Of a stretch of 64,000 nt of DNA, positions 1-64,000 are shown one piece after another. Position 1 is the stretch's first letter. Each line of letters begins with the position of its first letter. Position numbers and translations under genes: made by a program. Below the pieces are notes generated by a model that worked only from the letters and a program-made list of their open reading frames with translations, was not told the origin of the DNA and ran no database searches. Origin of the DNA: Herminiimonas sp. (GTDB lineage Bacteria; Pseudomonadota; Gammaproteobacteria; Burkholderiales; Burkholderiaceae_D); assembly GCA_027310305.1 (NCBI GenBank), contig DAIDBD010000107.1, positions 18,625-82,624 of the forward strand, given 5' to 3'.

Positions 1-5
1 TCGGA

Positions 6-1163
6 TTACTTGGCTAGAACGATGTGGCCGTTCTTGACTTCGCCGAAGACGGTGGCTTTCGCATCGATTGCTTCGTGGTTGGTCTTGCTGTAAGGCTTGT
101 TGTAGGTGGTGACCACGCCATCCACTTTATCATTCAGGTTTTCCAGCGCGGCGCGGACTTTCGGACCATCGGTCGTGCCGGCCTGCTTGATTGCAGCGGC
201 AAGCAGGTAGATCGAATCGTAGCCTTGCGCTGCCGAAACCGGCGACGGTATGCGGCCGCCCGCAGGCTTGTAGGTCTTCACGTAAGCATCAATGAAAGAC
301 TTGCGCTTCGGCGTGGTCGGTTCCTGGATGAAGGTTTGCGGCATCAGCGTGCCTTCGCCATTCTTGCCGGCATTGTCGATGAAGTTGGCCATCGACAGGG
401 TCCAGCTGCCGATCATCGGCACTTTCCAGCCGAGTTTTTCCATGCCGTTGGCGATTTGCGCCAGTTCGGGACCGATGCCGTAGGTGAGAACCGTCTGCGC
501 GCCGGCCTGCTTTGCCTTCAGCAATTGCGCCGTCATATCGACGTCCTTGATGTTGTACTTCTCTACCGCAACCGGCTTGATGCCTTTTTTCGCGAGCGCT
601 TTTTCCAGATCTTCGCGGCCAAGCTGCCCGTAGTTGGTGGAGTCGGCCAGAATCGCGACCTTGGTGAATTTGCGCCGGGTGATTGCCTCGTCCACGATCA
701 TCGCGGACTGGATGGCATCGTTGGCCGATGTGCGGAACACATAATTTTCCGGCTGGTCGTCAAACTGATGCGTCACGATGGTGCCGGTCGCGACATTGTT
801 CATGACGGGAATTTTGGCTTCCTGGTAGAAGCGCTGGGAAGCCAGCGAAACGCCCGTGTTGATGAAGCCGACGGTAGCCGCCACTTTTTCCTTGTTGATC
901 AATTCCTGGGCAATCTGAACGCCGCGCTCGTTTTTGGCTTCGTCATCGCGTTCGACCATTTCCAATTTGCGACCCAGCACGCCGCCTTTCGCATTGATTT
1001 CGGATACCGCCAGCTTGACGCCGTCGCGCATCGAAACGCCCATAGGGGCAGAACCGCCGGTGAATGGGCCGCTCACGCCGATCTTGATCGGCTCTGCCGC
1101 AAATCCAGCAACTGTCCAGCTTAACAACGCTGCGGCGATTAGCGATTTTGTTTTGTAAGTCAT
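6..1163 (-). CDS. ABC transporter periplasmic substrate-binding protein (branched-chain amino acid / LivK-like, Peripla_BP_6)
   Basis: ORF 6..1265; likely start MTYKTKSLIAAALLSWTVAGFAAEPIKIGVSGPFTGGSAPMG (signal peptide then LivK-type N-terminus); stop at 6-8. Confidence 0.9.
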   Translation of the reverse strand: MTYKTKSLIAAALLSWTVAGFAAEPIKIGVSGPFTGGSAPMGVSMRDGVKLAVSEINAKGGVLGRKLEMVERDDEAKNERGVQIAQELINKEKVAATVGFINTGVSLASQRFYQEAKIPVMNNVATGTIVTHQFDDQPENYVFRTSANDAIQSAMIVDEAITRRKFTKVAILADSTNYGQLGREDLEKALAKKGIKPVAVEKYNIKDVDMTAQLLKAKQAGAQTVLTYGIGPELAQIANGMEKLGWKVPMIGSWTLSMANFIDNAGKNGEGTLMPQTFIQEPTTPKRKSFIDAYVKTYKPAGGRIPSPVSAAQGYDSIYLLAAAIKQAGTTDGPKVRAALENLNDKVDGVVTTYNKPYSKTNHEAIDAKATVFGEVKNGHIVLAK

Positions 1164-1523
1164 GTCTTCCTCTGAAATTATGTTGATGATGAAACCCGGA
1201 TCGTCTGCTGCCCCAAGCGATTTTGCAGCGCTGCAAAGTGTAAAAGCAAGATACACGCTCAGCAACCAACAAAATCACTTACGTACTACTACTGAAACTA
1301 CTGAAACGGCACAGCGAACTTGAAATTTTAATATCGGCAATAAAATTTCAACCTGATGCCGATTGCCCGTCTTTTTAAAACCCCGGCAATCTTAATCGAA
1401 AAGAATCGGGAATCATCCATGTCAGGCTTTTAAACCTTTTCATGCTCGCGTGAATCTTTTTCACTTGGGGTAATCGGCTTGCACATTCCGTCAGCAAAGT
1501 CATGATCGATGGAAAGCGCCCAA

Positions 1524-1553
1524 AAAAAATCCCCGGCTAGCCGGGGATTTTTG
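1524..1553 (-). terminator. Rho-independent terminator downstream of cold-shock gene
   Basis: Inverted repeat aaatccccggctagccggggattt (1528-1550) flanked by A/T tracts, just after the csp stop codon. Confidence 0.8.
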
Positions 1554-1569
1554 TGTCGCCTGATTCAGC

Positions 1570-1773
1570 TTAGATAGGCTGAATGTTCGAAGCTTGCTTG
1601 CCTTTTGGGCCGGCGGTTACTTCAAAAGAAACGCGCTGGTTTTCTTGAAGCGACTTGAAGCCGCTCGACTGAATTGCCGAGAAGTGAGCGAACAAATCTT
1701 CGCCGCCTTCATCAGGAGTAATAAAGCCGAAACCCTTCGAATCATTGAACCATTTTACGATACCAGTTGCCAT
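1570..1773 (-). CDS. Cold-shock protein, CspA family
   Basis: 67 aa [35 protein letters not shown] with RNP1/RNP2 motifs. Confidence 0.97.
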
Positions 1774-1888
1774 TACAATTTCCTATTTCAGTTAAGTTGG
1801 GCAGTTGCCCGTTAGATCGTTTCAACCAAGTAAGGAATGACAGACTGATGTACTGCACCACTACTAGCTCGAATCTCAACGATCACGC

Positions 1889-1894
1889 ATTATA
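1889..1894 (-). promoter_or_regulatory. Probable -10 box of csp promoter giving a ~110-nt 5' UTR
   Basis: Reverse strand reads cagTATAATgcgtg about 115 nt upstream of the csp ATG; long leaders are typical of cspA-family genes. Confidence 0.4.
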
Positions 1895-2287
1895 CTGGAT
1901 AAACCCAGAACATAATAGCGCTAAAGCCAGAACCCGCGGTCGCCGTTCCGACAGCAAAAGCTGAAACGCCATATTTTTCATTTTCTGCCCCTTTTCAGCG
2001 CAGACAATGAGTTCAATCAATAGTTGTCGATATATCCCGGCTGCGCCATGCAGTACGCGATAGCGTCATTCATCACCGGTTGCCATTACGGCACGAATAA
2101 GGTCCGCATTCGATTTCCGCGCTTTCATCCTTCGGAATCATCTTGAAAAGACGGGATTCGAAAGATGGGCACTGTCGCGGAAATACCATATGCCATGGTT
2201 CCTATCAGCGGGCATATCAGATAAGCTCTCATAAAGATTGTTGCACTTCAGAATCATCAGAGTGATTTTTCCCATAGAGGACAGAGG

Positions 2288-5200
2288 ATGACAACCACAG
2301 CTGCTGTCCGTCCGCTACGCGACGCCCGGCCAGTACTCTTGCTCTTCATTTGCCTGACGATTGCCGCGCTGATCGGTCAGACCTGGTGGGCTATCGTGCA
2401 GGATCGCCAACTGACCATCGAATCCGAAAAACAGAACGGTTTGGTAACAGTGCGCGGCTTGGGAGCGCACGCAGTCCAGATGCTGGAACAGGTCGAACAT
2501 GTGCTGGCCGATGCGGCCGAAGGAATCCGCGATTCGGATGGCATCGCATCAAACGGCCAAAAGGCAATATATCGATTCCTCGTTAAAGAAAAAATTGAAC
2601 TGCCATCCCTTGCCGCGCTTTGGATCGTAAATCCGCAAGGGGTGAATTGGATTACGACCATCCAGTACCCGGCACATGAATTCGATTTCAGCAAGCATCG
2701 ATTCATACAGTTTCTCAATGCGCATCCCGATTACAAAAAAACGGCGATCGGGTTGCCGATGCAAAGCGGCTACGATAGCGAATGGGTCATACCGATGGCG
2801 CGCAACCTTTTCGATCGCCAAGGCCGGCGCATCGGAATCATCGGCGCATCGATCCGGACAGCCTACTTCCTGGATTTTTATACACGGGTAGCCGGTGCAA
2901 GGAATGCAGCGATCACCTTGCGGACGAATGACGGCTTTGTATTGATACGCACACCTTTCGACGAGCGTTCACTGGGCCGGGACATTTCCCATTCTGCGGT
3001 TTCGCAGAAAATAGCCAATTCTCAATCTGAAGGTTCATTCGAAGACATTTCGATTTTTGATGGCCGTCACCACCTTTTTATATATTGCAAGGCTGCCAAT
3101 TTTCCAATCACAACAGTTTATGCGTTGAATATGGAAAATACGCTTGCACCGTGGAAAAGCCGTTCAGTGCAAAGAATATTGTTTACAGGCGCAACTATTT
3201 TATTTATCGGCATACTTACCTTCTTTCTGATGCTGCACATTCAACGTTTGCGCAGAACGGAAGATAACCTTGCAGCAAGCGAAAATCGCTATCGCATGCT
3301 GTTTGAAGGGGCGACCGACGCCATCCTGGTGCTCGATCAGAATCAGTTGTACGTAGATTGCAACAGCGCGGCAGTAACGCTTTTCGGCGTACAGACAAAA
3401 CAGCAGATCATTGGCCGATCGGCGGGTGATTTTTCTCCATCGGAGCAGCCGAAAACACCGTCTTCCCATGCGGACAGACAGCGCCTGATCGATGCGGCGC
3501 TCGCCGGCGAACCGCAGCAATTCGAATGGGCGATCGTACGCGACGGCGAGTTGCATTACAACGAGATCACCTTGAGCCGCGCAAGCTTGGGAAACAAACC
3601 GCTGGCGCTCTGCATTTTTCGGAATATCCAGTCCCGCAAGCAGGCTGAGGAACTGCAAAAAGGCCAAAACCAGATTCTCCACATCATTGCCGCCGGCGCA
3701 GACCTGCAGCGGATTCTCAACGAGATCATTTTATTCATCGAGCGCCGCGCGCCGCACAGCCGCTGCATGATGCTGCTGCTGAATGAAGATCAGACCCGCT
3801 TCACCTGGGGCGCCGGTCCGAATATCGCGGAGCAGCTGATGCAGCGCGTATCCGGCATGCAGATCAAGGAAGGTAATGGCGCTGCCAGCGAAGTCGTGCT
3901 GACGCAGTACCCGGTCATGGTCGAGGATATCGCATCGAATCCATCGATGCGCGGAATGCGCGATCTGTTTACCGAAAACGGTTTCGTTGCATGCGGTTGC
4001 TGGCCGATCATGGGCAAGCGCGGCCAGATTCTCGGCGCTTTTTCGATGCTGTACGGCACGAAAGGCATTCCCACCGCGCAGGACGTGCAACTGGTCGGCA
4101 TCAGTACCGACCTGGCGGGCATCGCGATCGAAAGCCGGCGGGCGGAGGACCGGATCCGCCATCTGGCGCATTACGACGAACTGACCGGCTTGCCGAACCG
4201 CTTTCTGTACATACAATATCTGAACAAGGCGCTGATGCAGGCCGAGCGCAGCCGGGCGCCGGTCGGCGTACTGTTTCTCGATCTGGACCGGTTCAAGAAT
4301 ATCAACGATACCTTCGGTCACGAAACCGGAGACGCCGTCTTGCGCAACGTATCCACCTATTTCCGTGCCTGCCTGCGCGACTCGGACACCATTGCACGGG
4401 TCGGCGGCGATGAATTCATCGTACTGGTCGAAAACTACAGCGATCCGCAGCATCTGGGAGAAATCGCGCAGAGGCTGCTGATGGAAGCCGCCCGGCCGTT
4501 CGAAATCGACGGACAGGAATGCCAGCTCAGTGCCAGCATCGGCATCGCCACCTATCCGGTCGATGGCGCAAGCGCCCAGCTTCTGCTGAAGAATGCCGAT
4601 ATCGCGATGTACCGGGCAAAAACCACGGGCAAGAACAACTATCAGTTTTATTCGTCCGAAATGAATACGCACTCGATCGAACGCCTGGCGCTGGAGACAA
4701 GGCTGCGCCGCGCCATCGAGCGCCGCGAATTCGTTGTCTATTACCAGCCCAAGATGGATGTCCGCACCGGACAGATCGTCGGCGCCGAAGCGCTGGTGCG
4801 CTGGCAGCATCCGGAACAGGGGCTTTTGTTTCCGGGCGCGTTCATCGGCCTGGCCGAAGAAACCGGGCTGATCGGCGCGCTGGGCATGCTGGTGCTGGAT
4901 ATCGCCTGTTGCGGCATCGATGCGTTCAACAAGGCCGGCATCTCGTTCGGGCGCGTTGCGATCAACCTGTCGGCCAGCCAGCTCAATGATGCGAATCTGC
5001 TGCACGATGTCAAGCACGTCATCGATACCCGGCGGATCGATCCGGCTTTCCTGGAATTTGAAATCACGGAAAGCATGGTGATGAATAACCGGGAACAGGC
5101 GATCGCACTGATGGATGACATCAGGGAACTGGGTTTTGCGCTATCGATCGACGACTTCGGTACGGGCTATTCGTCGCTGGCTTATCTGAAACGGTTTCCG

Positions 5201-5464
5201 GTCGACAGCGTGAAGATCGACAAGTCATTCATCGATGACATTCCGCAGGACGCGAACGATTTCGCGATCGTGCAGGCGATCATCGTGATGGCGCATGCGC
5301 TCGGCCTCCGAGTGACCGCGGAGGGCGTGGAAACCGCCATCCAGCTCGAAACGCTGCGAAAATTCGATTGCGATGAATATCAGGGTTTTTACTTCAGCAA
5401 GGCGATACCGGAAGATGAATTCATCGCGCTGGTGCAGCAGCAGGCATTGATACCGTGGGCTTGA
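2288..5464 (+). CDS. Membrane-anchored dCACHE-PAS-GAF-GGDEF-EAL bifunctional c-di-GMP signalling protein
   Basis: 1058 aa; two TM segments around a periplasmic region; RDSDTIARVGGDEF (GGDEF plus RxxD I-site); GAEALVRW and DDFGTGYSSLAYLK EAL motifs. Confidence 0.93.
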   Translation: MTTTAAVRPLRDARPVLLLFICLTIAALIGQTWWAIVQDRQLTIESEKQNGLVTVRGLGAHAVQMLEQVEHVLADAAEGIRDSDGIASNGQKAIYRFLVKEKIELPSLAALWIVNPQGVNWITTIQYPAHEFDFSKHRFIQFLNAHPDYKKTAIGLPMQSGYDSEWVIPMARNLFDRQGRRIGIIGASIRTAYFLDFYTRVAGARNAAITLRTNDGFVLIRTPFDERSLGRDISHSAVSQKIANSQSEGSFEDISIFDGRHHLFIYCKAANFPITTVYALNMENTLAPWKSRSVQRILFTGATILFIGILTFFLMLHIQRLRRTEDNLAASENRYRMLFEGATDAILVLDQNQLYVDCNSAAVTLFGVQTKQQIIGRSAGDFSPSEQPKTPSSHADRQRLIDAALAGEPQQFEWAIVRDGELHYNEITLSRASLGNKPLALCIFRNIQSRKQAEELQKGQNQILHIIAAGADLQRILNEIILFIERRAPHSRCMMLLLNEDQTRFTWGAGPNIAEQLMQRVSGMQIKEGNGAASEVVLTQYPVMVEDIASNPSMRGMRDLFTENGFVACGCWPIMGKRGQILGAFSMLYGTKGIPTAQDVQLVGISTDLAGIAIESRRAEDRIRHLAHYDELTGLPNRFLYIQYLNKALMQAERSRAPVGVLFLDLDRFKNINDTFGHETGDAVLRNVSTYFRACLRDSDTIARVGGDEFIVLVENYSDPQHLGEIAQRLLMEAARPFEIDGQECQLSASIGIATYPVDGASAQLLLKNADIAMYRAKTTGKNNYQFYSSEMNTHSIERLALETRLRRAIERREFVVYYQPKMDVRTGQIVGAEALVRWQHPEQGLLFPGAFIGLAEETGLIGALGMLVLDIACCGIDAFNKAGISFGRVAINLSASQLNDANLLHDVKHVIDTRRIDPAFLEFEITESMVMNNREQAIALMDDIRELGFALSIDDFGTGYSSLAYLKRFPVDSVKIDKSFIDDIPQDANDFAIVQAIIVMAHALGLRVTAEGVETAIQLETLRKFDCDEYQGFYFSKAIPEDEFIALVQQQALIPWA

Positions 5465-5548
5465 AACCGGCTTGAGCGCCATTGCCATGCGCCTCTGTTA
5501 CGGCGAACAAAACGCATCCCATACAAACGCATGGTGGCGAAATATGCG

Positions 5549-6157
5549 CTAAAAAAGCTCGACCGCGCCGCCCACCGTATTGGACTGCAGCTTGCTCGCG
5601 TAATCCTGCTCCCGGTTGACCAGCGTGTTGTTGTTCAGTCTCTTCAGCTTTTTCACCAGCACTTTTCCGGTTCGCGGAAAAAAATAGACTTTGCGCGGAT
5701 GCACGTCGTTGAGGTCTTCGGCGAGCACCCGGATATTCTCGGCGCGCAGATATTCGCGGACGAATTGCGCGTTGCGTTCTCCGACATTGATGGCGATGAA
5801 TCCCTGCAGCACATTGCCGCCGCCGAATACCTTCGCTTCCAGGTTTTCGCGCCGCGCGCCGGCTTTCAGCAGTTCGTTGATCAGTACTTCCATCGCATAG
5901 GTGCCGTAGCGCATCGACGCCGATAGCGGGCCGTCCGCGTCGTTGCCGCCATACGGCAGCATGAAATGGTTCATGCCGCCGATGCCGGTCACCCGATCGC
6001 GGATGCATGCCGCCACGCACGAACCCAGCACGGTGACGATCAGCATGTCCTTGTACGTAAAATAATATTCGCCCGGCAGTATCTTCGCCGCGTCGCAGTC
6101 GAACGTCCGGTCGTAATAGACATTGGTGGCGAACTGCTCTTCCAGGACTTGGCTCAT
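5549..6157 (-). CDS. cheD: Chemoreceptor glutamine deamidase CheD
   Basis: 202 aa; [13 protein letters not shown]...[11 protein letters not shown] catalytic Cys/His motif; overlaps cheR stop. Confidence 0.94.
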
Positions 6158-7047
6158 GGGGGATTTCTCATGCCCTGCAAACTGATGCGGCTATTCGGGT
6201 CATTATGCCGGGCCAGTTGATACACGGTCTTGTTGCGCAGCTTGAACGCATCGGATACATACAGGAAATTCTCGGAATGCCCGGCAAACAGCAGTCCGTC
6301 CGGTTTCATCAATGGCGCGAACCGGGCCAGAATTTTTCCCTGCGTCGGCTTGTCGAAATAGATCATCACGTTGCGGCAGAAAATGACATCGAACGGACCT
6401 GCAATCGGCCAGTTGTCGCCCAGCAGATTAAGCGGCCTGAAGCTGACCATCTTGCGCAGCTCCGGCCGCACGCGGGCCAACCCGGCCTGGCTTCCGGCGC
6501 CTTTCAGGAAAAAGCGCCGGGTGCGGTCGGCTGATAATTTATCGAGCCTGTCGATCGAGTAGATACCCTCCTCCGCCGTGGTGAGCACATTGGTATCGAT
6601 ATCGGTCGCGACGATGTGGGCCGGCGGCGCAAGGGTGCCGAATACTTCGCACAGCGTCATCGCGATCGAATACGGTTCTTCCCCGGTCGAACTGGCCGCG
6701 CACCAGACCGTGATCTGGTCTTTCCGGTTCCGGACATGTTCGGCGAGCAGCGGGAAGTGGTGCGCTTCCCGGAAAAACGATGTCAGGTTGGTGGTCAGCG
6801 CATTGGTGAACGCCTCCCATTCTTCGGGGTGGCGTCCGTTTTCCAGCGCATCGAGATAGCTCGCGAAAGACGGTATGCCGGTCGCGCGCAGCCGCCGGGC
6901 CAGACGGCTGTAGACCATTTCCTGCTTGCTTTCGGCAAGCGCTATGCCGGCCCGCCGGTGAATCATGTCCCGCACCCGGTCGAAGTCGGCCGTGGTGAAT
7001 TCGAATTCCCTGGTTCCGTTTAATTTATTCTGCGGCGCCGGCTTCAC
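6154..7047 (-). CDS. cheR: Chemotaxis protein methyltransferase CheR
   Basis: 297 aa; [34 protein letters not shown] motifs. Confidence 0.95.
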
Positions 7048-7062
7048 GTTGGGACCGATCCT

Positions 7063-8673
7063 TTATTTTCCATGAGCGGCAACGGCTGCGCGTTCGTCCG
7101 GCATGCTCGACCGGTAGCCGATGCGGAATCCGCCCCAGTGCCTGCCGGCTACATAAATCGGCACCGACATGTCGTGCATGACTTCGCCGGTGTCGCGCTT
7201 GTACGTTTGCAGCAGCACCGGCTTGGTATTGGAGCCGCAGCGCGCGCCGGTGCGGTCGTTGAATATCCGCTTGGTACGGTTGTTGGCAAGATCGCTGTCG
7301 TAATCGCCGGTCAGCGGCTTGCTGAACTTTCTGTTATGCGTCGGAAAATACCCGTTGTTATCGACCGCGCCGGCATAAACGACATGCGGCATGGCGGCCA
7401 ATATCCGTTCCTGCAAGGCCGGCAGCGCCCGGTCGGTGAACGCATCGAAACTTGTCGTGTACTTTTGCGGATCGGTGTTGCGGATCGGTTTGTAATGCCG
7501 GTCGAACAATGCTTCCAGGCTGATCTGGCCGCCGGCGACGGCATCGGTAAAGATGCGCGCCACCTCCCGTGCCGCATGATCGGCCGCCGCGCGGATCGCA
7601 TCGTGCGAGGTTTCAACGTCGGACTCGCTCGCCACCATGAAAACGGCTTCCGCCCGTTCGGCCAGCACCATCGCGGAACCCGCCGCGCGCGGCAGCGCTT
7701 CCTCGGTGGAGCACATGCCGTCGCGAATGCCGGAAATCGCATCGGCGATCGTGCGGGCAACATCGGCATGCTCGCGCGACGCGGTGGCAATCTGCTGGAT
7801 TTCATCTTCGGACGCAAGCGCGAAGCGTTCGATGTTATTCAGAAAACCATGCACCCGTTCGACGTTTTGCGCCGCTTCATTGACCTTTCCGGTGAGCGCG
7901 GCCATGCCGCCCGCCGCGCGTTCAGCCTCGTCATTGATCTCGCGCACCATCGCGCCGATATCGTCGGTGGCGTCCTTGGTGCGTTGCGCGAGTTGCCTGA
8001 CCTCGCTTGCCACCACCGCAAAACCGCGCCCGTGCTGACCGGCCCGCGCCGCTTCGATGGCGGCGTTCAGCGCCAGCAGATTGGTGCGCGCGGCGATTTC
8101 AGTGATGGTTTCGGTAATGCCGTGAATGCGGCGCAATTTCTTCTGCAATGCGGCCATCACATCGGAAGCGGCTTGCGCATCCAGCCGCGCATTGCCGATC
8201 CGGGCCAGGCCCTGATCGGCCTCCGCCCGCCCCGCTCCGCTTTCAGTGCGCACGTCGGCGGCAACTTTCGATGCCTTTTCCGCATTCGCGGCGATTTGCC
8301 TGGTGGTGCCGGCGTTCCGCTCGGAACTGGCGACGATATCGTTGGTGGTTTGCACATCCTGCTCGATTTTCTGCTTCACCGAGTCGATGAAGAACGAGGT
8401 TTCGGCGGCGCCGATCATGATGTCATCCAGTTCCTGCACCACCTTGCCGGCGAATCGGCTGCTGCCGGCGGCAGTCGTCCTGCCGGCCCACATGATGAAC
8501 GCGACGCCGCCGCCCGCAGCAATGACGGCAAGCAATACCGGATGGATCGATGCGCCTGCAATCCATCCGATGCCGGATGCCAGCAACGCGCCTGCTCCGA
8601 TCGCGACCAATCCCAGCAGCAAGGCATTGCGTGCCGGGTGCCTTCCTTTTGTTGTATATGAGGAAATGTTCAT
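7063..8673 (-). CDS. Methyl-accepting chemotaxis protein with C-terminal extension domain
   Basis: [41 protein letters not shown] signalling hairpin; N-terminal TM pair; ~150 aa C-terminal domain ending [16 protein letters not shown]; start [10 protein letters not shown]. Confidence 0.92.
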
Positions 8674-9055
8674 GAGGACAGTTGTTCCGTTGAAAAATCG
8701 AACCATGGGCCGGATGCATGCCATCAGTGGTATATCGACATGGTATGGAATTTCTTGAACGGAGGAGCGGAGAGCAGCGCTGCTTTATGACTTCAATTCC
8801 CGCATTCATGGCTGGATCGCCAGGATATTTTCCGGCGATGTCAAGCAGCCGCTTCTCTTCTTGCATATTTGGTACATCCGCTTGACGGAAGTTATCGGCA
8901 ACAATATGCTTTCCATGTAGCAATAGAGACACACAAACCTGTTAGTTTGGGCAAACAGGAAAATGCACCGTTTTTATTCCATCAGATCATTCGCACTGGC
9001 AGGTATCCGGAAAACATGCCCGATTGTTGATTGATGGACATTATCAGTCGGGCAC

Positions 9056-10528
9056 ATGAACTCATTAAAAAAGTCAATCGGCATGCCGCAAGCGGAATGG
9101 TTGTCGATTGTCATGCAAGGTTCGCGCAACGAGATTTACATCATGGATTGCGACACGCTGCATTTCCTGTATGTGAATGAATCGGCGCGCATGAATCTGC
9201 AGTACGCCGCTCATGAACTCGCCGGCCTCACGCCGCTTCATCTGGTGAAAGGGCCTGCAAAAGGCGCGATAGAACAAGCCTTGCAGCCGTTGCGCGCCGG
9301 GACAGCAACGCAAGCGGCGCTCGAGACAACGCATGTGCGCAAGGACGGCACCGGCTATTCGATTGAATTGCGCCTGTTTCATTACGCCCGGCAACCGGTT
9401 CCGGCCTTCATCGCCATCGGCAACTGCATCGACAGCGATCCGGCCGGCGCGCCCGACCCCGGCGAATCGCGGCTGCATGCGATTGCATCCAACACGCCGG
9501 GACTGGTCTACCAGTTCCTGCAACGGTATAACGGCAGTGTTTCATTTCCCTATTTAAGCCAAGGCTGCCGCACGCTGCTGGGCATCACGGCGCACCGGCT
9601 GCGCAGCGATCCGGGACTTTTCTTCAATTTGATTCAGCCGGAAGACCGCCAGTCGTATCTCGATACCATGGCCGCTTCCGCCGCCGGCATGAAAAGCTGG
9701 AACTGGGAAGGACGGATCTGGATCGAGAAGTGGAAAGACATCAAATGGATCAATCTGCGCTCGACGCCCCGCGTCATCCCGAACGTGGGCGTGCAATGGG
9801 AAGGGTTGATGACCAATATCACGCAAGGCAAGCTGGCCGAATTCGAGATCAGGCGTTCGCGCAGGCAACTGGCCGAATTGTCGGCCCATGTCGAGATGGT
9901 CAAGGAGCAGGAACGCACTCGCATCGCGCGGGAAATACATGATGATCTGGGCGGCAACCTGACCGCCATCAAAATGGCGCTGGCCCAGCTCACGCAGCGC
10001 TTGCCTGCCGGCGAAACGCTGCTGGCGGAGAAGGCCGGCTATGTCGATTCGCTGGTGGATCGCACGATCGAGGCGGCGCACCGCATATCGCTGGATCTGC
10101 GGCCCAGCATTCTCGATCTGGGAATCGTTGCGGCGATCGTCTGGCAAGCCAGGGAATTCGAAACGCAGCTTGGCATTCCCTGCAATGTCTTGTCGCAGGA
10201 AGAAGAGATCGATTTGCCGCTCAACCAGGCCACCGGCCTGTTCCGAATTTTTCAGGAAGCCCTGACCAACATCGGCAAGCATGCCGAAGCAGGTTGCGTC
10301 ACCGTGCGCCTGACGCAGACGGAACACATCATCAGCCTGGAAGTTGCCGACGACGGCCGAGGCATCGCCGCGACCGATCGCCTGAAGCCGAAATCGTTCG
10401 GCATTCGCGGCATGACGGAGCGAGCGAATGCATTGGGCGGAGAGTTGGCGGTGGGTGCGGCAAAGGAAGGCGGCTGCCTGGTGACGATCAGGATTCCGCT
10501 GTCCGTGTCGCCGCAGGCAACGCATTAA
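9056..10528 (+). CDS. PAS-domain sensor histidine kinase, NarX/HisKA_3 type
   Basis: 490 aa; two PAS-like regions, IAREIHDDLGGNLTAIKMALAQL H-box, C-terminal HATPase_c (ADDGRGIAATD). Confidence 0.92.
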   Translation: MNSLKKSIGMPQAEWLSIVMQGSRNEIYIMDCDTLHFLYVNESARMNLQYAAHELAGLTPLHLVKGPAKGAIEQALQPLRAGTATQAALETTHVRKDGTGYSIELRLFHYARQPVPAFIAIGNCIDSDPAGAPDPGESRLHAIASNTPGLVYQFLQRYNGSVSFPYLSQGCRTLLGITAHRLRSDPGLFFNLIQPEDRQSYLDTMAASAAGMKSWNWEGRIWIEKWKDIKWINLRSTPRVIPNVGVQWEGLMTNITQGKLAEFEIRRSRRQLAELSAHVEMVKEQERTRIAREIHDDLGGNLTAIKMALAQLTQRLPAGETLLAEKAGYVDSLVDRTIEAAHRISLDLRPSILDLGIVAAIVWQAREFETQLGIPCNVLSQEEEIDLPLNQATGLFRIFQEALTNIGKHAEAGCVTVRLTQTEHIISLEVADDGRGIAATDRLKPKSFGIRGMTERANALGGELAVGAAKEGGCLVTIRIPLSVSPQATH

Positions 10529-10585
10529 ACAGTATTTGTCATCAGCCGCGAATCGAGGCTGCCGACGGTTATCAGGGAAAGCGCC

Positions 10586-11227
10586 ATGACAAAAAACATC
10601 AAAGTCCTGATCGCGGACGATCACGCGATTTTCCGGCAGGGATTGAAGCAGATTCTCGCCGATACCAGGGACATCGTGGTCGCGGCGGAAGCGGAAACCG
10701 GGCGCGATGCGGTCCAGCTTTTCCGCAACCACGATTGCGATGTTCTTTTGCTCGACATTTCGCTGCCCGACCGCAGCGGTATCGAGGTGTTGAAACAGGT
10801 CAGGAAGGAATCGCCGGCCGTCGCGGTGCTGATGCTGTCGATGCATCGCGAAGACCTGTATGCGGTGCGTTCGCTCAAGGCGGGCGCGGCGGGCTACCTC
10901 AACAAGCAGAGCGCGCCGGCCGAACTCGTGAACGCCATCCGCCAGGTAGCCGCCGGCAAGAAATACATCAGCCCGGCGCTGGCGCAGGAACTCGCCACCC
11001 ATGTCAGCGACGACCGGCAGGTAATGCCGCACGAGACGCTTTCCGACCGCGAATATCAGACGCTGACGATGATCGCATCCGGCAAGGCCGTCAGCGATAT
11101 CGCCAGCGAACTGGTGCTGTCGGTGAAAACCATCAGCATGTACCGCTCGCGCCTGCTGCAAAAGATGAAACTGCGGCATAACGCGGAACTGACGCATTAC
11201 GCGATCAAGAATCAGTTGGTCGATTAG
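10586..11227 (+). CDS. NarL/FixJ-family response regulator (REC + LuxR HTH)
   Basis: 213 aa; KVLIADDHAIFRQGLKQIL receiver; LSDREYQTLTMIASGKAVSDIASELVLSVKTISMYRSRLLQKM HTH. Confidence 0.95.
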   Translation: MTKNIKVLIADDHAIFRQGLKQILADTRDIVVAAEAETGRDAVQLFRNHDCDVLLLDISLPDRSGIEVLKQVRKESPAVAVLMLSMHREDLYAVRSLKAGAAGYLNKQSAPAELVNAIRQVAAGKKYISPALAQELATHVSDDRQVMPHETLSDREYQTLTMIASGKAVSDIASELVLSVKTISMYRSRLLQKMKLRHNAELTHYAIKNQLVD

Positions 11228-11411
11228 ATAGACGCCAACTTCGAGTTGGGCTAACGCTTCATCAGTCCAACCAATTCTCCCGCTTTACCATATCGCTACC
11301 GCACAAAATTCGCCATCGCAATCAAAAATTAAAGATTCCCGGTTTGCGTCCGAAGTAAGGGTGCCCGGCTCAAGTTCAGGCAAGTCTGGAAAAATAAAGA
11401 GTGCAACACCC

Positions 11412-11438
11412 TAAACTTTTTCCAGCCGCGTCCGATAA
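11412..11438 (+). promoter_or_regulatory. Sigma-28 (FliA) promoter of fliC
   Basis: TAAACTTT-N11-TCCGATAA against consensus TAAAGTTT-N11-GCCGATAA (14/16), ~100 nt upstream of fliC ATG. Confidence 0.85.
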
Positions 11439-11538
11439 AACCAGCAACAGCGGTTGACATGCCTCGAAAACCAGGGTGGCAAACCAAAGTTGACAGTGCT
11501 TGAGCCGGAACACAACGGACCCTTACAGGAGAATCAAC

Positions 11539-12957
11539 ATGGCTGCATTTATCAACACCAACATTGCTTCATTAAACGCCCAGCGCAATCTCAACACATC
11601 GCAATCCGGCCTCACCACCGCATTGCAGCGCCTGTCTTCCGGTTTGCGCATCAACAGCGCCAAGGACGACGCCGCCGGCCTCGCCATTTCGGATCGGATG
11701 ACTGCCCAGATCCGCGGCATGAACCAGGCGGGACGCAACGCCAATGACGGCATCTCGCTGGCGCAAACCGCTGAAGGCGATTTGCAGCAGATCGGCAACA
11801 ACCTGCAGCGCATGCGTGAATTGACTGTGCAATCGGCCAATGCATCCAATAGCGTAAGCGACCGCGCCGCACTGCAAAACGAAGTGGTCCAGTTGCGCCA
11901 GGAAATCGACCGCGTCGCCGCCAATTCTTCTTTCAACGGCGTGAAACTTCTCGACGGTTCGTTTTCCAGCCAGACCTTTCAGGTCGGCGCAAACAACACC
12001 GGCAACGACCGCATCACCGTTTCCTCGATTTCCAGTGCCCGCACCGGATCCCTCGGCTCGTTTCAGGGTTATACATTGACCGGTCAGTCGATCGGTACCG
12101 CCAGCGACACGGCTGCCGCGCAAACGGTCACTGTGGGAGGCGTCACTACCTCGCTGGGAACCATTGCCAACGATGCCAAGAAGCTGGCCGATGCCATCAA
12201 TAGCTCTGGCGTAGCAGGTCTGAACGCGACTGCCAACGCCACCAGCGTTGCCGCCGCCACGCAAACCATCGGCACAACGACCGCCGGTACTGCGACCATT
12301 ACAGTCAACGGTCTGGCAATTTCGGTTAACGCAACAACCAATGCGACCACCAACCGCTCCAACGCCGTCACCGCGCTCAATGCACAATCATCCGTGACCG
12401 GTGTCGTGGCAACCGACACCGGCTCCGGCGTCAGCCTGGCGGCAGCCGATGGGCGCAACGTCACCACCGCCTTCGCACTTGGCACCGCTGTCGGTACGAC
12501 CATGGCCGATTTCGGCATGGCCGCAGCAGGCACCACAGGCGCCACATTGAACGTTACCTACAGCGCTCCATCGGGCACTACCGGCAACGTTGTATTCGCC
12601 GGTGCATTCGCAAATACCACTGCAATCGGTGCGACCGGGACAGCAATCGGCGCGCTCGACATCAGCACGGCAAGCGGCGCGCAAACCGCACTCGGCGCAA
12701 TCGACAACGCATTGGCGACCGTCAATACCAGCCGCGCTTCGCTCGGCGCGATCCAGAACCGCTTCACTTCGGTGGTCACCAGCCTGCAAACCAGCGCAGA
12801 AAACCTGTCCGCATCACGCAGCCGGATTTCAGATACCGACTTCGCGGCGGAAACAGCCAGCCTGACGCGCGGCCAGATCCTGCAGCAAGCCGGTACCGCG
12901 ATGCTGGCGCAGGCAAATTCGCTTCCTAACGGCGTACTTGCCCTGCTGCGCGGCTGA
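11539..12957 (+). CDS. fliC: Flagellin
   Basis: [54 protein letters not shown] ... [26 protein letters not shown]. Confidence 0.97.
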
Positions 12958-12980
12958 TCGGCAACCCGGCGAGCCCTTGT

Positions 12981-13010
12981 AACCCGGCCTGTTTTGCAGG
13001 CCGGGTTTTT
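12981..13010 (+). terminator. Rho-independent terminator after fliC
   Basis: aacccggcctg-ttttg-caggccgggtt followed by T tract. Confidence 0.85.
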
Positions 13011-13030
13011 ACCCCTTACGGGAGAATTTC

Positions 13031-13405
13031 ATGGATATCCGTCCGATTGGCAGCATGGTTCAGTCCGGATCAGGAGTCGCAGAAAAGAATATGCCTGGAG
13101 CCGAACCGGTTGCCGCAGTCAAACCGGCAGTGGCGCCGGCGGTACCGGGAGCGGCCATCCGGCAGCCGGACCCGGTCGAAAGCGCCGCGCAATTGAAGCA
13201 AGCCGTCAAGAACATCAACCAGGCGTTGCAGGAACAATCCCGGAATCTGGAATTTTCAATCGACAGCGATAGCGAGCGCACGATCGTCAAGGTGGTGGAT
13301 TTGCAGACCCAGACCGTGATTCGCCAAATGCCTTCCAAGGAAGCGCTGGAAATCGCGAAAGCCCTGGGCAAGCTGCAAAGCCTGTTGATCCGGCAAAAAG
13401 CCTGA
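13031..13405 (+). CDS. flaG: FlaG family flagellar protein
   Basis: 124 aa; C-terminal VKNINQALQEQSRNLEFSIDSDSERTIVKVVDLQTQTVIRQMPSKEAL. Confidence 0.9.
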   Translation: MDIRPIGSMVQSGSGVAEKNMPGAEPVAAVKPAVAPAVPGAAIRQPDPVESAAQLKQAVKNINQALQEQSRNLEFSIDSDSERTIVKVVDLQTQTVIRQMPSKEALEIAKALGKLQSLLIRQKA

Positions 13406-13436
13406 ACGCGCAGGAACAGGCATGTAAATCTCCCTC

Positions 13437-13463
13437 TAAAGTCCGGTTCATTTCAGCCGTTAA
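13437..13463 (+). promoter_or_regulatory. Sigma-28 (FliA) promoter upstream of fliD
   Basis: TAAAGTCC-N11-GCCGTTAA (13/16 to consensus), ~35 nt upstream of fliD start. Confidence 0.7.
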
Positions 13464-13497
13464 CAAAGTACATTGCTGCTTTACACAGGAGACGCAC

Positions 13498-15507
13498 GTG
13501 GATCTTTCATCACCCGGCATCGGTTCGAACCTGGACGTCAACGGCATCGTCAGCAAGTTGATGTCACTGGAGCAGAAACCTCTGGTTGCGCTGGCACAGA
13601 GAGAGGCGAGTTTTCAGGCCAAGCTGTCTGCAATCGGCAGTCTGAAAGGCGCTTTGTCCTCGTTCCAGAGTTCGGTGAAGGGGCTTTCCGATATCAGCAA
13701 GTTCCAGGCCTTGCGCGTCACGCCAGCCGATACGACGATCGTATCCGCGAGCGCCGCGGCAACCGCCATGCCGGGAACCTATGCGCTCGAAGTAACCAAG
13801 CTAGCCCAGGCGCAAAAGCTCGCCTCGGCAGGACAGGCCAGCGCGTCCGCAGTGATCGGGAACGGCACGCTCACTTTCGACTTTGGCACCATTTTGGGCG
13901 GCACATTTGATCCCGTGGCCGGCAAATATACCGGCGCCGCCTTTACCTCGAATGGATCTGGCGTAAAAACCGTCACGATCGACGCCACCGGCAACACGCT
14001 GTCCGGCATTCGGGACGCCATCAACAAAGCGAATATCGGCGTCTCGGCGACCATCGTCAACGACGGCAGCGCTTCGCCCAATCGGCTGGTGCTGACCGAA
14101 GCCAGCACCGGCAAAACCAACAGCGTCAAGATATCCGTGACGGGCGATGCCGCATTGTCCGGATTGCTTGCCCACGATCCGGGTGCCGCACCGGCCGGCC
14201 AGGCGCTATCGGAAACCGTGACCGCCCAGAACGCGGATATCAAGGTGGACGGCATTGCCGCCTCCAAATCCAGCAACATGATCACCGACGTCATTCCGGG
14301 CGTGACGCTGAACCTGCTCAAGACCAACGCCGGCAGCCCGACCAATGTCAGCGTGGCACGCGATACGGCCTCGGTTATCACGGCCGTGAACCAGTTTGTG
14401 TCTGCATACAATCTGGTCAATTCCACTCTCAACGAATTATCGGCATATAACCCGACTACCAAGCAAGGCGCCGTTTTGAATGGCGATTCGGCGGTACGAA
14501 ATATCCAGTCGCAAATTCGCGGGATATTGAATACGCCGGTTGCGGGCGGCGCCGGCATCTTCACCCAATTGTCTGAAATTGGCGTAACGGTGCAGAAGGA
14601 TGGCACGCTGGCAGCGGACAGTACCAAGCTGCAGGCCGCGGTTGACAAGAATTTCAACGACATCGCCGGACTGTTCGCCGCGGTAGGCAAGGCGACCGAC
14701 AGCCTCGTGACCTATTCCGGTTCGACTGCCAATACCAAATCCGGTGCCTATGCGCTCAACGTCACGCAACTCGCAACAACCGGGAAAACAGTAGGCCAGG
14801 CGGCGGCCGGCCTGACGATCACGGCGGGTTCCAACGATACGCTGCAAGTCCTGCTCGATGGCGTGTCGGCGTCCGTTACCTTGACGGCAGGCACCTATGC
14901 CACTGCGGCCGCGCTGGCCACGGAAGTGCAGTCGAAAATCAATGGCGCAGCAGGCTTCGTCAGCGCCGGATCCGCAGTGACGGTGACGCAATCGGCCGGG
15001 ATCATCAACATCAGCTCCAATCGCTATGGCTCCGCATCCAATGTCAGTGTCACGGGCAATGGCCAGGTTAATCTGCTTGGCGCCGCGCCAACGGCAACCG
15101 CCGGCGCAGATGTCGCCGGCACGATCAACGGCGTAGCCGCAGCCGGTTCCGGGCAAACCCTCACGGGTGCGACCGGCAATAATGCGGAAGGACTCAAGCT
15201 GCTGATTGCCAGCGGCGCGCTTGGCGCTCGAGGCACAGTCAATTTTTCAAAAGGATATGCCTATCAGTTCGACAAAATGTCGGACACGATTCTTGGTGCG
15301 GATGGACCTCTTAATGCCCGCACAGACGGCATCAATGCATCGCTGAAAAGCATCGCGCAGGACAAGCAGCGCGTGTCTGACCGGCTGACGGCGATAGAGA
15401 AACGCTACCGCGCCCAATTCACGGCGCTGGATCTGATGATGAGCAACATGACCAAGACCAGCAGTTTCCTGACGCAACAGCTCAGCAGCCTGAGCAATCT
15501 GCGCTGA
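13498..15507 (+). CDS. fliD: Flagellar hook-associated protein 2 (filament cap)
   Basis: 669 aa, GTG start; DLSSPGIGSNLDVNGIVSKLMSLEQKPL N-terminus; C-terminal FTALDLMMSNMTKTSSFLTQQLSSL. Confidence 0.95.
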   Translation: MDLSSPGIGSNLDVNGIVSKLMSLEQKPLVALAQREASFQAKLSAIGSLKGALSSFQSSVKGLSDISKFQALRVTPADTTIVSASAAATAMPGTYALEVTKLAQAQKLASAGQASASAVIGNGTLTFDFGTILGGTFDPVAGKYTGAAFTSNGSGVKTVTIDATGNTLSGIRDAINKANIGVSATIVNDGSASPNRLVLTEASTGKTNSVKISVTGDAALSGLLAHDPGAAPAGQALSETVTAQNADIKVDGIAASKSSNMITDVIPGVTLNLLKTNAGSPTNVSVARDTASVITAVNQFVSAYNLVNSTLNELSAYNPTTKQGAVLNGDSAVRNIQSQIRGILNTPVAGGAGIFTQLSEIGVTVQKDGTLAADSTKLQAAVDKNFNDIAGLFAAVGKATDSLVTYSGSTANTKSGAYALNVTQLATTGKTVGQAAAGLTITAGSNDTLQVLLDGVSASVTLTAGTYATAAALATEVQSKINGAAGFVSAGSAVTVTQSAGIINISSNRYGSASNVSVTGNGQVNLLGAAPTATAGADVAGTINGVAAAGSGQTLTGATGNNAEGLKLLIASGALGARGTVNFSKGYAYQFDKMSDTILGADGPLNARTDGINASLKSIAQDKQRVSDRLTAIEKRYRAQFTALDLMMSNMTKTSSFLTQQLSSLSNLR

Positions 15508-15532
15508 TATTAATCATAACGGAGGAACACCC

Positions 15533-16003
15533 ATGTTTGGATCGATGCAAAGCGGCGCGAATGCCTACGCCAAGGTCGGGATCGAGACCGGCGTGGCGGC
15601 GGCAAGTCCGCACCATCTCATCGTCATGCTGTTCGACGGTGCGTTAGCGGCGCTGGCGATCGGCCTGCAGCACATGAAAGCCGGAAATATCGCAGGCAAG
15701 GGACAGGCGATCTCGAAAGCCATCATGATCATCGACGGCGGTTTGCGCGCCAGCCTGGACAAGAAGGTCGGCGGCGAAATCGCGTTGAGTCTCGACTCGC
15801 TGTACGAATACATGGGCGGCCGGCTGCTGCTGGCGAATCTGAAAAACCGGCCCGAGATCGTGGAAGAAGTACAGCGCCTGCTGCAGGACCTTAAAAGCGC
15901 GTGGGATGCGATCGCGCCGATTCCCGAAACCGCCGTGCCTCTGCCCAAGGCGCAGGCTTACGATCCGCCGGCGCCATACACTTCTCAATTAGCAAAGGCA
16001 TGA
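15533..16003 (+). CDS. fliS: Flagellar export chaperone FliS
   Basis: 156 aa; YAKVGIETGVAAASPHHLIVMLFDGALAAL. Confidence 0.95.
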   Translation: MFGSMQSGANAYAKVGIETGVAAASPHHLIVMLFDGALAALAIGLQHMKAGNIAGKGQAISKAIMIIDGGLRASLDKKVGGEIALSLDSLYEYMGGRLLLANLKNRPEIVEEVQRLLQDLKSAWDAIAPIPETAVPLPKAQAYDPPAPYTSQLAKA

Positions 16004-16006
16004 TCC

Positions 16007-16348
16007 ATGATGAATGGTCAGGAAGTCCTCTCTCTCTACGAAACCGTTGCAGCGATCACCGATCAGATGCTCGCCGCCGCGCGGTCCGCCGATTGGGAAA
16101 CGCTCGTGGCGCTCGAAGCGAGCGTGGCAAGCCATGTGCAGATTCTGAAAGACAGCGAGCCGCCGCACGCGGCACTCACCGGCATCTTGCGCGAACAAAA
16201 GATCAAGGCCATCCGGAAAATCCTGGCCGACGATCGCGAAATCCGCAGCATCACCGAACCCTGGATGGTGCAGTTGGCCGCGCTGATCGACAGCACCGGC
16301 GCCGAGCGCAAGCTGTCGCAGGCTTACGGCGCCGGCCAGTCAGACTGA
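16007..16348 (+). CDS. fliT: Flagellar protein FliT
   Basis: 113 aa, directly after fliS; FliT-like helical protein (YETVAAITDQMLAAARSADWETLVALEA). Confidence 0.8.
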   Translation: MMNGQEVLSLYETVAAITDQMLAAARSADWETLVALEASVASHVQILKDSEPPHAALTGILREQKIKAIRKILADDREIRSITEPWMVQLAALIDSTGAERKLSQAYGAGQSD

Positions 16349-16353
16349 CCGCC

Positions 16354-17472
16354 ATGCTCGCGCCGGCCGACATCACTGGCACCCGGCCTCCGGTCCGCAT
16401 CGAGGCGCTTGCGCCCGCGGCCGCGGTGGGCGATGCGCGGCAGGAGTCGTTCAACCGGCTGACGCAAATCGCCATCGGCAGGCAGCTTCAGGCGGAGATA
16501 CTGTCGCGCTTTGGCGACGGCACGTTCCTGGTGCGCATCGACGGCACCGCCGCCCGCATGAACCTGCCGGCCGGCGCGCAAGTCGGCGACATGCTCGATC
16601 TGACGCTGCTGGCCACGACACCGCGCCCTGTTTTTCTGCTGGGACAGCAGCCCGGCGCAGCGACTGCCACGCTGAGCGCGGCCGGGCGTTTGATCGACAG
16701 TCTGCTGCAGGATGCGCAACAGCAAGGCGCGCCGACTTCGCTGGTCGGCAAAACGCCGCTGGTAGCCTCCGCTGCGGCAGGGCCTTCGCAGGTCGCTGCC
16801 GCGTTGAAAAATGCGCTGACTTCCAGCGGCCTTTTTTACGAATCGCATGTCGCGCAATGGGCCGGCGGCGGCCGGACGCTGGCCGACCTGATGCAGGAAC
16901 CGCAAGCGCGGGCCGGAAAATTGTTGCCGGCAACCGACGTGCCGAAAATGGATGCGACCCGCGCGGGCCTTGCGCGGCTGATCGGCAATGCGCGCGAACC
17001 GGCCGATGCCGCTCGCGCGCTGGCCGATCCGCCGCGCGACGCGTCCGCGCCAAACGGCAAGACCGGACCGGCGGACGCCGATCAGTTGATGCAACCGGCT
17101 GCCATGAGCAGCGAAGCAGCGCGCATGATCAACCTGCAACTCGACGCGCTGGAGCAGCGCCGCGTGCTGTGGCAAGGCGAACTGTGGCCCGGCCGGCCGC
17201 TGGAATGGGAAGTGGCCGAAGAGCCGCCGAAAAGCGATGCCGATATTGCCGAACCGGCATGGCAAAGCGTGGTGCGTTTCGAGTTGCCGACGCTGGGCGC
17301 GGTGACAGCCGCGATTCGGCTGGCGAACGGGCATCTGCAAGTGCAGGTGCACGCCGCCACCGAAGCCGCCGCGGCGGCGCTGCGCACGTACGGCGGCATG
17401 CTTGCCGGCGCGCTGGACGCGACCGGATCGCCGCTGGATTTGCTGACGGTGAAGCAGGATGGAGCGCGCTAA
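16354..17472 (+). CDS. FliK-like flagellar hook-length control protein (second copy)
   Basis: In-frame start MLAPADITGTRPPVRIEALAPAAAV; C-terminal WQSVVRFELPTLGAVTAAIRLANGHLQVQVHAATEAAAAALR resembles the FliK C-terminal domain. Confidence 0.75.
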   Translation: MLAPADITGTRPPVRIEALAPAAAVGDARQESFNRLTQIAIGRQLQAEILSRFGDGTFLVRIDGTAARMNLPAGAQVGDMLDLTLLATTPRPVFLLGQQPGAATATLSAAGRLIDSLLQDAQQQGAPTSLVGKTPLVASAAAGPSQVAAALKNALTSSGLFYESHVAQWAGGGRTLADLMQEPQARAGKLLPATDVPKMDATRAGLARLIGNAREPADAARALADPPRDASAPNGKTGPADADQLMQPAAMSSEAARMINLQLDALEQRRVLWQGELWPGRPLEWEVAEEPPKSDADIAEPAWQSVVRFELPTLGAVTAAIRLANGHLQVQVHAATEAAAAALRTYGGMLAGALDATGSPLDLLTVKQDGAR

Positions 17473-17743
17473 ACCTCTTCAAAGCGCGGTAGCGCTCGCC
17501 TATCAGACCGGCGACACGGCGCCGAAGATCGTGGCCAAGGGAAATGGGCTGATCGCGGAAGAAATCATTGCGCGCGCCAGGGAACACGGCGTGTTCGTGC
17601 ATGAATCGAAGGAGCTGGTTGCGCTGTTGATGCAGGTCGAACTGGATCGCGACATTCCGCCCGCGCTGTACCGGGCCGTAGCGGAACTGCTGGCCTGGCT
17701 TTACCGGATCGAGGCGGCCGGGCAAGCGCGGGACAACGCATGA
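17459..17743 (+). CDS. FlhB C-terminal-domain protein (FlhX-like)
   Basis: 94 aa; AVALAYQTGDTAPKIVAKGNGLIAEEIIARAREHGVFVHESKELVALLMQVELDRDIPPALYRAVAELLAWLYR matches the FlhB/YscU cytoplasmic tail without the TM part. Confidence 0.88.
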   Translation: MERAKPLQSAVALAYQTGDTAPKIVAKGNGLIAEEIIARAREHGVFVHESKELVALLMQVELDRDIPPALYRAVAELLAWLYRIEAAGQARDNA

Positions 17744-17826
17744 TGCGGTCGATTTTTGTGCCGATTGCAGACAATTGCCAGCCGACAGAAACACTGAACC
17801 GAGAAACACACTGAACTGACACACAC

Positions 17827-18576
17827 ATGACTTTCAATTTCGATATCGGCATCGAGGACCTGGGGCCTTACCAGGTCCATTCGCGCCGGGAAATCATCAC
17901 ACTGCTGCGCAGCATCGGTGAGCGCAATCAATTGGTCAGAATGATTTTCAACGGCGGATCGGAAGCCGTTGTGACGTCGATTCTGGAAATCGATGAAGCG
18001 GGCAACCGCATCATCATCGATTGCGCGCCCAGCCAGCTTCAGAATCAGCGGATTCTCGATAGCGACAACATCTCGTTCGAAACCATGCTGGAGCGTATCC
18101 GCATCCTGTTTTTCGTGACGCATATCGAGAGCTGCCTGTACGACAACCTTCCCGCCTTCCGCATCGGCCTGCCCGCCAATCTGGTTCGCTTGCAGCGGCG
18201 CGAGTACTATCGCGTGGTCACCCCGCGCTGCACGATCCAGATTCCGCATCAGCAAGGGCCCGGCTCGACCAGCGTCACCGTTCCCGTGCAAAACGTCAGC
18301 GCCGGCGGCATCGGCATTCTGGATGACAAAAAACTGCTGGACGACACCGTCGGCCGCGTCTATGAAAACTGCCGGATCGCACTGCCCGAAGGCGCTCCGG
18401 TGACGGCGACGCTGGAAGTCCGGAACGCGCAAGACATCACGCTCGGCAACGGCAAGACGATCCGCCGCTTGGGATGCCTGTTCGTCGATTTGCCGAAACC
18501 CATGCTGGCGGCGGTACAGCGTTACATCACGAAGCTCGAACGGGATCAAAATGCGAAGGCGACCGGGCTGGAATAA
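17827..18576 (+). CDS. ycgR: Flagellar brake protein YcgR (YcgR + PilZ domains)
   Basis: 249 aa; RLQRREYYRVVTP c-di-GMP-binding RxxxR and DISAGG-like NVSAGGIGI PilZ motifs. Confidence 0.92.
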   Translation: MTFNFDIGIEDLGPYQVHSRREIITLLRSIGERNQLVRMIFNGGSEAVVTSILEIDEAGNRIIIDCAPSQLQNQRILDSDNISFETMLERIRILFFVTHIESCLYDNLPAFRIGLPANLVRLQRREYYRVVTPRCTIQIPHQQGPGSTSVTVPVQNVSAGGIGILDDKKLLDDTVGRVYENCRIALPEGAPVTATLEVRNAQDITLGNGKTIRRLGCLFVDLPKPMLAAVQRYITKLERDQNAKATGLE

Positions 18577-18656
18577 GGCATTCCCCGGATGCGTTAACGC
18601 AGACTCGGTCTGGCATGCGGTGCCGGAATTCATCGGGGCCGAGCCGCACTATTTCA

Positions 18657-18884
18657 GGACTTACGCCAATCTCGATGATGCATCAGATTTTTCAGCATAA
18701 AACGAACCGTTCGTCCTGAGCTTGTCGAAGGGGCTGCGGAACCCCTTCGACAAGCTCAGGACAGGCCCTTCGACAAGCTCAGGACAGGCTTCGATACGCT
18801 TCGCTACTCACACCCCAAAGGGTGCCCCGGGACGAACGGGTTATTGAGTGCGAACAAATCAAATATTGAGCTTTGCGTAAGTCC
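18657..18884. repeat. MITE-like element bounded by imperfect 17-bp inverted repeats, with nested TTCGACAAGCTCAGGAC repeats
   Basis: Ends GGACTTACGCcAAtCTC / GAGcTTtGCGTAAGTCC (15/17); internal CCGTTCGTCCTGAGCTTGTCGAAGG ... CCCTTCGACAAGCTCAGGACAGG (x2) ... GGGACGAACGGG. Confidence 0.6.
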
Positions 18885-18921
18885 ATTTTCATGATGTTTT
18901 CTCCGCTGTTGCGCCATAGGG

Positions 18922-20004
18922 CTACTTCTTACGCGTCAGCTTATGCGCTTTCAGAATGTCACGAGCCGACAGTTGTTTCCAGCCTTGCCTGGAGCGCATC
19001 AAATCTTTAAGCCTGAATAGGGCGAAGACCTTGAACGCGACCACGCCGAATAGCAATCCCAGTACAAGATATGAGAGTGGATTGTTAAACGAGAGCGCGG
19101 TGAGGCTGATGTGGGATGCGCCTCCAACATGCGCAATTATCATGGCCAGTGCTACCAAAGCGCTTGCGACGATCAGAAGATGGTTTTTCATCCTTGAATC
19201 AGGCGCGTGCTCGTTGCGGCCCATTCTGAATCCGGCAAATTCTTCGGCGCGGATGTTGTCTTTGTCTACACCCGCCTCCGAGAGTACTGCTTGCATGGCG
19301 CTGACCATCTCCGGCAGTCCGGCGACGTAATAAATCGGGGAGCGCAGGCCATCCACATGTTTTTCAAGCATGGCACGATTGATGGACCCTGTTTCTCCCT
19401 GCCAGGCTTTGACCGATTTTTCCGGTTCGGTGACGGTGGCAATCAATTTGAATGAAGGGTTTTGCTCCGCCAGACTTTGCAGCTCATTCAAATACGGCGC
19501 GTCCTCCGGCCGCCGGCTGGAATAGAACAGAAACATCTTGTGCCGCAGCTTTCGCCGTATCGCGTCTTTGATCATCGAGTAGGCCGGAACGATGCCGATG
19601 CCTCCGACGATAAAAACCGCCGGCCGTGCTGCATCCTCATGCAGGACGAATGCCCCCCGCGGACTCTCGAGCAGTTTCTCGATCAGTACTGCTTCGCCGA
19701 CTTTCATGCGGCTCAACACCCGCTTGAAGGCGGTGTCGCTCATCCTCATGGCGAACACCAGGTTCGGCTCGCCGGGGGTGCTTGCCATGGTGAAAAATCG
19801 CCTGTTGCCCTTCACGTCGGTTTCGGACGGATCAATGAGCGTCATTCTTACATGCTGACCGGCGCTAAAATGAAATCCCTTCGGCTTCTCAAAAACGAAT
19901 GCGCAGGTATCTTCGGCTATTTGTTCCTTACCCTTTAATTTGACTTCATAGGCCGCCAGCTGTTTTGCTGATGAACCCATGTGCATTGCCGGACCATGTT
20001 TCAT
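18922..20004 (-). CDS. FNR-type FAD/NAD(P)H oxidoreductase with C-terminal transmembrane region
   Basis: NRRFFTMASTPGEPNLVFAMRM, VFIVGGIGIVPAYSMIKDA, IYYVAGLPEMVSAM motifs; C-terminal hydrophobic helices. Confidence 0.85.
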   Translation of the reverse strand: MKHGPAMHMGSSAKQLAAYEVKLKGKEQIAEDTCAFVFEKPKGFHFSAGQHVRMTLIDPSETDVKGNRRFFTMASTPGEPNLVFAMRMSDTAFKRVLSRMKVGEAVLIEKLLESPRGAFVLHEDAARPAVFIVGGIGIVPAYSMIKDAIRRKLRHKMFLFYSSRRPEDAPYLNELQSLAEQNPSFKLIATVTEPEKSVKAWQGETGSINRAMLEKHVDGLRSPIYYVAGLPEMVSAMQAVLSEAGVDKDNIRAEEFAGFRMGRNEHAPDSRMKNHLLIVASALVALAMIIAHVGGASHISLTALSFNNPLSYLVLGLLFGVVAFKVFALFRLKDLMRSRQGWKQLSARDILKAHKLTRKK

Positions 20005-20192
20005 GAATTAAACCCCTGCATAATTTTCGTCCATTTCGTTATGGGCGATAGTTTGAAAGCGGCCATTTGTTCATCGCCAGTGTAGGCTTGGAAAACGGCG
20101 GGTTGAAGAACAGCCAAGGCCGACGTGTACGATAGCGGACATCCGCGCACGTTTTGTCCGTCATCTTCCGCGCGGCTTCAGAGGAAATCACG

Positions 20193-20786
20193 ATGTTGAC
20201 GGGAAAGCAGGTAAAAGACCGGCGAATTCAAAAGACGCAAAAGCTCTTGCGCGAGGCTCTGTTCTCCTTGATCCACGAAAAGAACTACGACTCAATCGTC
20301 GTGAAAGACATTCTGGATCGCGCCAACGTTGGCAGATCAACCTTTTACACGCACTTCGGCGACAAGGATGAACTGCTTGTCAGCGGAATGCATGACATGC
20401 TTCGCTCGGTACAAGTGATGGAACTGCCGCCCTCGGCGAAGCCTTACGAACAGATTATCTGGTTCAGTCTTCCGGTCTTCGAGCAAATCAATCAGCATCG
20501 GCACGCCAGCGGGGCCAGGATCGGAATCCGGGGTCGAGCCATCATTCATGAGCACCTTCAAAAGATACTTGCCGAGCTGATCGCCGATGACGTCAAGAAG
20601 AACTTTCAAAATCGGCGGAAAACAACGCCCCCGATCTCATCCGATATTTTTGTCCAGTATGTAGCCTCGACGTTCATTCTGGTTTTGAATTGGTGGGTGG
20701 AGAGCCAAAGCCCGCTTCCTCCCAATGGCGTCAACGACTTGTTTCGCGCGCTGATCCTGCCGACGCTGGCGGCGGCTTTTGAGTAA
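20193..20786 (+). CDS. TetR/AcrR-family transcriptional regulator
   Basis: HTH: TQKLLREALFSLIHEKNYDSIVVKDILDRANVGRSTFYTHFGDKDELL. Confidence 0.93.
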   Translation: MLTGKQVKDRRIQKTQKLLREALFSLIHEKNYDSIVVKDILDRANVGRSTFYTHFGDKDELLVSGMHDMLRSVQVMELPPSAKPYEQIIWFSLPVFEQINQHRHASGARIGIRGRAIIHEHLQKILAELIADDVKKNFQNRRKTTPPISSDIFVQYVASTFILVLNWWVESQSPLPPNGVNDLFRALILPTLAAAFE

Positions 20787-20909
20787 AAGCCCGGCAGCCG
20801 AATTCAGACTTCTTGCCGGCGGCTACATCGCCTGCGCAATTGCTCTGATACGGCGGCGCAGCCGTGCAGTTCGCGCAGAATCATTGATAACGGGTAGCCA
20901 ATGTTCGTG

Positions 20910-21119
20910 TCATTCCTCAAGCCGGAAGCCGGCCTTGAGCGTGACCTGGAAATGCGCGACTTTGCCGTCGACGATATGGCCGCGGGTTTCCGTCACTTCG
21001 AACCAGTCGAGATGCTTCACGGTTTGCGATGCCTTGCCGATCGCATTGCGTATCGCGTCGTCCGAACTGTCGGCCGACGATCCCACCAGCTCGATGAGTT
21101 TGTAAATTTTATTGGACAT
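20910..21119 (-). CDS. Dodecin family flavin-binding protein
   Basis: MSNKIYKLIELVGSSADSSDDAIRNAIGKASQTVKHLDWFEVTETRGHIVDGKVAHFQVTLKAGFRLEE. Confidence 0.95.
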   Translation of the reverse strand: MSNKIYKLIELVGSSADSSDDAIRNAIGKASQTVKHLDWFEVTETRGHIVDGKVAHFQVTLKAGFRLEE

Positions 21120-21409
21120 GATTGGCGCCTTTCGCGGTTGAGAAAAGGATGGAAGCGATCGGTCCGACAGCATTTGCATCGGCACCGCGTTCGAACCTGA
21201 AGATAAGACCCCGCAAAGACCGGCCGGTTCGCTGATCCGCGATTTACCCGCTCCCGTCGTATCTGCTCCTCTCTTGCCGATTGCGAATTCTCAACATTTC
21301 TTCGATTGATGATTTGATAATGTTTAAGTTCGCCATGACGACGCAGATCGACGACAAGGCGATTTGCCATGGCCACAAATAAATCCAAAAGAGCAAGACA
21401 TGAAAATGC

Positions 21410-22106
21410 ATGCATGCAAGGAAGCTTTGCACCGTGCCGTCGGTCACGGCGGTGATCGCGAGCCTGATCATTGCAGGATGCGGCGGAGACAATGGAAACC
21501 AGTCCGCGCCTCTGCCCATCCAGTCCGCCATGACGTGCGCGCAACTCAACGGCATGACGATTCCCGCCGCATCGACCGGCTTGCCGACCACCGGAGCCAC
21601 GGTCACCAGCACCCAGGTCGTTCCTGCAACTGGAACGGGGGCCGCGGCCGTCGGAGAATATTGCAAGGTGCTCGGCGATATCGATCCCGCGACGGCGACC
21701 CTGAACGGCGCGCCGGTACGCTGCGCCGGCGGCGTCGATACCGGTCACACCTGCCTGTCGGATGCGCAGATCGCCGCATTCAATGCCACCAATACGCCGC
21801 TGGTGCAGAACTTACAACCGCATCCGCAACGGCATGGGCGCGGCCAAGGTGGACGGCTTCGTGCGCTATTACGAAATTCCCGGCCACGGCCATGCGGTAA
21901 GCCGCGTATTCAATGCCGCCTGGGATTCGGTTGCCGCGCTCGAAAACTGGGTCGAAAAAGGCATCGCCCCGCCGCTCCAGATCGTGGCCGACACCGCCGG
22001 CGTGCCGGGCCGCACCCATCCGCTATGCGCTTATCCGAACTGGCCGAAGTACAAAGGCTCCGGCGACATCAATTCGGCGCAGAGCTATACCTGCGCCACG
22101 CAATAA
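21410..22106 (+). pseudogene. Decayed tannase/feruloyl esterase family gene (internal deletions plus frameshift)
   Basis: Frame A has lipobox leader and CAQLNGMTIPAASTGLPTTGATVTS...GEYCKVLGDID, then jumps to VRCAGGVDTGHTCLSDAQIAAFN; another frame continues NRIRNGMGAAKVDGFVRYYEIPGHGHAVSRVFNAAWDSVAALENWVEKGIAPPLQIVAD...HPLCAYPNWPKYKGSGD. Confidence 0.85.
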
Positions 22107-22189
22107 CCGCAAGCGGGATCGGGCGCCGGTCCGATCCGCAGCCGGGCATTTTCTTGCTGCCTGTTTGAGAACGCTGAAAATGCCGGCTG

Positions 22190-23005
22190 CTACTGCGTAC
22201 TTGCCAGCCAGAGGTTCGCCGCACGCTCGAAAATATCGGTTTGCATCTTGAAGAACCTGCCGGATTCCGGTTGCCATGCGTAGCGATTGACGGCAATCCG
22301 CAACGGCTCGATTTCAAGCAGATTGAAAGAGTTCGCTTCCTCGCGTTCGCGGGTGGAGGTGGCGGTTCCGGCCTGTACCACCAGCGCCGAATAATCGGTG
22401 ATTTGATAACGCGACGCCGTATCGCCGGCGTGACTTGCATGCAAGTGGCCCGCCAGCAGCAGGTCGGTGCCGCAACGCGCGAACATGCTCATTGCCATTT
22501 CCGCGCGTCGGACCAGCTCGCGTTCGTGATAGGCGCCGGGCAGATCGAATGGATGGTGGGTGACGATGATCTTCGTCAGATGCGGCGCCAGGCCGCAAAG
22601 CTGTTCGCGTACCCGGGCGATCTGCCGCGCGTTGATGCGGCCGCCCTTGAACGTCAGCGAGCGCGCCGTATTGATGCCGATGACGGCGATCTCGTCGTCG
22701 ATGAATGACGGGGCGAGATCGTCGGTGATGTAACGGCGGTATTTGTTCAGCGGTCGAAAAAAACGGCTGAACACATCATGCAGCGGTACGTCGTGGTTTC
22801 CCGGAACGATGATTTGCGGCGATGGCAGCGCATCGAGAAATCGGCGCGCTTCCTTGAACTCGGCGCTACGGGCGCGTTGCGTCAAGTCGCCCGACACCAC
22901 CACGACGTTCGGCTGGAGCGCCGTAACCGTTTCAATCAGCGGTGCGAGCAGCGCCGGATTGACGCGTCCGAAATGGAGATCGGAAAGATGGACGACGGTG
23001 CGCAT
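22190..23005 (-). CDS. Calcineurin-like metallophosphoesterase (CpdA-like)
   Basis: VHLSDLHFGR, VSGDLTQRAR, VPGNHDVPLHD, VTHHPF, LAGHLHAS metallophosphatase motifs. Confidence 0.93.
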   Translation of the reverse strand: MRTVVHLSDLHFGRVNPALLAPLIETVTALQPNVVVVSGDLTQRARSAEFKEARRFLDALPSPQIIVPGNHDVPLHDVFSRFFRPLNKYRRYITDDLAPSFIDDEIAVIGINTARSLTFKGGRINARQIARVREQLCGLAPHLTKIIVTHHPFDLPGAYHERELVRRAEMAMSMFARCGTDLLLAGHLHASHAGDTASRYQITDYSALVVQAGTATSTREREEANSFNLLEIEPLRIAVNRYAWQPESGRFFKMQTDIFERAANLWLASTQ

Positions 23006-23955
23006 CAGACTGTCCCTGGATCGGCGGCGGAATCCTCGTCAGGCACGATGACCTGCAACGCGCCGGCGCGGATTTTGTAATGGAGGGGCGTATTCATGAC
23101 GGTCACTTCTCCGTCGGTTGCCACCCGCAGCCGCCGGTGCCGCGACTCGATGCGCATTTCCGTCGTTCTCAATGCATTGAAGTCCTTGACCTGATCGAGC
23201 CGCCCGAACAGCGCATGCATGGCAAGCCGCAGCAAACCCCATCGGCCGGTGCGCTGGGCGACATACACGCTCAGCATTCCTCGATCCAGCGCGGCACGTT
23301 CGCCGATCCGGAATCCTTCCATCAGATATTCATTGTTGCCGATGAAGACGAAAGGCGTCTTCCACATGCGCCCGGCGCCGTTCACTGACGGCCTCTCTTT
23401 GTTCGATGCCATTTCCATATGAACATGAAGAAACGGATAGGCGCGCAGCGTTGCCAGCGTAGCCCAGCCGAACGAGAGCCACTTGCCGCGGCCCAGCCGG
23501 CGTTGCTGCTTTTCCCGTTCGCGAACGATATCGGGATAAATCCCGAGGCTGGAATTGTTGAGGAAGATACGCTGGTTCACTTCGCCGACATCGATGCGTT
23601 TGACGTTTCCATGCACGATCGCGCGTACCGCGGCATCGAGCTCGGCCGGCACACCCATGTCCTTGGCGAAATGATTGAGTGTGCCAAGCGGCAGCACGCC
23701 CAATGGCATGCCGGTCCCGACCAGCATCGATGCGACCGCGCTGATCGTTCCATCCCCTCCTCCGGCAACCACGGCATCCGGACGTTGAGCAACCGCGGCC
23801 CTGGCGCTGCCGATGATTTCATTCCCGCCATGCGCCAGCACGATCTCCGCGGCAGCGCCGTTCGCGGCAAAAATAGCCGTCAGCTTGTCCGCCAATGCGC
23901 TTTCATGCCCGGTGCCGGCGGCAGCATTGATGATCACGATGAATGTCGACCGCAT
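23005..23955 (-). CDS. Diacylglycerol kinase-family lipid kinase
   Basis: VVAGGGDGTISAVASMLVGTGMPLGVLPLGTLNHFAKDMGVP DAGK catalytic motif. Confidence 0.93.
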   Translation of the reverse strand: MRSTFIVIINAAAGTGHESALADKLTAIFAANGAAAEIVLAHGGNEIIGSARAAVAQRPDAVVAGGGDGTISAVASMLVGTGMPLGVLPLGTLNHFAKDMGVPAELDAAVRAIVHGNVKRIDVGEVNQRIFLNNSSLGIYPDIVREREKQQRRLGRGKWLSFGWATLATLRAYPFLHVHMEMASNKERPSVNGAGRMWKTPFVFIGNNEYLMEGFRIGERAALDRGMLSVYVAQRTGRWGLLRLAMHALFGRLDQVKDFNALRTTEMRIESRHRRLRVATDGEVTVMNTPLHYKIRAGALQVIVPDEDSAADPGTV

Positions 23956-23958
23956 CGG

Positions 23959-24783
23959 TCAGCGCAACCCGTATCGCGCAATCCGCCGGTGGCGCATGCC
24001 GCCGACCGCGGTCAGGCAAATCGCCAGCCACGCGATCGCTTCGGCGCAGCCCGCCAGCACATCGCTCAGGTAATGCACGCCGAGATACACGCGGCTGAAG
24101 GCCACCGCGGCAACAAGCAAGACAGCGCACACGACAATGGCTGACCGGGCATGCCACGAGCGTATCCGGGCAACCAGATACGCCGCGAGGATGCCGTAAA
24201 AAAGCGTGGTGCCCGCCGCATGTCCGCTTGGAAAACTATAGGTGGCCAGCGTAAGGAGCGGATTGTCGAAACTGGGCCTGGCACGGTGAAATGCAAATTT
24301 CATCGCGGTGTTCAGCAGCATGCCGCCAGGTACGGTGATCGCCAGCGCAAGCAGCCAGTACCAGCTCTTTTTTCGCGCAAGATAAAGCGCGAAAAGGAAA
24401 GTCGCGATGCTGATGCCCGCCACTCCGTGCATATGGGTCACGGCAAGCATGACGGTTGTCAGTTGCGGAACGGCGTGCGCGTTGAACCAGTTTGCAATCT
24501 GCACATCGAGTATCGTTATTTCATCTTTGGTGACCACGTCTTCGGCGATGCTGCCGAACAGCCACGCGGCGCCGATGAGCGTCAGAACACCCAGGGTCAG
24601 ATGCAAACCCAAATAGCTTTCCGGCGATAGCCGGGCCTTGATGAATCCCTTGAACAGGGCAAGCCGATGGTTCAATGGAATGCGCCGTTGCTTGCGGCAA
24701 GGATGAATAAGAGATTGCGGTGCGTGCGTGTTTTCACATGGGCCTCGTTCGAGCGCTGTACGTACCGTGCTTATTGTACGCAT
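23959..24783 (-). CDS. PAP2-family membrane phosphatase
   Basis: KFAFHRARPSF, YSFPSGHAAGTT, SRVYLGVHYLSDVLAG PAP2 motifs; exact start uncertain. Confidence 0.9.
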   Translation of the reverse strand: MRTISTVRTALERGPCENTHAPQSLIHPCRKQRRIPLNHRLALFKGFIKARLSPESYLGLHLTLGVLTLIGAAWLFGSIAEDVVTKDEITILDVQIANWFNAHAVPQLTTVMLAVTHMHGVAGISIATFLFALYLARKKSWYWLLALAITVPGGMLLNTAMKFAFHRARPSFDNPLLTLATYSFPSGHAAGTTLFYGILAAYLVARIRSWHARSAIVVCAVLLVAAVAFSRVYLGVHYLSDVLAGCAEAIAWLAICLTAVGGMRHRRIARYGLR

Positions 24784-24961
24784 TGGGCAGGATATTCTGA
24801 CCGATCGTTCAAACTTTGATCGGCCGCGCCGCGGATTGGTTGATCCTTGTCAACGTCATGCGGCAGCGTCAAGGAACAAGAAAAAACGGCTGCCGCATAA
24901 AGGAGAGGGAGTCCGTATCTGCAACTGATGTGACGCATGTCCTTGATGACGGAAGGCATGG

Positions 24962-25032
24962 TCCACGAAAGACACGAAAATCACGAAAAAAACAGATAAG
25001 GAGTGTTATGAATCTTTCGTGTCTTTCGTGGA
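24962..25032. repeat. Inverted repeat with 18-bp perfect arms (TCCACGAAAGACACGAAA)
   Basis: Left arm 24962-24979 and right arm 25015-25032 are exact reverse complements; 35-nt loop. Confidence 0.85.
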
Positions 25033-25074
25033 TCAATGCGCAACATAAGTTTGTAATGGTGCCGACGGCCCCGA

Positions 25075-25749
25075 TTACGCCGACTTGGCCGACAACTGCT
25101 GCAACGATGCGATCAGATCCGCGAATCGCTCGCCCTGGATCATGATGTGATCGCGCAAAAGCTCGGCGGTCAGTTCGCCATCCCCGGCAACGATGGCTTG
25201 CACAACCTGCTCATGTTCGGCGTAAGAGTTCGCCAACCTGTCGCGCATGCGCAACTGCAGGCGGCGATACGGCCGCAGCCTGCGATGCAGGCTTCTGGCC
25301 TGCTCGGTTAGAAAAGCGTTGTGGCTGCCGTCATAGATCGCATCATGAAATAACTCGTTCTTGTAAAAGTAGGCATCCGGTTCGCGCGCATCGCAGGCAG
25401 CCTTGCAGGCCTGATGCGCCGCCATCAGGCTTGCATGCTCGGCCGACGACATCCTGCGTGACGCCAGGCGTCCGCACATTGCTTCGAGCTCCGCCATCAC
25501 TTCGAACATTTCGACCAGCTTCTGCGGGCCGATCTCCGCCACGATCGCGCCGCGCCGCGGGCGAATCTCGATGATGCCCATCGATGCCAGCTGGATCAGC
25601 GCTTCGCGGATCGGCGTACGCGACACGCCGAATTCCTTCGCCAGTTCGGTTTCATCCAGATGCTGTCCCGGTTGCAGCTTGCCGACCGCAATCATTTCTT
25701 CAATTGCTTCGCGCAGGGTTTCTGAACGGTTTTTCATTCCAGGCTGCAT
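25075..25749 (-). CDS. GntR-family regulator with FCD domain
   Basis: LDETELAKEFGVSRTPIREALIQLASMGIIEIRPRRGAIVAEI winged HTH; FCD C-terminus; divergent from TRAP/mdc operon. Confidence 0.93.
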   Translation of the reverse strand: MQPGMKNRSETLREAIEEMIAVGKLQPGQHLDETELAKEFGVSRTPIREALIQLASMGIIEIRPRRGAIVAEIGPQKLVEMFEVMAELEAMCGRLASRRMSSAEHASLMAAHQACKAACDAREPDAYFYKNELFHDAIYDGSHNAFLTEQARSLHRRLRPYRRLQLRMRDRLANSYAEHEQVVQAIVAGDGELTAELLRDHIMIQGERFADLIASLQQLSAKSA

Positions 25750-25797
25750 AGGGCCCTCTCATGTATGGACAAAATCATTATAAAACCTATTTAATGC

Positions 25798-25834
25798 TTG
25801 ACAATGCATTTATTAAATATATTCTTGCATACAT
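25798..25834 (+). promoter_or_regulatory. Candidate sigma-70 promoter of TRAP/mdc operon with adjacent GntR-like operator
   Basis: TTGACA (25798-25803)-N16-TATTCT (25820-25825), followed by TTGCATACAT (25825-25834). Confidence 0.45.
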
Positions 25835-25934
25835 AAAAACAAGAAACGCATATTTTCAGGGAACCACGTCTTTAAGTAGTGATAAAGTATCCGTGCAGCA
25901 CACTATAAAGTTTATCCATTTACTAGGAGGAGTC

Positions 25935-26957
25935 ATGTCTTTACTGAAACGAAGAGCCATTCTGGGTGCCATCGCAGCCAGCCCGCTGTTGTCCCTGCAA
26001 TCGACTTGGGCACAGCAAAATACCACGCTGAAGATTTCCCACCAGTTTCCCGGCGGGACCATGACGGAAGGCGACTTCCGGGACCGGTTGTGCCGGATGT
26101 TTGCGGCGGAAGTCGACAAGCGCACCAAGGGCGGTCTCAAATTCGAGATTTATCCGGGCGCTTCGCTGATGAAGATCAACGCGCAGATTTCGTCGATGCG
26201 CAAAGGCGCGCTCGATCTGTCGCTCGTGCCGCTATCCTACGCGGGCGGCGAGATGCCGGAAGTCAATATCGGATTGATGCCGGGCCTGGTGACTTCGTAC
26301 GAGCAGGGCTACGGCTGGAAAAATGCCGAAGTCGGCAAGGAGCTCAATAAGTTTTTGCTGGAAAAAGGCATTGTCGTCGTCAGCTGGATCTGGCAGGCCG
26401 GCGGCGTCGCGTCGCGCGGCAAAGCGATTGTGGAACCGGAAGATGCGAAAGGGCTGAAAATCCGCGGCGGTTCGCGCGAGATGGACATGATGCTGAAAGC
26501 GGCCGGCGCAGCCGTGGTAACCGGACCGACCAATGAAATTTATGCAGGCATGCAAACCGGCGCGATGGATGCCGCGCTGACTTCATCGACCTCGCTGATT
26601 TCGTTCCGGCTGGAAGAAGTGTCGAAGAGCCTGACGACCGGCCGTACCGGTTCTTACTGGTTCATGTTCGAACCGCTGCTGATGTCCAAGGCGATTTTCG
26701 ACAAGCTCGGCAAGGAGCATCAGGCCGCAATCATGGCGGTGGGCGCGGAGATGGAACAATTCGCCCGCAAATCCGCGCAGACGGATGATGAACTGGTGGC
26801 CGCGGTGTATAAAAAGGTCGGCGCCAACGTGGTCGACATGAACGCCGCGACGCTCAAGAAATGGCAGACCATCGCACGCGCAACCGCATGGAAAGACTAT
26901 GCCGCGCGCAATGAGAATTGCGCAAAACTTCTGAAACTGGCGGAGAAAACCTTGTGA
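25935..26957 (+). CDS. TRAP transporter substrate-binding protein, DctP family
   Basis: Leader MSLLKRRAILGAIAASPLLSLQSTWAQ; DctP-type FEIYPGASLMKINAQISSMRKGALDLSLVPLSY. Confidence 0.94.
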   Translation: MSLLKRRAILGAIAASPLLSLQSTWAQQNTTLKISHQFPGGTMTEGDFRDRLCRMFAAEVDKRTKGGLKFEIYPGASLMKINAQISSMRKGALDLSLVPLSYAGGEMPEVNIGLMPGLVTSYEQGYGWKNAEVGKELNKFLLEKGIVVVSWIWQAGGVASRGKAIVEPEDAKGLKIRGGSREMDMMLKAAGAAVVTGPTNEIYAGMQTGAMDAALTSSTSLISFRLEEVSKSLTTGRTGSYWFMFEPLLMSKAIFDKLGKEHQAAIMAVGAEMEQFARKSAQTDDELVAAVYKKVGANVVDMNAATLKKWQTIARATAWKDYAARNENCAKLLKLAEKTL

Positions 26958-27511
26958 GCCACGGGTTTGACCTGGAGCCGGCGAAGGGGCCGGCCGTACC
27001 GGACAATCCGGCCGTGGCCGGCTTGTCCGGGCTGCTCGACCGGATAAACAAAGTGCTGCTGGGACTGTCGATGGCGGCGATGGTACTGACATCGCTGGTT
27101 CTTACCTACTCAGTCGTCGCCCGGTACTTTTTCAAGTCGCCGACCGACTGGCAGGATGAAGCATCGGTGTTCATGCTGGTCGGCGTGACCTTTTTCAGCA
27201 CGGCTTATGTGCAGTCGTATCGCGGCCATATCGGCATCGAGGCGCTGGCGTCGATATTGCCCGATTCGGTCAATGCGGTGCGGCTGTTTTTGGTCGATGC
27301 GATTTCCTTCCTGTTTTGCGCATTCTTTTCATGGAAATCGTGGACGCTGTTCCATGAAGCCCTGGTAGACGGCCAAACCACCTCCTCCACTTTCGCGCCG
27401 CCGCTCTGGATACCGTATTCGATGATGGCAGCCGGCATCACGTTGCTGGCAGTACAACTGCTGGTGCAGACATTGGCGCGCACCACGAATCGCAGAGGAC
27501 ATAATGAGTGA
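26954..27511 (+). CDS. TRAP transporter small permease, DctQ family
   Basis: GTG start overlapping dctP stop; TM protein with ARYFFKSPTDWQDEASVFMLVGVTFF DctQ motif. Confidence 0.9.
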   Translation: MSHGFDLEPAKGPAVPDNPAVAGLSGLLDRINKVLLGLSMAAMVLTSLVLTYSVVARYFFKSPTDWQDEASVFMLVGVTFFSTAYVQSYRGHIGIEALASILPDSVNAVRLFLVDAISFLFCAFFSWKSWTLFHEALVDGQTTSSTFAPPLWIPYSMMAAGITLLAVQLLVQTLARTTNRRGHNE

Positions 27512-28853
27512 TCTGACACTGGGTCTGTTGTTTGGCGGCGTCACGCTGCTGGTCATGTTTTCCGGCATGCCGATTGCATTTGCACTGGGCGTGGTCGCGG
27601 TAACGTTCATGTACTTTTTCATGCCGGCCGCATCGCTCGATACCGTCACGCAAAACGTCTATGAAGAGATGGCGTCGATCACGCTGCTGTCGATTCCGCT
27701 ATTCATACTGAAGGGAGCGGCGATCGGGAAATCTCCGGCGGGCAAGGACTTGTATTCCGCCATTCACGTCTGGCTGAACAAGGTGCCGGGCGGTTTGGGA
27801 ATCGCCAATGTATTCGCTTGCGCGCTGTTCGCTGCGATGGCCGGTTCATCGCCGGCGACCTGCTCCGCGATCGGTTCCGCCGGCATTCCCGAAATGCGCC
27901 GGCGCGGCTATTCGCCCGGATTCGCCGCCGGCATCATTGCCGCCGGCGGTACGCTGGGCATTCTGCTGCCGCCATCGATCACGATGATTCTGTATGCGGT
28001 TGCTGCCGAACAATCGCTCGGACGGCTGTTTCTGGCCGGGATCGGTCCCGGCATATTGCTGGTCGGCTTGTTCTCCGGCTATGCGGTCTATCGCGCCAAA
28101 AAGGAATATGCAGTCGCATTCACGCTTTATGAAGGCGGCGGCACGAAATCCGCCTATCTGGACGAGGAGCATTTCACACTGTCGCAAAAAGTGGAAATGC
28201 TGCCGCGCGTGCTGCCTTTCATCATTCTGCTGATCGGCGTGATGATCGCGCTGTACGGCGGCTATGCAACGCCGTCGGAAACCGCCGGCCTCGGCGCGCT
28301 GCTGGCGATGATATTGATCGCGATCGTGTACGGATTATGGAAGCCGAAAGACCTCGCGCCGATTCTGGGTTCGACCATCAAGGAATCGACCATGCTGCTG
28401 CTGATCATCGGCATGGCGCTGCTGTATTCCTACGTGATGAGCTACCTGCATATCAGCCAGGACGCCGCGCAATGGGTGGTCGGCATGCATCTGTCGAAAT
28501 GGGTGCTGCTGTCGGTGATCCTGCTGATGGTGATCGTGTTCGGGTTTTTCCTGCCGCCGGTGTCGATCATCCTGATGACCGCGCCGATCATCCTGCCGCC
28601 GTTGAAAGCGGCCGGCTTCGACCTGATCTGGTTCGGCGTCGTGATGACCATCGTGATGGAAATGGGGCTGATTCATCCGCCGGTCGGATTGAACATCTTC
28701 GTCATCAAGAACATCGCGCCCGATATTCCGCTGAAGGATGTGATCTGGGGCGTCATGCCGTTCGTGGCATTGATGTTCATCGCGGTATTTTTATTGTGCC
28801 TGTTCCCCGAAATAGCGGTCGGCCTGCCCAACCTGGTCATGGGTGAAAAATAA
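27504..28853 (+). CDS. TRAP transporter large permease, DctM family
   Basis: 449 aa; FAAMAGSSPATCSAIGSAGIPEMRRRGYSPGFAAGIIAAGGTLGILLPPSITMILY. Confidence 0.95.
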   Translation: MSDLTLGLLFGGVTLLVMFSGMPIAFALGVVAVTFMYFFMPAASLDTVTQNVYEEMASITLLSIPLFILKGAAIGKSPAGKDLYSAIHVWLNKVPGGLGIANVFACALFAAMAGSSPATCSAIGSAGIPEMRRRGYSPGFAAGIIAAGGTLGILLPPSITMILYAVAAEQSLGRLFLAGIGPGILLVGLFSGYAVYRAKKEYAVAFTLYEGGGTKSAYLDEEHFTLSQKVEMLPRVLPFIILLIGVMIALYGGYATPSETAGLGALLAMILIAIVYGLWKPKDLAPILGSTIKESTMLLLIIGMALLYSYVMSYLHISQDAAQWVVGMHLSKWVLLSVILLMVIVFGFFLPPVSIILMTAPIILPPLKAAGFDLIWFGVVMTIVMEMGLIHPPVGLNIFVIKNIAPDIPLKDVIWGVMPFVALMFIAVFLLCLFPEIAVGLPNLVMGEK

Positions 28854-30521
28854 ATGGGCGCACCGGATCGCATCTGGAACAGCCAGCAAACCAGCCGCGC
28901 CGCGCGGCTGGCGCGCGCCCGCGCGGCGCTGGGGCCGGCGCTGTCGGGCAAGCTGTTTCCCGCCGAGCGCATCGCCGACCTGCTGCATCAGGTGATGGAA
29001 CCGGGCGACCGGGTCTGCCTCGAAGGCAACAATCAGAAGCAGGCCGATTTCCTGGGTGCGGCGCTGGCGAATCTGGACCCGAAACGGATCAACCGGCTGC
29101 ACATGCTGCAGTCGGTGCTGGCACTGCCGGAACATCTCGACGTATTTGAAAAAGGCATCGCATCGCGGCTGGACTTTTCGTTTTCCGGTCCGCAGGCGGG
29201 ACGGCTGGCCAAGCTGGTTTCCGCCGGCAAGATCAATATCGGCGCGATCCACACGTATCTGGAATTGTTCGGCCGCTACTTCGTCGATCTGACGCCGCGC
29301 GTGGCGCTGATCGCGGCGGAAGCAGCCGACCGGCACGGCAATTTATATACCGGTCCCAATACCGAAGACACGCCGGCCATCGTCGAAGCGACCGCGTTCA
29401 AGAGCGGCATCGTGATCGCGCAGGTCAACCGGATCGTCGATGTGCTGCCGCGCATCGATATCCCGTCCGACTGGGTCGATTTCGCGGTACAGGCGCCGAC
29501 GCCGTATTACATCGAGCCGCTGTTCACGCGCGACCCGGCGCAGATTTCGGAAATTCAAGTGTTGATGGCGATGATGGCGATCAAGGGTATTTACGCCGAG
29601 TACCAGGTCGAACGCCTGAATCACGGCATCGGCTACGATACGGCGGCGATCGAACTGATCCTGCCGACCTACGCCGAATCGCTCGGTTTGAAAGGCAAGA
29701 TCGCAAAAAACTGGGCGCTGAATCCGCATCCGGCGCTGATACCGGCGATCGAAGCGGGTTTCGTTGAATCGGTCCATTCGTTCGGTTCCGAACTGGGCAT
29801 GGAAGAATACATCCGTGCCCGGCCCGATGTGTTTTTTGTCGGGCCGGACGGCTCGATGCGCAGCAACCGCGCGCTGTGCCAGGCGGCGGGGCATTATGCT
29901 TGCGACATGTTCATCGGCTCCACGCTGCAGATCGATTTGCAGGGCAATTCATCGACGGCGACGCTGGGCCGCATTTCCGGCTTCGGCGGCGCGCCGAACA
30001 TGGGTTCCGATGCGCGCGGCCGGCGCCATGCCAGCCCGGCATGGCTGAAGGCCGGACGCCAGGCGCGCGACGGCAAGAACCTGATACCGCGCGGACAGAA
30101 ACTGGTGGTGCAGATCGTCGAGACCTTCCGCGAACACATGCAACCGGCTTTCGTCGAAAAACTCGATGCATGGCAACTGGCCGAACAGGCCGGCATGGCG
30201 ATTCCGCCGGTGATGATTTACGGCGACGACGTCACGCATATCCTGACCGAAGAAGGCATCGCCAACCTGCTGCTGTGTCGTACCGATGCAGAACGCGAGC
30301 AGGCGATACGCGGCGTCGCCGGCTATACGCCGGTCGGCATGGCGCGCGACCGGCGCATGGTTGAAAACCTGCGCGACCGCGGCATCATCCTGCGGGCTGA
30401 AGATCTCGGCATCGACAAGCGGCATGCAACACGGGATTTGCTGGCGGCGAAAAACATGAAAGACCTGGTGCGCGCTTCCGGCGGGCTGTACGACCCGCCC
30501 AGACGTTTCAGAAACTGGTAA
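28854..30521 (+). CDS. mdcA: Malonate decarboxylase alpha subunit
   Basis: 555 aa; starts immediately after dctM; CoA-transferase-like, N-terminal ERIADLLHQVMEPGDRVCLEGNNQKQADFL; followed by the rest of mdc. Confidence 0.95.
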   Translation: MGAPDRIWNSQQTSRAARLARARAALGPALSGKLFPAERIADLLHQVMEPGDRVCLEGNNQKQADFLGAALANLDPKRINRLHMLQSVLALPEHLDVFEKGIASRLDFSFSGPQAGRLAKLVSAGKINIGAIHTYLELFGRYFVDLTPRVALIAAEAADRHGNLYTGPNTEDTPAIVEATAFKSGIVIAQVNRIVDVLPRIDIPSDWVDFAVQAPTPYYIEPLFTRDPAQISEIQVLMAMMAIKGIYAEYQVERLNHGIGYDTAAIELILPTYAESLGLKGKIAKNWALNPHPALIPAIEAGFVESVHSFGSELGMEEYIRARPDVFFVGPDGSMRSNRALCQAAGHYACDMFIGSTLQIDLQGNSSTATLGRISGFGGAPNMGSDARGRRHASPAWLKAGRQARDGKNLIPRGQKLVVQIVETFREHMQPAFVEKLDAWQLAEQAGMAIPPVMIYGDDVTHILTEEGIANLLLCRTDAEREQAIRGVAGYTPVGMARDRRMVENLRDRGIILRAEDLGIDKRHATRDLLAAKNMKDLVRASGGLYDPPRRFRNW

Positions 30522-30530
30522 GGTTCGATC

Positions 30531-30845
30531 ATGGAAATCCTGAATTTTCGTTTTGAAAACGGCCGGACCCGGCTTCCGCCCAAACCGCAACTGGTGGGCG
30601 TGGTGAGTTCCGGCAATCTTGAAGTATTGATTGAATCGACCGCGCTGAACGGCGGCTGCGAAGTCGAAGTGAAAACCGCCGCATACGGCTTCGACGCGAT
30701 ATGGCAGGCGGTGATGGCCGATTTCCATGCGCGCTGGCTGCTGGCCGATACGCGCATATCGATCAACGACATGGGCGCGACGCCGGCCGTGGTCAGCCTG
30801 CGGCTCGATCAGGCGGTCGAGTCGGCGCTGGGAGCCGCGGCATGA
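30531..30845 (+). CDS. mdcC: Malonate decarboxylase acyl-carrier (delta) subunit
   Basis: 104 aa; VGVVSSGNLEVLIE prosthetic-group serine region. Confidence 0.93.
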   Translation: MEILNFRFENGRTRLPPKPQLVGVVSSGNLEVLIESTALNGGCEVEVKTAAYGFDAIWQAVMADFHARWLLADTRISINDMGATPAVVSLRLDQAVESALGAAA

Positions 30846-31747
30846 ACAGCTATCTGGAAGCGAATGCGCGCGGACGCATCGCGCAGGTACTGGACGCCGA
30901 GTCATTCGCAGAATTCCTGCCGCCTGCCGAACGGATCGTCAGTCCCCATCTTGCGCAACTGGATGCGCCGGTATCGTTCGACGACGGCGTGGTCGTCGGC
31001 CGTGGGCTGCTGCATGGAAAAACCGTGTTCGCCGCGGCGCAGGAAGGCGGCTTCATGGGCGGCGCGGTCGGCGAAGTGCATGGCGCCAAACTGGTCGGCC
31101 TGTTGAAACGCGCGATCGCGGACCGGGCCGACGCGGTGCTGCTGCTGCTCGAAACCGGCGGCGTGCGGTTGCACGAGGCCAATGCCGGCCTGATCGCGGT
31201 GTCGGAAGTGATGCGCGCCGTGCTCGATGTGCGGGCGGCGGGCATTCCGGTCATCGCGCTGATCGGCGGATCGAACGGCTGCTTCGGCGGCATGGGCATC
31301 GTTGCCTGCTGCGCCAATGCGGTCGTGATGTCCGAAGAGGGCCGCCTCGCCATGTCGGGTCCGGAAGTCATCGAAACCGCCAACGGCGTCGAGGAATTCG
31401 ACTCGCGCGATCGTGCGCTGGTGTGGCGCACGACCGGCGGCAAGCATCGCTACCTGCTCGGCGATTGCCGGATGATCGTGTCCGACGACACCGAGTCGTT
31501 CCGGCAAGCGGCGTTCGATGCGGTGCAAGCCTGTCGCCGCAGCACGGTTGAACCGGTCGAACTGACGCTGGCGTCGCTGGAATCGGAGCAGGCATTGCTG
31601 GCGCAGCGCCTGCATGCGTTTGGCAGCCTCGCAGATCCATTGAATATCTGGGCGCAATTGGGTATCGACAATCCGGCTGATGTGCCGCTGCTGGAGGCGG
31701 AAGCCTTCGTCCGTTTGGCGGCAAGCCATCGCGCAGGAGCCGCATGA
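30842..31747 (+). CDS. mdcD: Malonate decarboxylase beta subunit
   Basis: Start MNSYLEANARGRIAQVLD; carboxyltransferase-fold GGFMGGAVGEVHGAKLVGLL. Confidence 0.94.
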   Translation: MNSYLEANARGRIAQVLDAESFAEFLPPAERIVSPHLAQLDAPVSFDDGVVVGRGLLHGKTVFAAAQEGGFMGGAVGEVHGAKLVGLLKRAIADRADAVLLLLETGGVRLHEANAGLIAVSEVMRAVLDVRAAGIPVIALIGGSNGCFGGMGIVACCANAVVMSEEGRLAMSGPEVIETANGVEEFDSRDRALVWRTTGGKHRYLLGDCRMIVSDDTESFRQAAFDAVQACRRSTVEPVELTLASLESEQALLAQRLHAFGSLADPLNIWAQLGIDNPADVPLLEAEAFVRLAASHRAGAA

Positions 31748-32463
31748 TGAATTGGCAAACACTCGCTGCGCAACTTTTCCCGCAAGGGCACGACATCACC
31801 GAACAGGATTCCTTCCTGCAGGGAACCGGCCAGGTCGATGGCAAAACAGTTGCCGTGATCGGCACCGCGAACCATACGCCGATCGGCGTCGAGATTGCGC
31901 TGGCGCAGGCGCAGGCCGTATTGAAAACGGTGCGCGACCATCCGCAGCGCCCGATCGTCATCCTGGTCGACACCGAGGGTCAGCGTCTCCGCCATCGCGA
32001 TGAGATGCTGGGCATTAACAGCTACATGGCGCATCTGGGCAAGTGCATCGATCTGGCGAGGCGGCAGCGGCATCCGGTCATCGGGCTGGTCTACGATCAG
32101 GCGCTGTCCGGCGGCTTCATCACCAGCGGCCTGATGGCCAACGCCTGTTACGCGCTGCCCGATGCCGCCATCCGCGTGATGGGCCTGCCCGCGATGGCCC
32201 GCATCACCAAGGTGTCGTTGGAAACGCTGAATGAACTGGCGAAGGAAAATCCGGTGTTTGCGCCCGGTGCGGAAAACTATCTGCGCATGGGCGGCCTCGA
32301 AGCGATCTGGCAAGACGATCTGGCGGCGCGCCTGGCGCAGGCTATCGCCGAAGACAATGCCACGGATCGACGCAGCGAACTCGGTCTGGCGCGCGGCGGC
32401 CGCCGGTTGGCGCATCGTGTAACGATGGCGGTGACGGCAGGCGGCGATGTTCGCGCGGCATAG
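31744..32463 (+). CDS. mdcE: Malonate decarboxylase gamma subunit
   Basis: 239 aa; IGTANHTPIGVEIALAQAQAVL, YDQALSGGFITSGLMANACYALPDA. Confidence 0.94.
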   Translation: MMNWQTLAAQLFPQGHDITEQDSFLQGTGQVDGKTVAVIGTANHTPIGVEIALAQAQAVLKTVRDHPQRPIVILVDTEGQRLRHRDEMLGINSYMAHLGKCIDLARRQRHPVIGLVYDQALSGGFITSGLMANACYALPDAAIRVMGLPAMARITKVSLETLNELAKENPVFAPGAENYLRMGGLEAIWQDDLAARLAQAIAEDNATDRRSELGLARGGRRLAHRVTMAVTAGGDVRAA

Positions 32464-33127
32464 CCTGATCTGGCTGTTCGACCAGGGCTGGCAACGTGTG
32501 CTGGATGCCGCGCCGGAAAGCGATCATGCTGCGATCAATACATGGCGACAGGCTGGCTGGCCGGCGGTTGTGCGGCGCGCGGATGCCGACGCGACCGCGC
32601 ATCAGGTCTGTTTCGGCATTGCGCTGCCGCCGCGTCCGATCGATGGATTGAAGGTGCGCATTGCATTGCGCGCGCCGGTGGAGGATGTAAAACAAAAGCT
32701 GCCTCCCATTTGCATTGAAACAGCGATTGACGCCGCGCCGGAAGCGTGGCGATCCGCCCTTGCCGCACTGGATGCCGAGGCCGTGCGCCTCGGGTTGTCG
32801 CTCAAGGTCTATGGCTCCGTCGCGTTGCAGGCATTGACCGGGCAATCTTATGTGACGGCGGCATCGGATATCGACCTGCTGTTTTATCCACGCACTTCCG
32901 CGCAACTGCGCACGGGCATCGACCTGCTTGCGCGCCACGCGAACGGCTTGCCGCTCGATGGAGAAATCGTTTTCCCGTCCGGGCAAGCCGTCGCCTGGAA
33001 AGAGTGGATGATTGCGATGGATGCGCCGAACAATCCTCATGTGCTGGTCAAGGAAAACTGCGCGGTGCATTTGCTGCCGGTCGCCGCATTGCTCGCGGCC
33101 TTTCAGGATGCATCATGCGTGATCTGA
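32447..33127 (+). CDS. mdcG: Malonate decarboxylase holo-ACP synthase (phosphoribosyl-dephospho-CoA transferase)
   Basis: 226 aa; VYGSVALQALTGQSYVTAASDIDLLF nucleotidyltransferase motif; position in operon. Confidence 0.92.
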   Translation: MFARHSLIWLFDQGWQRVLDAAPESDHAAINTWRQAGWPAVVRRADADATAHQVCFGIALPPRPIDGLKVRIALRAPVEDVKQKLPPICIETAIDAAPEAWRSALAALDAEAVRLGLSLKVYGSVALQALTGQSYVTAASDIDLLFYPRTSAQLRTGIDLLARHANGLPLDGEIVFPSGQAVAWKEWMIAMDAPNNPHVLVKENCAVHLLPVAALLAAFQDASCVI

Positions 33128-34059
33128 TAGTCAGCGCCGAACCCGGCGTGTCGTGCAAACCCATTGCTGCGCCCTCGCCTCGCTTTCTGAAGCGACACAC
33201 GCTGCGCCGGGACCGTGCAATTTGTGCCGAAATCGGCCGCATTGCGGTGCGCAGCCTGCATGCCGAACTGACGCTTTATCCCAAACCGGGACTGGTGTCG
33301 CTGATCGATAACGGCAGCCACGACGATATGTCCGCCGACACATTCATGCGCAGTCTTTTTTCGTTGCGGCATTATTTCATTCGCATTGCCGGAGCGGGAT
33401 TCGACGACGCGCCGTTCGCCGTGCTGAAGCAATTGGGAATCGAGGCGGAACAACGGATGCTGGTTGCGACGCAAGGCATCAATACCCATCGCGGCGCGAT
33501 TTTTTCCCTGGGGCTGCTGTGCGCGGCAACCGGCCGCTGCCGCGCACAACGCATCACGCCGTCCGCAACCGCCATCCGGGCCATCCTGCTGCGCAATTGG
33601 GGCGATGCGTTAGCCGCACACATGCAATCGATAGCGTCCGATTCGCACGGTTTTCAAGCGGCGATGGAATATGCCGCCAGCGGTGCGCGTGAAGAGGCGG
33701 CGCTGGGGCTGCCGTCGATTTTCGACGTGGCGCTGCCGATGCTGAGTCGGACGCTGGCTGCGGGCCGCGGCTGGGACCGTGCACGCATCGATGCGCTGTT
33801 TGCATTGATGGCTCACGTCAGCGACACCAATGTGTACCACCGGGGCGGCAAGGAAGGCGCCATGACGGTCCGGCGTTGCGCGCAACAATTCCTGGCGCTC
33901 GGCGGCACGGCGCATCCGGAATGGAAAATCGTGGCACTGCAATGCCATCGACTGTTCGTCGAAAAAAGATTGTCGCCGGGCGGTGCTGCGGATCTATTGG
34001 CCGCAACCTGTTTCGTGCACCTTGTAATTTGCAAGGTGCAGCAAGTAGGGCGTCAATAA
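33115..34059 (+). CDS. mdcB: Triphosphoribosyl-dephospho-CoA synthase
   Basis: In-frame start MRDLIVSAEPG; AELTLYPKPGLVSLIDNGSHDDMSADTFMRSL; GVNTHRGAIFSLG-like NTHRGAIFSLGLLCAA. Confidence 0.92.
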   Translation: MRDLIVSAEPGVSCKPIAAPSPRFLKRHTLRRDRAICAEIGRIAVRSLHAELTLYPKPGLVSLIDNGSHDDMSADTFMRSLFSLRHYFIRIAGAGFDDAPFAVLKQLGIEAEQRMLVATQGINTHRGAIFSLGLLCAATGRCRAQRITPSATAIRAILLRNWGDALAAHMQSIASDSHGFQAAMEYAASGAREEAALGLPSIFDVALPMLSRTLAAGRGWDRARIDALFALMAHVSDTNVYHRGGKEGAMTVRRCAQQFLALGGTAHPEWKIVALQCHRLFVEKRLSPGGAADLLAATCFVHLVICKVQQVGRQ

Positions 34060-34126
34060 GCGTAGCGCATTGCGCCGTATGTTTTGATGCATACGGCGCA
34101 ATGCGCTACGCTTATTGACGCCCTAC
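34045..34126. repeat. Perfect palindrome, 37-bp arms, 8-nt loop
   Basis: GTAGGGCGTCAATAAGCGTAGCGCATTGCGCCGTATG-TTTTGATG-CATACGGCGCAATGCGCTACGCTTATTGACGCCCTAC. Confidence 0.95.
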
Positions 34127-34202
34127 CATTGAAGGAAGCCCCTTTTCGGACGTTCCGGCAACCCAAAGTGTGCAATAAACTGAACTCTACCGTGTGCGAT
34201 AC

Positions 34203-35135
34203 ATGAATAACCGTCTCGCCATTCTCTGTTCCGGTCAAGGCGGGCAGCATCGGGCAATGTTCGACCTGGCGCGCACCGATCGGCATGCCTGCATGCTGCT
34301 TGACCAGTGGGCGCTCGATTCGATATTCAACATGCCGCTGGATACGATCCTTGCGGAAAACGCTCTCCTTTTTTCCAACCGCATTGCGCAACCGTTGATC
34401 GTCGCGGCCACGCTGGCGACATGGGAAGCAATCAAGGCCCATGCTCCGGCACCGGCGTTGGTAGCGGGCTACAGCATAGGCGAAGTCGCTGCCTATGGCG
34501 TGGCCGGCGCATTGGCTGCAGAAGATGCGATCAGCTTGGCTGCATCGCGCGCAAAATTGATGGATGCCTGCCTGACACAGTCCCCTGAACAAGTGCTGAT
34601 CGCTATTTCAGGGTTCAACGCAGAGTCGGTCGGTGAGTTGTTGCAGCTGCACCAGTTTTATATAGCGCTCGAAACCGGCGAAGACAGCGTCATCGCCGGC
34701 GGCCTGTCAAAATCGGTGGCTGAAATCGAAAAGAACGTGATGCAATCGGGTGGACGCGTCACTGTTCTCCCGATCGAAATTGCATCCCACACGCCGTATA
34801 TGCAAGCGGCGGTTGCGCCCTTTTGTGCGGAGCTGAAACGCCGTCATTTCGCCGCACCGGCCATTCCTGTCCTGGCCGGTATTTCGGCGGCATTCATCAC
34901 GCATGCAGATCAAGCCAAAGCAACCCTGTCGAATCAGCTTGCAGAAAAAATCCGATGGATGGATTGCATGGATGCCGTTGCCGAAGCAGGCGTCACCGTT
35001 GCGCTGGAACTCGGGCCGGGATCGGCGTTATCCCGCATGCTGCAAGCGCGCCATCCGAAAATCGAGTGCCGCTCCGTGGATGATTTTCGAACGCTGCCGG
35101 GTATTGCGACATGGCTCGCACGTCGTTTCGATTGA
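34203..35135 (+). CDS. mdcH: Malonate decarboxylase malonyl-ACP transacylase (epsilon)
   Basis: MNNRLAILCSGQGGQHRAMFDLA; VAGYSIGEVAAYGVAG GxSxG; acyltransferase fold. Confidence 0.94.
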   Translation: MNNRLAILCSGQGGQHRAMFDLARTDRHACMLLDQWALDSIFNMPLDTILAENALLFSNRIAQPLIVAATLATWEAIKAHAPAPALVAGYSIGEVAAYGVAGALAAEDAISLAASRAKLMDACLTQSPEQVLIAISGFNAESVGELLQLHQFYIALETGEDSVIAGGLSKSVAEIEKNVMQSGGRVTVLPIEIASHTPYMQAAVAPFCAELKRRHFAAPAIPVLAGISAAFITHADQAKATLSNQLAEKIRWMDCMDAVAEAGVTVALELGPGSALSRMLQARHPKIECRSVDDFRTLPGIATWLARRFD

Positions 35136-35151
35136 TTGTTATTCAGATTCA

Positions 35152-35194
35152 GTAGTATCCGGTTACAAATTGAAAAAATTTAACCGGACACTAC
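35152..35194. repeat. IS-end-like hairpin / possible terminator after mdcH
   Basis: GTAGTaTCCGGTTA-N15-TAACCGGAcACTAC (13/14 paired). Confidence 0.65.
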
Positions 35195-35375
35195 CGGCGC
35201 GGCTTCCGAGATGAGCGTCAGGCTTCCTGTCAAGAAACCGGCTACCGCCTCGGCAATCAAAAACTCTGCTGTGAGCAGCAAGGCGAATCACGACGTCCGT
35301 TCATTCTGATTGCCAGGGATGGCGTGAGAATGGCCTGCGCTCATTATTGGCTCTCCTATATCGTTAAGGTTGACA

Positions 35376-38300
35376 TTACTTTTTCCAGAATGCGAGTCGC
35401 GTCATCCAAGGCGTCCTTGTACTCTTTATATTGGGTTCCTCGTCTTCGTCACGGCGGTGGGCGATCTGGTACAACAGCGGCAACACCAATAACGTCAATA
35501 TCGTCGAAGAGAGGATGCCGCCAATCACGACGGTGGCAAGCGGACGTTGCACTTCCGCGCCGGTGCCGGTTGCAATCGCCATCGGCACGAAACCAAGCGA
35601 CGCCACCAGTGCAGTCATCAGCACCGGACGCAGACGGGTTAATGCGCCTTCGTGGATGGCTTCGTTGAGCGAGCGTCCCGCATCACACAAGCCGCGGATG
35701 AAGGCAATCATCACCAGGCCATTCAGAACCGCCACGCCCGACAAGGCGATAAAGCCCACGGCTGCGGAAATCGACATCGGTATGTCCCGCATCCACAACG
35801 CAATAATGCCGCCGGTCAGCGCGAACGGAATCCCGGTAAACACCAGCAAGCCATCCTTGACGTTACTGAACATCATGAACAGCAGCGTAAATACAAGCAG
35901 CAACGAAACCGGGATCACGATTTGCAGACGCTTGGTAGCAGATTGCAGGTTTTCAAACTGACCGCCCCATACCGTCCAGTATCCGGGGGGGACCTTGACT
36001 TGCTGTTGGATGCTCTGTTCAGCCTCTGTCACAAACGACCCCAAATCCCGTCCGCGCACATTGGCGCTGACGACGATGCGGCGCTTGCCTTGTTCGCGGC
36101 TGATCTGGTTCGGGCCCGGGGCGATTTCGAAGCTGGCCACCTCGCCCAACGGGATGAAGTTGGTTTGCTTGTCATTGCCATTGATTTGCGGAAGAGGAAC
36201 CGGCAAGCGCTTCAACGCATCAAGGTCGCTACGCAGATATTCCGGCAGCCTGACAATGATATCGAAACGCCTGTCCCCCTGAAACAATGTGCCGGCCTCG
36301 CGTCCGCCGGTCGCTGTTGCAATCGTCTCCTGGACATCACCCACGTTAAGCCCGTAACGCGCCGTTTTCTCACGGTCGATATTGATGGTGAGCATCGGCA
36401 ATCCGGTGGTTTGCTCAACCTTGACTTCGCTGGCGCCGGGCACTTTTCCCAGCACTGCCGAAATCTTTGTTGCGGTATCGCCGAGCACCGCCATATCGTC
36501 GCCGAATACCTTGACGGCGACATCACTTCTTACCCCTGAAATCAACTCATTAAACCGTAACTGAATCGGCTGGCTGAACTCGTAGGTATTGCCGGACAGC
36601 TGCGCGACAGTTTCCTGTACCGCGGCCAGCAGTTCATCGCGCGTCTTTTTGGGTTGCGGCCACTTGTCTTCCGGTTTCAACATGATGTAGCCGTCGGAAA
36701 TATTCGGCGGCATCGGATCCGACGCGACTTCCGCCGTACCCGTGCGCGCAAAGATCCGTACGATTTCCGGATGTTTTTCCTTGAGCGTTTTCTCCAGTTG
36801 CTGTTGCATTGCAACCGACTGACTGAGACTGGTGCCGGGTATGCGCAACACCTGGATCGCAAAATCGCCTTCGTTCAGGCTGGGCACGAATTCACTTCCC
36901 AGGCGCGTCCCAATCAGAATGGAAAGAACAATCATGATGCCGGCAAATGTGAACACGATCGGCTTGTTCGCCATGGCGCGGACCAGCAGCGGCTCGTAGC
37001 TTTTTTTCGCATAACGCATCAGTGCATTTTCTTTTTCACCGACTTTCTTTCCGATAAAAAGCGCAACCGCGGCCGGAATGAATGTCACCGACAAGATCAT
37101 AGCGCCCAACAGCGCGATGACGACAGTAAACGCCATCGGATGAAACATCTTGCCTTCAACGCCGGTCAGCGCAAAAATCGGCAGATAGACGATCATGATG
37201 ATCAACTGGCCAAACAAGAGGGGGCGGCGCGCCTCTTGCGATGCCGCGAAGACTTCATGGAAACGTTCCGAGCGCGTCAACGGTCGCCCATGATGCGCCT
37301 GTGCATGTGCAAGCCGCCGGACACAGTTCTCCACGATTACCACCGCCCCGTCAATAATGATGCCAAAGTCCAGGGCTCCGAGACTCAACAGGTTGGCGCT
37401 GACCTGGTTGGCCACCATCCCGGCAAAGGTGAATAGCATCGCCAACGGAATGACAGTGGCCGTGATGAGGGCTGCGCGGATATTTCCGAGAAATAAAAAC
37501 AAAATGGCGATGACCAGCACAGCGCCCTCGAACAGATTTTTTTTCACCGTGTTGATTGCCTTGTCCACTAGAACCGTGCGGTCATAAACGGTGATGGCTT
37601 TGATTCCCTCCGGCAGCGTCCGATTGATTTCCAGCATTTTCCTGTCGACCGCTTCCGACACTGTTCGACTGTTCTGGCCGATCAGCATGAAGACGGTGCC
37701 GAGCACGACTTCCCTGCCGTTTTCGGTGGCGGCGCCGGTGCGCAGCTCCCGCCCGATGTCTACTTCAGCCACATCGCGGATGCGAACGGCGACGCCCTGA
37801 ATATTCGCCAGCACGATGTTGCGGATATCGTCAAGCGAGCGCACCTGTCCCGGCGCTCGTATCAGGTATTGCTCGCCGCGCTTTTCGATATACCCGGCTC
37901 CGACATTGCCGTTATTTTTTTCCAGCGCGACCACGACGTTTTGCAAGGTCAAGCCGTAAGACGACAGCTTGGCGGGGCTGGGCGCGACCAGAAACTCTTT
38001 GGCATACCCGCCAATCGAATTGATTTCGGTCACGCCCGGCACGTTGCGCAACTGCGGCTTGATGATCCAGTCCTGAATTTCGCGCAAGTCGGTCGGCGTA
38101 TACGGCGTGCCGTCGGGCTTTTTTGCGCCATCGTTTGCCTCAACCGTCCACAGGTAAATTTCCCCGAGACCGGTCGAAATGGGTCCCATCGCAGGGTTGA
38201 TTCCGGGCGGCAGTTTGCTTTTGGCCTCCTGAATCCGCTGGTTCACCAGCTGGCGCGCAAAGTAAATGTCGGTGCCATCTTTAAAGATCACAGTGATTTG

Positions 38301-38573
38301 CGACAAGCCATAGCGCGACAGCGAGCGGGTTTGTTCCAGATTTGGCAAGCCCGATATGACGGCTTCGATCGGAAACGTGATGCGCTGCTCGGTTTCGAGC
38401 GGTGAATAGCCGGGAGCCGCCGTGTTGATTTGCACCTGCACATTGGTGATATCAGGAACTGCGTCGATCGGTAGCTGTTGATAGCTGTAGACACCATATC
38501 CGGCCATGCCGAGCACAGCCAGAATGACCAGCCATCGGTGCTCGATGGCAAAGCGAATAATGCGTTCAAACAT
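35376..38573 (-). CDS. czcA: Heavy-metal efflux RND transporter, CzcA/CusA family
   Basis: 1065 aa; FERIIRFAIEHRWLVILAVLGMAGYGVYSYQQLPIDAVPDITNVQVQINTAAPGYSPLETEQ; LGALDFGIIIDGAVVIVEN. Confidence 0.93.
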   Translation of the reverse strand: MFERIIRFAIEHRWLVILAVLGMAGYGVYSYQQLPIDAVPDITNVQVQINTAAPGYSPLETEQRITFPIEAVISGLPNLEQTRSLSRYGLSQITVIFKDGTDIYFARQLVNQRIQEAKSKLPPGINPAMGPISTGLGEIYLWTVEANDGAKKPDGTPYTPTDLREIQDWIIKPQLRNVPGVTEINSIGGYAKEFLVAPSPAKLSSYGLTLQNVVVALEKNNGNVGAGYIEKRGEQYLIRAPGQVRSLDDIRNIVLANIQGVAVRIRDVAEVDIGRELRTGAATENGREVVLGTVFMLIGQNSRTVSEAVDRKMLEINRTLPEGIKAITVYDRTVLVDKAINTVKKNLFEGAVLVIAILFLFLGNIRAALITATVIPLAMLFTFAGMVANQVSANLLSLGALDFGIIIDGAVVIVENCVRRLAHAQAHHGRPLTRSERFHEVFAASQEARRPLLFGQLIIMIVYLPIFALTGVEGKMFHPMAFTVVIALLGAMILSVTFIPAAVALFIGKKVGEKENALMRYAKKSYEPLLVRAMANKPIVFTFAGIMIVLSILIGTRLGSEFVPSLNEGDFAIQVLRIPGTSLSQSVAMQQQLEKTLKEKHPEIVRIFARTGTAEVASDPMPPNISDGYIMLKPEDKWPQPKKTRDELLAAVQETVAQLSGNTYEFSQPIQLRFNELISGVRSDVAVKVFGDDMAVLGDTATKISAVLGKVPGASEVKVEQTTGLPMLTINIDREKTARYGLNVGDVQETIATATGGREAGTLFQGDRRFDIIVRLPEYLRSDLDALKRLPVPLPQINGNDKQTNFIPLGEVASFEIAPGPNQISREQGKRRIVVSANVRGRDLGSFVTEAEQSIQQQVKVPPGYWTVWGGQFENLQSATKRLQIVIPVSLLLVFTLLFMMFSNVKDGLLVFTGIPFALTGGIIALWMRDIPMSISAAVGFIALSGVAVLNGLVMIAFIRGLCDAGRSLNEAIHEGALTRLRPVLMTALVASLGFVPMAIATGTGAEVQRPLATVVIGGILSSTILTLLVLPLLYQIAHRRDEDEEPNIKSTRTPWMTRLAFWKK

Positions 38574-38590
38574 GATTTATCTTCTCCGCA

Positions 38591-40180
38591 TCAATGTGCA
38601 TGACTTGCACTGCCTTTGCCGAGCTCCGCCTTGATGACGAAACTGCCGGCAGCAGCATATTGCACGCCCGGTTTGAGTCCCTTGACGATCTCGACGAGCT
38701 TGCCGTCGGTGCGGCCAGTGATGACCGGCTGCGCTACAAAGCCGCCTGGCACGCGCATGAACACCACCGGGTTATCGTTAACCGACTGGACAGCATCCGC
38801 TGCCACTGCGACCGGCGCATCCGCTTCACTGGCAGTGAGTTCGACATTGACGTATAGCCCGGGGCGCCAAGCCATTTGCGGGTTGGGCAACACGACACGC
38901 GCCTTGGCCGATCGGGTCTGTTCGCCGATCAATGAGCCGACATACGTTACCTTTCCCATAGCCTGGGAATCCGATGTTGTCGAGCGCACTACGGTGTCGC
39001 CGCCCATACGCACCTTGTCCAGATCCTTGGCAGGAACCACGATTTCAGCCCACACGGTACCGAGGTCGGACAAGGTAAAGATGTTCGCATCCTCTTTTAT
39101 GGATTCGCCTAGCGTGATGTGCTTTTCAACGACCATGCCATCGAACGGAGCGCGCACTTCAAACCGGTTCAGTCCTCCGCTTGCCGATGGATTCGCGCCC
39201 AGCGCTTTTAATTTCTGCTGTGCGTTTTGCAACGCGATCTCGGCTTCGCGCAAGTCTTGCTGCGCTTTCAGATAATCCTGCCGTGCAGAGATTTTTTCTT
39301 CCCATAACTGTTTTTCGCGGGCATAGGTTGTCCGCGCAAACTCGACACGCTTTTGTGCAGCTAGCAGCTCGCTTCGCTGCTCAGAAAGCGTGGTGCTCGA
39401 GAGAACGGCGAGAATGGCGCCTTTTTTGACAAGCTGGCCCAGGTTTGCCGGTACCGAATCGACAATGCCGTTAACTCTGGGAACGACGTGCGCGGTACGG
39501 TCTTCGTTGAATCGGATTTCACCGGGCAACTGCAAACTGCTTTTAATGCGCGCCGCGCCTGCGGTTTGCAATGTCACGCCGCTGGACTTCACCTGGGTGT
39601 CGGTCAACTCGATCTTGCCTTCTTCGTTGGCAAAGGAGAACAAGAATGACGCATTACCCCTTTGTGCGGCAATAGTGGCTTCAAATACATGGGGCTCTGC
39701 AATTGCAACCGTGCTTTTCAAGGCATCTTTTTCGGATGCAAAGGCAATTTCCTGCTTGTCCCCATCGGGCCGGTTCAGCGTTACAGATACCTTGGCCGCA
39801 GTCGGCGGCGAAGGCTTGCCCTTATCGCTTAAATAGATACGAAATCGAGCTTCACCGCCTTCTTCAGCCAATACTATTTCCAGGCCAAAATCAGCTTCGG
39901 TAAATAATTGCCCGCCATGCGGCCCTTTGACCGGGCCATCCGCATGATGCTCCTTGTCGGCATGGCCTTTTTCTTCCGCATGCTTGCCGGCATCCTTCGC
40001 GCCGTGATGTTCGCCGTCGGCATGATCTTTGGCATCTTCATGGCCGCCTTTTTCCGACGCGACAGCAGCGACAGCAGTGTCAGCTAGCCCTTTACTATTG
40101 TCCTTCAGCATTACAAACGCGCCGAACAGCACGCCTGCCGCGATCAGGGCAATGATCGCGATGATTTGTTTCTTGTTCAT
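38591..40180 (-). CDS. czcB: RND efflux periplasmic adaptor, CzcB-like, with His-rich N-terminus
   Basis: 529 aa; KGGHEDAKDHADGEHHGAKDAGKHAEEKGHADKEHHADGP; HlyD-family core. Confidence 0.92.
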   Translation of the reverse strand: MNKKQIIAIIALIAAGVLFGAFVMLKDNSKGLADTAVAAVASEKGGHEDAKDHADGEHHGAKDAGKHAEEKGHADKEHHADGPVKGPHGGQLFTEADFGLEIVLAEEGGEARFRIYLSDKGKPSPPTAAKVSVTLNRPDGDKQEIAFASEKDALKSTVAIAEPHVFEATIAAQRGNASFLFSFANEEGKIELTDTQVKSSGVTLQTAGAARIKSSLQLPGEIRFNEDRTAHVVPRVNGIVDSVPANLGQLVKKGAILAVLSSTTLSEQRSELLAAQKRVEFARTTYAREKQLWEEKISARQDYLKAQQDLREAEIALQNAQQKLKALGANPSASGGLNRFEVRAPFDGMVVEKHITLGESIKEDANIFTLSDLGTVWAEIVVPAKDLDKVRMGGDTVVRSTTSDSQAMGKVTYVGSLIGEQTRSAKARVVLPNPQMAWRPGLYVNVELTASEADAPVAVAADAVQSVNDNPVVFMRVPGGFVAQPVITGRTDGKLVEIVKGLKPGVQYAAAGSFVIKAELGKGSASHAH

Positions 40181-41478
40181 TATTTCTCCTGTGGATTCGT
40201 TGCGCTGCTTTGAGGCGCGTAAGGCGTTCCGACGAGTCGATCAATATCGGCTGCGGCGCGGTGTGTTTCCGACAGGGCGCGCAGATATTGAGATTTGGCT
40301 TGAAAGAATGTGCGTTGGGCATCCAGCACTTCAAGAAAGCTGAATTTGCCGAGTTCGAAGCCTTTCGTGGCGGCATCATAGGCGCTTTGCGCACCGGGAA
40401 GAATTTCCTGGCGCAAGAGGTCTGCCTCTTGGCGTGCAGCGCCAAGACGCCCATGCGCCTGCGCAAGTTCGGTATTGAGCCGCACTTCTGTCGCAACCAG
40501 TTCGTCTCTTGCCTTGTCTGTACGACGTAGCGACTCCAGTACATTGCCTTGGTTGCGATCAAACAACGGGATTGGAATGGAGACGCCGACAATGGCTTGA
40601 TTGCGTCCGAGTTGTTCATCCCGTCTTGCGCCGATGCTAAATATTACATCCGGTATTTGCCGTGAGCGCTCGACGCGGACCAAAGCTTGCCGGCGATCTA
40701 CTTCGATGCGCGCCCGCGCCAAACTGGGCGCCTGCTGCAATCGCTGCGTCAGATCGTCCAAAGCCGGAAGCGCCGGCAAGGCTTCCACCTGATCCACGGC
40801 GCGCTCGAAGCGCGGACTTGGGCTACCCCAAGTTGCCGCCAGACGCTTGCGCGCAACTTGCACGTCACTTGCGGCCTGGACCAATTCGACACGCCCCCCC
40901 GCTTCGGCCACCCGCGCGCGTGTTTCTTCGACGGGGGACACTTTACCGGCAAGAACGCGTCTGGATGCCGCGTTCGTCGCACGTTTCGCGAGCTCGACCG
41001 ATGCTTGCGCCAGCCGGTAACGTTCCTGCGCCGTGACGAGGTCATAAAATGCCGCCGTGACGACGGCGCGAATTTCGGAGCGTTTGCCGGCCAATTCAAT
41101 GGCCGAAGCATCGCGCCCGCGCTCAGCTGCGGTAATGCGTGCGGCCCGTTTGCCGCCCAACTCAATGGGCACATTAAGCTGGACCGTCCTGGTTCGGGCG
41201 GCACGCTGGGTGTCTTCCTGTGAGGCGCCTATCGAGGGGTTGGGAATAATGCCGGCTTGCCGGACTGACCCTTCGAGGGCATCTACTTCACGCGCCGCGA
41301 CAGCGATGTCCGGGCTGGCGCGCATGGCCAATTCCAGGGCAGCGGCTAATGAAAGCGGGCCGTCGGTTTCGGTTGCGTACGCTGGCATGAAGGCGCTACT
41401 GCCTGATGCGGCCGGCTGCGCCCATGCAGGCATGACTACGAATGCCGCTAAAGCAAGCGGCAACAACAAATTTTGCAT
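40180..41478 (-). CDS. czcC: TolC-family outer membrane efflux protein, CzcC-like
   Basis: 432 aa; signal peptide; ALELAMRASPDIAVAAREVDALEGSVRQAGIIPNPSIG. Confidence 0.92.
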   Translation of the reverse strand: MQNLLLPLALAAFVVMPAWAQPAASGSSAFMPAYATETDGPLSLAAALELAMRASPDIAVAAREVDALEGSVRQAGIIPNPSIGASQEDTQRAARTRTVQLNVPIELGGKRAARITAAERGRDASAIELAGKRSEIRAVVTAAFYDLVTAQERYRLAQASVELAKRATNAASRRVLAGKVSPVEETRARVAEAGGRVELVQAASDVQVARKRLAATWGSPSPRFERAVDQVEALPALPALDDLTQRLQQAPSLARARIEVDRRQALVRVERSRQIPDVIFSIGARRDEQLGRNQAIVGVSIPIPLFDRNQGNVLESLRRTDKARDELVATEVRLNTELAQAHGRLGAARQEADLLRQEILPGAQSAYDAATKGFELGKFSFLEVLDAQRTFFQAKSQYLRALSETHRAAADIDRLVGTPYAPQSSATNPQEK

Positions 41479-41573
41479 CGAATTCTCCTTGTTGAAAACA
41501 CAAAAGAATCCGGCAACGCGTGTTCGCGCCTAATCAAAAAGGAAGATATGGAAAACGGACGCTGCGTGCCGGA

Positions 41574-41921
41574 TTAAACGGCACGTATCCATTTCGGCCG
41601 CTCGGGCCGTTCGGTGCATGCGGAAGGGAGAAGGCTGGATGTAACGAATTCCTGCGCCGGGAGCATGGCATTAAAAAGACCTGCTGTTGCCGACACTGGC
41701 ATTATCCCAAAGCCGCCCAAATCACAGGAGGCGCAGTCATTATCGACTGCTGAGGAAGACGTGATTTTGGACTCTGCATCAACCTTGTCGTGTTGATGAG
41801 CATGATGGCCGATATGTTGCGCTGCCGTGCCGCTCTCGTGCTCGCAATAATTGTTCGTCACCGCCCAAGTGGCCTGGACTGAAAGCAGCAGTAATATGGC
41901 AAGGATAAAAATACGTCGCAT
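41574..41921 (-). CDS. Small His/Cys-containing exported protein upstream of czcC (CzcI-like)
   Basis: MRRIFILAILLLLSVQATWAVTNNYCEHESGTAAQHIGHHAHQHDK...; position as in czcICBA operons. Confidence 0.7.
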   Translation of the reverse strand: MRRIFILAILLLLSVQATWAVTNNYCEHESGTAAQHIGHHAHQHDKVDAESKITSSSAVDNDCASCDLGGFGIMPVSATAGLFNAMLPAQEFVTSSLLPSACTERPERPKWIRAV

Positions 41922-42489
41922 GCGGCGGCATTCTACGTATTTTTTCTGCAATGCGCAACCGATGTCCATGACGAACTTGCCAGCTCATGCGTGAAGCGAG
42001 GATGCGTCGCATGGAGAAACACTACTGGATCAATATATTGCTCTTGTCACGATCCTGTTCGCCCGCCCGGGAGTGTCAGGAATTTTGCGTGTCGGAAGTC
42101 GCTTGTCAATTTACGGCCTCCTCACAGGTGCGCGGCGAAGCGTTCGGCAAATAATATTGCAAACTGATTTTTCGCGGCACGCCATGTGATGAACGGCATT
42201 TTCCAGTTTTGGCGATGTTGCGCAAGGTCAGCCAGATCAATTTGGCGGTGCAAAGACTGCTCTGATTTTATTTTCCTGTGCAAGCTCGGTGCGATAGCGT
42301 CATTCACCCCTATGCAAAAATCTGAAGACTCCCGGATTTCAAAGGGCCGATTGAATTAAGCATTGGATGGTTGTATCTTGTGTAATGAATATTGTGCAAG
42401 ACCGTCTAATGCAATAACGGGTACAGCGCAAGCGCAGCGCTCCCTGTTCAAAACATTCCGACGAGCCAAACCACGAAAGCGTTTTTATC

Positions 42490-43368
42490 ATGCCGAATGC
42501 CGAATCCGCCGCTTCCGCCGCCAATGTATCAGGTTCGCTGTATTACCGGCATCGCTTGCCCGTGCGGATCATGCACTGGATCAATGTCCTCTGCCTCACC
42601 ATTCTTTTCATGAGCGGCTTGGGCATCTTCAATGCGCATCCTGCGTTGTATTGGGGACATTCTTCCTACTCGGGACGCCCCGCGCTGCTTGAAATCACTT
42701 CCAGAACCGAGCCTGATGCGCCCGGGAAAAAAGGCGTGTTGCGCGTGCTGGATTATGAATTCGACACCACCGGCGTGCTCGGCGTATCGACCCAGGCAAA
42801 CGGCAACCTCAATGAACGCGCGTTTCCATCCTGGCTCACCCTCCCCGGCTATTATTCGCTGGCTGCCGCGCGCTCATGGCATCTCTTTTTTGCGTGGCTG
42901 TTTGTGGTCAACGGATTGCTGTATGTGCTGTATGCATTCGTGAGCGGACATTTGAGACGCGACCTCGCGCCCGATACCGAAGAACTGCGCGGCATCGGGA
43001 CGTCGATCAAGGAACATGTTCAATTCAAGCACCCGCAAGGCGAAGCCGCCCAACGCTACAACGTATTGCAAAAGCTCACGTATCTGGTCGTGATTTTTCT
43101 GCTGCTGCCGCTGATCATCCTGATGGGAATGGCGATGTCGCCGATGCTCGATACGATACTGACCGGCTGGGTCGACTGGTTCGGCGGCAGACAGTCGGCG
43201 CGCACCATCCATTTCATCGTCGCCTGGCTGCTGGTGGCATTCGTGCTGATCCATTTATTCGAGGTCATCGTGAGCGGCGTGTGGAATCAACTGCGCTCGA
43301 TGATTACCGGCTATTTCTACGTTAAACCCGACGTTCAATCCACATCCCGGAAAGGCGATTCCCCATGA
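42490..43368 (+). CDS. Membrane cytochrome b domain protein (thiosulfate reductase/Ni-Fe hydrogenase cytochrome b-like)
   Basis: 292 aa; RHRLPVRIMHWINVLCLTILFMSGLGIFNAHPALYWG; HLFFAWLFVVNGLLYVLYA; multiple TM histidines. Confidence 0.88.
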   Translation: MPNAESAASAANVSGSLYYRHRLPVRIMHWINVLCLTILFMSGLGIFNAHPALYWGHSSYSGRPALLEITSRTEPDAPGKKGVLRVLDYEFDTTGVLGVSTQANGNLNERAFPSWLTLPGYYSLAAARSWHLFFAWLFVVNGLLYVLYAFVSGHLRRDLAPDTEELRGIGTSIKEHVQFKHPQGEAAQRYNVLQKLTYLVVIFLLLPLIILMGMAMSPMLDTILTGWVDWFGGRQSARTIHFIVAWLLVAFVLIHLFEVIVSGVWNQLRSMITGYFYVKPDVQSTSRKGDSP

Positions 43369-44138
43369 GTTCCCATCGTCCCGGCAAGAGAAAATTTTTG
43401 AAGCAGTCGCTCGGCGGTCTGGGTGCGCTACTGTTGGCAGGCTGCGATCGTCTCACTGATTCCGAATGGTTTCCGAAAATGCTGCGCACCGGCGAACGCC
43501 TTAGCTACAGCGTGCATAAAGCCATCGTGCCGCGCAAATCGATGGCGCAGGAATTTACCGAAGCCGATCTATCGCCCCGCTTTCGCAGCAACGGAACCAG
43601 CAATCCCGGCAACCCGATTTATCAGGCGCTGGCACGCAGCAATTTTGCGGACTGGACATTGAAAATTGACGGGTTGGTGGAGCAGCCGATGCAGTTCTCG
43701 CTGGCGCAGTTGCGGGCGCTGCCGAAGTGCACGCAAATCACGCGGCACGATTGCGTGGAAGGCTGGAGCGCGATCGGCAAATGGACCGGCGTGCCGTTGC
43801 ATCAGGCGCTGGCAGCGGTGCGCCCCAGTCCCGATGCAAAATATGTCGTGTTCTACTGCGCCGATCCGATGGAAAGCGACGGCTCGGATCTGTATTACGA
43901 AAGCATCGATCTGGAGGATGCTTACCATCCTCAAACCATGCTTGCCTACGACCTCAACGACAAGACCTTGCCGATCGCCAACGGCGCGCCGCTGCGCCTG
44001 CGCGTCGAGCGCCAACTCGGTTACAAGCACGCCAAGTACCTGATGCGCATCGAGCTGGTGAGCAGCTTTGACACCATCAACGGCGGCAAAGGCGGCTACT
44101 GGGAAGACAATGGTTACGAATGGTATGCTGGCATTTGA
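43365..44138 (+). CDS. Molybdopterin-dependent oxidoreductase, sulfite-oxidase/MsrP (YedY) fold
   Basis: 257 aa; Tat-like GKRKFLKQSLGGLGALLLAGC leader; ITRHDCVEGWSAIGKWTGVPLHQAL contains the Mo-ligand Cys motif. Confidence 0.9.
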   Translation: MSSHRPGKRKFLKQSLGGLGALLLAGCDRLTDSEWFPKMLRTGERLSYSVHKAIVPRKSMAQEFTEADLSPRFRSNGTSNPGNPIYQALARSNFADWTLKIDGLVEQPMQFSLAQLRALPKCTQITRHDCVEGWSAIGKWTGVPLHQALAAVRPSPDAKYVVFYCADPMESDGSDLYYESIDLEDAYHPQTMLAYDLNDKTLPIANGAPLRLRVERQLGYKHAKYLMRIELVSSFDTINGGKGGYWEDNGYEWYAGI

Positions 44139-44192
44139 ATGTTGAAACATTACCTGTACCCGCAATAAGAATTCCATGGCAAAGGATTGTTC

Positions 44193-45698
44193 ATGCATGA
44201 CGCCGTGTCCCACGAACCTGTCGCTCGTTTGAGTGAACCGGATGGCAGTTCCTCGCAGCCCGGCATCATCATCCTCGGCGCAGGCATGTCGGGGCTATGC
44301 ATGGCGATCCAGCTCAAGCGCGCCGGCTTCGAGAATTTTGTCATTCTCGAAAAATCCGGCGGGCTCGGCGGCACCTGGTGGGACAACACTTATCCGGGCG
44401 CGCAATGCGACGTTCCGGCCCATTTATACAGCTACTCGTTCGAGCCCAATCCGAACTGGAGCCGGATATACGCGCCGCAGGAAGAAATCAGGCGGTACAT
44501 GGAAAGTTGCGCCGCCAAATTCGGCATCCTGCCGCATCTGCGGTTGAATACCGAAGTCACGCAGGCGCACTTCAATGCCCGGCACGGACGCTGGGAAATA
44601 GTGGTTCGCGGCGGGGAAACGCTGCATGCGGCATTTTTCATTTGCAGCACCGGTCCGCTGAGCATGCCGCGCTATCCGGATATCGCGGGCATGAACGCAT
44701 TTTCCGGTCGCGTCATGCATACGTCGCGCTGGGATCACAGTTATGACATGGCGGGAAAATCCGTCGCTGTCATCGGTACGGCAGCCAGCGCCGTGCAGTT
44801 GATTCCGCAAATCGCGCAGCGCGCCAGACAGGTAACGGTTTTTCAGCGTACGCCGAACTGGATCATTCCTCGCCGCGACCGCGCGTTTACCGAACGGCAG
44901 AAACGCTGGTTGCGCAATCCATTGATAGGCCGCAGTTATCGCGTGCTCCTGTACTGGCAAAGAGAAATGCAGCGCCTGAGTTTCAACCACGGCACGCTTC
45001 CCGCCAAACTGGCCGTCAGGATGGCAGAGCAACATCTCCGCCGCCATGTGCCCGACCCGGCATTGCGTCAGGTCTTGCGGCCGGACTATCAATTCGGCTG
45101 CAAGCGGGTGTTGGTATCGGACGACTATTATCCGGCGCTGATGCAGCCGAACGTTGCGCTCATTACCACCCGTATTTCCCATATAACACCGGACGGTGTG
45201 ATGACCGCCGATGGCGCGCTGCACGCCGCCGACGCGATCGTCTGCGCGACCGGATTCAACGTAACCGGACTGGCTGCGATGATTGATTTTCGCGGCCAGT
45301 CCGGCCAGAGCCTTGGCGCCGCATGGAGTGAAGGTGCGCAGGCCTATCACGGCATGACGGTTGCCGATTTCCCCAACTTCTTCCTGCTGCTGGGACCCAA
45401 TACCGGCACCGGCCACACTTCCACGCTGCTGTTCGTCGAACCGCAGGTGAAGTACGTCATTCGCTGCATCAAGGAACTGATGCAAAGAAAAAAAGCGACT
45501 CTGATGGTCAAGCAGGAAGCGATGGCTTCCCACAACCGCAGCTTGCAGGAGAGATTGTCGCGCTCGGTGTGGGGCAGCGGCTGCAGCAGCTGGTACATGC
45601 ACAGCAACGGCAGGGTCGAAGTGATTTATCCCGGCTTCTCTTTTCAGTACAGGAAAGCATTGCGGCGAGTCGATTTTTCGGATTATGAATTTCTGTAG
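44193..45698 (+). CDS. Flavin-containing monooxygenase, Baeyer-Villiger type
   Basis: IIILGAGMSGLCMAIQLKRAG FAD motif; FSGRVMHTSRWD BVMO-like fingerprint; VAVIGTAASAVQLIPQIA NADPH motif. Confidence 0.92.
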   Translation: MHDAVSHEPVARLSEPDGSSSQPGIIILGAGMSGLCMAIQLKRAGFENFVILEKSGGLGGTWWDNTYPGAQCDVPAHLYSYSFEPNPNWSRIYAPQEEIRRYMESCAAKFGILPHLRLNTEVTQAHFNARHGRWEIVVRGGETLHAAFFICSTGPLSMPRYPDIAGMNAFSGRVMHTSRWDHSYDMAGKSVAVIGTAASAVQLIPQIAQRARQVTVFQRTPNWIIPRRDRAFTERQKRWLRNPLIGRSYRVLLYWQREMQRLSFNHGTLPAKLAVRMAEQHLRRHVPDPALRQVLRPDYQFGCKRVLVSDDYYPALMQPNVALITTRISHITPDGVMTADGALHAADAIVCATGFNVTGLAAMIDFRGQSGQSLGAAWSEGAQAYHGMTVADFPNFFLLLGPNTGTGHTSTLLFVEPQVKYVIRCIKELMQRKKATLMVKQEAMASHNRSLQERLSRSVWGSGCSSWYMHSNGRVEVIYPGFSFQYRKALRRVDFSDYEFL

Positions 45699-45726
45699 AT
45701 GCTCGTATGCTCCAACGTATTTCCCG

Positions 45727-46062
45727 CTACACCTGCATGTTCATGATGTCCTGATAAGCCGCAACCAGCTTGTTGCGCACCTGGATGGTTGCCTGAAAAC
45801 CGATGCTGGCTTTTTGCATTGAAATCATCACGTCCGACAGGTTCACCTTGTCGTCGCCCAGCGCAAAGCGCTCGCCCAGTTGCGTGGATTTCTGTTGCGC
45901 GCTGTTGACCTGATCGAGTGAAGCCTTCAATGCGTCGGCGAAATCCGTCTTGCCGACGGATTTTTCCGGTTGAAGCGGATTGACATTGCCTTGGGAACGC
46001 GCGGCGGCGACCTTCAACTGGGCCACCATTGCATCGATCCTGCTGGTGTCGATACCTATCAT
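45727..46062 (-). CDS. fliE: Flagellar hook-basal body protein FliE
   Basis: MIGIDTSRIDAMVAQLK...VNLSDVMISMQKASIGFQATIQVRNKLVAAYQDIMNMQV. Confidence 0.96.
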   Translation of the reverse strand: MIGIDTSRIDAMVAQLKVAAARSQGNVNPLQPEKSVGKTDFADALKASLDQVNSAQQKSTQLGERFALGDDKVNLSDVMISMQKASIGFQATIQVRNKLVAAYQDIMNMQV

Positions 46063-46318
46063 GTTGCCGCCCTCCCCGTCCAATCAGTTGTTGCGCTGGT
46101 GATGCGACGCTGCGCCGCCGGCAATTGCCGCCTTCTACACCGACACGTTAGCACGCACATGACAACGCGGCGCGCCGATCAAAAGCGGAAATATCGCTCT
46201 GTTCCGGCGATTGAATTTCACCGGCAAGCCGACAATTCGTACCAAGGCGACAACCATCAACGGACGAGTAACCAGTGAATAAAACCATCCTTCATGGCAG
46301 CAGTTTCGGAGGTACACC

Positions 46319-47962
46319 ATGTCAGTAGCAGGTGAACGCGCAAGCCCGCCGGCCATCGTCGGCTTTGCCCGGACAGCGGCCGGACAGAACATGTTCCTGA
46401 TGATCGGCGCGGCGGCCATCGTTGCCATCATGGCCGGCGTATGGATGTGGGGCCAGCAGCCGGACTACCGCGTGCTGTTCTCGAATTTTTCCGACAAGGA
46501 TGGCGGTGCGATCGTCGCATCATTGCAGCAGATGAACGTGCCGTACAAGTTTGCCGAAGGCGGCGGCGCGATCCTGGTGCCGGCTGGTCAGGTCTATGAC
46601 GCACGGCTCAAGCTGGCGTCGCAGGGCTTGCCGAAAGGCGGCGGCGTCGGTTTCGAGCTGATGGAAAACCAGAAGCTCGGCGTGTCCCAGTTTCTGGAGC
46701 AAGTGAATTTCCAGCGCGCGCTGGAAGGCGAAATGGCGCGTTCGATCCAGTCGATTGCGGCCGTGCAGACGGCGCGCGTGCATCTGGCGCTGCCCAAGGC
46801 ATCGGTCTTCGTGCGCGACCAGCAAAAGCCGACCGCGTCGGTGCTGCTCAACCTGCATCCCGGCCGCACGCTCGATCCGCAGCAAGTCAGCGCGATCGTG
46901 CATCTGGTCGCCAGCAGCGTGCCGGATTTGCCGTCGAAGAACGTGACCGTGGTGGACCAGAACGGCAGCCTGCTGTCGGCCAACGACAAGCCGGCCGGAG
47001 CGAACGGGCTGGATGCGTCGCAACTCAAATACGTACAGGAATTGCAGCAGAATATTGCCCGGCGCGTCGAGTCGATCATCACGCCGATCGTCGGCCAGAA
47101 TAACGTGCGGGCCGAAGCGACCGCCGACGTCGATTTTTCGCATAGCGAGCAAGCCGCCGAAACCTACAAGCCGAACCAGACGCCGAGCGCCGCAGCGATC
47201 CGCAGCCAGCAAAGCAGCGAGTCGCAAAGCGCGAACGGCGGCATGGCATCGGGCGTACCGGGCGCGTTGTCCAATCAGCCGCCGGCGCCGGCGACCGCGC
47301 CGCTTGTCGCGGTAGCGCCTGCGCCCGGCAATGCCGCGGCTGCATCGGCGGCGTCCGCCGGCAATCTGCAGAAAGACACCACCGTCAATTACGAAGTCGA
47401 CAAGACCATCCGCTACGTGCAGCAACCGATGGGCGGCCTGAAGCGCCTGTCCGTTGCGGTGGTGGTGAATTACAAGCGCGGCACCGACAAGGACGGCAAG
47501 CCGTCGATGAAGCCGCTGACCGATGCGGAAAAAACGCAGATCACCGATCTGGTGAAGGAAGCGATGGGCTTCAACAAGGAACGCGGCGATTCGCTCAATG
47601 TGGTCAACAGCCCGTTCGCCGCCGCGGAAAAAGAAGCGGTCGTCGAACTGCCGATCTGGAAACGGCCTGAGACGCTGGAAACTGCCAAGGAAATCGGAAA
47701 ATATCTGGTGGCCGGCATCGTGCTGCTTTATCTTTTCTTCGCCGTGCTGAAGCCGATGCTCAACAAGCTGTCTTCCGGCATGCGCATGCAGCCCGCATTG
47801 CCTGACAACAGCGACACGGTGGTGCAGCTCGGCCATGCCGAGCCGATGAACAGCCAGCCGCGCGGCTACCAGGACAACCTTGAAGCGGCCAAGCAACTGG
47901 CGCGGCAGGACCCCAAGGTAGTGGCAGGCATCGTGAAAACATGGGTGGGCACCAATGAGTGA
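46319..47962 (+). CDS. fliF: Flagellar M-ring protein FliF
   Basis: 547 aa; DYRVLFSNFSDKDGGAIVASLQQMNVPYKFAEGGGAILVPA. Confidence 0.97.
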   Translation: MSVAGERASPPAIVGFARTAAGQNMFLMIGAAAIVAIMAGVWMWGQQPDYRVLFSNFSDKDGGAIVASLQQMNVPYKFAEGGGAILVPAGQVYDARLKLASQGLPKGGGVGFELMENQKLGVSQFLEQVNFQRALEGEMARSIQSIAAVQTARVHLALPKASVFVRDQQKPTASVLLNLHPGRTLDPQQVSAIVHLVASSVPDLPSKNVTVVDQNGSLLSANDKPAGANGLDASQLKYVQELQQNIARRVESIITPIVGQNNVRAEATADVDFSHSEQAAETYKPNQTPSAAAIRSQQSSESQSANGGMASGVPGALSNQPPAPATAPLVAVAPAPGNAAAASAASAGNLQKDTTVNYEVDKTIRYVQQPMGGLKRLSVAVVVNYKRGTDKDGKPSMKPLTDAEKTQITDLVKEAMGFNKERGDSLNVVNSPFAAAEKEAVVELPIWKRPETLETAKEIGKYLVAGIVLLYLFFAVLKPMLNKLSSGMRMQPALPDNSDTVVQLGHAEPMNSQPRGYQDNLEAAKQLARQDPKVVAGIVKTWVGTNE

Positions 47963-48950
47963 AATCGGTATTCATAAAGGCGCGATCCTGATGCTCGCGC
48001 TGGGCGAGGATGAAGCGGCGGAAGTGATGAAATATCTCGGCCCGCGCGAAGTGCAAAAGCTGGGCGCGGCGATGTCCACCATGAAAGCGGTGCAAAGCGA
48101 AGAGCTGGAATCGGTGCTGGAAGATTTCCGGACCGAGACGGAACAGAACACGTCGCTCGGTCTCGATTCGGACGATTACATCCGCTCGGTGCTGACCAAG
48201 GCGCTCGGCGACGATAAGGCCGCATCGCTGCTCAACCGCATTCTCGGCGCGCGCGATGCGAGCGGCATCGAAAGCCTGAAGTGGATGGATTCGCAATCGG
48301 TGGCGGAGCTGATCCGGCACGAACATCCGCAGATCATCGCCACCATCCTGGTGCATCTGGAGCGCTACCATGCCTGCGAAGTGCTGGACCGTTTCACCGA
48401 GCGCCTGCGCAACGACGTGGTGCTGCGCATCGCCACGCTGGACGGCGTGCAGCCGGCGGCGTTGCGCGAATTGAACGAAGTGCTGACCAAGCTGTTGACC
48501 GGCAATGAAGGCTTGAAGAAAAAGCCGATGGGCGGCATCCGCACCGCCGCCGAAATCCTCAACTTCCTGTCCGGCGAAAACGAAGCGTCGGTGATGAGCA
48601 ACCTGAAGAGTTACGACGAGGACATGGCGCAGAAAATCATGGACGAGATGTTCGTGTTCGAGAACATCATGGATATCGACGACCGTGGCATCCAGGTCAT
48701 TCTGCGCGAAGTGCAATCCGAATCGCTGATCGTCGCGCTGAAAGGCGCGGGGCAGGATTTGCGCGACAAGATATTCAAGAACATGTCGCAGCGCGCCGCC
48801 GAAATGATGCGCGAAGACCTCGAATCGAAAGGGCCGGTACGCCTGTCCGAAGTCGAAGCGCAGCAAAAGGAAATTTTGCAGATCGTGCGCCGACTGGCCG
48901 ATGAAGGCCAGATCATGCTAGGCGCAAAAGGCGAGGATACCTATGTCTAG
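47955..48950 (+). CDS. fliG: Flagellar motor switch protein FliG
   Basis: 331 aa; ILMLALGEDEAAEVMKYLGPREVQKLGAAM; EHPQIIATILVHLE. Confidence 0.97.
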   Translation: MSEIGIHKGAILMLALGEDEAAEVMKYLGPREVQKLGAAMSTMKAVQSEELESVLEDFRTETEQNTSLGLDSDDYIRSVLTKALGDDKAASLLNRILGARDASGIESLKWMDSQSVAELIRHEHPQIIATILVHLERYHACEVLDRFTERLRNDVVLRIATLDGVQPAALRELNEVLTKLLTGNEGLKKKPMGGIRTAAEILNFLSGENEASVMSNLKSYDEDMAQKIMDEMFVFENIMDIDDRGIQVILREVQSESLIVALKGAGQDLRDKIFKNMSQRAAEMMREDLESKGPVRLSEVEAQQKEILQIVRRLADEGQIMLGAKGEDTYV

Positions 48951-49605
48951 CCTGCCGAAAGAACAGCAGTCAGCTTACCAGCGCTGGGAAATGGCGTCGT
49001 TCGGCGACGACCGGCCCAGCCCTTTCAACAGCGACCGGCATGCGCCGGCGGCCAATGCGGCGTCGGCGGCGAAGCTGGCCGAACAGGTTGCGGCGGCGCG
49101 CGAAGCGGCGCGGCTCGAAGGCTACGCCGCAGGGCTGGCGCAAGGCCGCAATGCCGGCCTCGATGAGGGACGCGCGCAGGCCGCGCAGGAAAGAATCCAT
49201 TTGCAGCAAATCGCCGAAACCTTCGGTTTTGAAGTCGCGCAAGCCAACGAAGCGATCGCGCAAGACATGCTGGATCTGGCGCTCGATCTGGCCAAGGCGA
49301 TGCTGAAAACCGCGCTCGACGTGCGTCCGGAACGCATTATGCCGATTGTCGGCGAGGCGATTCGCTATCTGCCGACGCTGCAGCAGCCGGCATTGCTGTT
49401 TCTGCATCCGGCCGACGCGCTGCTGGTCCAGCAGCAGATGGGCGAAGAACTCGCCAAGGCCGGCTGGCGGATTGTCGACGATGTGCAGTTGGAACGCGGC
49501 GGTTGCCGCGTCGAAACCGCCAGCAACCAGATCGATGCAACGACCTCGACCCGCTGGCAACGGCTGGCCGCCGCGCTGGGCAAGGAAGCGGACTGGCTGG
49601 CATGA
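48943..49605 (+). CDS. fliH: Flagellar assembly protein FliH
   Basis: 220 aa; between fliG and fli[32 protein letters not shown]. Confidence 0.93.
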
Positions 49606-51005
49606 ACAATCCAACGCCGAACACCGCGCGCTGGCAAGCCTATCTGCGCGATTGCAGCGCGCTGCTGGCGATCGCCGAGCCGATGCAAGTGTCGGGCCGC
49701 GTGACGCGCGTGGCCGGGCTGGTGATGGAAGCGGTCGGACTGAAGCTGGCGGTCGGCAGCGCCTGTACCGTGCCGTTGCCGAACGGTGCGCGGATCGAAG
49801 CGGAAGTCGTCGGTTTCGAGAACGACCGGCTGTTCCTGATGCCGCAAAGCGATGTCGAAGGCATCGTGCCCGGTACCCGCGTGTTTCCGGTTGAGGTGGT
49901 GCAGACCCTGCCCCGCCCCGGCAGCGTCACGCATCCGCGCCGCCGCCCGAGCGACCGCGGCCGGCACTTGCCGGTCGGCGACGAATTACTGGGCCGCGTG
50001 CTGGATGGCGCAGGCCGTCCGCTCGACAATCTCGGGCCTTTGCAGGCAAGCCACGCCGCGCCGCTCAATGTGCGCGCCGCCAATCCGCTGTCGCGTGCGC
50101 CGATCACCGATATTCTCGATGTCGGGGTGCGCGCGATCAACAGCATGCTGACGGTCGGGCGCGGCCAGCGCATGGGCCTGTTCGCCGGCTCCGGTGTCGG
50201 CAAGAGCGTGTTGCTCGGCATGATGGCGCGCTATACCAGCGCCGACGTGATCGTGGTCGGATTGATCGGCGAACGCGGCCGCGAAGTCAAGGAATTCATC
50301 GAGCAGATTCTCGGACCGGAAGGCCTGACCCGTTCGGTCGTCGTGGCGGCGCCGGCCGACACGCCGCCGCTGATGCGCTTGCAAGGCGCGGCCTACGCCA
50401 CCGCGATTGCCGAACATTTCCGCGACCAGGGCAAGAACGTGTTGCTGATCATGGATTCGCTGACCCGCTATGCGATGGCGCAACGCGAAATTGCGCTCGC
50501 CATCGGTGAACCGCCCGCCACCAAGGGTTATCCGCCATCGGTGTTCGCGAAGCTGCCGGCGCTGGTGGAACGCGCCGGTAACGGCAAGCCCGGCGGCGGC
50601 TCGATCACCGCTTTCTACACCGTGCTGACCGAAGGCGACGATCAGCAGGACCCGATCGCCGACGCCGCGCGCGCCATTCTGGACGGCCACATCGTGCTCG
50701 ATCGCACCCTGGCCGAAGGCGGCCATTATCCGGCGATCGACATCGAGCAATCGATCAGCCGCGCGATGCACGGCATCACCACGCCGGAACACCAGAAACT
50801 GACGCGCCGCCTGAAGCAGCTGACCTCGCGCTATCAGCGCAGCCGCGACCTGATCAGCGTCGGCGCCTACAGCGCCGGCAGCGATCCGGTGCTGGACGAA
50901 GCGATCGCGCTGCATGCCAAGATCGAGTCGTTTCTGCAGCAAGGCATCCATGAACGGGCCGGCGTTGCCGAGAGTTTGGGGCAACTTGCCTCGCTGTTCG
51001 GGTGA
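49602..51005 (+). CDS. fliI: Flagellum-specific ATP synthase FliI
   Basis: In-frame start [14 protein letters not shown] overlapping fliH stop; [20 protein letters not shown] Walker [23 protein letters not shown]. Confidence 0.97.
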
Positions 51006-51037
51006 TTGACCGAGCGCTGGGAAAAATATAATCAATC

Positions 51038-51478
51038 ATGACCATCCCTACCGCAATCGACACGCTGATCGAACTGGCAACCACTGCCACCGACGAAGCC
51101 GCCCGGCAACTGGGCCGGGCCATCCGCGCAGCCGACGACACCGAGCAAAAACTGGCGCTGCTGCAGCAGTACCGCGACGAATACGCCGCCCGCTTTCAGG
51201 CCGATATGCTGGCGGGACTGACGGCGATGGGCTATCGCAATTACCAGTGTTTCCTGGACAAGCTCGATCAAGCGATCAGCGGCCAGCAGCAAGTCGTGCG
51301 CGAGGCGCAACGCAAGGTTGCCGAAGACCGGAGCGCATGGCAGGCCAGCGAACGCAAGCGGATGTCGTACGACACGCTGGCCAATCGCGCGCAGCAGGCC
51401 GCGCAGCGCAAGGAAAGCAAGCGCGATCAGAAGCAATCGGACGAGCATGCCGCCAGGCAGCTGCTTTACAGGCGGTAA
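51038..51478 (+). CDS. fliJ: Flagellar export protein FliJ
   Basis: 146 aa coiled-coil protein directly after fliI. Confidence 0.9.
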   Translation: MTIPTAIDTLIELATTATDEAARQLGRAIRAADDTEQKLALLQQYRDEYAARFQADMLAGLTAMGYRNYQCFLDKLDQAISGQQQVVREAQRKVAEDRSAWQASERKRMSYDTLANRAQQAAQRKESKRDQKQSDEHAARQLLYRR

Positions 51479-51502
51479 ATCATTGACAACAAGGCGCACA
51501 GC

Positions 51503-52651
51503 ATGAATACATCACCGATATTGAATCCCGCCGGCATCCCGGCCAGCCCGCTGCCGAAGCCGCAGCAGGCTGGCGGCACTGCTGCCGACAGGCCATTCAA
51601 CCAGGTGTTGTCGCGCGAGGTCGCGGAACGCCGCAGCGCCGCCGATACCGGCAAGCCAGGCCCGAAAGAAACCGCTCATGCCAATGAGCCGAGCCAGCCG
51701 CCGGCAGCGCAGAATGCCAAACCGGTTGACGAAGGCAAGTCCGCGGAAGCGGCAGAGGCTGCGGTTGCTGCAGTCGATCCCGCAACCGCGCAGATGCTTG
51801 CGCTGGCGGCCCAGTTCGGACAAGCGCATGCGATTCCGGCCGAAACCCCTGCCGCCGCCGAAGCGCCGCTTGCGGATGCGCCGGGCCGCGCTGCCGGCAT
51901 CGGCAAGGACGGCGCGGCCGACCGGATTTTGATACCGGCATTGCCGGACCCGAAACAAAAAACAGCATCGATCGAAAAAGAGGCGCTGCTGCAGCCTTCC
52001 GGTTTCAATGCGCGCATGGAACAGGCCGGCGAACGGAAGCAGCCGCTGGAGCTGTCGCCCGACAAGGCCCGCGCCGGCTTGTCCGCCATCGTGCAGTCCA
52101 CGCTCGAACTGCAAGCCGCCAAAAACCAGGAAAGGCAACCCGGCCTGTCCGCCGCAACGCTGGCGCCGCTGCAGCAAGCGGTTTTCGACAAGACGCAAGC
52201 GCTAGCCGGCCACCCGACGGAGAAATTGGCGCCGCAGGTCGGCGCCACCGGCTGGGATCAGGCGCTTGGACAGAAAATGATCTGGATGGTCGCCGGTGCG
52301 CAGCAAAGCGCGTCGCTGACGCTCAATCCGCCCGACCTGGGTCCGCTGCAAGTCGTGCTGAACGTATCGAGCGGCCAGGCCACCGCCAACTTCGTCGCGG
52401 CGCAGCCCGAAGTCCGGCAGGCGCTGGAAGCGGCGTTGCCGAGATTGCGCGAAATGCTGGGCGATGCCGGCATCCAGCTCGGCCAGGCCAATGTCAGCGC
52501 GGGAACACCGAACCAGCACGGATCGTTCGGCGAACAGCGGCAGGCATCGCGCCATGTCGATCACACCGGCGGCGCAACCGATGCGCCGCTGCGCGCCACC
52601 CGCAGCACCCTGCCGGTGACGCGTCAGGGCATGGTGGACACGTTCGCGTAG
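51503..52651 (+). CDS. fliK: Flagellar hook-length control protein FliK
   Basis: 382 aa; C-terminal ASLTLNPPDLGPLQVVLNVSSGQATANFVAAQPEVRQALEAALPRLREMLGDAGIQLGQANVS. Confidence 0.95.
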   Translation: MNTSPILNPAGIPASPLPKPQQAGGTAADRPFNQVLSREVAERRSAADTGKPGPKETAHANEPSQPPAAQNAKPVDEGKSAEAAEAAVAAVDPATAQMLALAAQFGQAHAIPAETPAAAEAPLADAPGRAAGIGKDGAADRILIPALPDPKQKTASIEKEALLQPSGFNARMEQAGERKQPLELSPDKARAGLSAIVQSTLELQAAKNQERQPGLSAATLAPLQQAVFDKTQALAGHPTEKLAPQVGATGWDQALGQKMIWMVAGAQQSASLTLNPPDLGPLQVVLNVSSGQATANFVAAQPEVRQALEAALPRLREMLGDAGIQLGQANVSAGTPNQHGSFGEQRQASRHVDHTGGATDAPLRATRSTLPVTRQGMVDTFA

Positions 52652-52777
52652 CGATTTGTCAACGTCATCGTTTCGTTCAGCTAATTCAAAAAGCACCAGC
52701 CATTTATAAGAAGATTGAAGACTTATTAAAAAACATATTTTATTAGTTATTCGACCAGACGGAACTGCTTTTATCGG

Positions 52778-53242
52778 TCACATTCGCTGTCGAGCCTTGA
52801 GTATTTTGGGGAGAAGCCACCAAAACACACCAATCAGCGATGCGACGAATGCGGTCAAGATGTTGTCCACCGGGTCGCCGAACACTTCGGAGGTCACCAG
52901 ATGAGTACCGAGGGTCAACGCCAATGACAGTGCTACCGATCCGATTAAAATTTGGCGCGTTGCGAACTGCTTGAATTTCGCGCGATGCCTCAGCGGCCGC
53001 ATCATGCGATGCTGGATTGCCGGCGCGCTGAACATCACCAGGCTGGTGAGCGAGCAGAGGAAGGTCGCCAGGAAAATCCATCGCTGCGACTGCTCGATTT
53101 TAGCGAACCCCGCATTGAACGGCAAAGTAAGCAGAAAGGCGGTCAACAACTGGGCGCTTGGCAGCATCACGCGCAACCCGGACAGCATATCGGTCAGGTC
53201 GTTGACGTCGTGACCGTCGCTGTTTATCTCGTCATTCAACAT
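52778..53242 (-). CDS. DUF6328-like membrane protein
   Basis: 154 aa; LTDMLSGLRVMLPSAQLLTAFLLTLPFNAGFAKIEQSQR; four predicted TM helices. Confidence 0.75.
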   Translation of the reverse strand: MLNDEINSDGHDVNDLTDMLSGLRVMLPSAQLLTAFLLTLPFNAGFAKIEQSQRWIFLATFLCSLTSLVMFSAPAIQHRMMRPLRHRAKFKQFATRQILIGSVALSLALTLGTHLVTSEVFGDPVDNILTAFVASLIGVFWWLLPKILKARQRM

Positions 53243-53257
53243 TGATATCGTTTTGAA

Positions 53258-53809
53258 TTACCAAGGCCACATGCGCTGGAAAACGCCATCTTTATTGACT
53301 AAAAGGTGTTTCAACGCGGCAAGTGCATGGATACTGATAAGAACGACGAAAATCCACGCGATGATGGAATGGGCAGTGAAAAATTGCTCCATCAAGGCAT
53401 CATTTTTTGATGCCCAACCGGGCATTGGCAAACCGAAAAATGCGACATCTTCTCCACTGAATGATGATCCCAGATAACCGGTTAGAGGCATTAGCATCAA
53501 CAATCCGTAAAGGATGACATGCGTGTATTTTGCAATCGCTGTTTGCCAGGCCGGCGCAGTAGCCGGCGCAGTTGCGGGAGCTTGACCGATACGCCACCCG
53601 ATACGGAACACAACAAGTATGGCCGTCGTGATTCCGAGCGATCTATGCAATTCATGATACCAAACACTGCTCGGGTCTTTTTCAATTGAAAGCATGTACC
53701 ACCCCAAGCCGATCAGCGCCGGAACCAAAATGGCCAAGGTCCAATGGAAAAATATTGCAGGATTGCTATAACGAAATGGTGATTCCCGTGCCAAGGTGTT
53801 GTCTCCCAT
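53258..53809 (-). CDS. Cytochrome b561 family protein
   Basis: 183 aa; YSNPAIFFHWTLAILVPALIGLGWYM; HELHRSLGITTAILVVFRIGWR; HSIIAWIFVVLISIHALAALKH. Confidence 0.92.
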   Translation of the reverse strand: MGDNTLARESPFRYSNPAIFFHWTLAILVPALIGLGWYMLSIEKDPSSVWYHELHRSLGITTAILVVFRIGWRIGQAPATAPATAPAWQTAIAKYTHVILYGLLMLMPLTGYLGSSFSGEDVAFFGLPMPGWASKNDALMEQFFTAHSIIAWIFVVLISIHALAALKHLLVNKDGVFQRMWPW

Positions 53810-53860
53810 CGAAAAGCTCCCTAAATAAAATCATGCGTCCACACTCGCAAATAGGAAATC

Positions 53861-54262
53861 TTATTTTTCAAGCCGTGTGACGGTAAGGGCGCCATCGACC
53901 TTTTCGGCTCGGAATTTGACCATGTCGCCGGCTTTGACTTTATCAAGCATGGCCGGATCGGCCACACGAAACACCATCGTCATTCCCGGCATCCCGAGAT
54001 TGTCAAGCGGCCCGTGTTTGAGCGTGATCTTTCCTTGGGCAGCATCCACCTTTTTGACTTCGCCGGCGACCAGCGCATCCTGCCCCGGCTTTGCTTCCTG
54101 CATACCCTGCATCCCTTGCATGCCCTTCATTCCTTGCATGCCCTCCATCCCTTTCATGTCCGGCATGTTACCGGCGTGATTGGCCGCATAGGCCGTAAAC
54201 GGCAGGGCCGCAGCCATTAAAAATGCGATGGTCAATTGGTTCATGCGACGAGTACGATTCAT
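53861..54262 (-). CDS. CusF-like periplasmic copper-binding protein with Met-rich linker
   Basis: MNRTRRMNQLTIAFLMAAALPFTAYA leader; MPDMKGMEGMQGMKGMQGMQGMQ; GKITLKHGPLDNLGMPGMTMVFRVADPAMLDKVKAGDMVKF CusF fold. Confidence 0.92.
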   Translation of the reverse strand: MNRTRRMNQLTIAFLMAAALPFTAYAANHAGNMPDMKGMEGMQGMKGMQGMQGMQEAKPGQDALVAGEVKKVDAAQGKITLKHGPLDNLGMPGMTMVFRVADPAMLDKVKAGDMVKFRAEKVDGALTVTRLEK

Positions 54263-54396
54263 TTTGAAACTCCTAGGTTTTAAAAAATTGATGGCATCCA
54301 TGGGAAAAGCAGCGCGTACATAAAAAAGCCATGCGCGTCGCATTACTCCGATGAATGCACTTTAGCATTTTAGCCATTTCATCGATCTGACAAAGC

Positions 54397-54414
54397 AATT
54401 ACATTTATGTAATT
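54397..54414. promoter_or_regulatory. Putative copper-responsive operator (cusF-like operon)
   Basis: AATTACAT-TT-ATGTAATT perfect palindrome inside a 44-bp block (54372-54415) shared with the copA upstream region. Confidence 0.7.
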
Positions 54415-54594
54415 TGACTTTTTACAGTTTTTACATCATCGACTGCGGTTTGGCGCATAACGCGCCGCGCGGGCGCCATCGTGGCAACCGTCTTGCCCCA
54501 GGGCGATTGCATGAAGATGCGCATATTTATTGAGGTTAACCGTGATTGCCCTGCGTCTTGCCCCGCTCCGCCCCCACGGCAAAACTTTCCAGCC

Positions 54595-55335
54595 TTAAAA
54601 AATCAACCTCATCCCGGCCCGCAATCCCGTGGCGGCGCCTAAACCGGAGCCACCTTGCGCACGCGGATAAAACGTTCTGCTCAGTTCGACGTACGGAGCG
54701 ACTTTTCGGGTGAATTCATAGCGTACCTGCACGCCAAGATCGGCCCGATAAAGGCCGCTGCGCACCTCGGCACTGAGATTCGAGGCAGACCATTCTCCGT
54801 TGACGAAAGGCCGCACGATGAACCGATTCGTGATCAGAAAGTCATTCTCGAAGCGCGTGCGCGCCAGCATTTTTCCGTCGCTACGGATAAAGGCCTGCAA
54901 ATCCACATCGTATGCATAAGGAGCCAGCCCGCGCAGCCCGATCACCGCGTAATTTTCGCTGACCGGCTTGGCGTCATGGCGGATGCCGCCTTGCAAGTCC
55001 CAGAACGGAGCGATGTATCGGCTGTACAAGGCCTGCATTTCCACGACCTCGGTTCGGCCCTGGCGGCGATCGCCATTAAATCGCCACCAGAACCGGTTGA
55101 AGTCGCCGCCGATCCATCCCTCCGCACCCAGCGTCTGCAGCGAACCGGGCTGGTTGCGTATCTTTCCCGTATCGGCTTCAATCAAGGTGTAGGAATAAAT
55201 CGAATCGTCTTCAGATGCCAAAGAAGGCGCCGCGGCGCCCAGTCCGGCAAGGCATGCGACGATGCCGATAAAACGGGGGAAAACGGGTTTCATGGTTTTA
55301 TGCGCTGATTTGGAATTGGTTTTGTAGTGCGCCAT
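54595..55335 (-). CDS. copB: Copper resistance protein B (outer membrane)
   Basis: Start MAHYKTNSKSAHKTMKP overlapping copA stop; YSYTLIEADTGKIRN...WWRFNGDRRQGRTEVVEMQALYSRYIAPFWDLQGGIRHDAKP. Confidence 0.93.
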   Translation of the reverse strand: MAHYKTNSKSAHKTMKPVFPRFIGIVACLAGLGAAAPSLASEDDSIYSYTLIEADTGKIRNQPGSLQTLGAEGWIGGDFNRFWWRFNGDRRQGRTEVVEMQALYSRYIAPFWDLQGGIRHDAKPVSENYAVIGLRGLAPYAYDVDLQAFIRSDGKMLARTRFENDFLITNRFIVRPFVNGEWSASNLSAEVRSGLYRADLGVQVRYEFTRKVAPYVELSRTFYPRAQGGSGLGAATGLRAGMRLIF

Positions 55336-57209
55336 TACGCCACCTCCATGAGTTGGAACATGCCGGTGGCAGCGTGATAGAACAGGTGGCAGTGGAATGC
55401 CCATACGCCGTTATCTTCATACGTCGCATCAAGCTCGACCGTTTGCGCCGGCGAAACGATGATCGTATGCTTGCGCGGCGCATATTCGCCGTTGCCGTTG
55501 ACCAGTTCCATGAAGACGCCGTGCAAATGCATCGGATGTTCCATCATGGTGGTGTTGACGAACTTGATCCGGAACCGTTCGCCCAGTTGCACCTTGAACG
55601 GTACCGAATCGGAAAATTTCTTGTCGTTGATTGTCCAGAAATAGCGGTTCATGTCGCCCGTGAGGCGCACCAGAATCTCCCTTTGCGGCGGACGCTTGTC
55701 CTTGTTCGGATCAAGCGCACGCAGATGTTGATACTTGAGGCGGCGCATGCCGTCCGCATCGGGAGAGACGGTGATCCCGGAGGCAGAGGCTGCCGCAGCC
55801 ATGTTCATGCCGGCATGATCCTGCGTCTTTCCGGCTGGGCTGGCAGCCTGGGCGGACATGCCAGGCATGCCGGCCATTCCCGCCATGTCATTGGCGGCGC
55901 CCGGCGCCATCGGCTTGGCGGCGCCCATGCCAGGCATTGCATCAGGGGGGGCTGATGCACCGGGCGCCGGCATTTCCATGCCTTTCATGCCATCTGCCGG
56001 CGCCGGCGCATCCATGCCTGCCATGGAGCCGCTTGCGGGCGTATCGCCCATTCCATCCATCGATCCCATTCCCATATCCGCCATGGTGCGCACCGGATAG
56101 GGCCCCTGGGGCGGAATGTCGGCACTCATGCCGGGGCGAGGCGCGAGCGTGCCACGCGAGTAGCCGATGCGTGCAATGGTCGGCGCAAATATCGTATAAG
56201 CCCTGTCTTCCTTGGGTTCAATGATGACGTCGTACGTCTCGCCATTGCCGATACGGAATTCATCCACAACAACCGGCTGGATATTCTGGCCGTCCGCCTG
56301 CACTATAGTCATTGGCAGGCCGGGAATACGGAAATCGTACAAGTTCATCGGGGAAGCGTTGATCACGCGCAGCCGCACGCGCTCGCCCGGCTTGAACAGC
56401 GCAGTCCAGTTTTGGCCCGGGCGCTGGCCGGACATCAGGAACGACCATTCATCCCCGCCGTCGCTGTAATCGGTCGGGTCCATGCGCATCTTCGCCCATT
56501 CCATGCGCTCCGCCCAGATCGCCTTGCGCGCCTTTTCATCCGGAGCCGCCGCCAGTTTTTTCAAAAATTCCGGCGTAGTGACGCGGCGGTAGTTGTAGTA
56601 GCCATCGAGTTTCTTCAGGTTGGCAAGCACCTTCGGCGGCGGATCGTCGTTCCAGTCGGAAAGCATGACAACGTAATCGCGATCGAATTTGAACGGGTCG
56701 GGGGTTTTGGGTTCAATGATCAGCGGCGCGAACATGCCGGCCGCTTCCTGCAACCCTGCGTGGCTGTGATACCAATAGGTACCGCTCTGGCGCAATTTGT
56801 ATTGGTAGGTGAAAGTTTCGCCAGGACGTATGCCAGGGAAAGTAACGCCGGGGACGCCATCCTGCGAATTGGGAATCAACAAGCCGTGCCAATGGATCGC
56901 AGTCGTCTCGGCAAGGCGGTTGGTGACCCTGACGGTCACCTCGTCGCCCTCCATGAATCGCAGCAAAGGACCGGGCATGGTCCCGTTCAACGTGATCGCA
57001 TCCGCCTCGCGGCCTGTAATATTTACCTTGGTGTTGGCAATGGTCAGATCGAAGGATCGTTCAGGACGCGTTTTTGGAATTTCCACTGCCGTAATCGCGC
57101 CAAAGGCGCTGCTCCACGGCAGCAGCGCGGCGGCACCCAATGCGCCGCCTTGCGCCAGAAATTTGCGCCTTGATGTGCTTGAGAGGGTTTGATGTATGGA
57201 TTTTTTCAT
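55335..57209 (-). CDS. copA: Copper resistance multicopper oxidase CopA (Tat-exported, Met-rich)
   Basis: 624 aa; SRRKFLAQGGALGAAALLPW Tat leader; HWHGLLIPNSQDGVPG, YWYHSHAGLQEAAGM, HPMHLHGVFME, WAFHCHLFYHAATGMFQLMEV copper-site motifs. Confidence 0.96.
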   Translation of the reverse strand: MKKSIHQTLSSTSRRKFLAQGGALGAAALLPWSSAFGAITAVEIPKTRPERSFDLTIANTKVNITGREADAITLNGTMPGPLLRFMEGDEVTVRVTNRLAETTAIHWHGLLIPNSQDGVPGVTFPGIRPGETFTYQYKLRQSGTYWYHSHAGLQEAAGMFAPLIIEPKTPDPFKFDRDYVVMLSDWNDDPPPKVLANLKKLDGYYNYRRVTTPEFLKKLAAAPDEKARKAIWAERMEWAKMRMDPTDYSDGGDEWSFLMSGQRPGQNWTALFKPGERVRLRVINASPMNLYDFRIPGLPMTIVQADGQNIQPVVVDEFRIGNGETYDVIIEPKEDRAYTIFAPTIARIGYSRGTLAPRPGMSADIPPQGPYPVRTMADMGMGSMDGMGDTPASGSMAGMDAPAPADGMKGMEMPAPGASAPPDAMPGMGAAKPMAPGAANDMAGMAGMPGMSAQAASPAGKTQDHAGMNMAAAASASGITVSPDADGMRRLKYQHLRALDPNKDKRPPQREILVRLTGDMNRYFWTINDKKFSDSVPFKVQLGERFRIKFVNTTMMEHPMHLHGVFMELVNGNGEYAPRKHTIIVSPAQTVELDATYEDNGVWAFHCHLFYHAATGMFQLMEVA

Positions 57210-57432
57210 GAATATGCAACCCTGTTTTGAAGTCGTTCGTCGTTGCCTTGTTTATTTGAACCGGCCGTTGCCATAAACAAGAAAATAGTGACACATTATA
57301 GTTGCCCCCCGGAAAAATCAACTACCTGTCATTCGATCGGAAGCAGTTTATCTCGAGCTTCCTGAATAAATTTTATCCGTGCTGCGACCAACGTACCTTA
57401 CCGCCGCAGCCATTTCATCCATCTGACAAGAC

Positions 57433-57450
57433 AATTACATTTATGTAATT
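57433..57450. promoter_or_regulatory. Putative copper-responsive operator (copAB)
   Basis: AATTACAT-TT-ATGTAATT inside block 57408-57451, 41/44 identical to 54372-54415. Confidence 0.7.
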
Positions 57451-57564
57451 TAGCGTTCTGCAGATTTGTATCGCCGACCGGGATTTAGCATTAATAGGAT
57501 TTACGCAAGCCCGTTTTGAACCGGTGCGCGAAAGTTAAAATTTCAGGCTGGTTTTTCCTAGCTT

Positions 57565-57604
57565 AAAAAAGACAGGCATCAACCCGTAAAGGGTGATGCC
57601 TGTC
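57565..57604 (-). terminator. Rho-independent terminator of the DUF5666 gene
   Basis: gacaggcatcaaccc-gtaaa-gggtgatgcctgtc stem (one bulge) followed on the minus strand by a T tract. Confidence 0.8.
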
Positions 57605-57641
57605 CCGTTGCAAACAGAAAGATAATTATTTTCTCTGCGAA

Positions 57642-58838
57642 TTACTTGTCGATCTGAATGCTGGTGGCAATCAGCACATTGCCATCCACCCTGCCCTTGA
57701 TATCCACCTTCAGACCCGTAGTCAAACCGGTGGCGCCGTTCGGGAAAGCCAACGCTTCGAACCTGGTGTTGCCATCCCACTTCACGGTAAGGGTGCCGTC
57801 GCGCATGGTGAACGACTTGGCGGACGCATTCAGGCTGAATATCTTGCCGTGCAATTCATGCGCGTCATCCCGTTCCTGGTTGTCGTCCTGGACTTCAACT
57901 TTGCTTGCAACCAGCACGTTGTTGATGACTTTGCCCTTGACTTCCACGCTCACACCGCGCGCCACGGTACCTTGCACCTTCGCAGACGCCGGTACGCTGA
58001 CAGCCAGGCCATTCACCTCAAAACTCGCGGCCGAAGTAAATGCGGTCACCACGCCTTCCACTTCGATATGGCGGTTCTCTTTCAGGTTCGGCCCGAAGCG
58101 AACGACGCGAACCTTGGTGGCCACGATGTCTGCCCCTGACAACGTGCCCTTCACCCGGACCAACAGCCCGGCCGTGACACCGTTTGGCAGATTCACGAGA
58201 TTGGCGGGCAGATACCTGACCTTGACGCCATTGACGGTAAAGCTTGAGCTATCCGCGCTTTGTACGGTGCCGGTGACCCGCACGTCGGTGGTGGCGCTTG
58301 CCTTGCGTTCGATGCGGGTAGCCTTGACGCCGCCAGACCCATCGGCAATCCCATACACTTCGACTCCGTCGCCCGCCGCGAGAGAGGCGAGTCCGGTGAC
58401 GCCGGTGCCATCGAATACGGTGCGTGCCGTCACCGTCACAGTCACGCCCAGTACCGTCAACTGGTTATTCGTCGCATTGATGGACGCGATCGGCCCCTGC
58501 ACGAAGTTGCGGGCAGAAACCGAGGTGGCCTTGCTTGGATTCTCATTGGCATCGGTATCGGATTCGACGTCGACCATCATGCCCAGCTTGAGGTCGGCAT
58601 CCGTGCCGTTGACATCATCGTCCAGCGTGGTCTGCGCGGTGCTGTTATCGATGCGCACGCCATTGACGATAATGCTGCCGAAGCCGCTGATGGCACCGCT
58701 CGAGCTCGCCGTTGTCGCAGTGGGAGCGGTCGTGCCGCCGCCACCGCCGCAGGACGCGAGAACTGCCATCGCGACAACACCCGCTGAAAGCCATATATAA
58801 CGTCTTTTTTGACGCGTCAGGGATCGAATTGGGTTCAT
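57642..58838 (-). CDS. DUF5666 domain lipoprotein
   Basis: Leader MNPIRSLTRQKRRYIWLSAGVVAMAVLASCGGGGG lipobox; repeated beta-rich modules (GVVTAFTSAASFEVNGLAVSV, GTVQSADSSSFTVNGVKVRY) with G-x-V-K-G patterns. Confidence 0.85.
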   Translation of the reverse strand: MNPIRSLTRQKRRYIWLSAGVVAMAVLASCGGGGGTTAPTATTASSSGAISGFGSIIVNGVRIDNSTAQTTLDDDVNGTDADLKLGMMVDVESDTDANENPSKATSVSARNFVQGPIASINATNNQLTVLGVTVTVTARTVFDGTGVTGLASLAAGDGVEVYGIADGSGGVKATRIERKASATTDVRVTGTVQSADSSSFTVNGVKVRYLPANLVNLPNGVTAGLLVRVKGTLSGADIVATKVRVVRFGPNLKENRHIEVEGVVTAFTSAASFEVNGLAVSVPASAKVQGTVARGVSVEVKGKVINNVLVASKVEVQDDNQERDDAHELHGKIFSLNASAKSFTMRDGTLTVKWDGNTRFEALAFPNGATGLTTGLKVDIKGRVDGNVLIATSIQIDK

Positions 58839-58894
58839 GCATTTCTCCATAAGGTTGCTGATGGGGGAGTCAGCCGTGGCCAACACTTAAATCC

Positions 58895-58969
58895 AAACAT
58901 GTTACCAATGCATTGCTACAAACATGTTACCAATGCATTGCTATAAATATAGTAGCAGTGTATTGCTAA
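58895..58969. repeat. Three tandem 25-bp repeats upstream of DUF5666 gene
   Basis: AAACATGTTACCAATGCATTGCTAC / AAACATGTTACCAATGCATTGCTAT / AAATATAGTAGCAGTGTATTGCTAA (third degenerate). Confidence 0.9.
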
Positions 58970-59335
58970 ATGGAACATGAATGTCAGAAGCGAAGTTGCA
59001 ACAAGTTGTTACGCTTTGACCCTGAAGCGAACCGGCATCCATTCATCAAGACAGCGTCAACCTGCTCCTTCAAAGATAGCTTATGTCCAAGGATGAATTC
59101 TGTTGGCCATGGAACGCAGCACCCTCATTACAGTCGCATCCCGTTACTTTTCCGGCAAAAAATCTTTTTGCGGTTGCCTTATTGCAATCCCCTAAGTTAT
59201 GCTCTACCGACTTTGTGGCATCGTGCAACCGGAAATCCGTCAACTATTTGAATAATCCTTCAACCGCAAGGCGGGAAAAGCGGTGCTCATCACGCCGCAT
59301 TCGACATGAGCTTAATTTAAAGACAAGTTCTTAAA

Positions 59336-61051
59336 ATGGTTCCAAAACACCCCGCACCGCCAAGCGCCAGTCTTGGAATCCAGCTCGATAGCCTGATGGA
59401 GGCTGCGGGGGACGTTGTTTTCCGGCTCAACGGCAAAGGGGAAATCCTTCACGCCAGCCGGCGCACGATCGACTTGATCAGTCCGGGCGTGACGCTATCG
59501 GGCCTGATGCTGTCCGATCTGGCGCCGCTGGCGGATCGTCCGGCGATTGCCGCGGTGGTGAAGCAGGCGCTTGGCTCGATCCGGCCGGCGCGGCTGAATG
59601 CGCGGATCAATGCCCATGCCGCCACGCATCTGTTCGAATTGCAGATAAGCGCCTATGCAACCGCGACCGACGAAGCGGAACTGCTTGCCATCGGCAGGAA
59701 TATTTCGACGCAACAGGCAACCGAAGAGCGCTTGCGCCATCTCGCTACCCATGACGCATTGACGGGCTTGCCGAACCGCTCGCTGCTGTCGGATCGCCTG
59801 CGCATGGCGATCGCGCAGGCGCGGCGCACCGGAAAAGGGTTTTCCGTGCTGGTACTCGATCTCGACGGCTTCAAGAAAGTGAACGATGCGCTGGGACATC
59901 CGGTGGGCGATGCGCTGCTGCGCGTGGCGAGCGAGCGACTGCGCGAAATGCTGCGCGACGTCGATACGCTGGCGCGCGTGGGCGGCGATGAATTCGTCGC
60001 CGTCCTGCCGAGCACGCTGACGGAAGCGGATATCCAGATTGTCGCGCGCCGCATGATTTCCGCGATTCAGCTGCCGTTCGACATCCAGGGCAATGCGTTG
60101 TATGTCAGCACCTCGATCGGCGCCGCAATCTACCCGGACCATGGCGACAGCGAGGTCAAGCTGCTGGCGCATGCCGATACGGCGATGTACCGGGCAAAGG
60201 AAACCGGCAAGGCGCGTTGCGTGATCTACAACCACCAGACCTTCACCCTGCCCGAGCATGATGTATCGATGGAAGCGGCGATGTTCGAAGCAGTTCGCAA
60301 CGGCGAATTCCTGCTGCATTATCAACCGATCGTCGATGCGGAGACGCGCCAGATCATGGGATTCGAGGCGCTGATGCGATGGATGCATCCGACCCTGGGA
60401 CTGATATCGCCGCTGCAGTTCATTCCGATGGCCGAGAACAACGGACTGATCAACTTGCTGGGCGCGTGGGTACTGAAAGCCGCCTGCGTCCAGATCAGGC
60501 GTTTCGAGGAAGCCGCCGGACGGCGGCTGTATGTCGCAGTCAATGTCAGCCCCAGACAGTTCAGAAACGATCAGTTCCTGACCATCATGGACGAGGCGAT
60601 CGCGCTGTCGGGCCTGCACGGCAGCCAGTTGCTGCTGGAAATCACCGAAGGCATCCTGATGTCGGATCCGGAGCATGCCGAAGCATTGCTCACCGCGATT
60701 GCCGCGCGCGACGTCCGGATCGCGATCGACGATTTCGGCACCGGCTATTCGTCGCTGGCATATCTGAAAAATTTCCCGATCAACACCCTGAAAATCGACC
60801 GCGCGTTCATCAAGGACCTGCCGCTGTCGATCAAGGACGCCGCCATCTGCAACGTGGTGCTGAGCCTGGCGAGCCATCTGAACCTGTCCACCGTCGCCGA
60901 AGGCGTCGAGAACGAAGATCAGCTCGAATTTCTCGCTACGCAAGGCTGCGCGCTGATCCAGGGATTCCATACCGGCCGCCCTCTGCTGCCCGAAGCCGCG
61001 CTGGCGCTTTTGAAAACGGACGCTTGCAGCGTCGCCGCCGTCAACGAATAA
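59336..61051 (+). CDS. PAS-GGDEF-EAL c-di-GMP signalling protein
   Basis: 571 aa; RDVDTLARVGGDEFVAVL; GFEALMRWMHP; DDFGTGYSSLAYLKNFP. Confidence 0.95.
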   Translation: MVPKHPAPPSASLGIQLDSLMEAAGDVVFRLNGKGEILHASRRTIDLISPGVTLSGLMLSDLAPLADRPAIAAVVKQALGSIRPARLNARINAHAATHLFELQISAYATATDEAELLAIGRNISTQQATEERLRHLATHDALTGLPNRSLLSDRLRMAIAQARRTGKGFSVLVLDLDGFKKVNDALGHPVGDALLRVASERLREMLRDVDTLARVGGDEFVAVLPSTLTEADIQIVARRMISAIQLPFDIQGNALYVSTSIGAAIYPDHGDSEVKLLAHADTAMYRAKETGKARCVIYNHQTFTLPEHDVSMEAAMFEAVRNGEFLLHYQPIVDAETRQIMGFEALMRWMHPTLGLISPLQFIPMAENNGLINLLGAWVLKAACVQIRRFEEAAGRRLYVAVNVSPRQFRNDQFLTIMDEAIALSGLHGSQLLLEITEGILMSDPEHAEALLTAIAARDVRIAIDDFGTGYSSLAYLKNFPINTLKIDRAFIKDLPLSIKDAAICNVVLSLASHLNLSTVAEGVENEDQLEFLATQGCALIQGFHTGRPLLPEAALALLKTDACSVAAVNE

Positions 61052-61067
61052 TGGAAAATCCGATTCA

Positions 61068-62561
61068 ATGAGTACCATGTCGATCCCGTCGGGCAATCCG
61101 AAAAAAACGCTCGAACTGCTGTGGAAGCGCGTCAAGCAGCGCGGCGACCTGCCCGGTTTTTCCAAGGTGGTCAGCGCGATCGTCGGCGCCATGCGCGGCG
61201 AGGACGAGCGCGAATTCAACATGACGAAAACGGTGCTGTCCGACCCGGTGCTGACGCAGCGAGTGCTGCGGCTCGCCAACAGCGCGATGTATTCCGTTTT
61301 CGGGCAAGGCATCAATACCGTGTCGAAAGCGGTCATCGTGCTGGGCACCGATTCGATCGGCCATCTGGCGCTGGGCCTGAAACTGATCGACGGCCTGTCC
61401 GCCGCGACCGCCGATTCGGCCAGCGCGCGCAAGGAAATGGAGAAAGCCCTGCTGGCCGGCCATATCGCGCGCCAGATAGCGTCCTCCGCCAGCACGCGCG
61501 ATGCCGAAGAGGCAGTGGTGTGCTCGATGCTGCATGGCCTCGGCCGCATGATGGTGACCTTTTATCTGGCCGATCGCTGGACGCTGGTGCAGGCGCGGTG
61601 CGCGGAAAGCGGCTGGGACGAAGCGCATGCCGTGCGTGAACAGTTCGGCCTGGGGTTCGACGAGATCGGCCGCTCGGTTGCGCAGCAGTGGGGCTTGCCG
61701 GCGGAGCTGGTCAACAGTTTGCAGGATGTGCCGCCGCAGGAAGTGGGCGAACCGCTGGCGCACGCCGACTGGCTGGCAGCCGTATCCACCATGTCGTCGC
61801 GCTGCGCTGAAGTATTGTGCGACAGCACCGCCGCGCCCGGTGCGCTTGCCGCCATCGTCGCCAGCTACGCCGACATGCTGGGGCTGGATACGGCCGGCAT
61901 GCTGGCCGCCGTCGCAGCCGCCGGCAAAGCCGCCGAGGAAGACGCTGTGTTCGTCGGCTCGGCCAAAGCGCCGGCCGCCGAGGAAAGCGCCGATACCGCG
62001 CAGCCGACCCGCAAACCGGCTGACGCCGCGCAGATCCTGACGCACGGCGTGGCCGACATGCGCGGCGCCGCGCAGAGCGCCAGCACCCGCCAGTTGATGA
62101 CGATGGCGCTGGAAGCGGTATATCAGGGCCTGGGCTTGAGCCGTGCGATCGCTTTTTTGCGCAGCCATGAAGAGGCGAAGTACATTGCCCGCATGTGTTT
62201 CGGGGAAAATCTGCAGGAACTTCTGCCGCACCTGATGTTCGACGACGCCTATCAGCCGGACGTGTTTCACGCAGCGCTCGCCAACGACAAGATTCTTTTC
62301 GTGGAAAACGCGCAGGACCCTGCCTTCACCAGCAAGCTGCCGCGCTGGTGGCGCGATACGCTGCCGACCGCGCGCAGCTTCATGGTGCTGCCGCTGACCG
62401 TCAACCGCCATTCGGTGGGATTCATTTACGGCGACTGGGACGGCTCTCGATCGTGCATGAAACTGGAACCGGCGGAAATTCTGCCGCTGGACGAATTGCG
62501 CGCGCTGATGGTGCAGGCGGTGGAACAGCGCCGCCAGATGGAGCCGACCTGGATCGTTTGA
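61068..62561 (+). CDS. HDOD domain signalling protein with C-terminal GAF-like region
   Basis: 497 aa; SKVVSAIVGAMRGEDEREFNMTKTVLSDPVLTQRVLRLANSAMYSVFGQGINTVSKAVIVLGTDSIGHLAL. Confidence 0.9.
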   Translation: MSTMSIPSGNPKKTLELLWKRVKQRGDLPGFSKVVSAIVGAMRGEDEREFNMTKTVLSDPVLTQRVLRLANSAMYSVFGQGINTVSKAVIVLGTDSIGHLALGLKLIDGLSAATADSASARKEMEKALLAGHIARQIASSASTRDAEEAVVCSMLHGLGRMMVTFYLADRWTLVQARCAESGWDEAHAVREQFGLGFDEIGRSVAQQWGLPAELVNSLQDVPPQEVGEPLAHADWLAAVSTMSSRCAEVLCDSTAAPGALAAIVASYADMLGLDTAGMLAAVAAAGKAAEEDAVFVGSAKAPAAEESADTAQPTRKPADAAQILTHGVADMRGAAQSASTRQLMTMALEAVYQGLGLSRAIAFLRSHEEAKYIARMCFGENLQELLPHLMFDDAYQPDVFHAALANDKILFVENAQDPAFTSKLPRWWRDTLPTARSFMVLPLTVNRHSVGFIYGDWDGSRSCMKLEPAEILPLDELRALMVQAVEQRRQMEPTWIV

Positions 62562-62800
62562 TTGATCCGGATTTCATGTGGAGGATTTTATTTCCCGAAA
62601 AGGGACTTCCTTCGGTCGTAGATTGGAAAAGCGCAGCGCCTCCCGACATTGACAGCCGAACGTCGGAAGAATCACAGTGTGGTAATCGCACCCTCACTCT
62701 TCCCATCCGATTCGAAAGAATGGGCCGGAATCGGGGGCCAGTAACTGGAATGCCGCAAAGCATTCTATCGCGGTCAAATAAAACTGCCGGGGGAGGCAAC

Positions 62801-63931
62801 ATGAAACTTCAAAAAACGCTGCTCGTAATATTCGCGGTATTTGCTTCAATAATCTGTAGAGCAGAAACCGGTGTGACCAATACAACCATCGTCTTGGGGC
62901 AGTCTGCCGCTCTTAGCGGCCCGGCCCAGGAATTAGGCAAAGGAATGCATGATGGTGCCCAGGCATATTTCGATCATGTCAATGCAGGAGGCGGCATCTT
63001 CGGAAGAAAAATAATTCTCAAAACATTGGATGATGGATATGAAGCCGAACGAGCAGCAGCGAATACGAAACAATTGATAGAGCAGGAAGGCGCATTCGCA
63101 CTATTCGGTTATGTCGGCACACCTACCTCGAAAGCCTCTCTTCCCGCCATCACCAAAGCACAGATTCCATTCTTCGCGCCTTTCACCGGCGCGGAGGTGC
63201 TGCGCAGCCCTGCTAACCGCAATATCTTCCACATTCGCGCCAGCTACTTTCAGGAAACTGAAAAAATCATTGAACACATCACTACGCTTTCCATAAAACG
63301 AGTAGCCGTCTTCTATCAAGATGACGCTTATGGCAAGGCGGGGCTGGAGGGCGTAACGCGCGCGCTGAAGAAGCGCAATATTGATGTTATAGGACTCGGT
63401 ACCGTCGAGCGTAACAGCACGGACGTCGCTGCGGCAGTTCAAAAAATCAAACAAAGCGAGCCGCAAGCTGTCGTCATGATTTCGACCTACAAGTCTTGTG
63501 CGGCATTCATCAAGGCAATGCTCGCAGAGGGAAAACATCCGCTGTTCTGGAATATTTCGTTTGTCGGCAGCCGGGCGCTTGCAAGCGAATTGGGTAACGA
63601 TGCAACCGGCGTTAATATTTCTCAGGTCATGCCTGCCCCGTGGGACGATGTGAATCCTGTTGTCAAGGAATACCGGAAGCTATATCTCCGGAATGGGGAG
63701 CGGGAATGGGACTACGTCAGCATGGAAGGCTTTATCGCCGCCAAAGTATTTGTCGAAGCGTTGAAGCGGGCAGGCAAAGACCTGACAAGAGATAAACTGG
63801 TGACGTCGCTGGAGTCATTGACCGCATATGATACCGGCGGATTCGTGGTTAGATTTGGTCCGGGTCACCACAATGGTTCTGATTTTGTCGATCTAACGAT
63901 GATCTCCAAGCATGGAAAATTTCTGCGTTGA
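62801..63931 (+). CDS. ABC transporter substrate-binding protein (Peripla_BP_6, LivK-like)
   Basis: Start MKLQKTLLVIFAVFASIICRAETGVTNTTIVLGQSAALSGPAQELGKGMHDGAQAYFDHVNAGGGIFGRKI. Confidence 0.92.
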   Translation: MKLQKTLLVIFAVFASIICRAETGVTNTTIVLGQSAALSGPAQELGKGMHDGAQAYFDHVNAGGGIFGRKIILKTLDDGYEAERAAANTKQLIEQEGAFALFGYVGTPTSKASLPAITKAQIPFFAPFTGAEVLRSPANRNIFHIRASYFQETEKIIEHITTLSIKRVAVFYQDDAYGKAGLEGVTRALKKRNIDVIGLGTVERNSTDVAAAVQKIKQSEPQAVVMISTYKSCAAFIKAMLAEGKHPLFWNISFVGSRALASELGNDATGVNISQVMPAPWDDVNPVVKEYRKLYLRNGEREWDYVSMEGFIAAKVFVEALKRAGKDLTRDKLVTSLESLTAYDTGGFVVRFGPGHHNGSDFVDLTMISKHGKFLR

Positions 63932-64000
63932 TCGCGGCAGTAAATATCCTCCGGCAAAGCCCTGATCATTACCCACAAGTTATTCGTTGCTTCGCATGAT

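Follow-up and report, generated by a model that had tools for sequence, protein, structure and literature searches.

The closest described counterpart of the elements reported here is the AgrR box, ATKACANNNNTGTMAT, which was defined by footprinting in Cupriavidus metallidurans, the copA2-copR2 site included, and was studied in a silver-resistant mutant (PMC7380067). Promoters with this box carry an in-phase direct repeat, a good -10 element and no -35 element, and the reported binding range of AgrR spans cop, czc, and prs promoters (PMC7380067). The cop box (or copper box) of CopR in P. syringae and of PcoR in the E. coli pco system is likewise an inverted repeat of about 16 bp that lies ahead of copAB or pcoAB and is bound by a copper regulator of the OmpR type. 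We analyzed a 64,000-nucleotide stretch of a Herminiimonas sp. genome (hereafter the window) in which two very similar 44-bp blocks precede two sets of copper genes. Judged from sequence, the twin blocks are very probably extended operators of the CopR/AgrR type belonging to two activator-dependent promoters, with a CopR encoded on another contig (C53) as the most likely regulator.

The blocks, at 54372-54415 upstream of a cusF-like gene and at 57408-57451 upstream of copAB (both on the minus strand), are identical at 41 of 44 positions, as the original prediction had it; when the two upstream regions were simulated 1000 times with an order-1 model, no pair of 44-mers exceeded 30 identities. 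The palindrome that the prediction had assigned to both blocks, AATTACAT-TT-ATGTAATT, is indeed exact in each (with up to 3 mismatches allowed, 0.01 occurrences would be expected in the window), and the 16-bp core of the AgrR box has no mismatch at either site. Across the whole genome (4.01 Mb, 129 contigs) the 14-bp core TTACATTTATGTAA was found, with at most one mismatch, only in these two blocks. Two extra half-sites per block had been missed, as had a -10 element equally distant in both promoters; these half-sites extend the conserved block beyond the palindrome. Each block consists of ATTACA-N4-TGTAAT and, in phase with it at steps of 11 bp, the half-sites TGTCA and TGAAA. On the plus strand these read TTTCA (54377-54381), TGACA (54388-54392), ATTACA (54398-54403), and TGTAAT (54408-54413) in the cusF operator, and TTTCA (57413-57417), TGACA (57424-57428), ATTACA (57434-57439), and TGTAAT (57444-57449) in the copAB operator. 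All three differences (54384, 54394, and 54395; 57420, 57430, and 57431) fall within the spacers between half-sites, which are identical at 13 of 16 positions.

The blocks lie upstream of two minus-strand units, copA-copB and cusF-cytochrome b561-DUF6328, whose gene identities were confirmed by Pfam and NCBIfam matches. The copA gene (55335-57209, start at 57209) encodes a periplasmic multicopper oxidase of the PcoA/CopA type (TIGR01480, 675 bits; cut-off 479) with the Tat signal SRRKFL and a Met-rich insert; the protein is divergent, with about 43% identity to its nearest relatives. The ATG of copB (54595-55335; outer-membrane copper resistance protein, Pfam CopB, 3.7e-46) at 55335 overlaps the copA stop codon (TAATG). 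In the second unit, the cusF-like gene (53861-54262; Pfam CusF_Ec, 5.8e-30) has an AGGAG ribosome-binding site before its ATG at 54262 and encodes 133 amino acids with a signal peptide and a Met-rich stretch. It is followed by genes for a 183-residue cytochrome b561 of the CybB (superoxide oxidase) fold family (53258-53809; Pfam, 5.5e-30), which matches E. coli cytochrome b561 (PDB 5oc0) with an E value of 9.5e-11, and for a 154-residue DUF6328 membrane protein (52778-53242; Pfam, 4.5e-27). Because the gaps are only 51 nt (cusF-b561) and 15 nt (b561 stop to DUF6328 start), the three genes are predicted to form one transcript. At 35376-41969 the window also holds an RND metal efflux operon of the CzcCBA type that includes a CzcI-like gene; it is not controlled by this operator.

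No copRS or cusRS pair is encoded in the window, where the sole match of the TIGR01387 type is a partial receiver match of 48 bits; this agrees with the original prediction, which had called for a trans-acting regulator encoded elsewhere. Such a regulator is supported by a CopRS pair on contig C53, where a third perfect box (C53:17932-17947) lies between divergent copR and cusF genes, 51 bp upstream of copR. The C53 regulator scores 357.8 bits against the cztR/silR/copR response regulator model TIGR01387 (cut-off 279.2) and its partner kinase 489.9 bits against TIGR01386 (cut-off 292.6). Against the E. coli CusR equivalog model NF007346 the regulator reaches 314 bits (cut-off 420), and by these scores it is a relative of CopR/CusR and not CusR itself. 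The same contig holds a second copper cluster (locus L016, 3996-14945) with copRS, two copies of cusF, genes for a TolC-like protein and a cupredoxin, and two further multicopper oxidase genes, one of them fused to DUF4396 and DUF2231 membrane domains.

Two more CopR-like regulators, on contigs C105 and C115, also exceed the TIGR01387 cut-off, and neither has a perfect box directly upstream; the C53 CopRS is therefore the best candidate and not the sole one. It is possible, though unlikely, that the boxes serve one of these two regulators, of the Czc/Sil/Agr kind, with silver, zinc, or cadmium as the signal instead of or besides copper. The breadth reported for AgrR, on cop, czc, and prs promoters (PMC7380067), would allow for this, and variant boxes of the form ATTACC-N4-TGTAAT do occur on C105, one of them about 1 kb upstream of the C105 regulator gene. 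However, the perfect ATTACA form stands at the C53 copR, whose product is the closest relative of the copA-linked CopR proteins, and the targets in the window are copper proteins. We infer that C53 CopR most likely binds the twin operators and that copper is the signal.

The original prediction would have been refuted by a palindrome recurring at many non-copper loci, but the genome contains only three perfect ATKACANNNNTGTMAT matches, the two in the window and the one on C53, all at copper genes. Eight sites match the extended operator when up to two mismatches are allowed: the two in the window, the C53 copR/cusF site, C53:259, C105:12002, copies on C102 and C105, and one on C65. C53:259 and C105:12002 are each upstream of a DUF4148 gene. 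The copper regulon, which had been described as local, thus extends beyond the window to the C53 copper cluster and probably to the DUF4148 genes on C53 and C105. No box was found at a second copA (on C1, the best-scoring copA of the genome), nor in the copA-b561 intergenic region of a relative (G378). Near-identical promoters with the variant box ATTACC-N4-TGTAAT-N5-TGTCA are present at C102:18309, C105:3785, and C105:12002 (L227-L229); one precedes a DUF4148 gene, and transposase-like reading frames lie downstream of the C102 copy.

The C65 site (C65:22242-22267; L226), an operator relative with one mismatch between genes for polyphosphate kinase and a PstS-like phosphate-binding protein, is probably a PhoB box, so that the direct-repeat part alone is not copper-specific. 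It illustrates how alike PhoB boxes and CopR-type operators look. That the window blocks themselves are PhoB boxes, or sites of another OmpR-family regulator unrelated to metals, is nevertheless very improbable: TGTMAT-N5-TGTCA does resemble tandem PhoB repeats, but a PhoB box does not include a perfect inverted repeat, relatives carry the operator next to copR and copA, and the window targets are copper genes whereas the C65 look-alike is at phosphate genes.

The CopR/AgrR-type reading is further borne out by relatives. A search of 196 genomes of the same family for ATTACAN4TGTMATN5TGTCA returned 29 rows in 18 genomes, and the reversed control returned none. Leaving out the own genome, 27 rows remained, which correspond to 25 distinct palindromes because two were read on both strands; 19 of the 27 lie beside a copR orthologue, nine of these between copA and copR. 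Because some sites are orthologous, these counts are not independent. The CopR orthologues beside the extended operator share 52-84% identity, and the exact core ATTACATTTATGTAAT is identical at several of the outside sites. Of the best 30 CopR orthologues from 299 genomes of the order, 15, the C53 gene among them, are preceded by an inverted repeat of this type at a distance of up to 400 bp, mostly together with the 11-bp direct repeat seen here. The position of the box, upstream of copA, cusF, and the C53 copR in this genome, recurs at copR and copA in relatives. A relaxed consensus was needed for these searches because the 14-mer had no exact match in 99 relatives, and among about 400 genomes of the order the own genome alone contained the strict TCTGACAA...TGTAAT pattern. 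DUF4148-like genes, recognized by sequence likeness only, follow the operator in relatives too.

Both window promoters have a predicted -10 hexamer on the minus strand 23 nt after TGTCA: TAAAGT (54359-54364) in the cusF unit, with transcription predicted to start near 54352, and TAAGGT (57395-57400) at copAB, with a predicted start near 57388 and a leader of about 180 nt. Across the 32 sites compared, TAnnnT stands exactly 23 nt after TGTCA at 28, both window sites included (22 of 26 distinct outside sequences and all six sites of the own genome); any other offset between 14 and 35 accounts for at most two sites. Here too the outside sites are in part orthologous and hence not independent. At 17 nt before the -10, neither window promoter shows a hexamer resembling a -35, and the layout, with a -10 present, a poor -35, and the box just upstream, is of the activator type. 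The sequence between operator and -10 has diverged in the twins while the 23-nt offset has been kept. A recent duplication of a short piece without retention of a regulatory role, as the high spacer identity might suggest if one operator was copied from the other, can be dismissed as highly improbable, since the differences are confined to spacers, the -10 lies outside the conserved block and keeps its offset despite the diverged intervening sequence, and the same operator is conserved in other genera.

The shared operator had been taken to place both cytochrome b561 and DUF6328 in the copper response. This holds better for b561, because its near relatives sit in copper clusters: one of 57% identity beside copAB in G378, one of 52% behind the C1 copAB cluster of the own genome, and one of 60% on a Janthinobacterium plasmid (J1-1), within a copper island. 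The b561 genes of this clade often adjoin, or are one gene away from, a gene of the VIT family (iron/manganese transporter-like) in copper clusters, as at C1:67000-71000 (L182), in G378 C12 (L183), and on the J1-1 plasmid (L143). CybB-type b561 of E. coli is described as a superoxide oxidase (PMC11869295), and by analogy the window protein could plausibly remove superoxide made by copper.

DUF6328 is linked to copper only through where it lies in this genome: of the 44 relatives (some on shorter contigs), none has CusF, b561, CopA, or CopB within about 7 kb, and its place in the regulon therefore looks like a recruitment private to this genome. A role as a general copper gene was rejected, as no copper gene or box lies near the 44 relatives, which come from named genomes, or near DUF6328 in 8 further genomes of the family. 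The AlphaFold2 model has four long helices (pLDDT 82) and no PDB match with E < 0.1, only weak Orai-like helix-bundle matches that are not meaningful, and DUF6328 was not mentioned in the literature searched. A Rhodospirillaceae MAG and Nevskia MAGs encode DUF6328 proteins (L067-L069) that resemble the window protein more closely (58-67%) than do the DUF6328 proteins from its own family, a hint of horizontal transfer. We lean, with modest confidence, towards DUF6328 having been recruited into the CopR regulon with CybB-type b561 and CusF, as an inner-membrane/periplasmic copper-stress module not described before.

It is well supported that the twin blocks are real, ordinary operators of a known kind with one unusual passenger gene, DUF6328. 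From its layout, the arrangement appears to be a textbook two-component metal promoter whose predicted targets are copAB and cusF-b561-DUF6328. In our model, a dimer of a CopR-family (OmpR-type) response regulator, most likely CopR of the C53 CopRS with its own box upstream of copR, would bind the inverted repeat ATTACA-N4-TGTAAT. One or more further subunits would occupy the in-phase direct repeats TGTCA and, weakly, TGAAA, in 11-bp steps ending beside the would-be -35 region. RNA polymerase would then be recruited to the -10 hexamer 23 nt after TGTCA, the palindrome centre lying near -53. Excess periplasmic copper would switch on copAB, for Cu(I) oxidation and outer-membrane handling, and with it cusF-b561-DUF6328, adding periplasmic copper binding and an inner-membrane di-haem protein, b561, that plausibly removes copper-made radicals; DUF6328 would be carried along.

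For CopR-type regulators in this family, these data provide a promoter model consisting of the extended operator, a 23-nt distance, and TAnnnT, and a model of this precision would make copper regulons readable from sequence. It also suggests a condition for functional tests of b561, of the DUF4148 proteins and, less strongly, of DUF6328.

Compared with the known systems, the window boxes are predicted near -53, whereas the AgrR core is centred near -43.5 at agrR and further upstream elsewhere, and on their promoter side the window operators carry as many as two direct repeats, unlike the AgrR box (PMC7380067). CusR/CopR sites of P. aeruginosa and E. coli are TGACA-N4-TGTCA, whereas the half-site in the window is ATTACA. 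In contrast to the cop box and CusR systems, one of the window operons under the box contains cusF, b561, and DUF6328. The CopR1/CopR2 regulon of P. putida likewise has unlinked copAB operons under CopR and several TGACA-like half-sites per promoter, but its members are limited to copAB and copRS, and the distances of its protected regions vary (PMC12428095); here, cusF-b561-DUF6328 is an added target and the spacing to the -10 is fixed.
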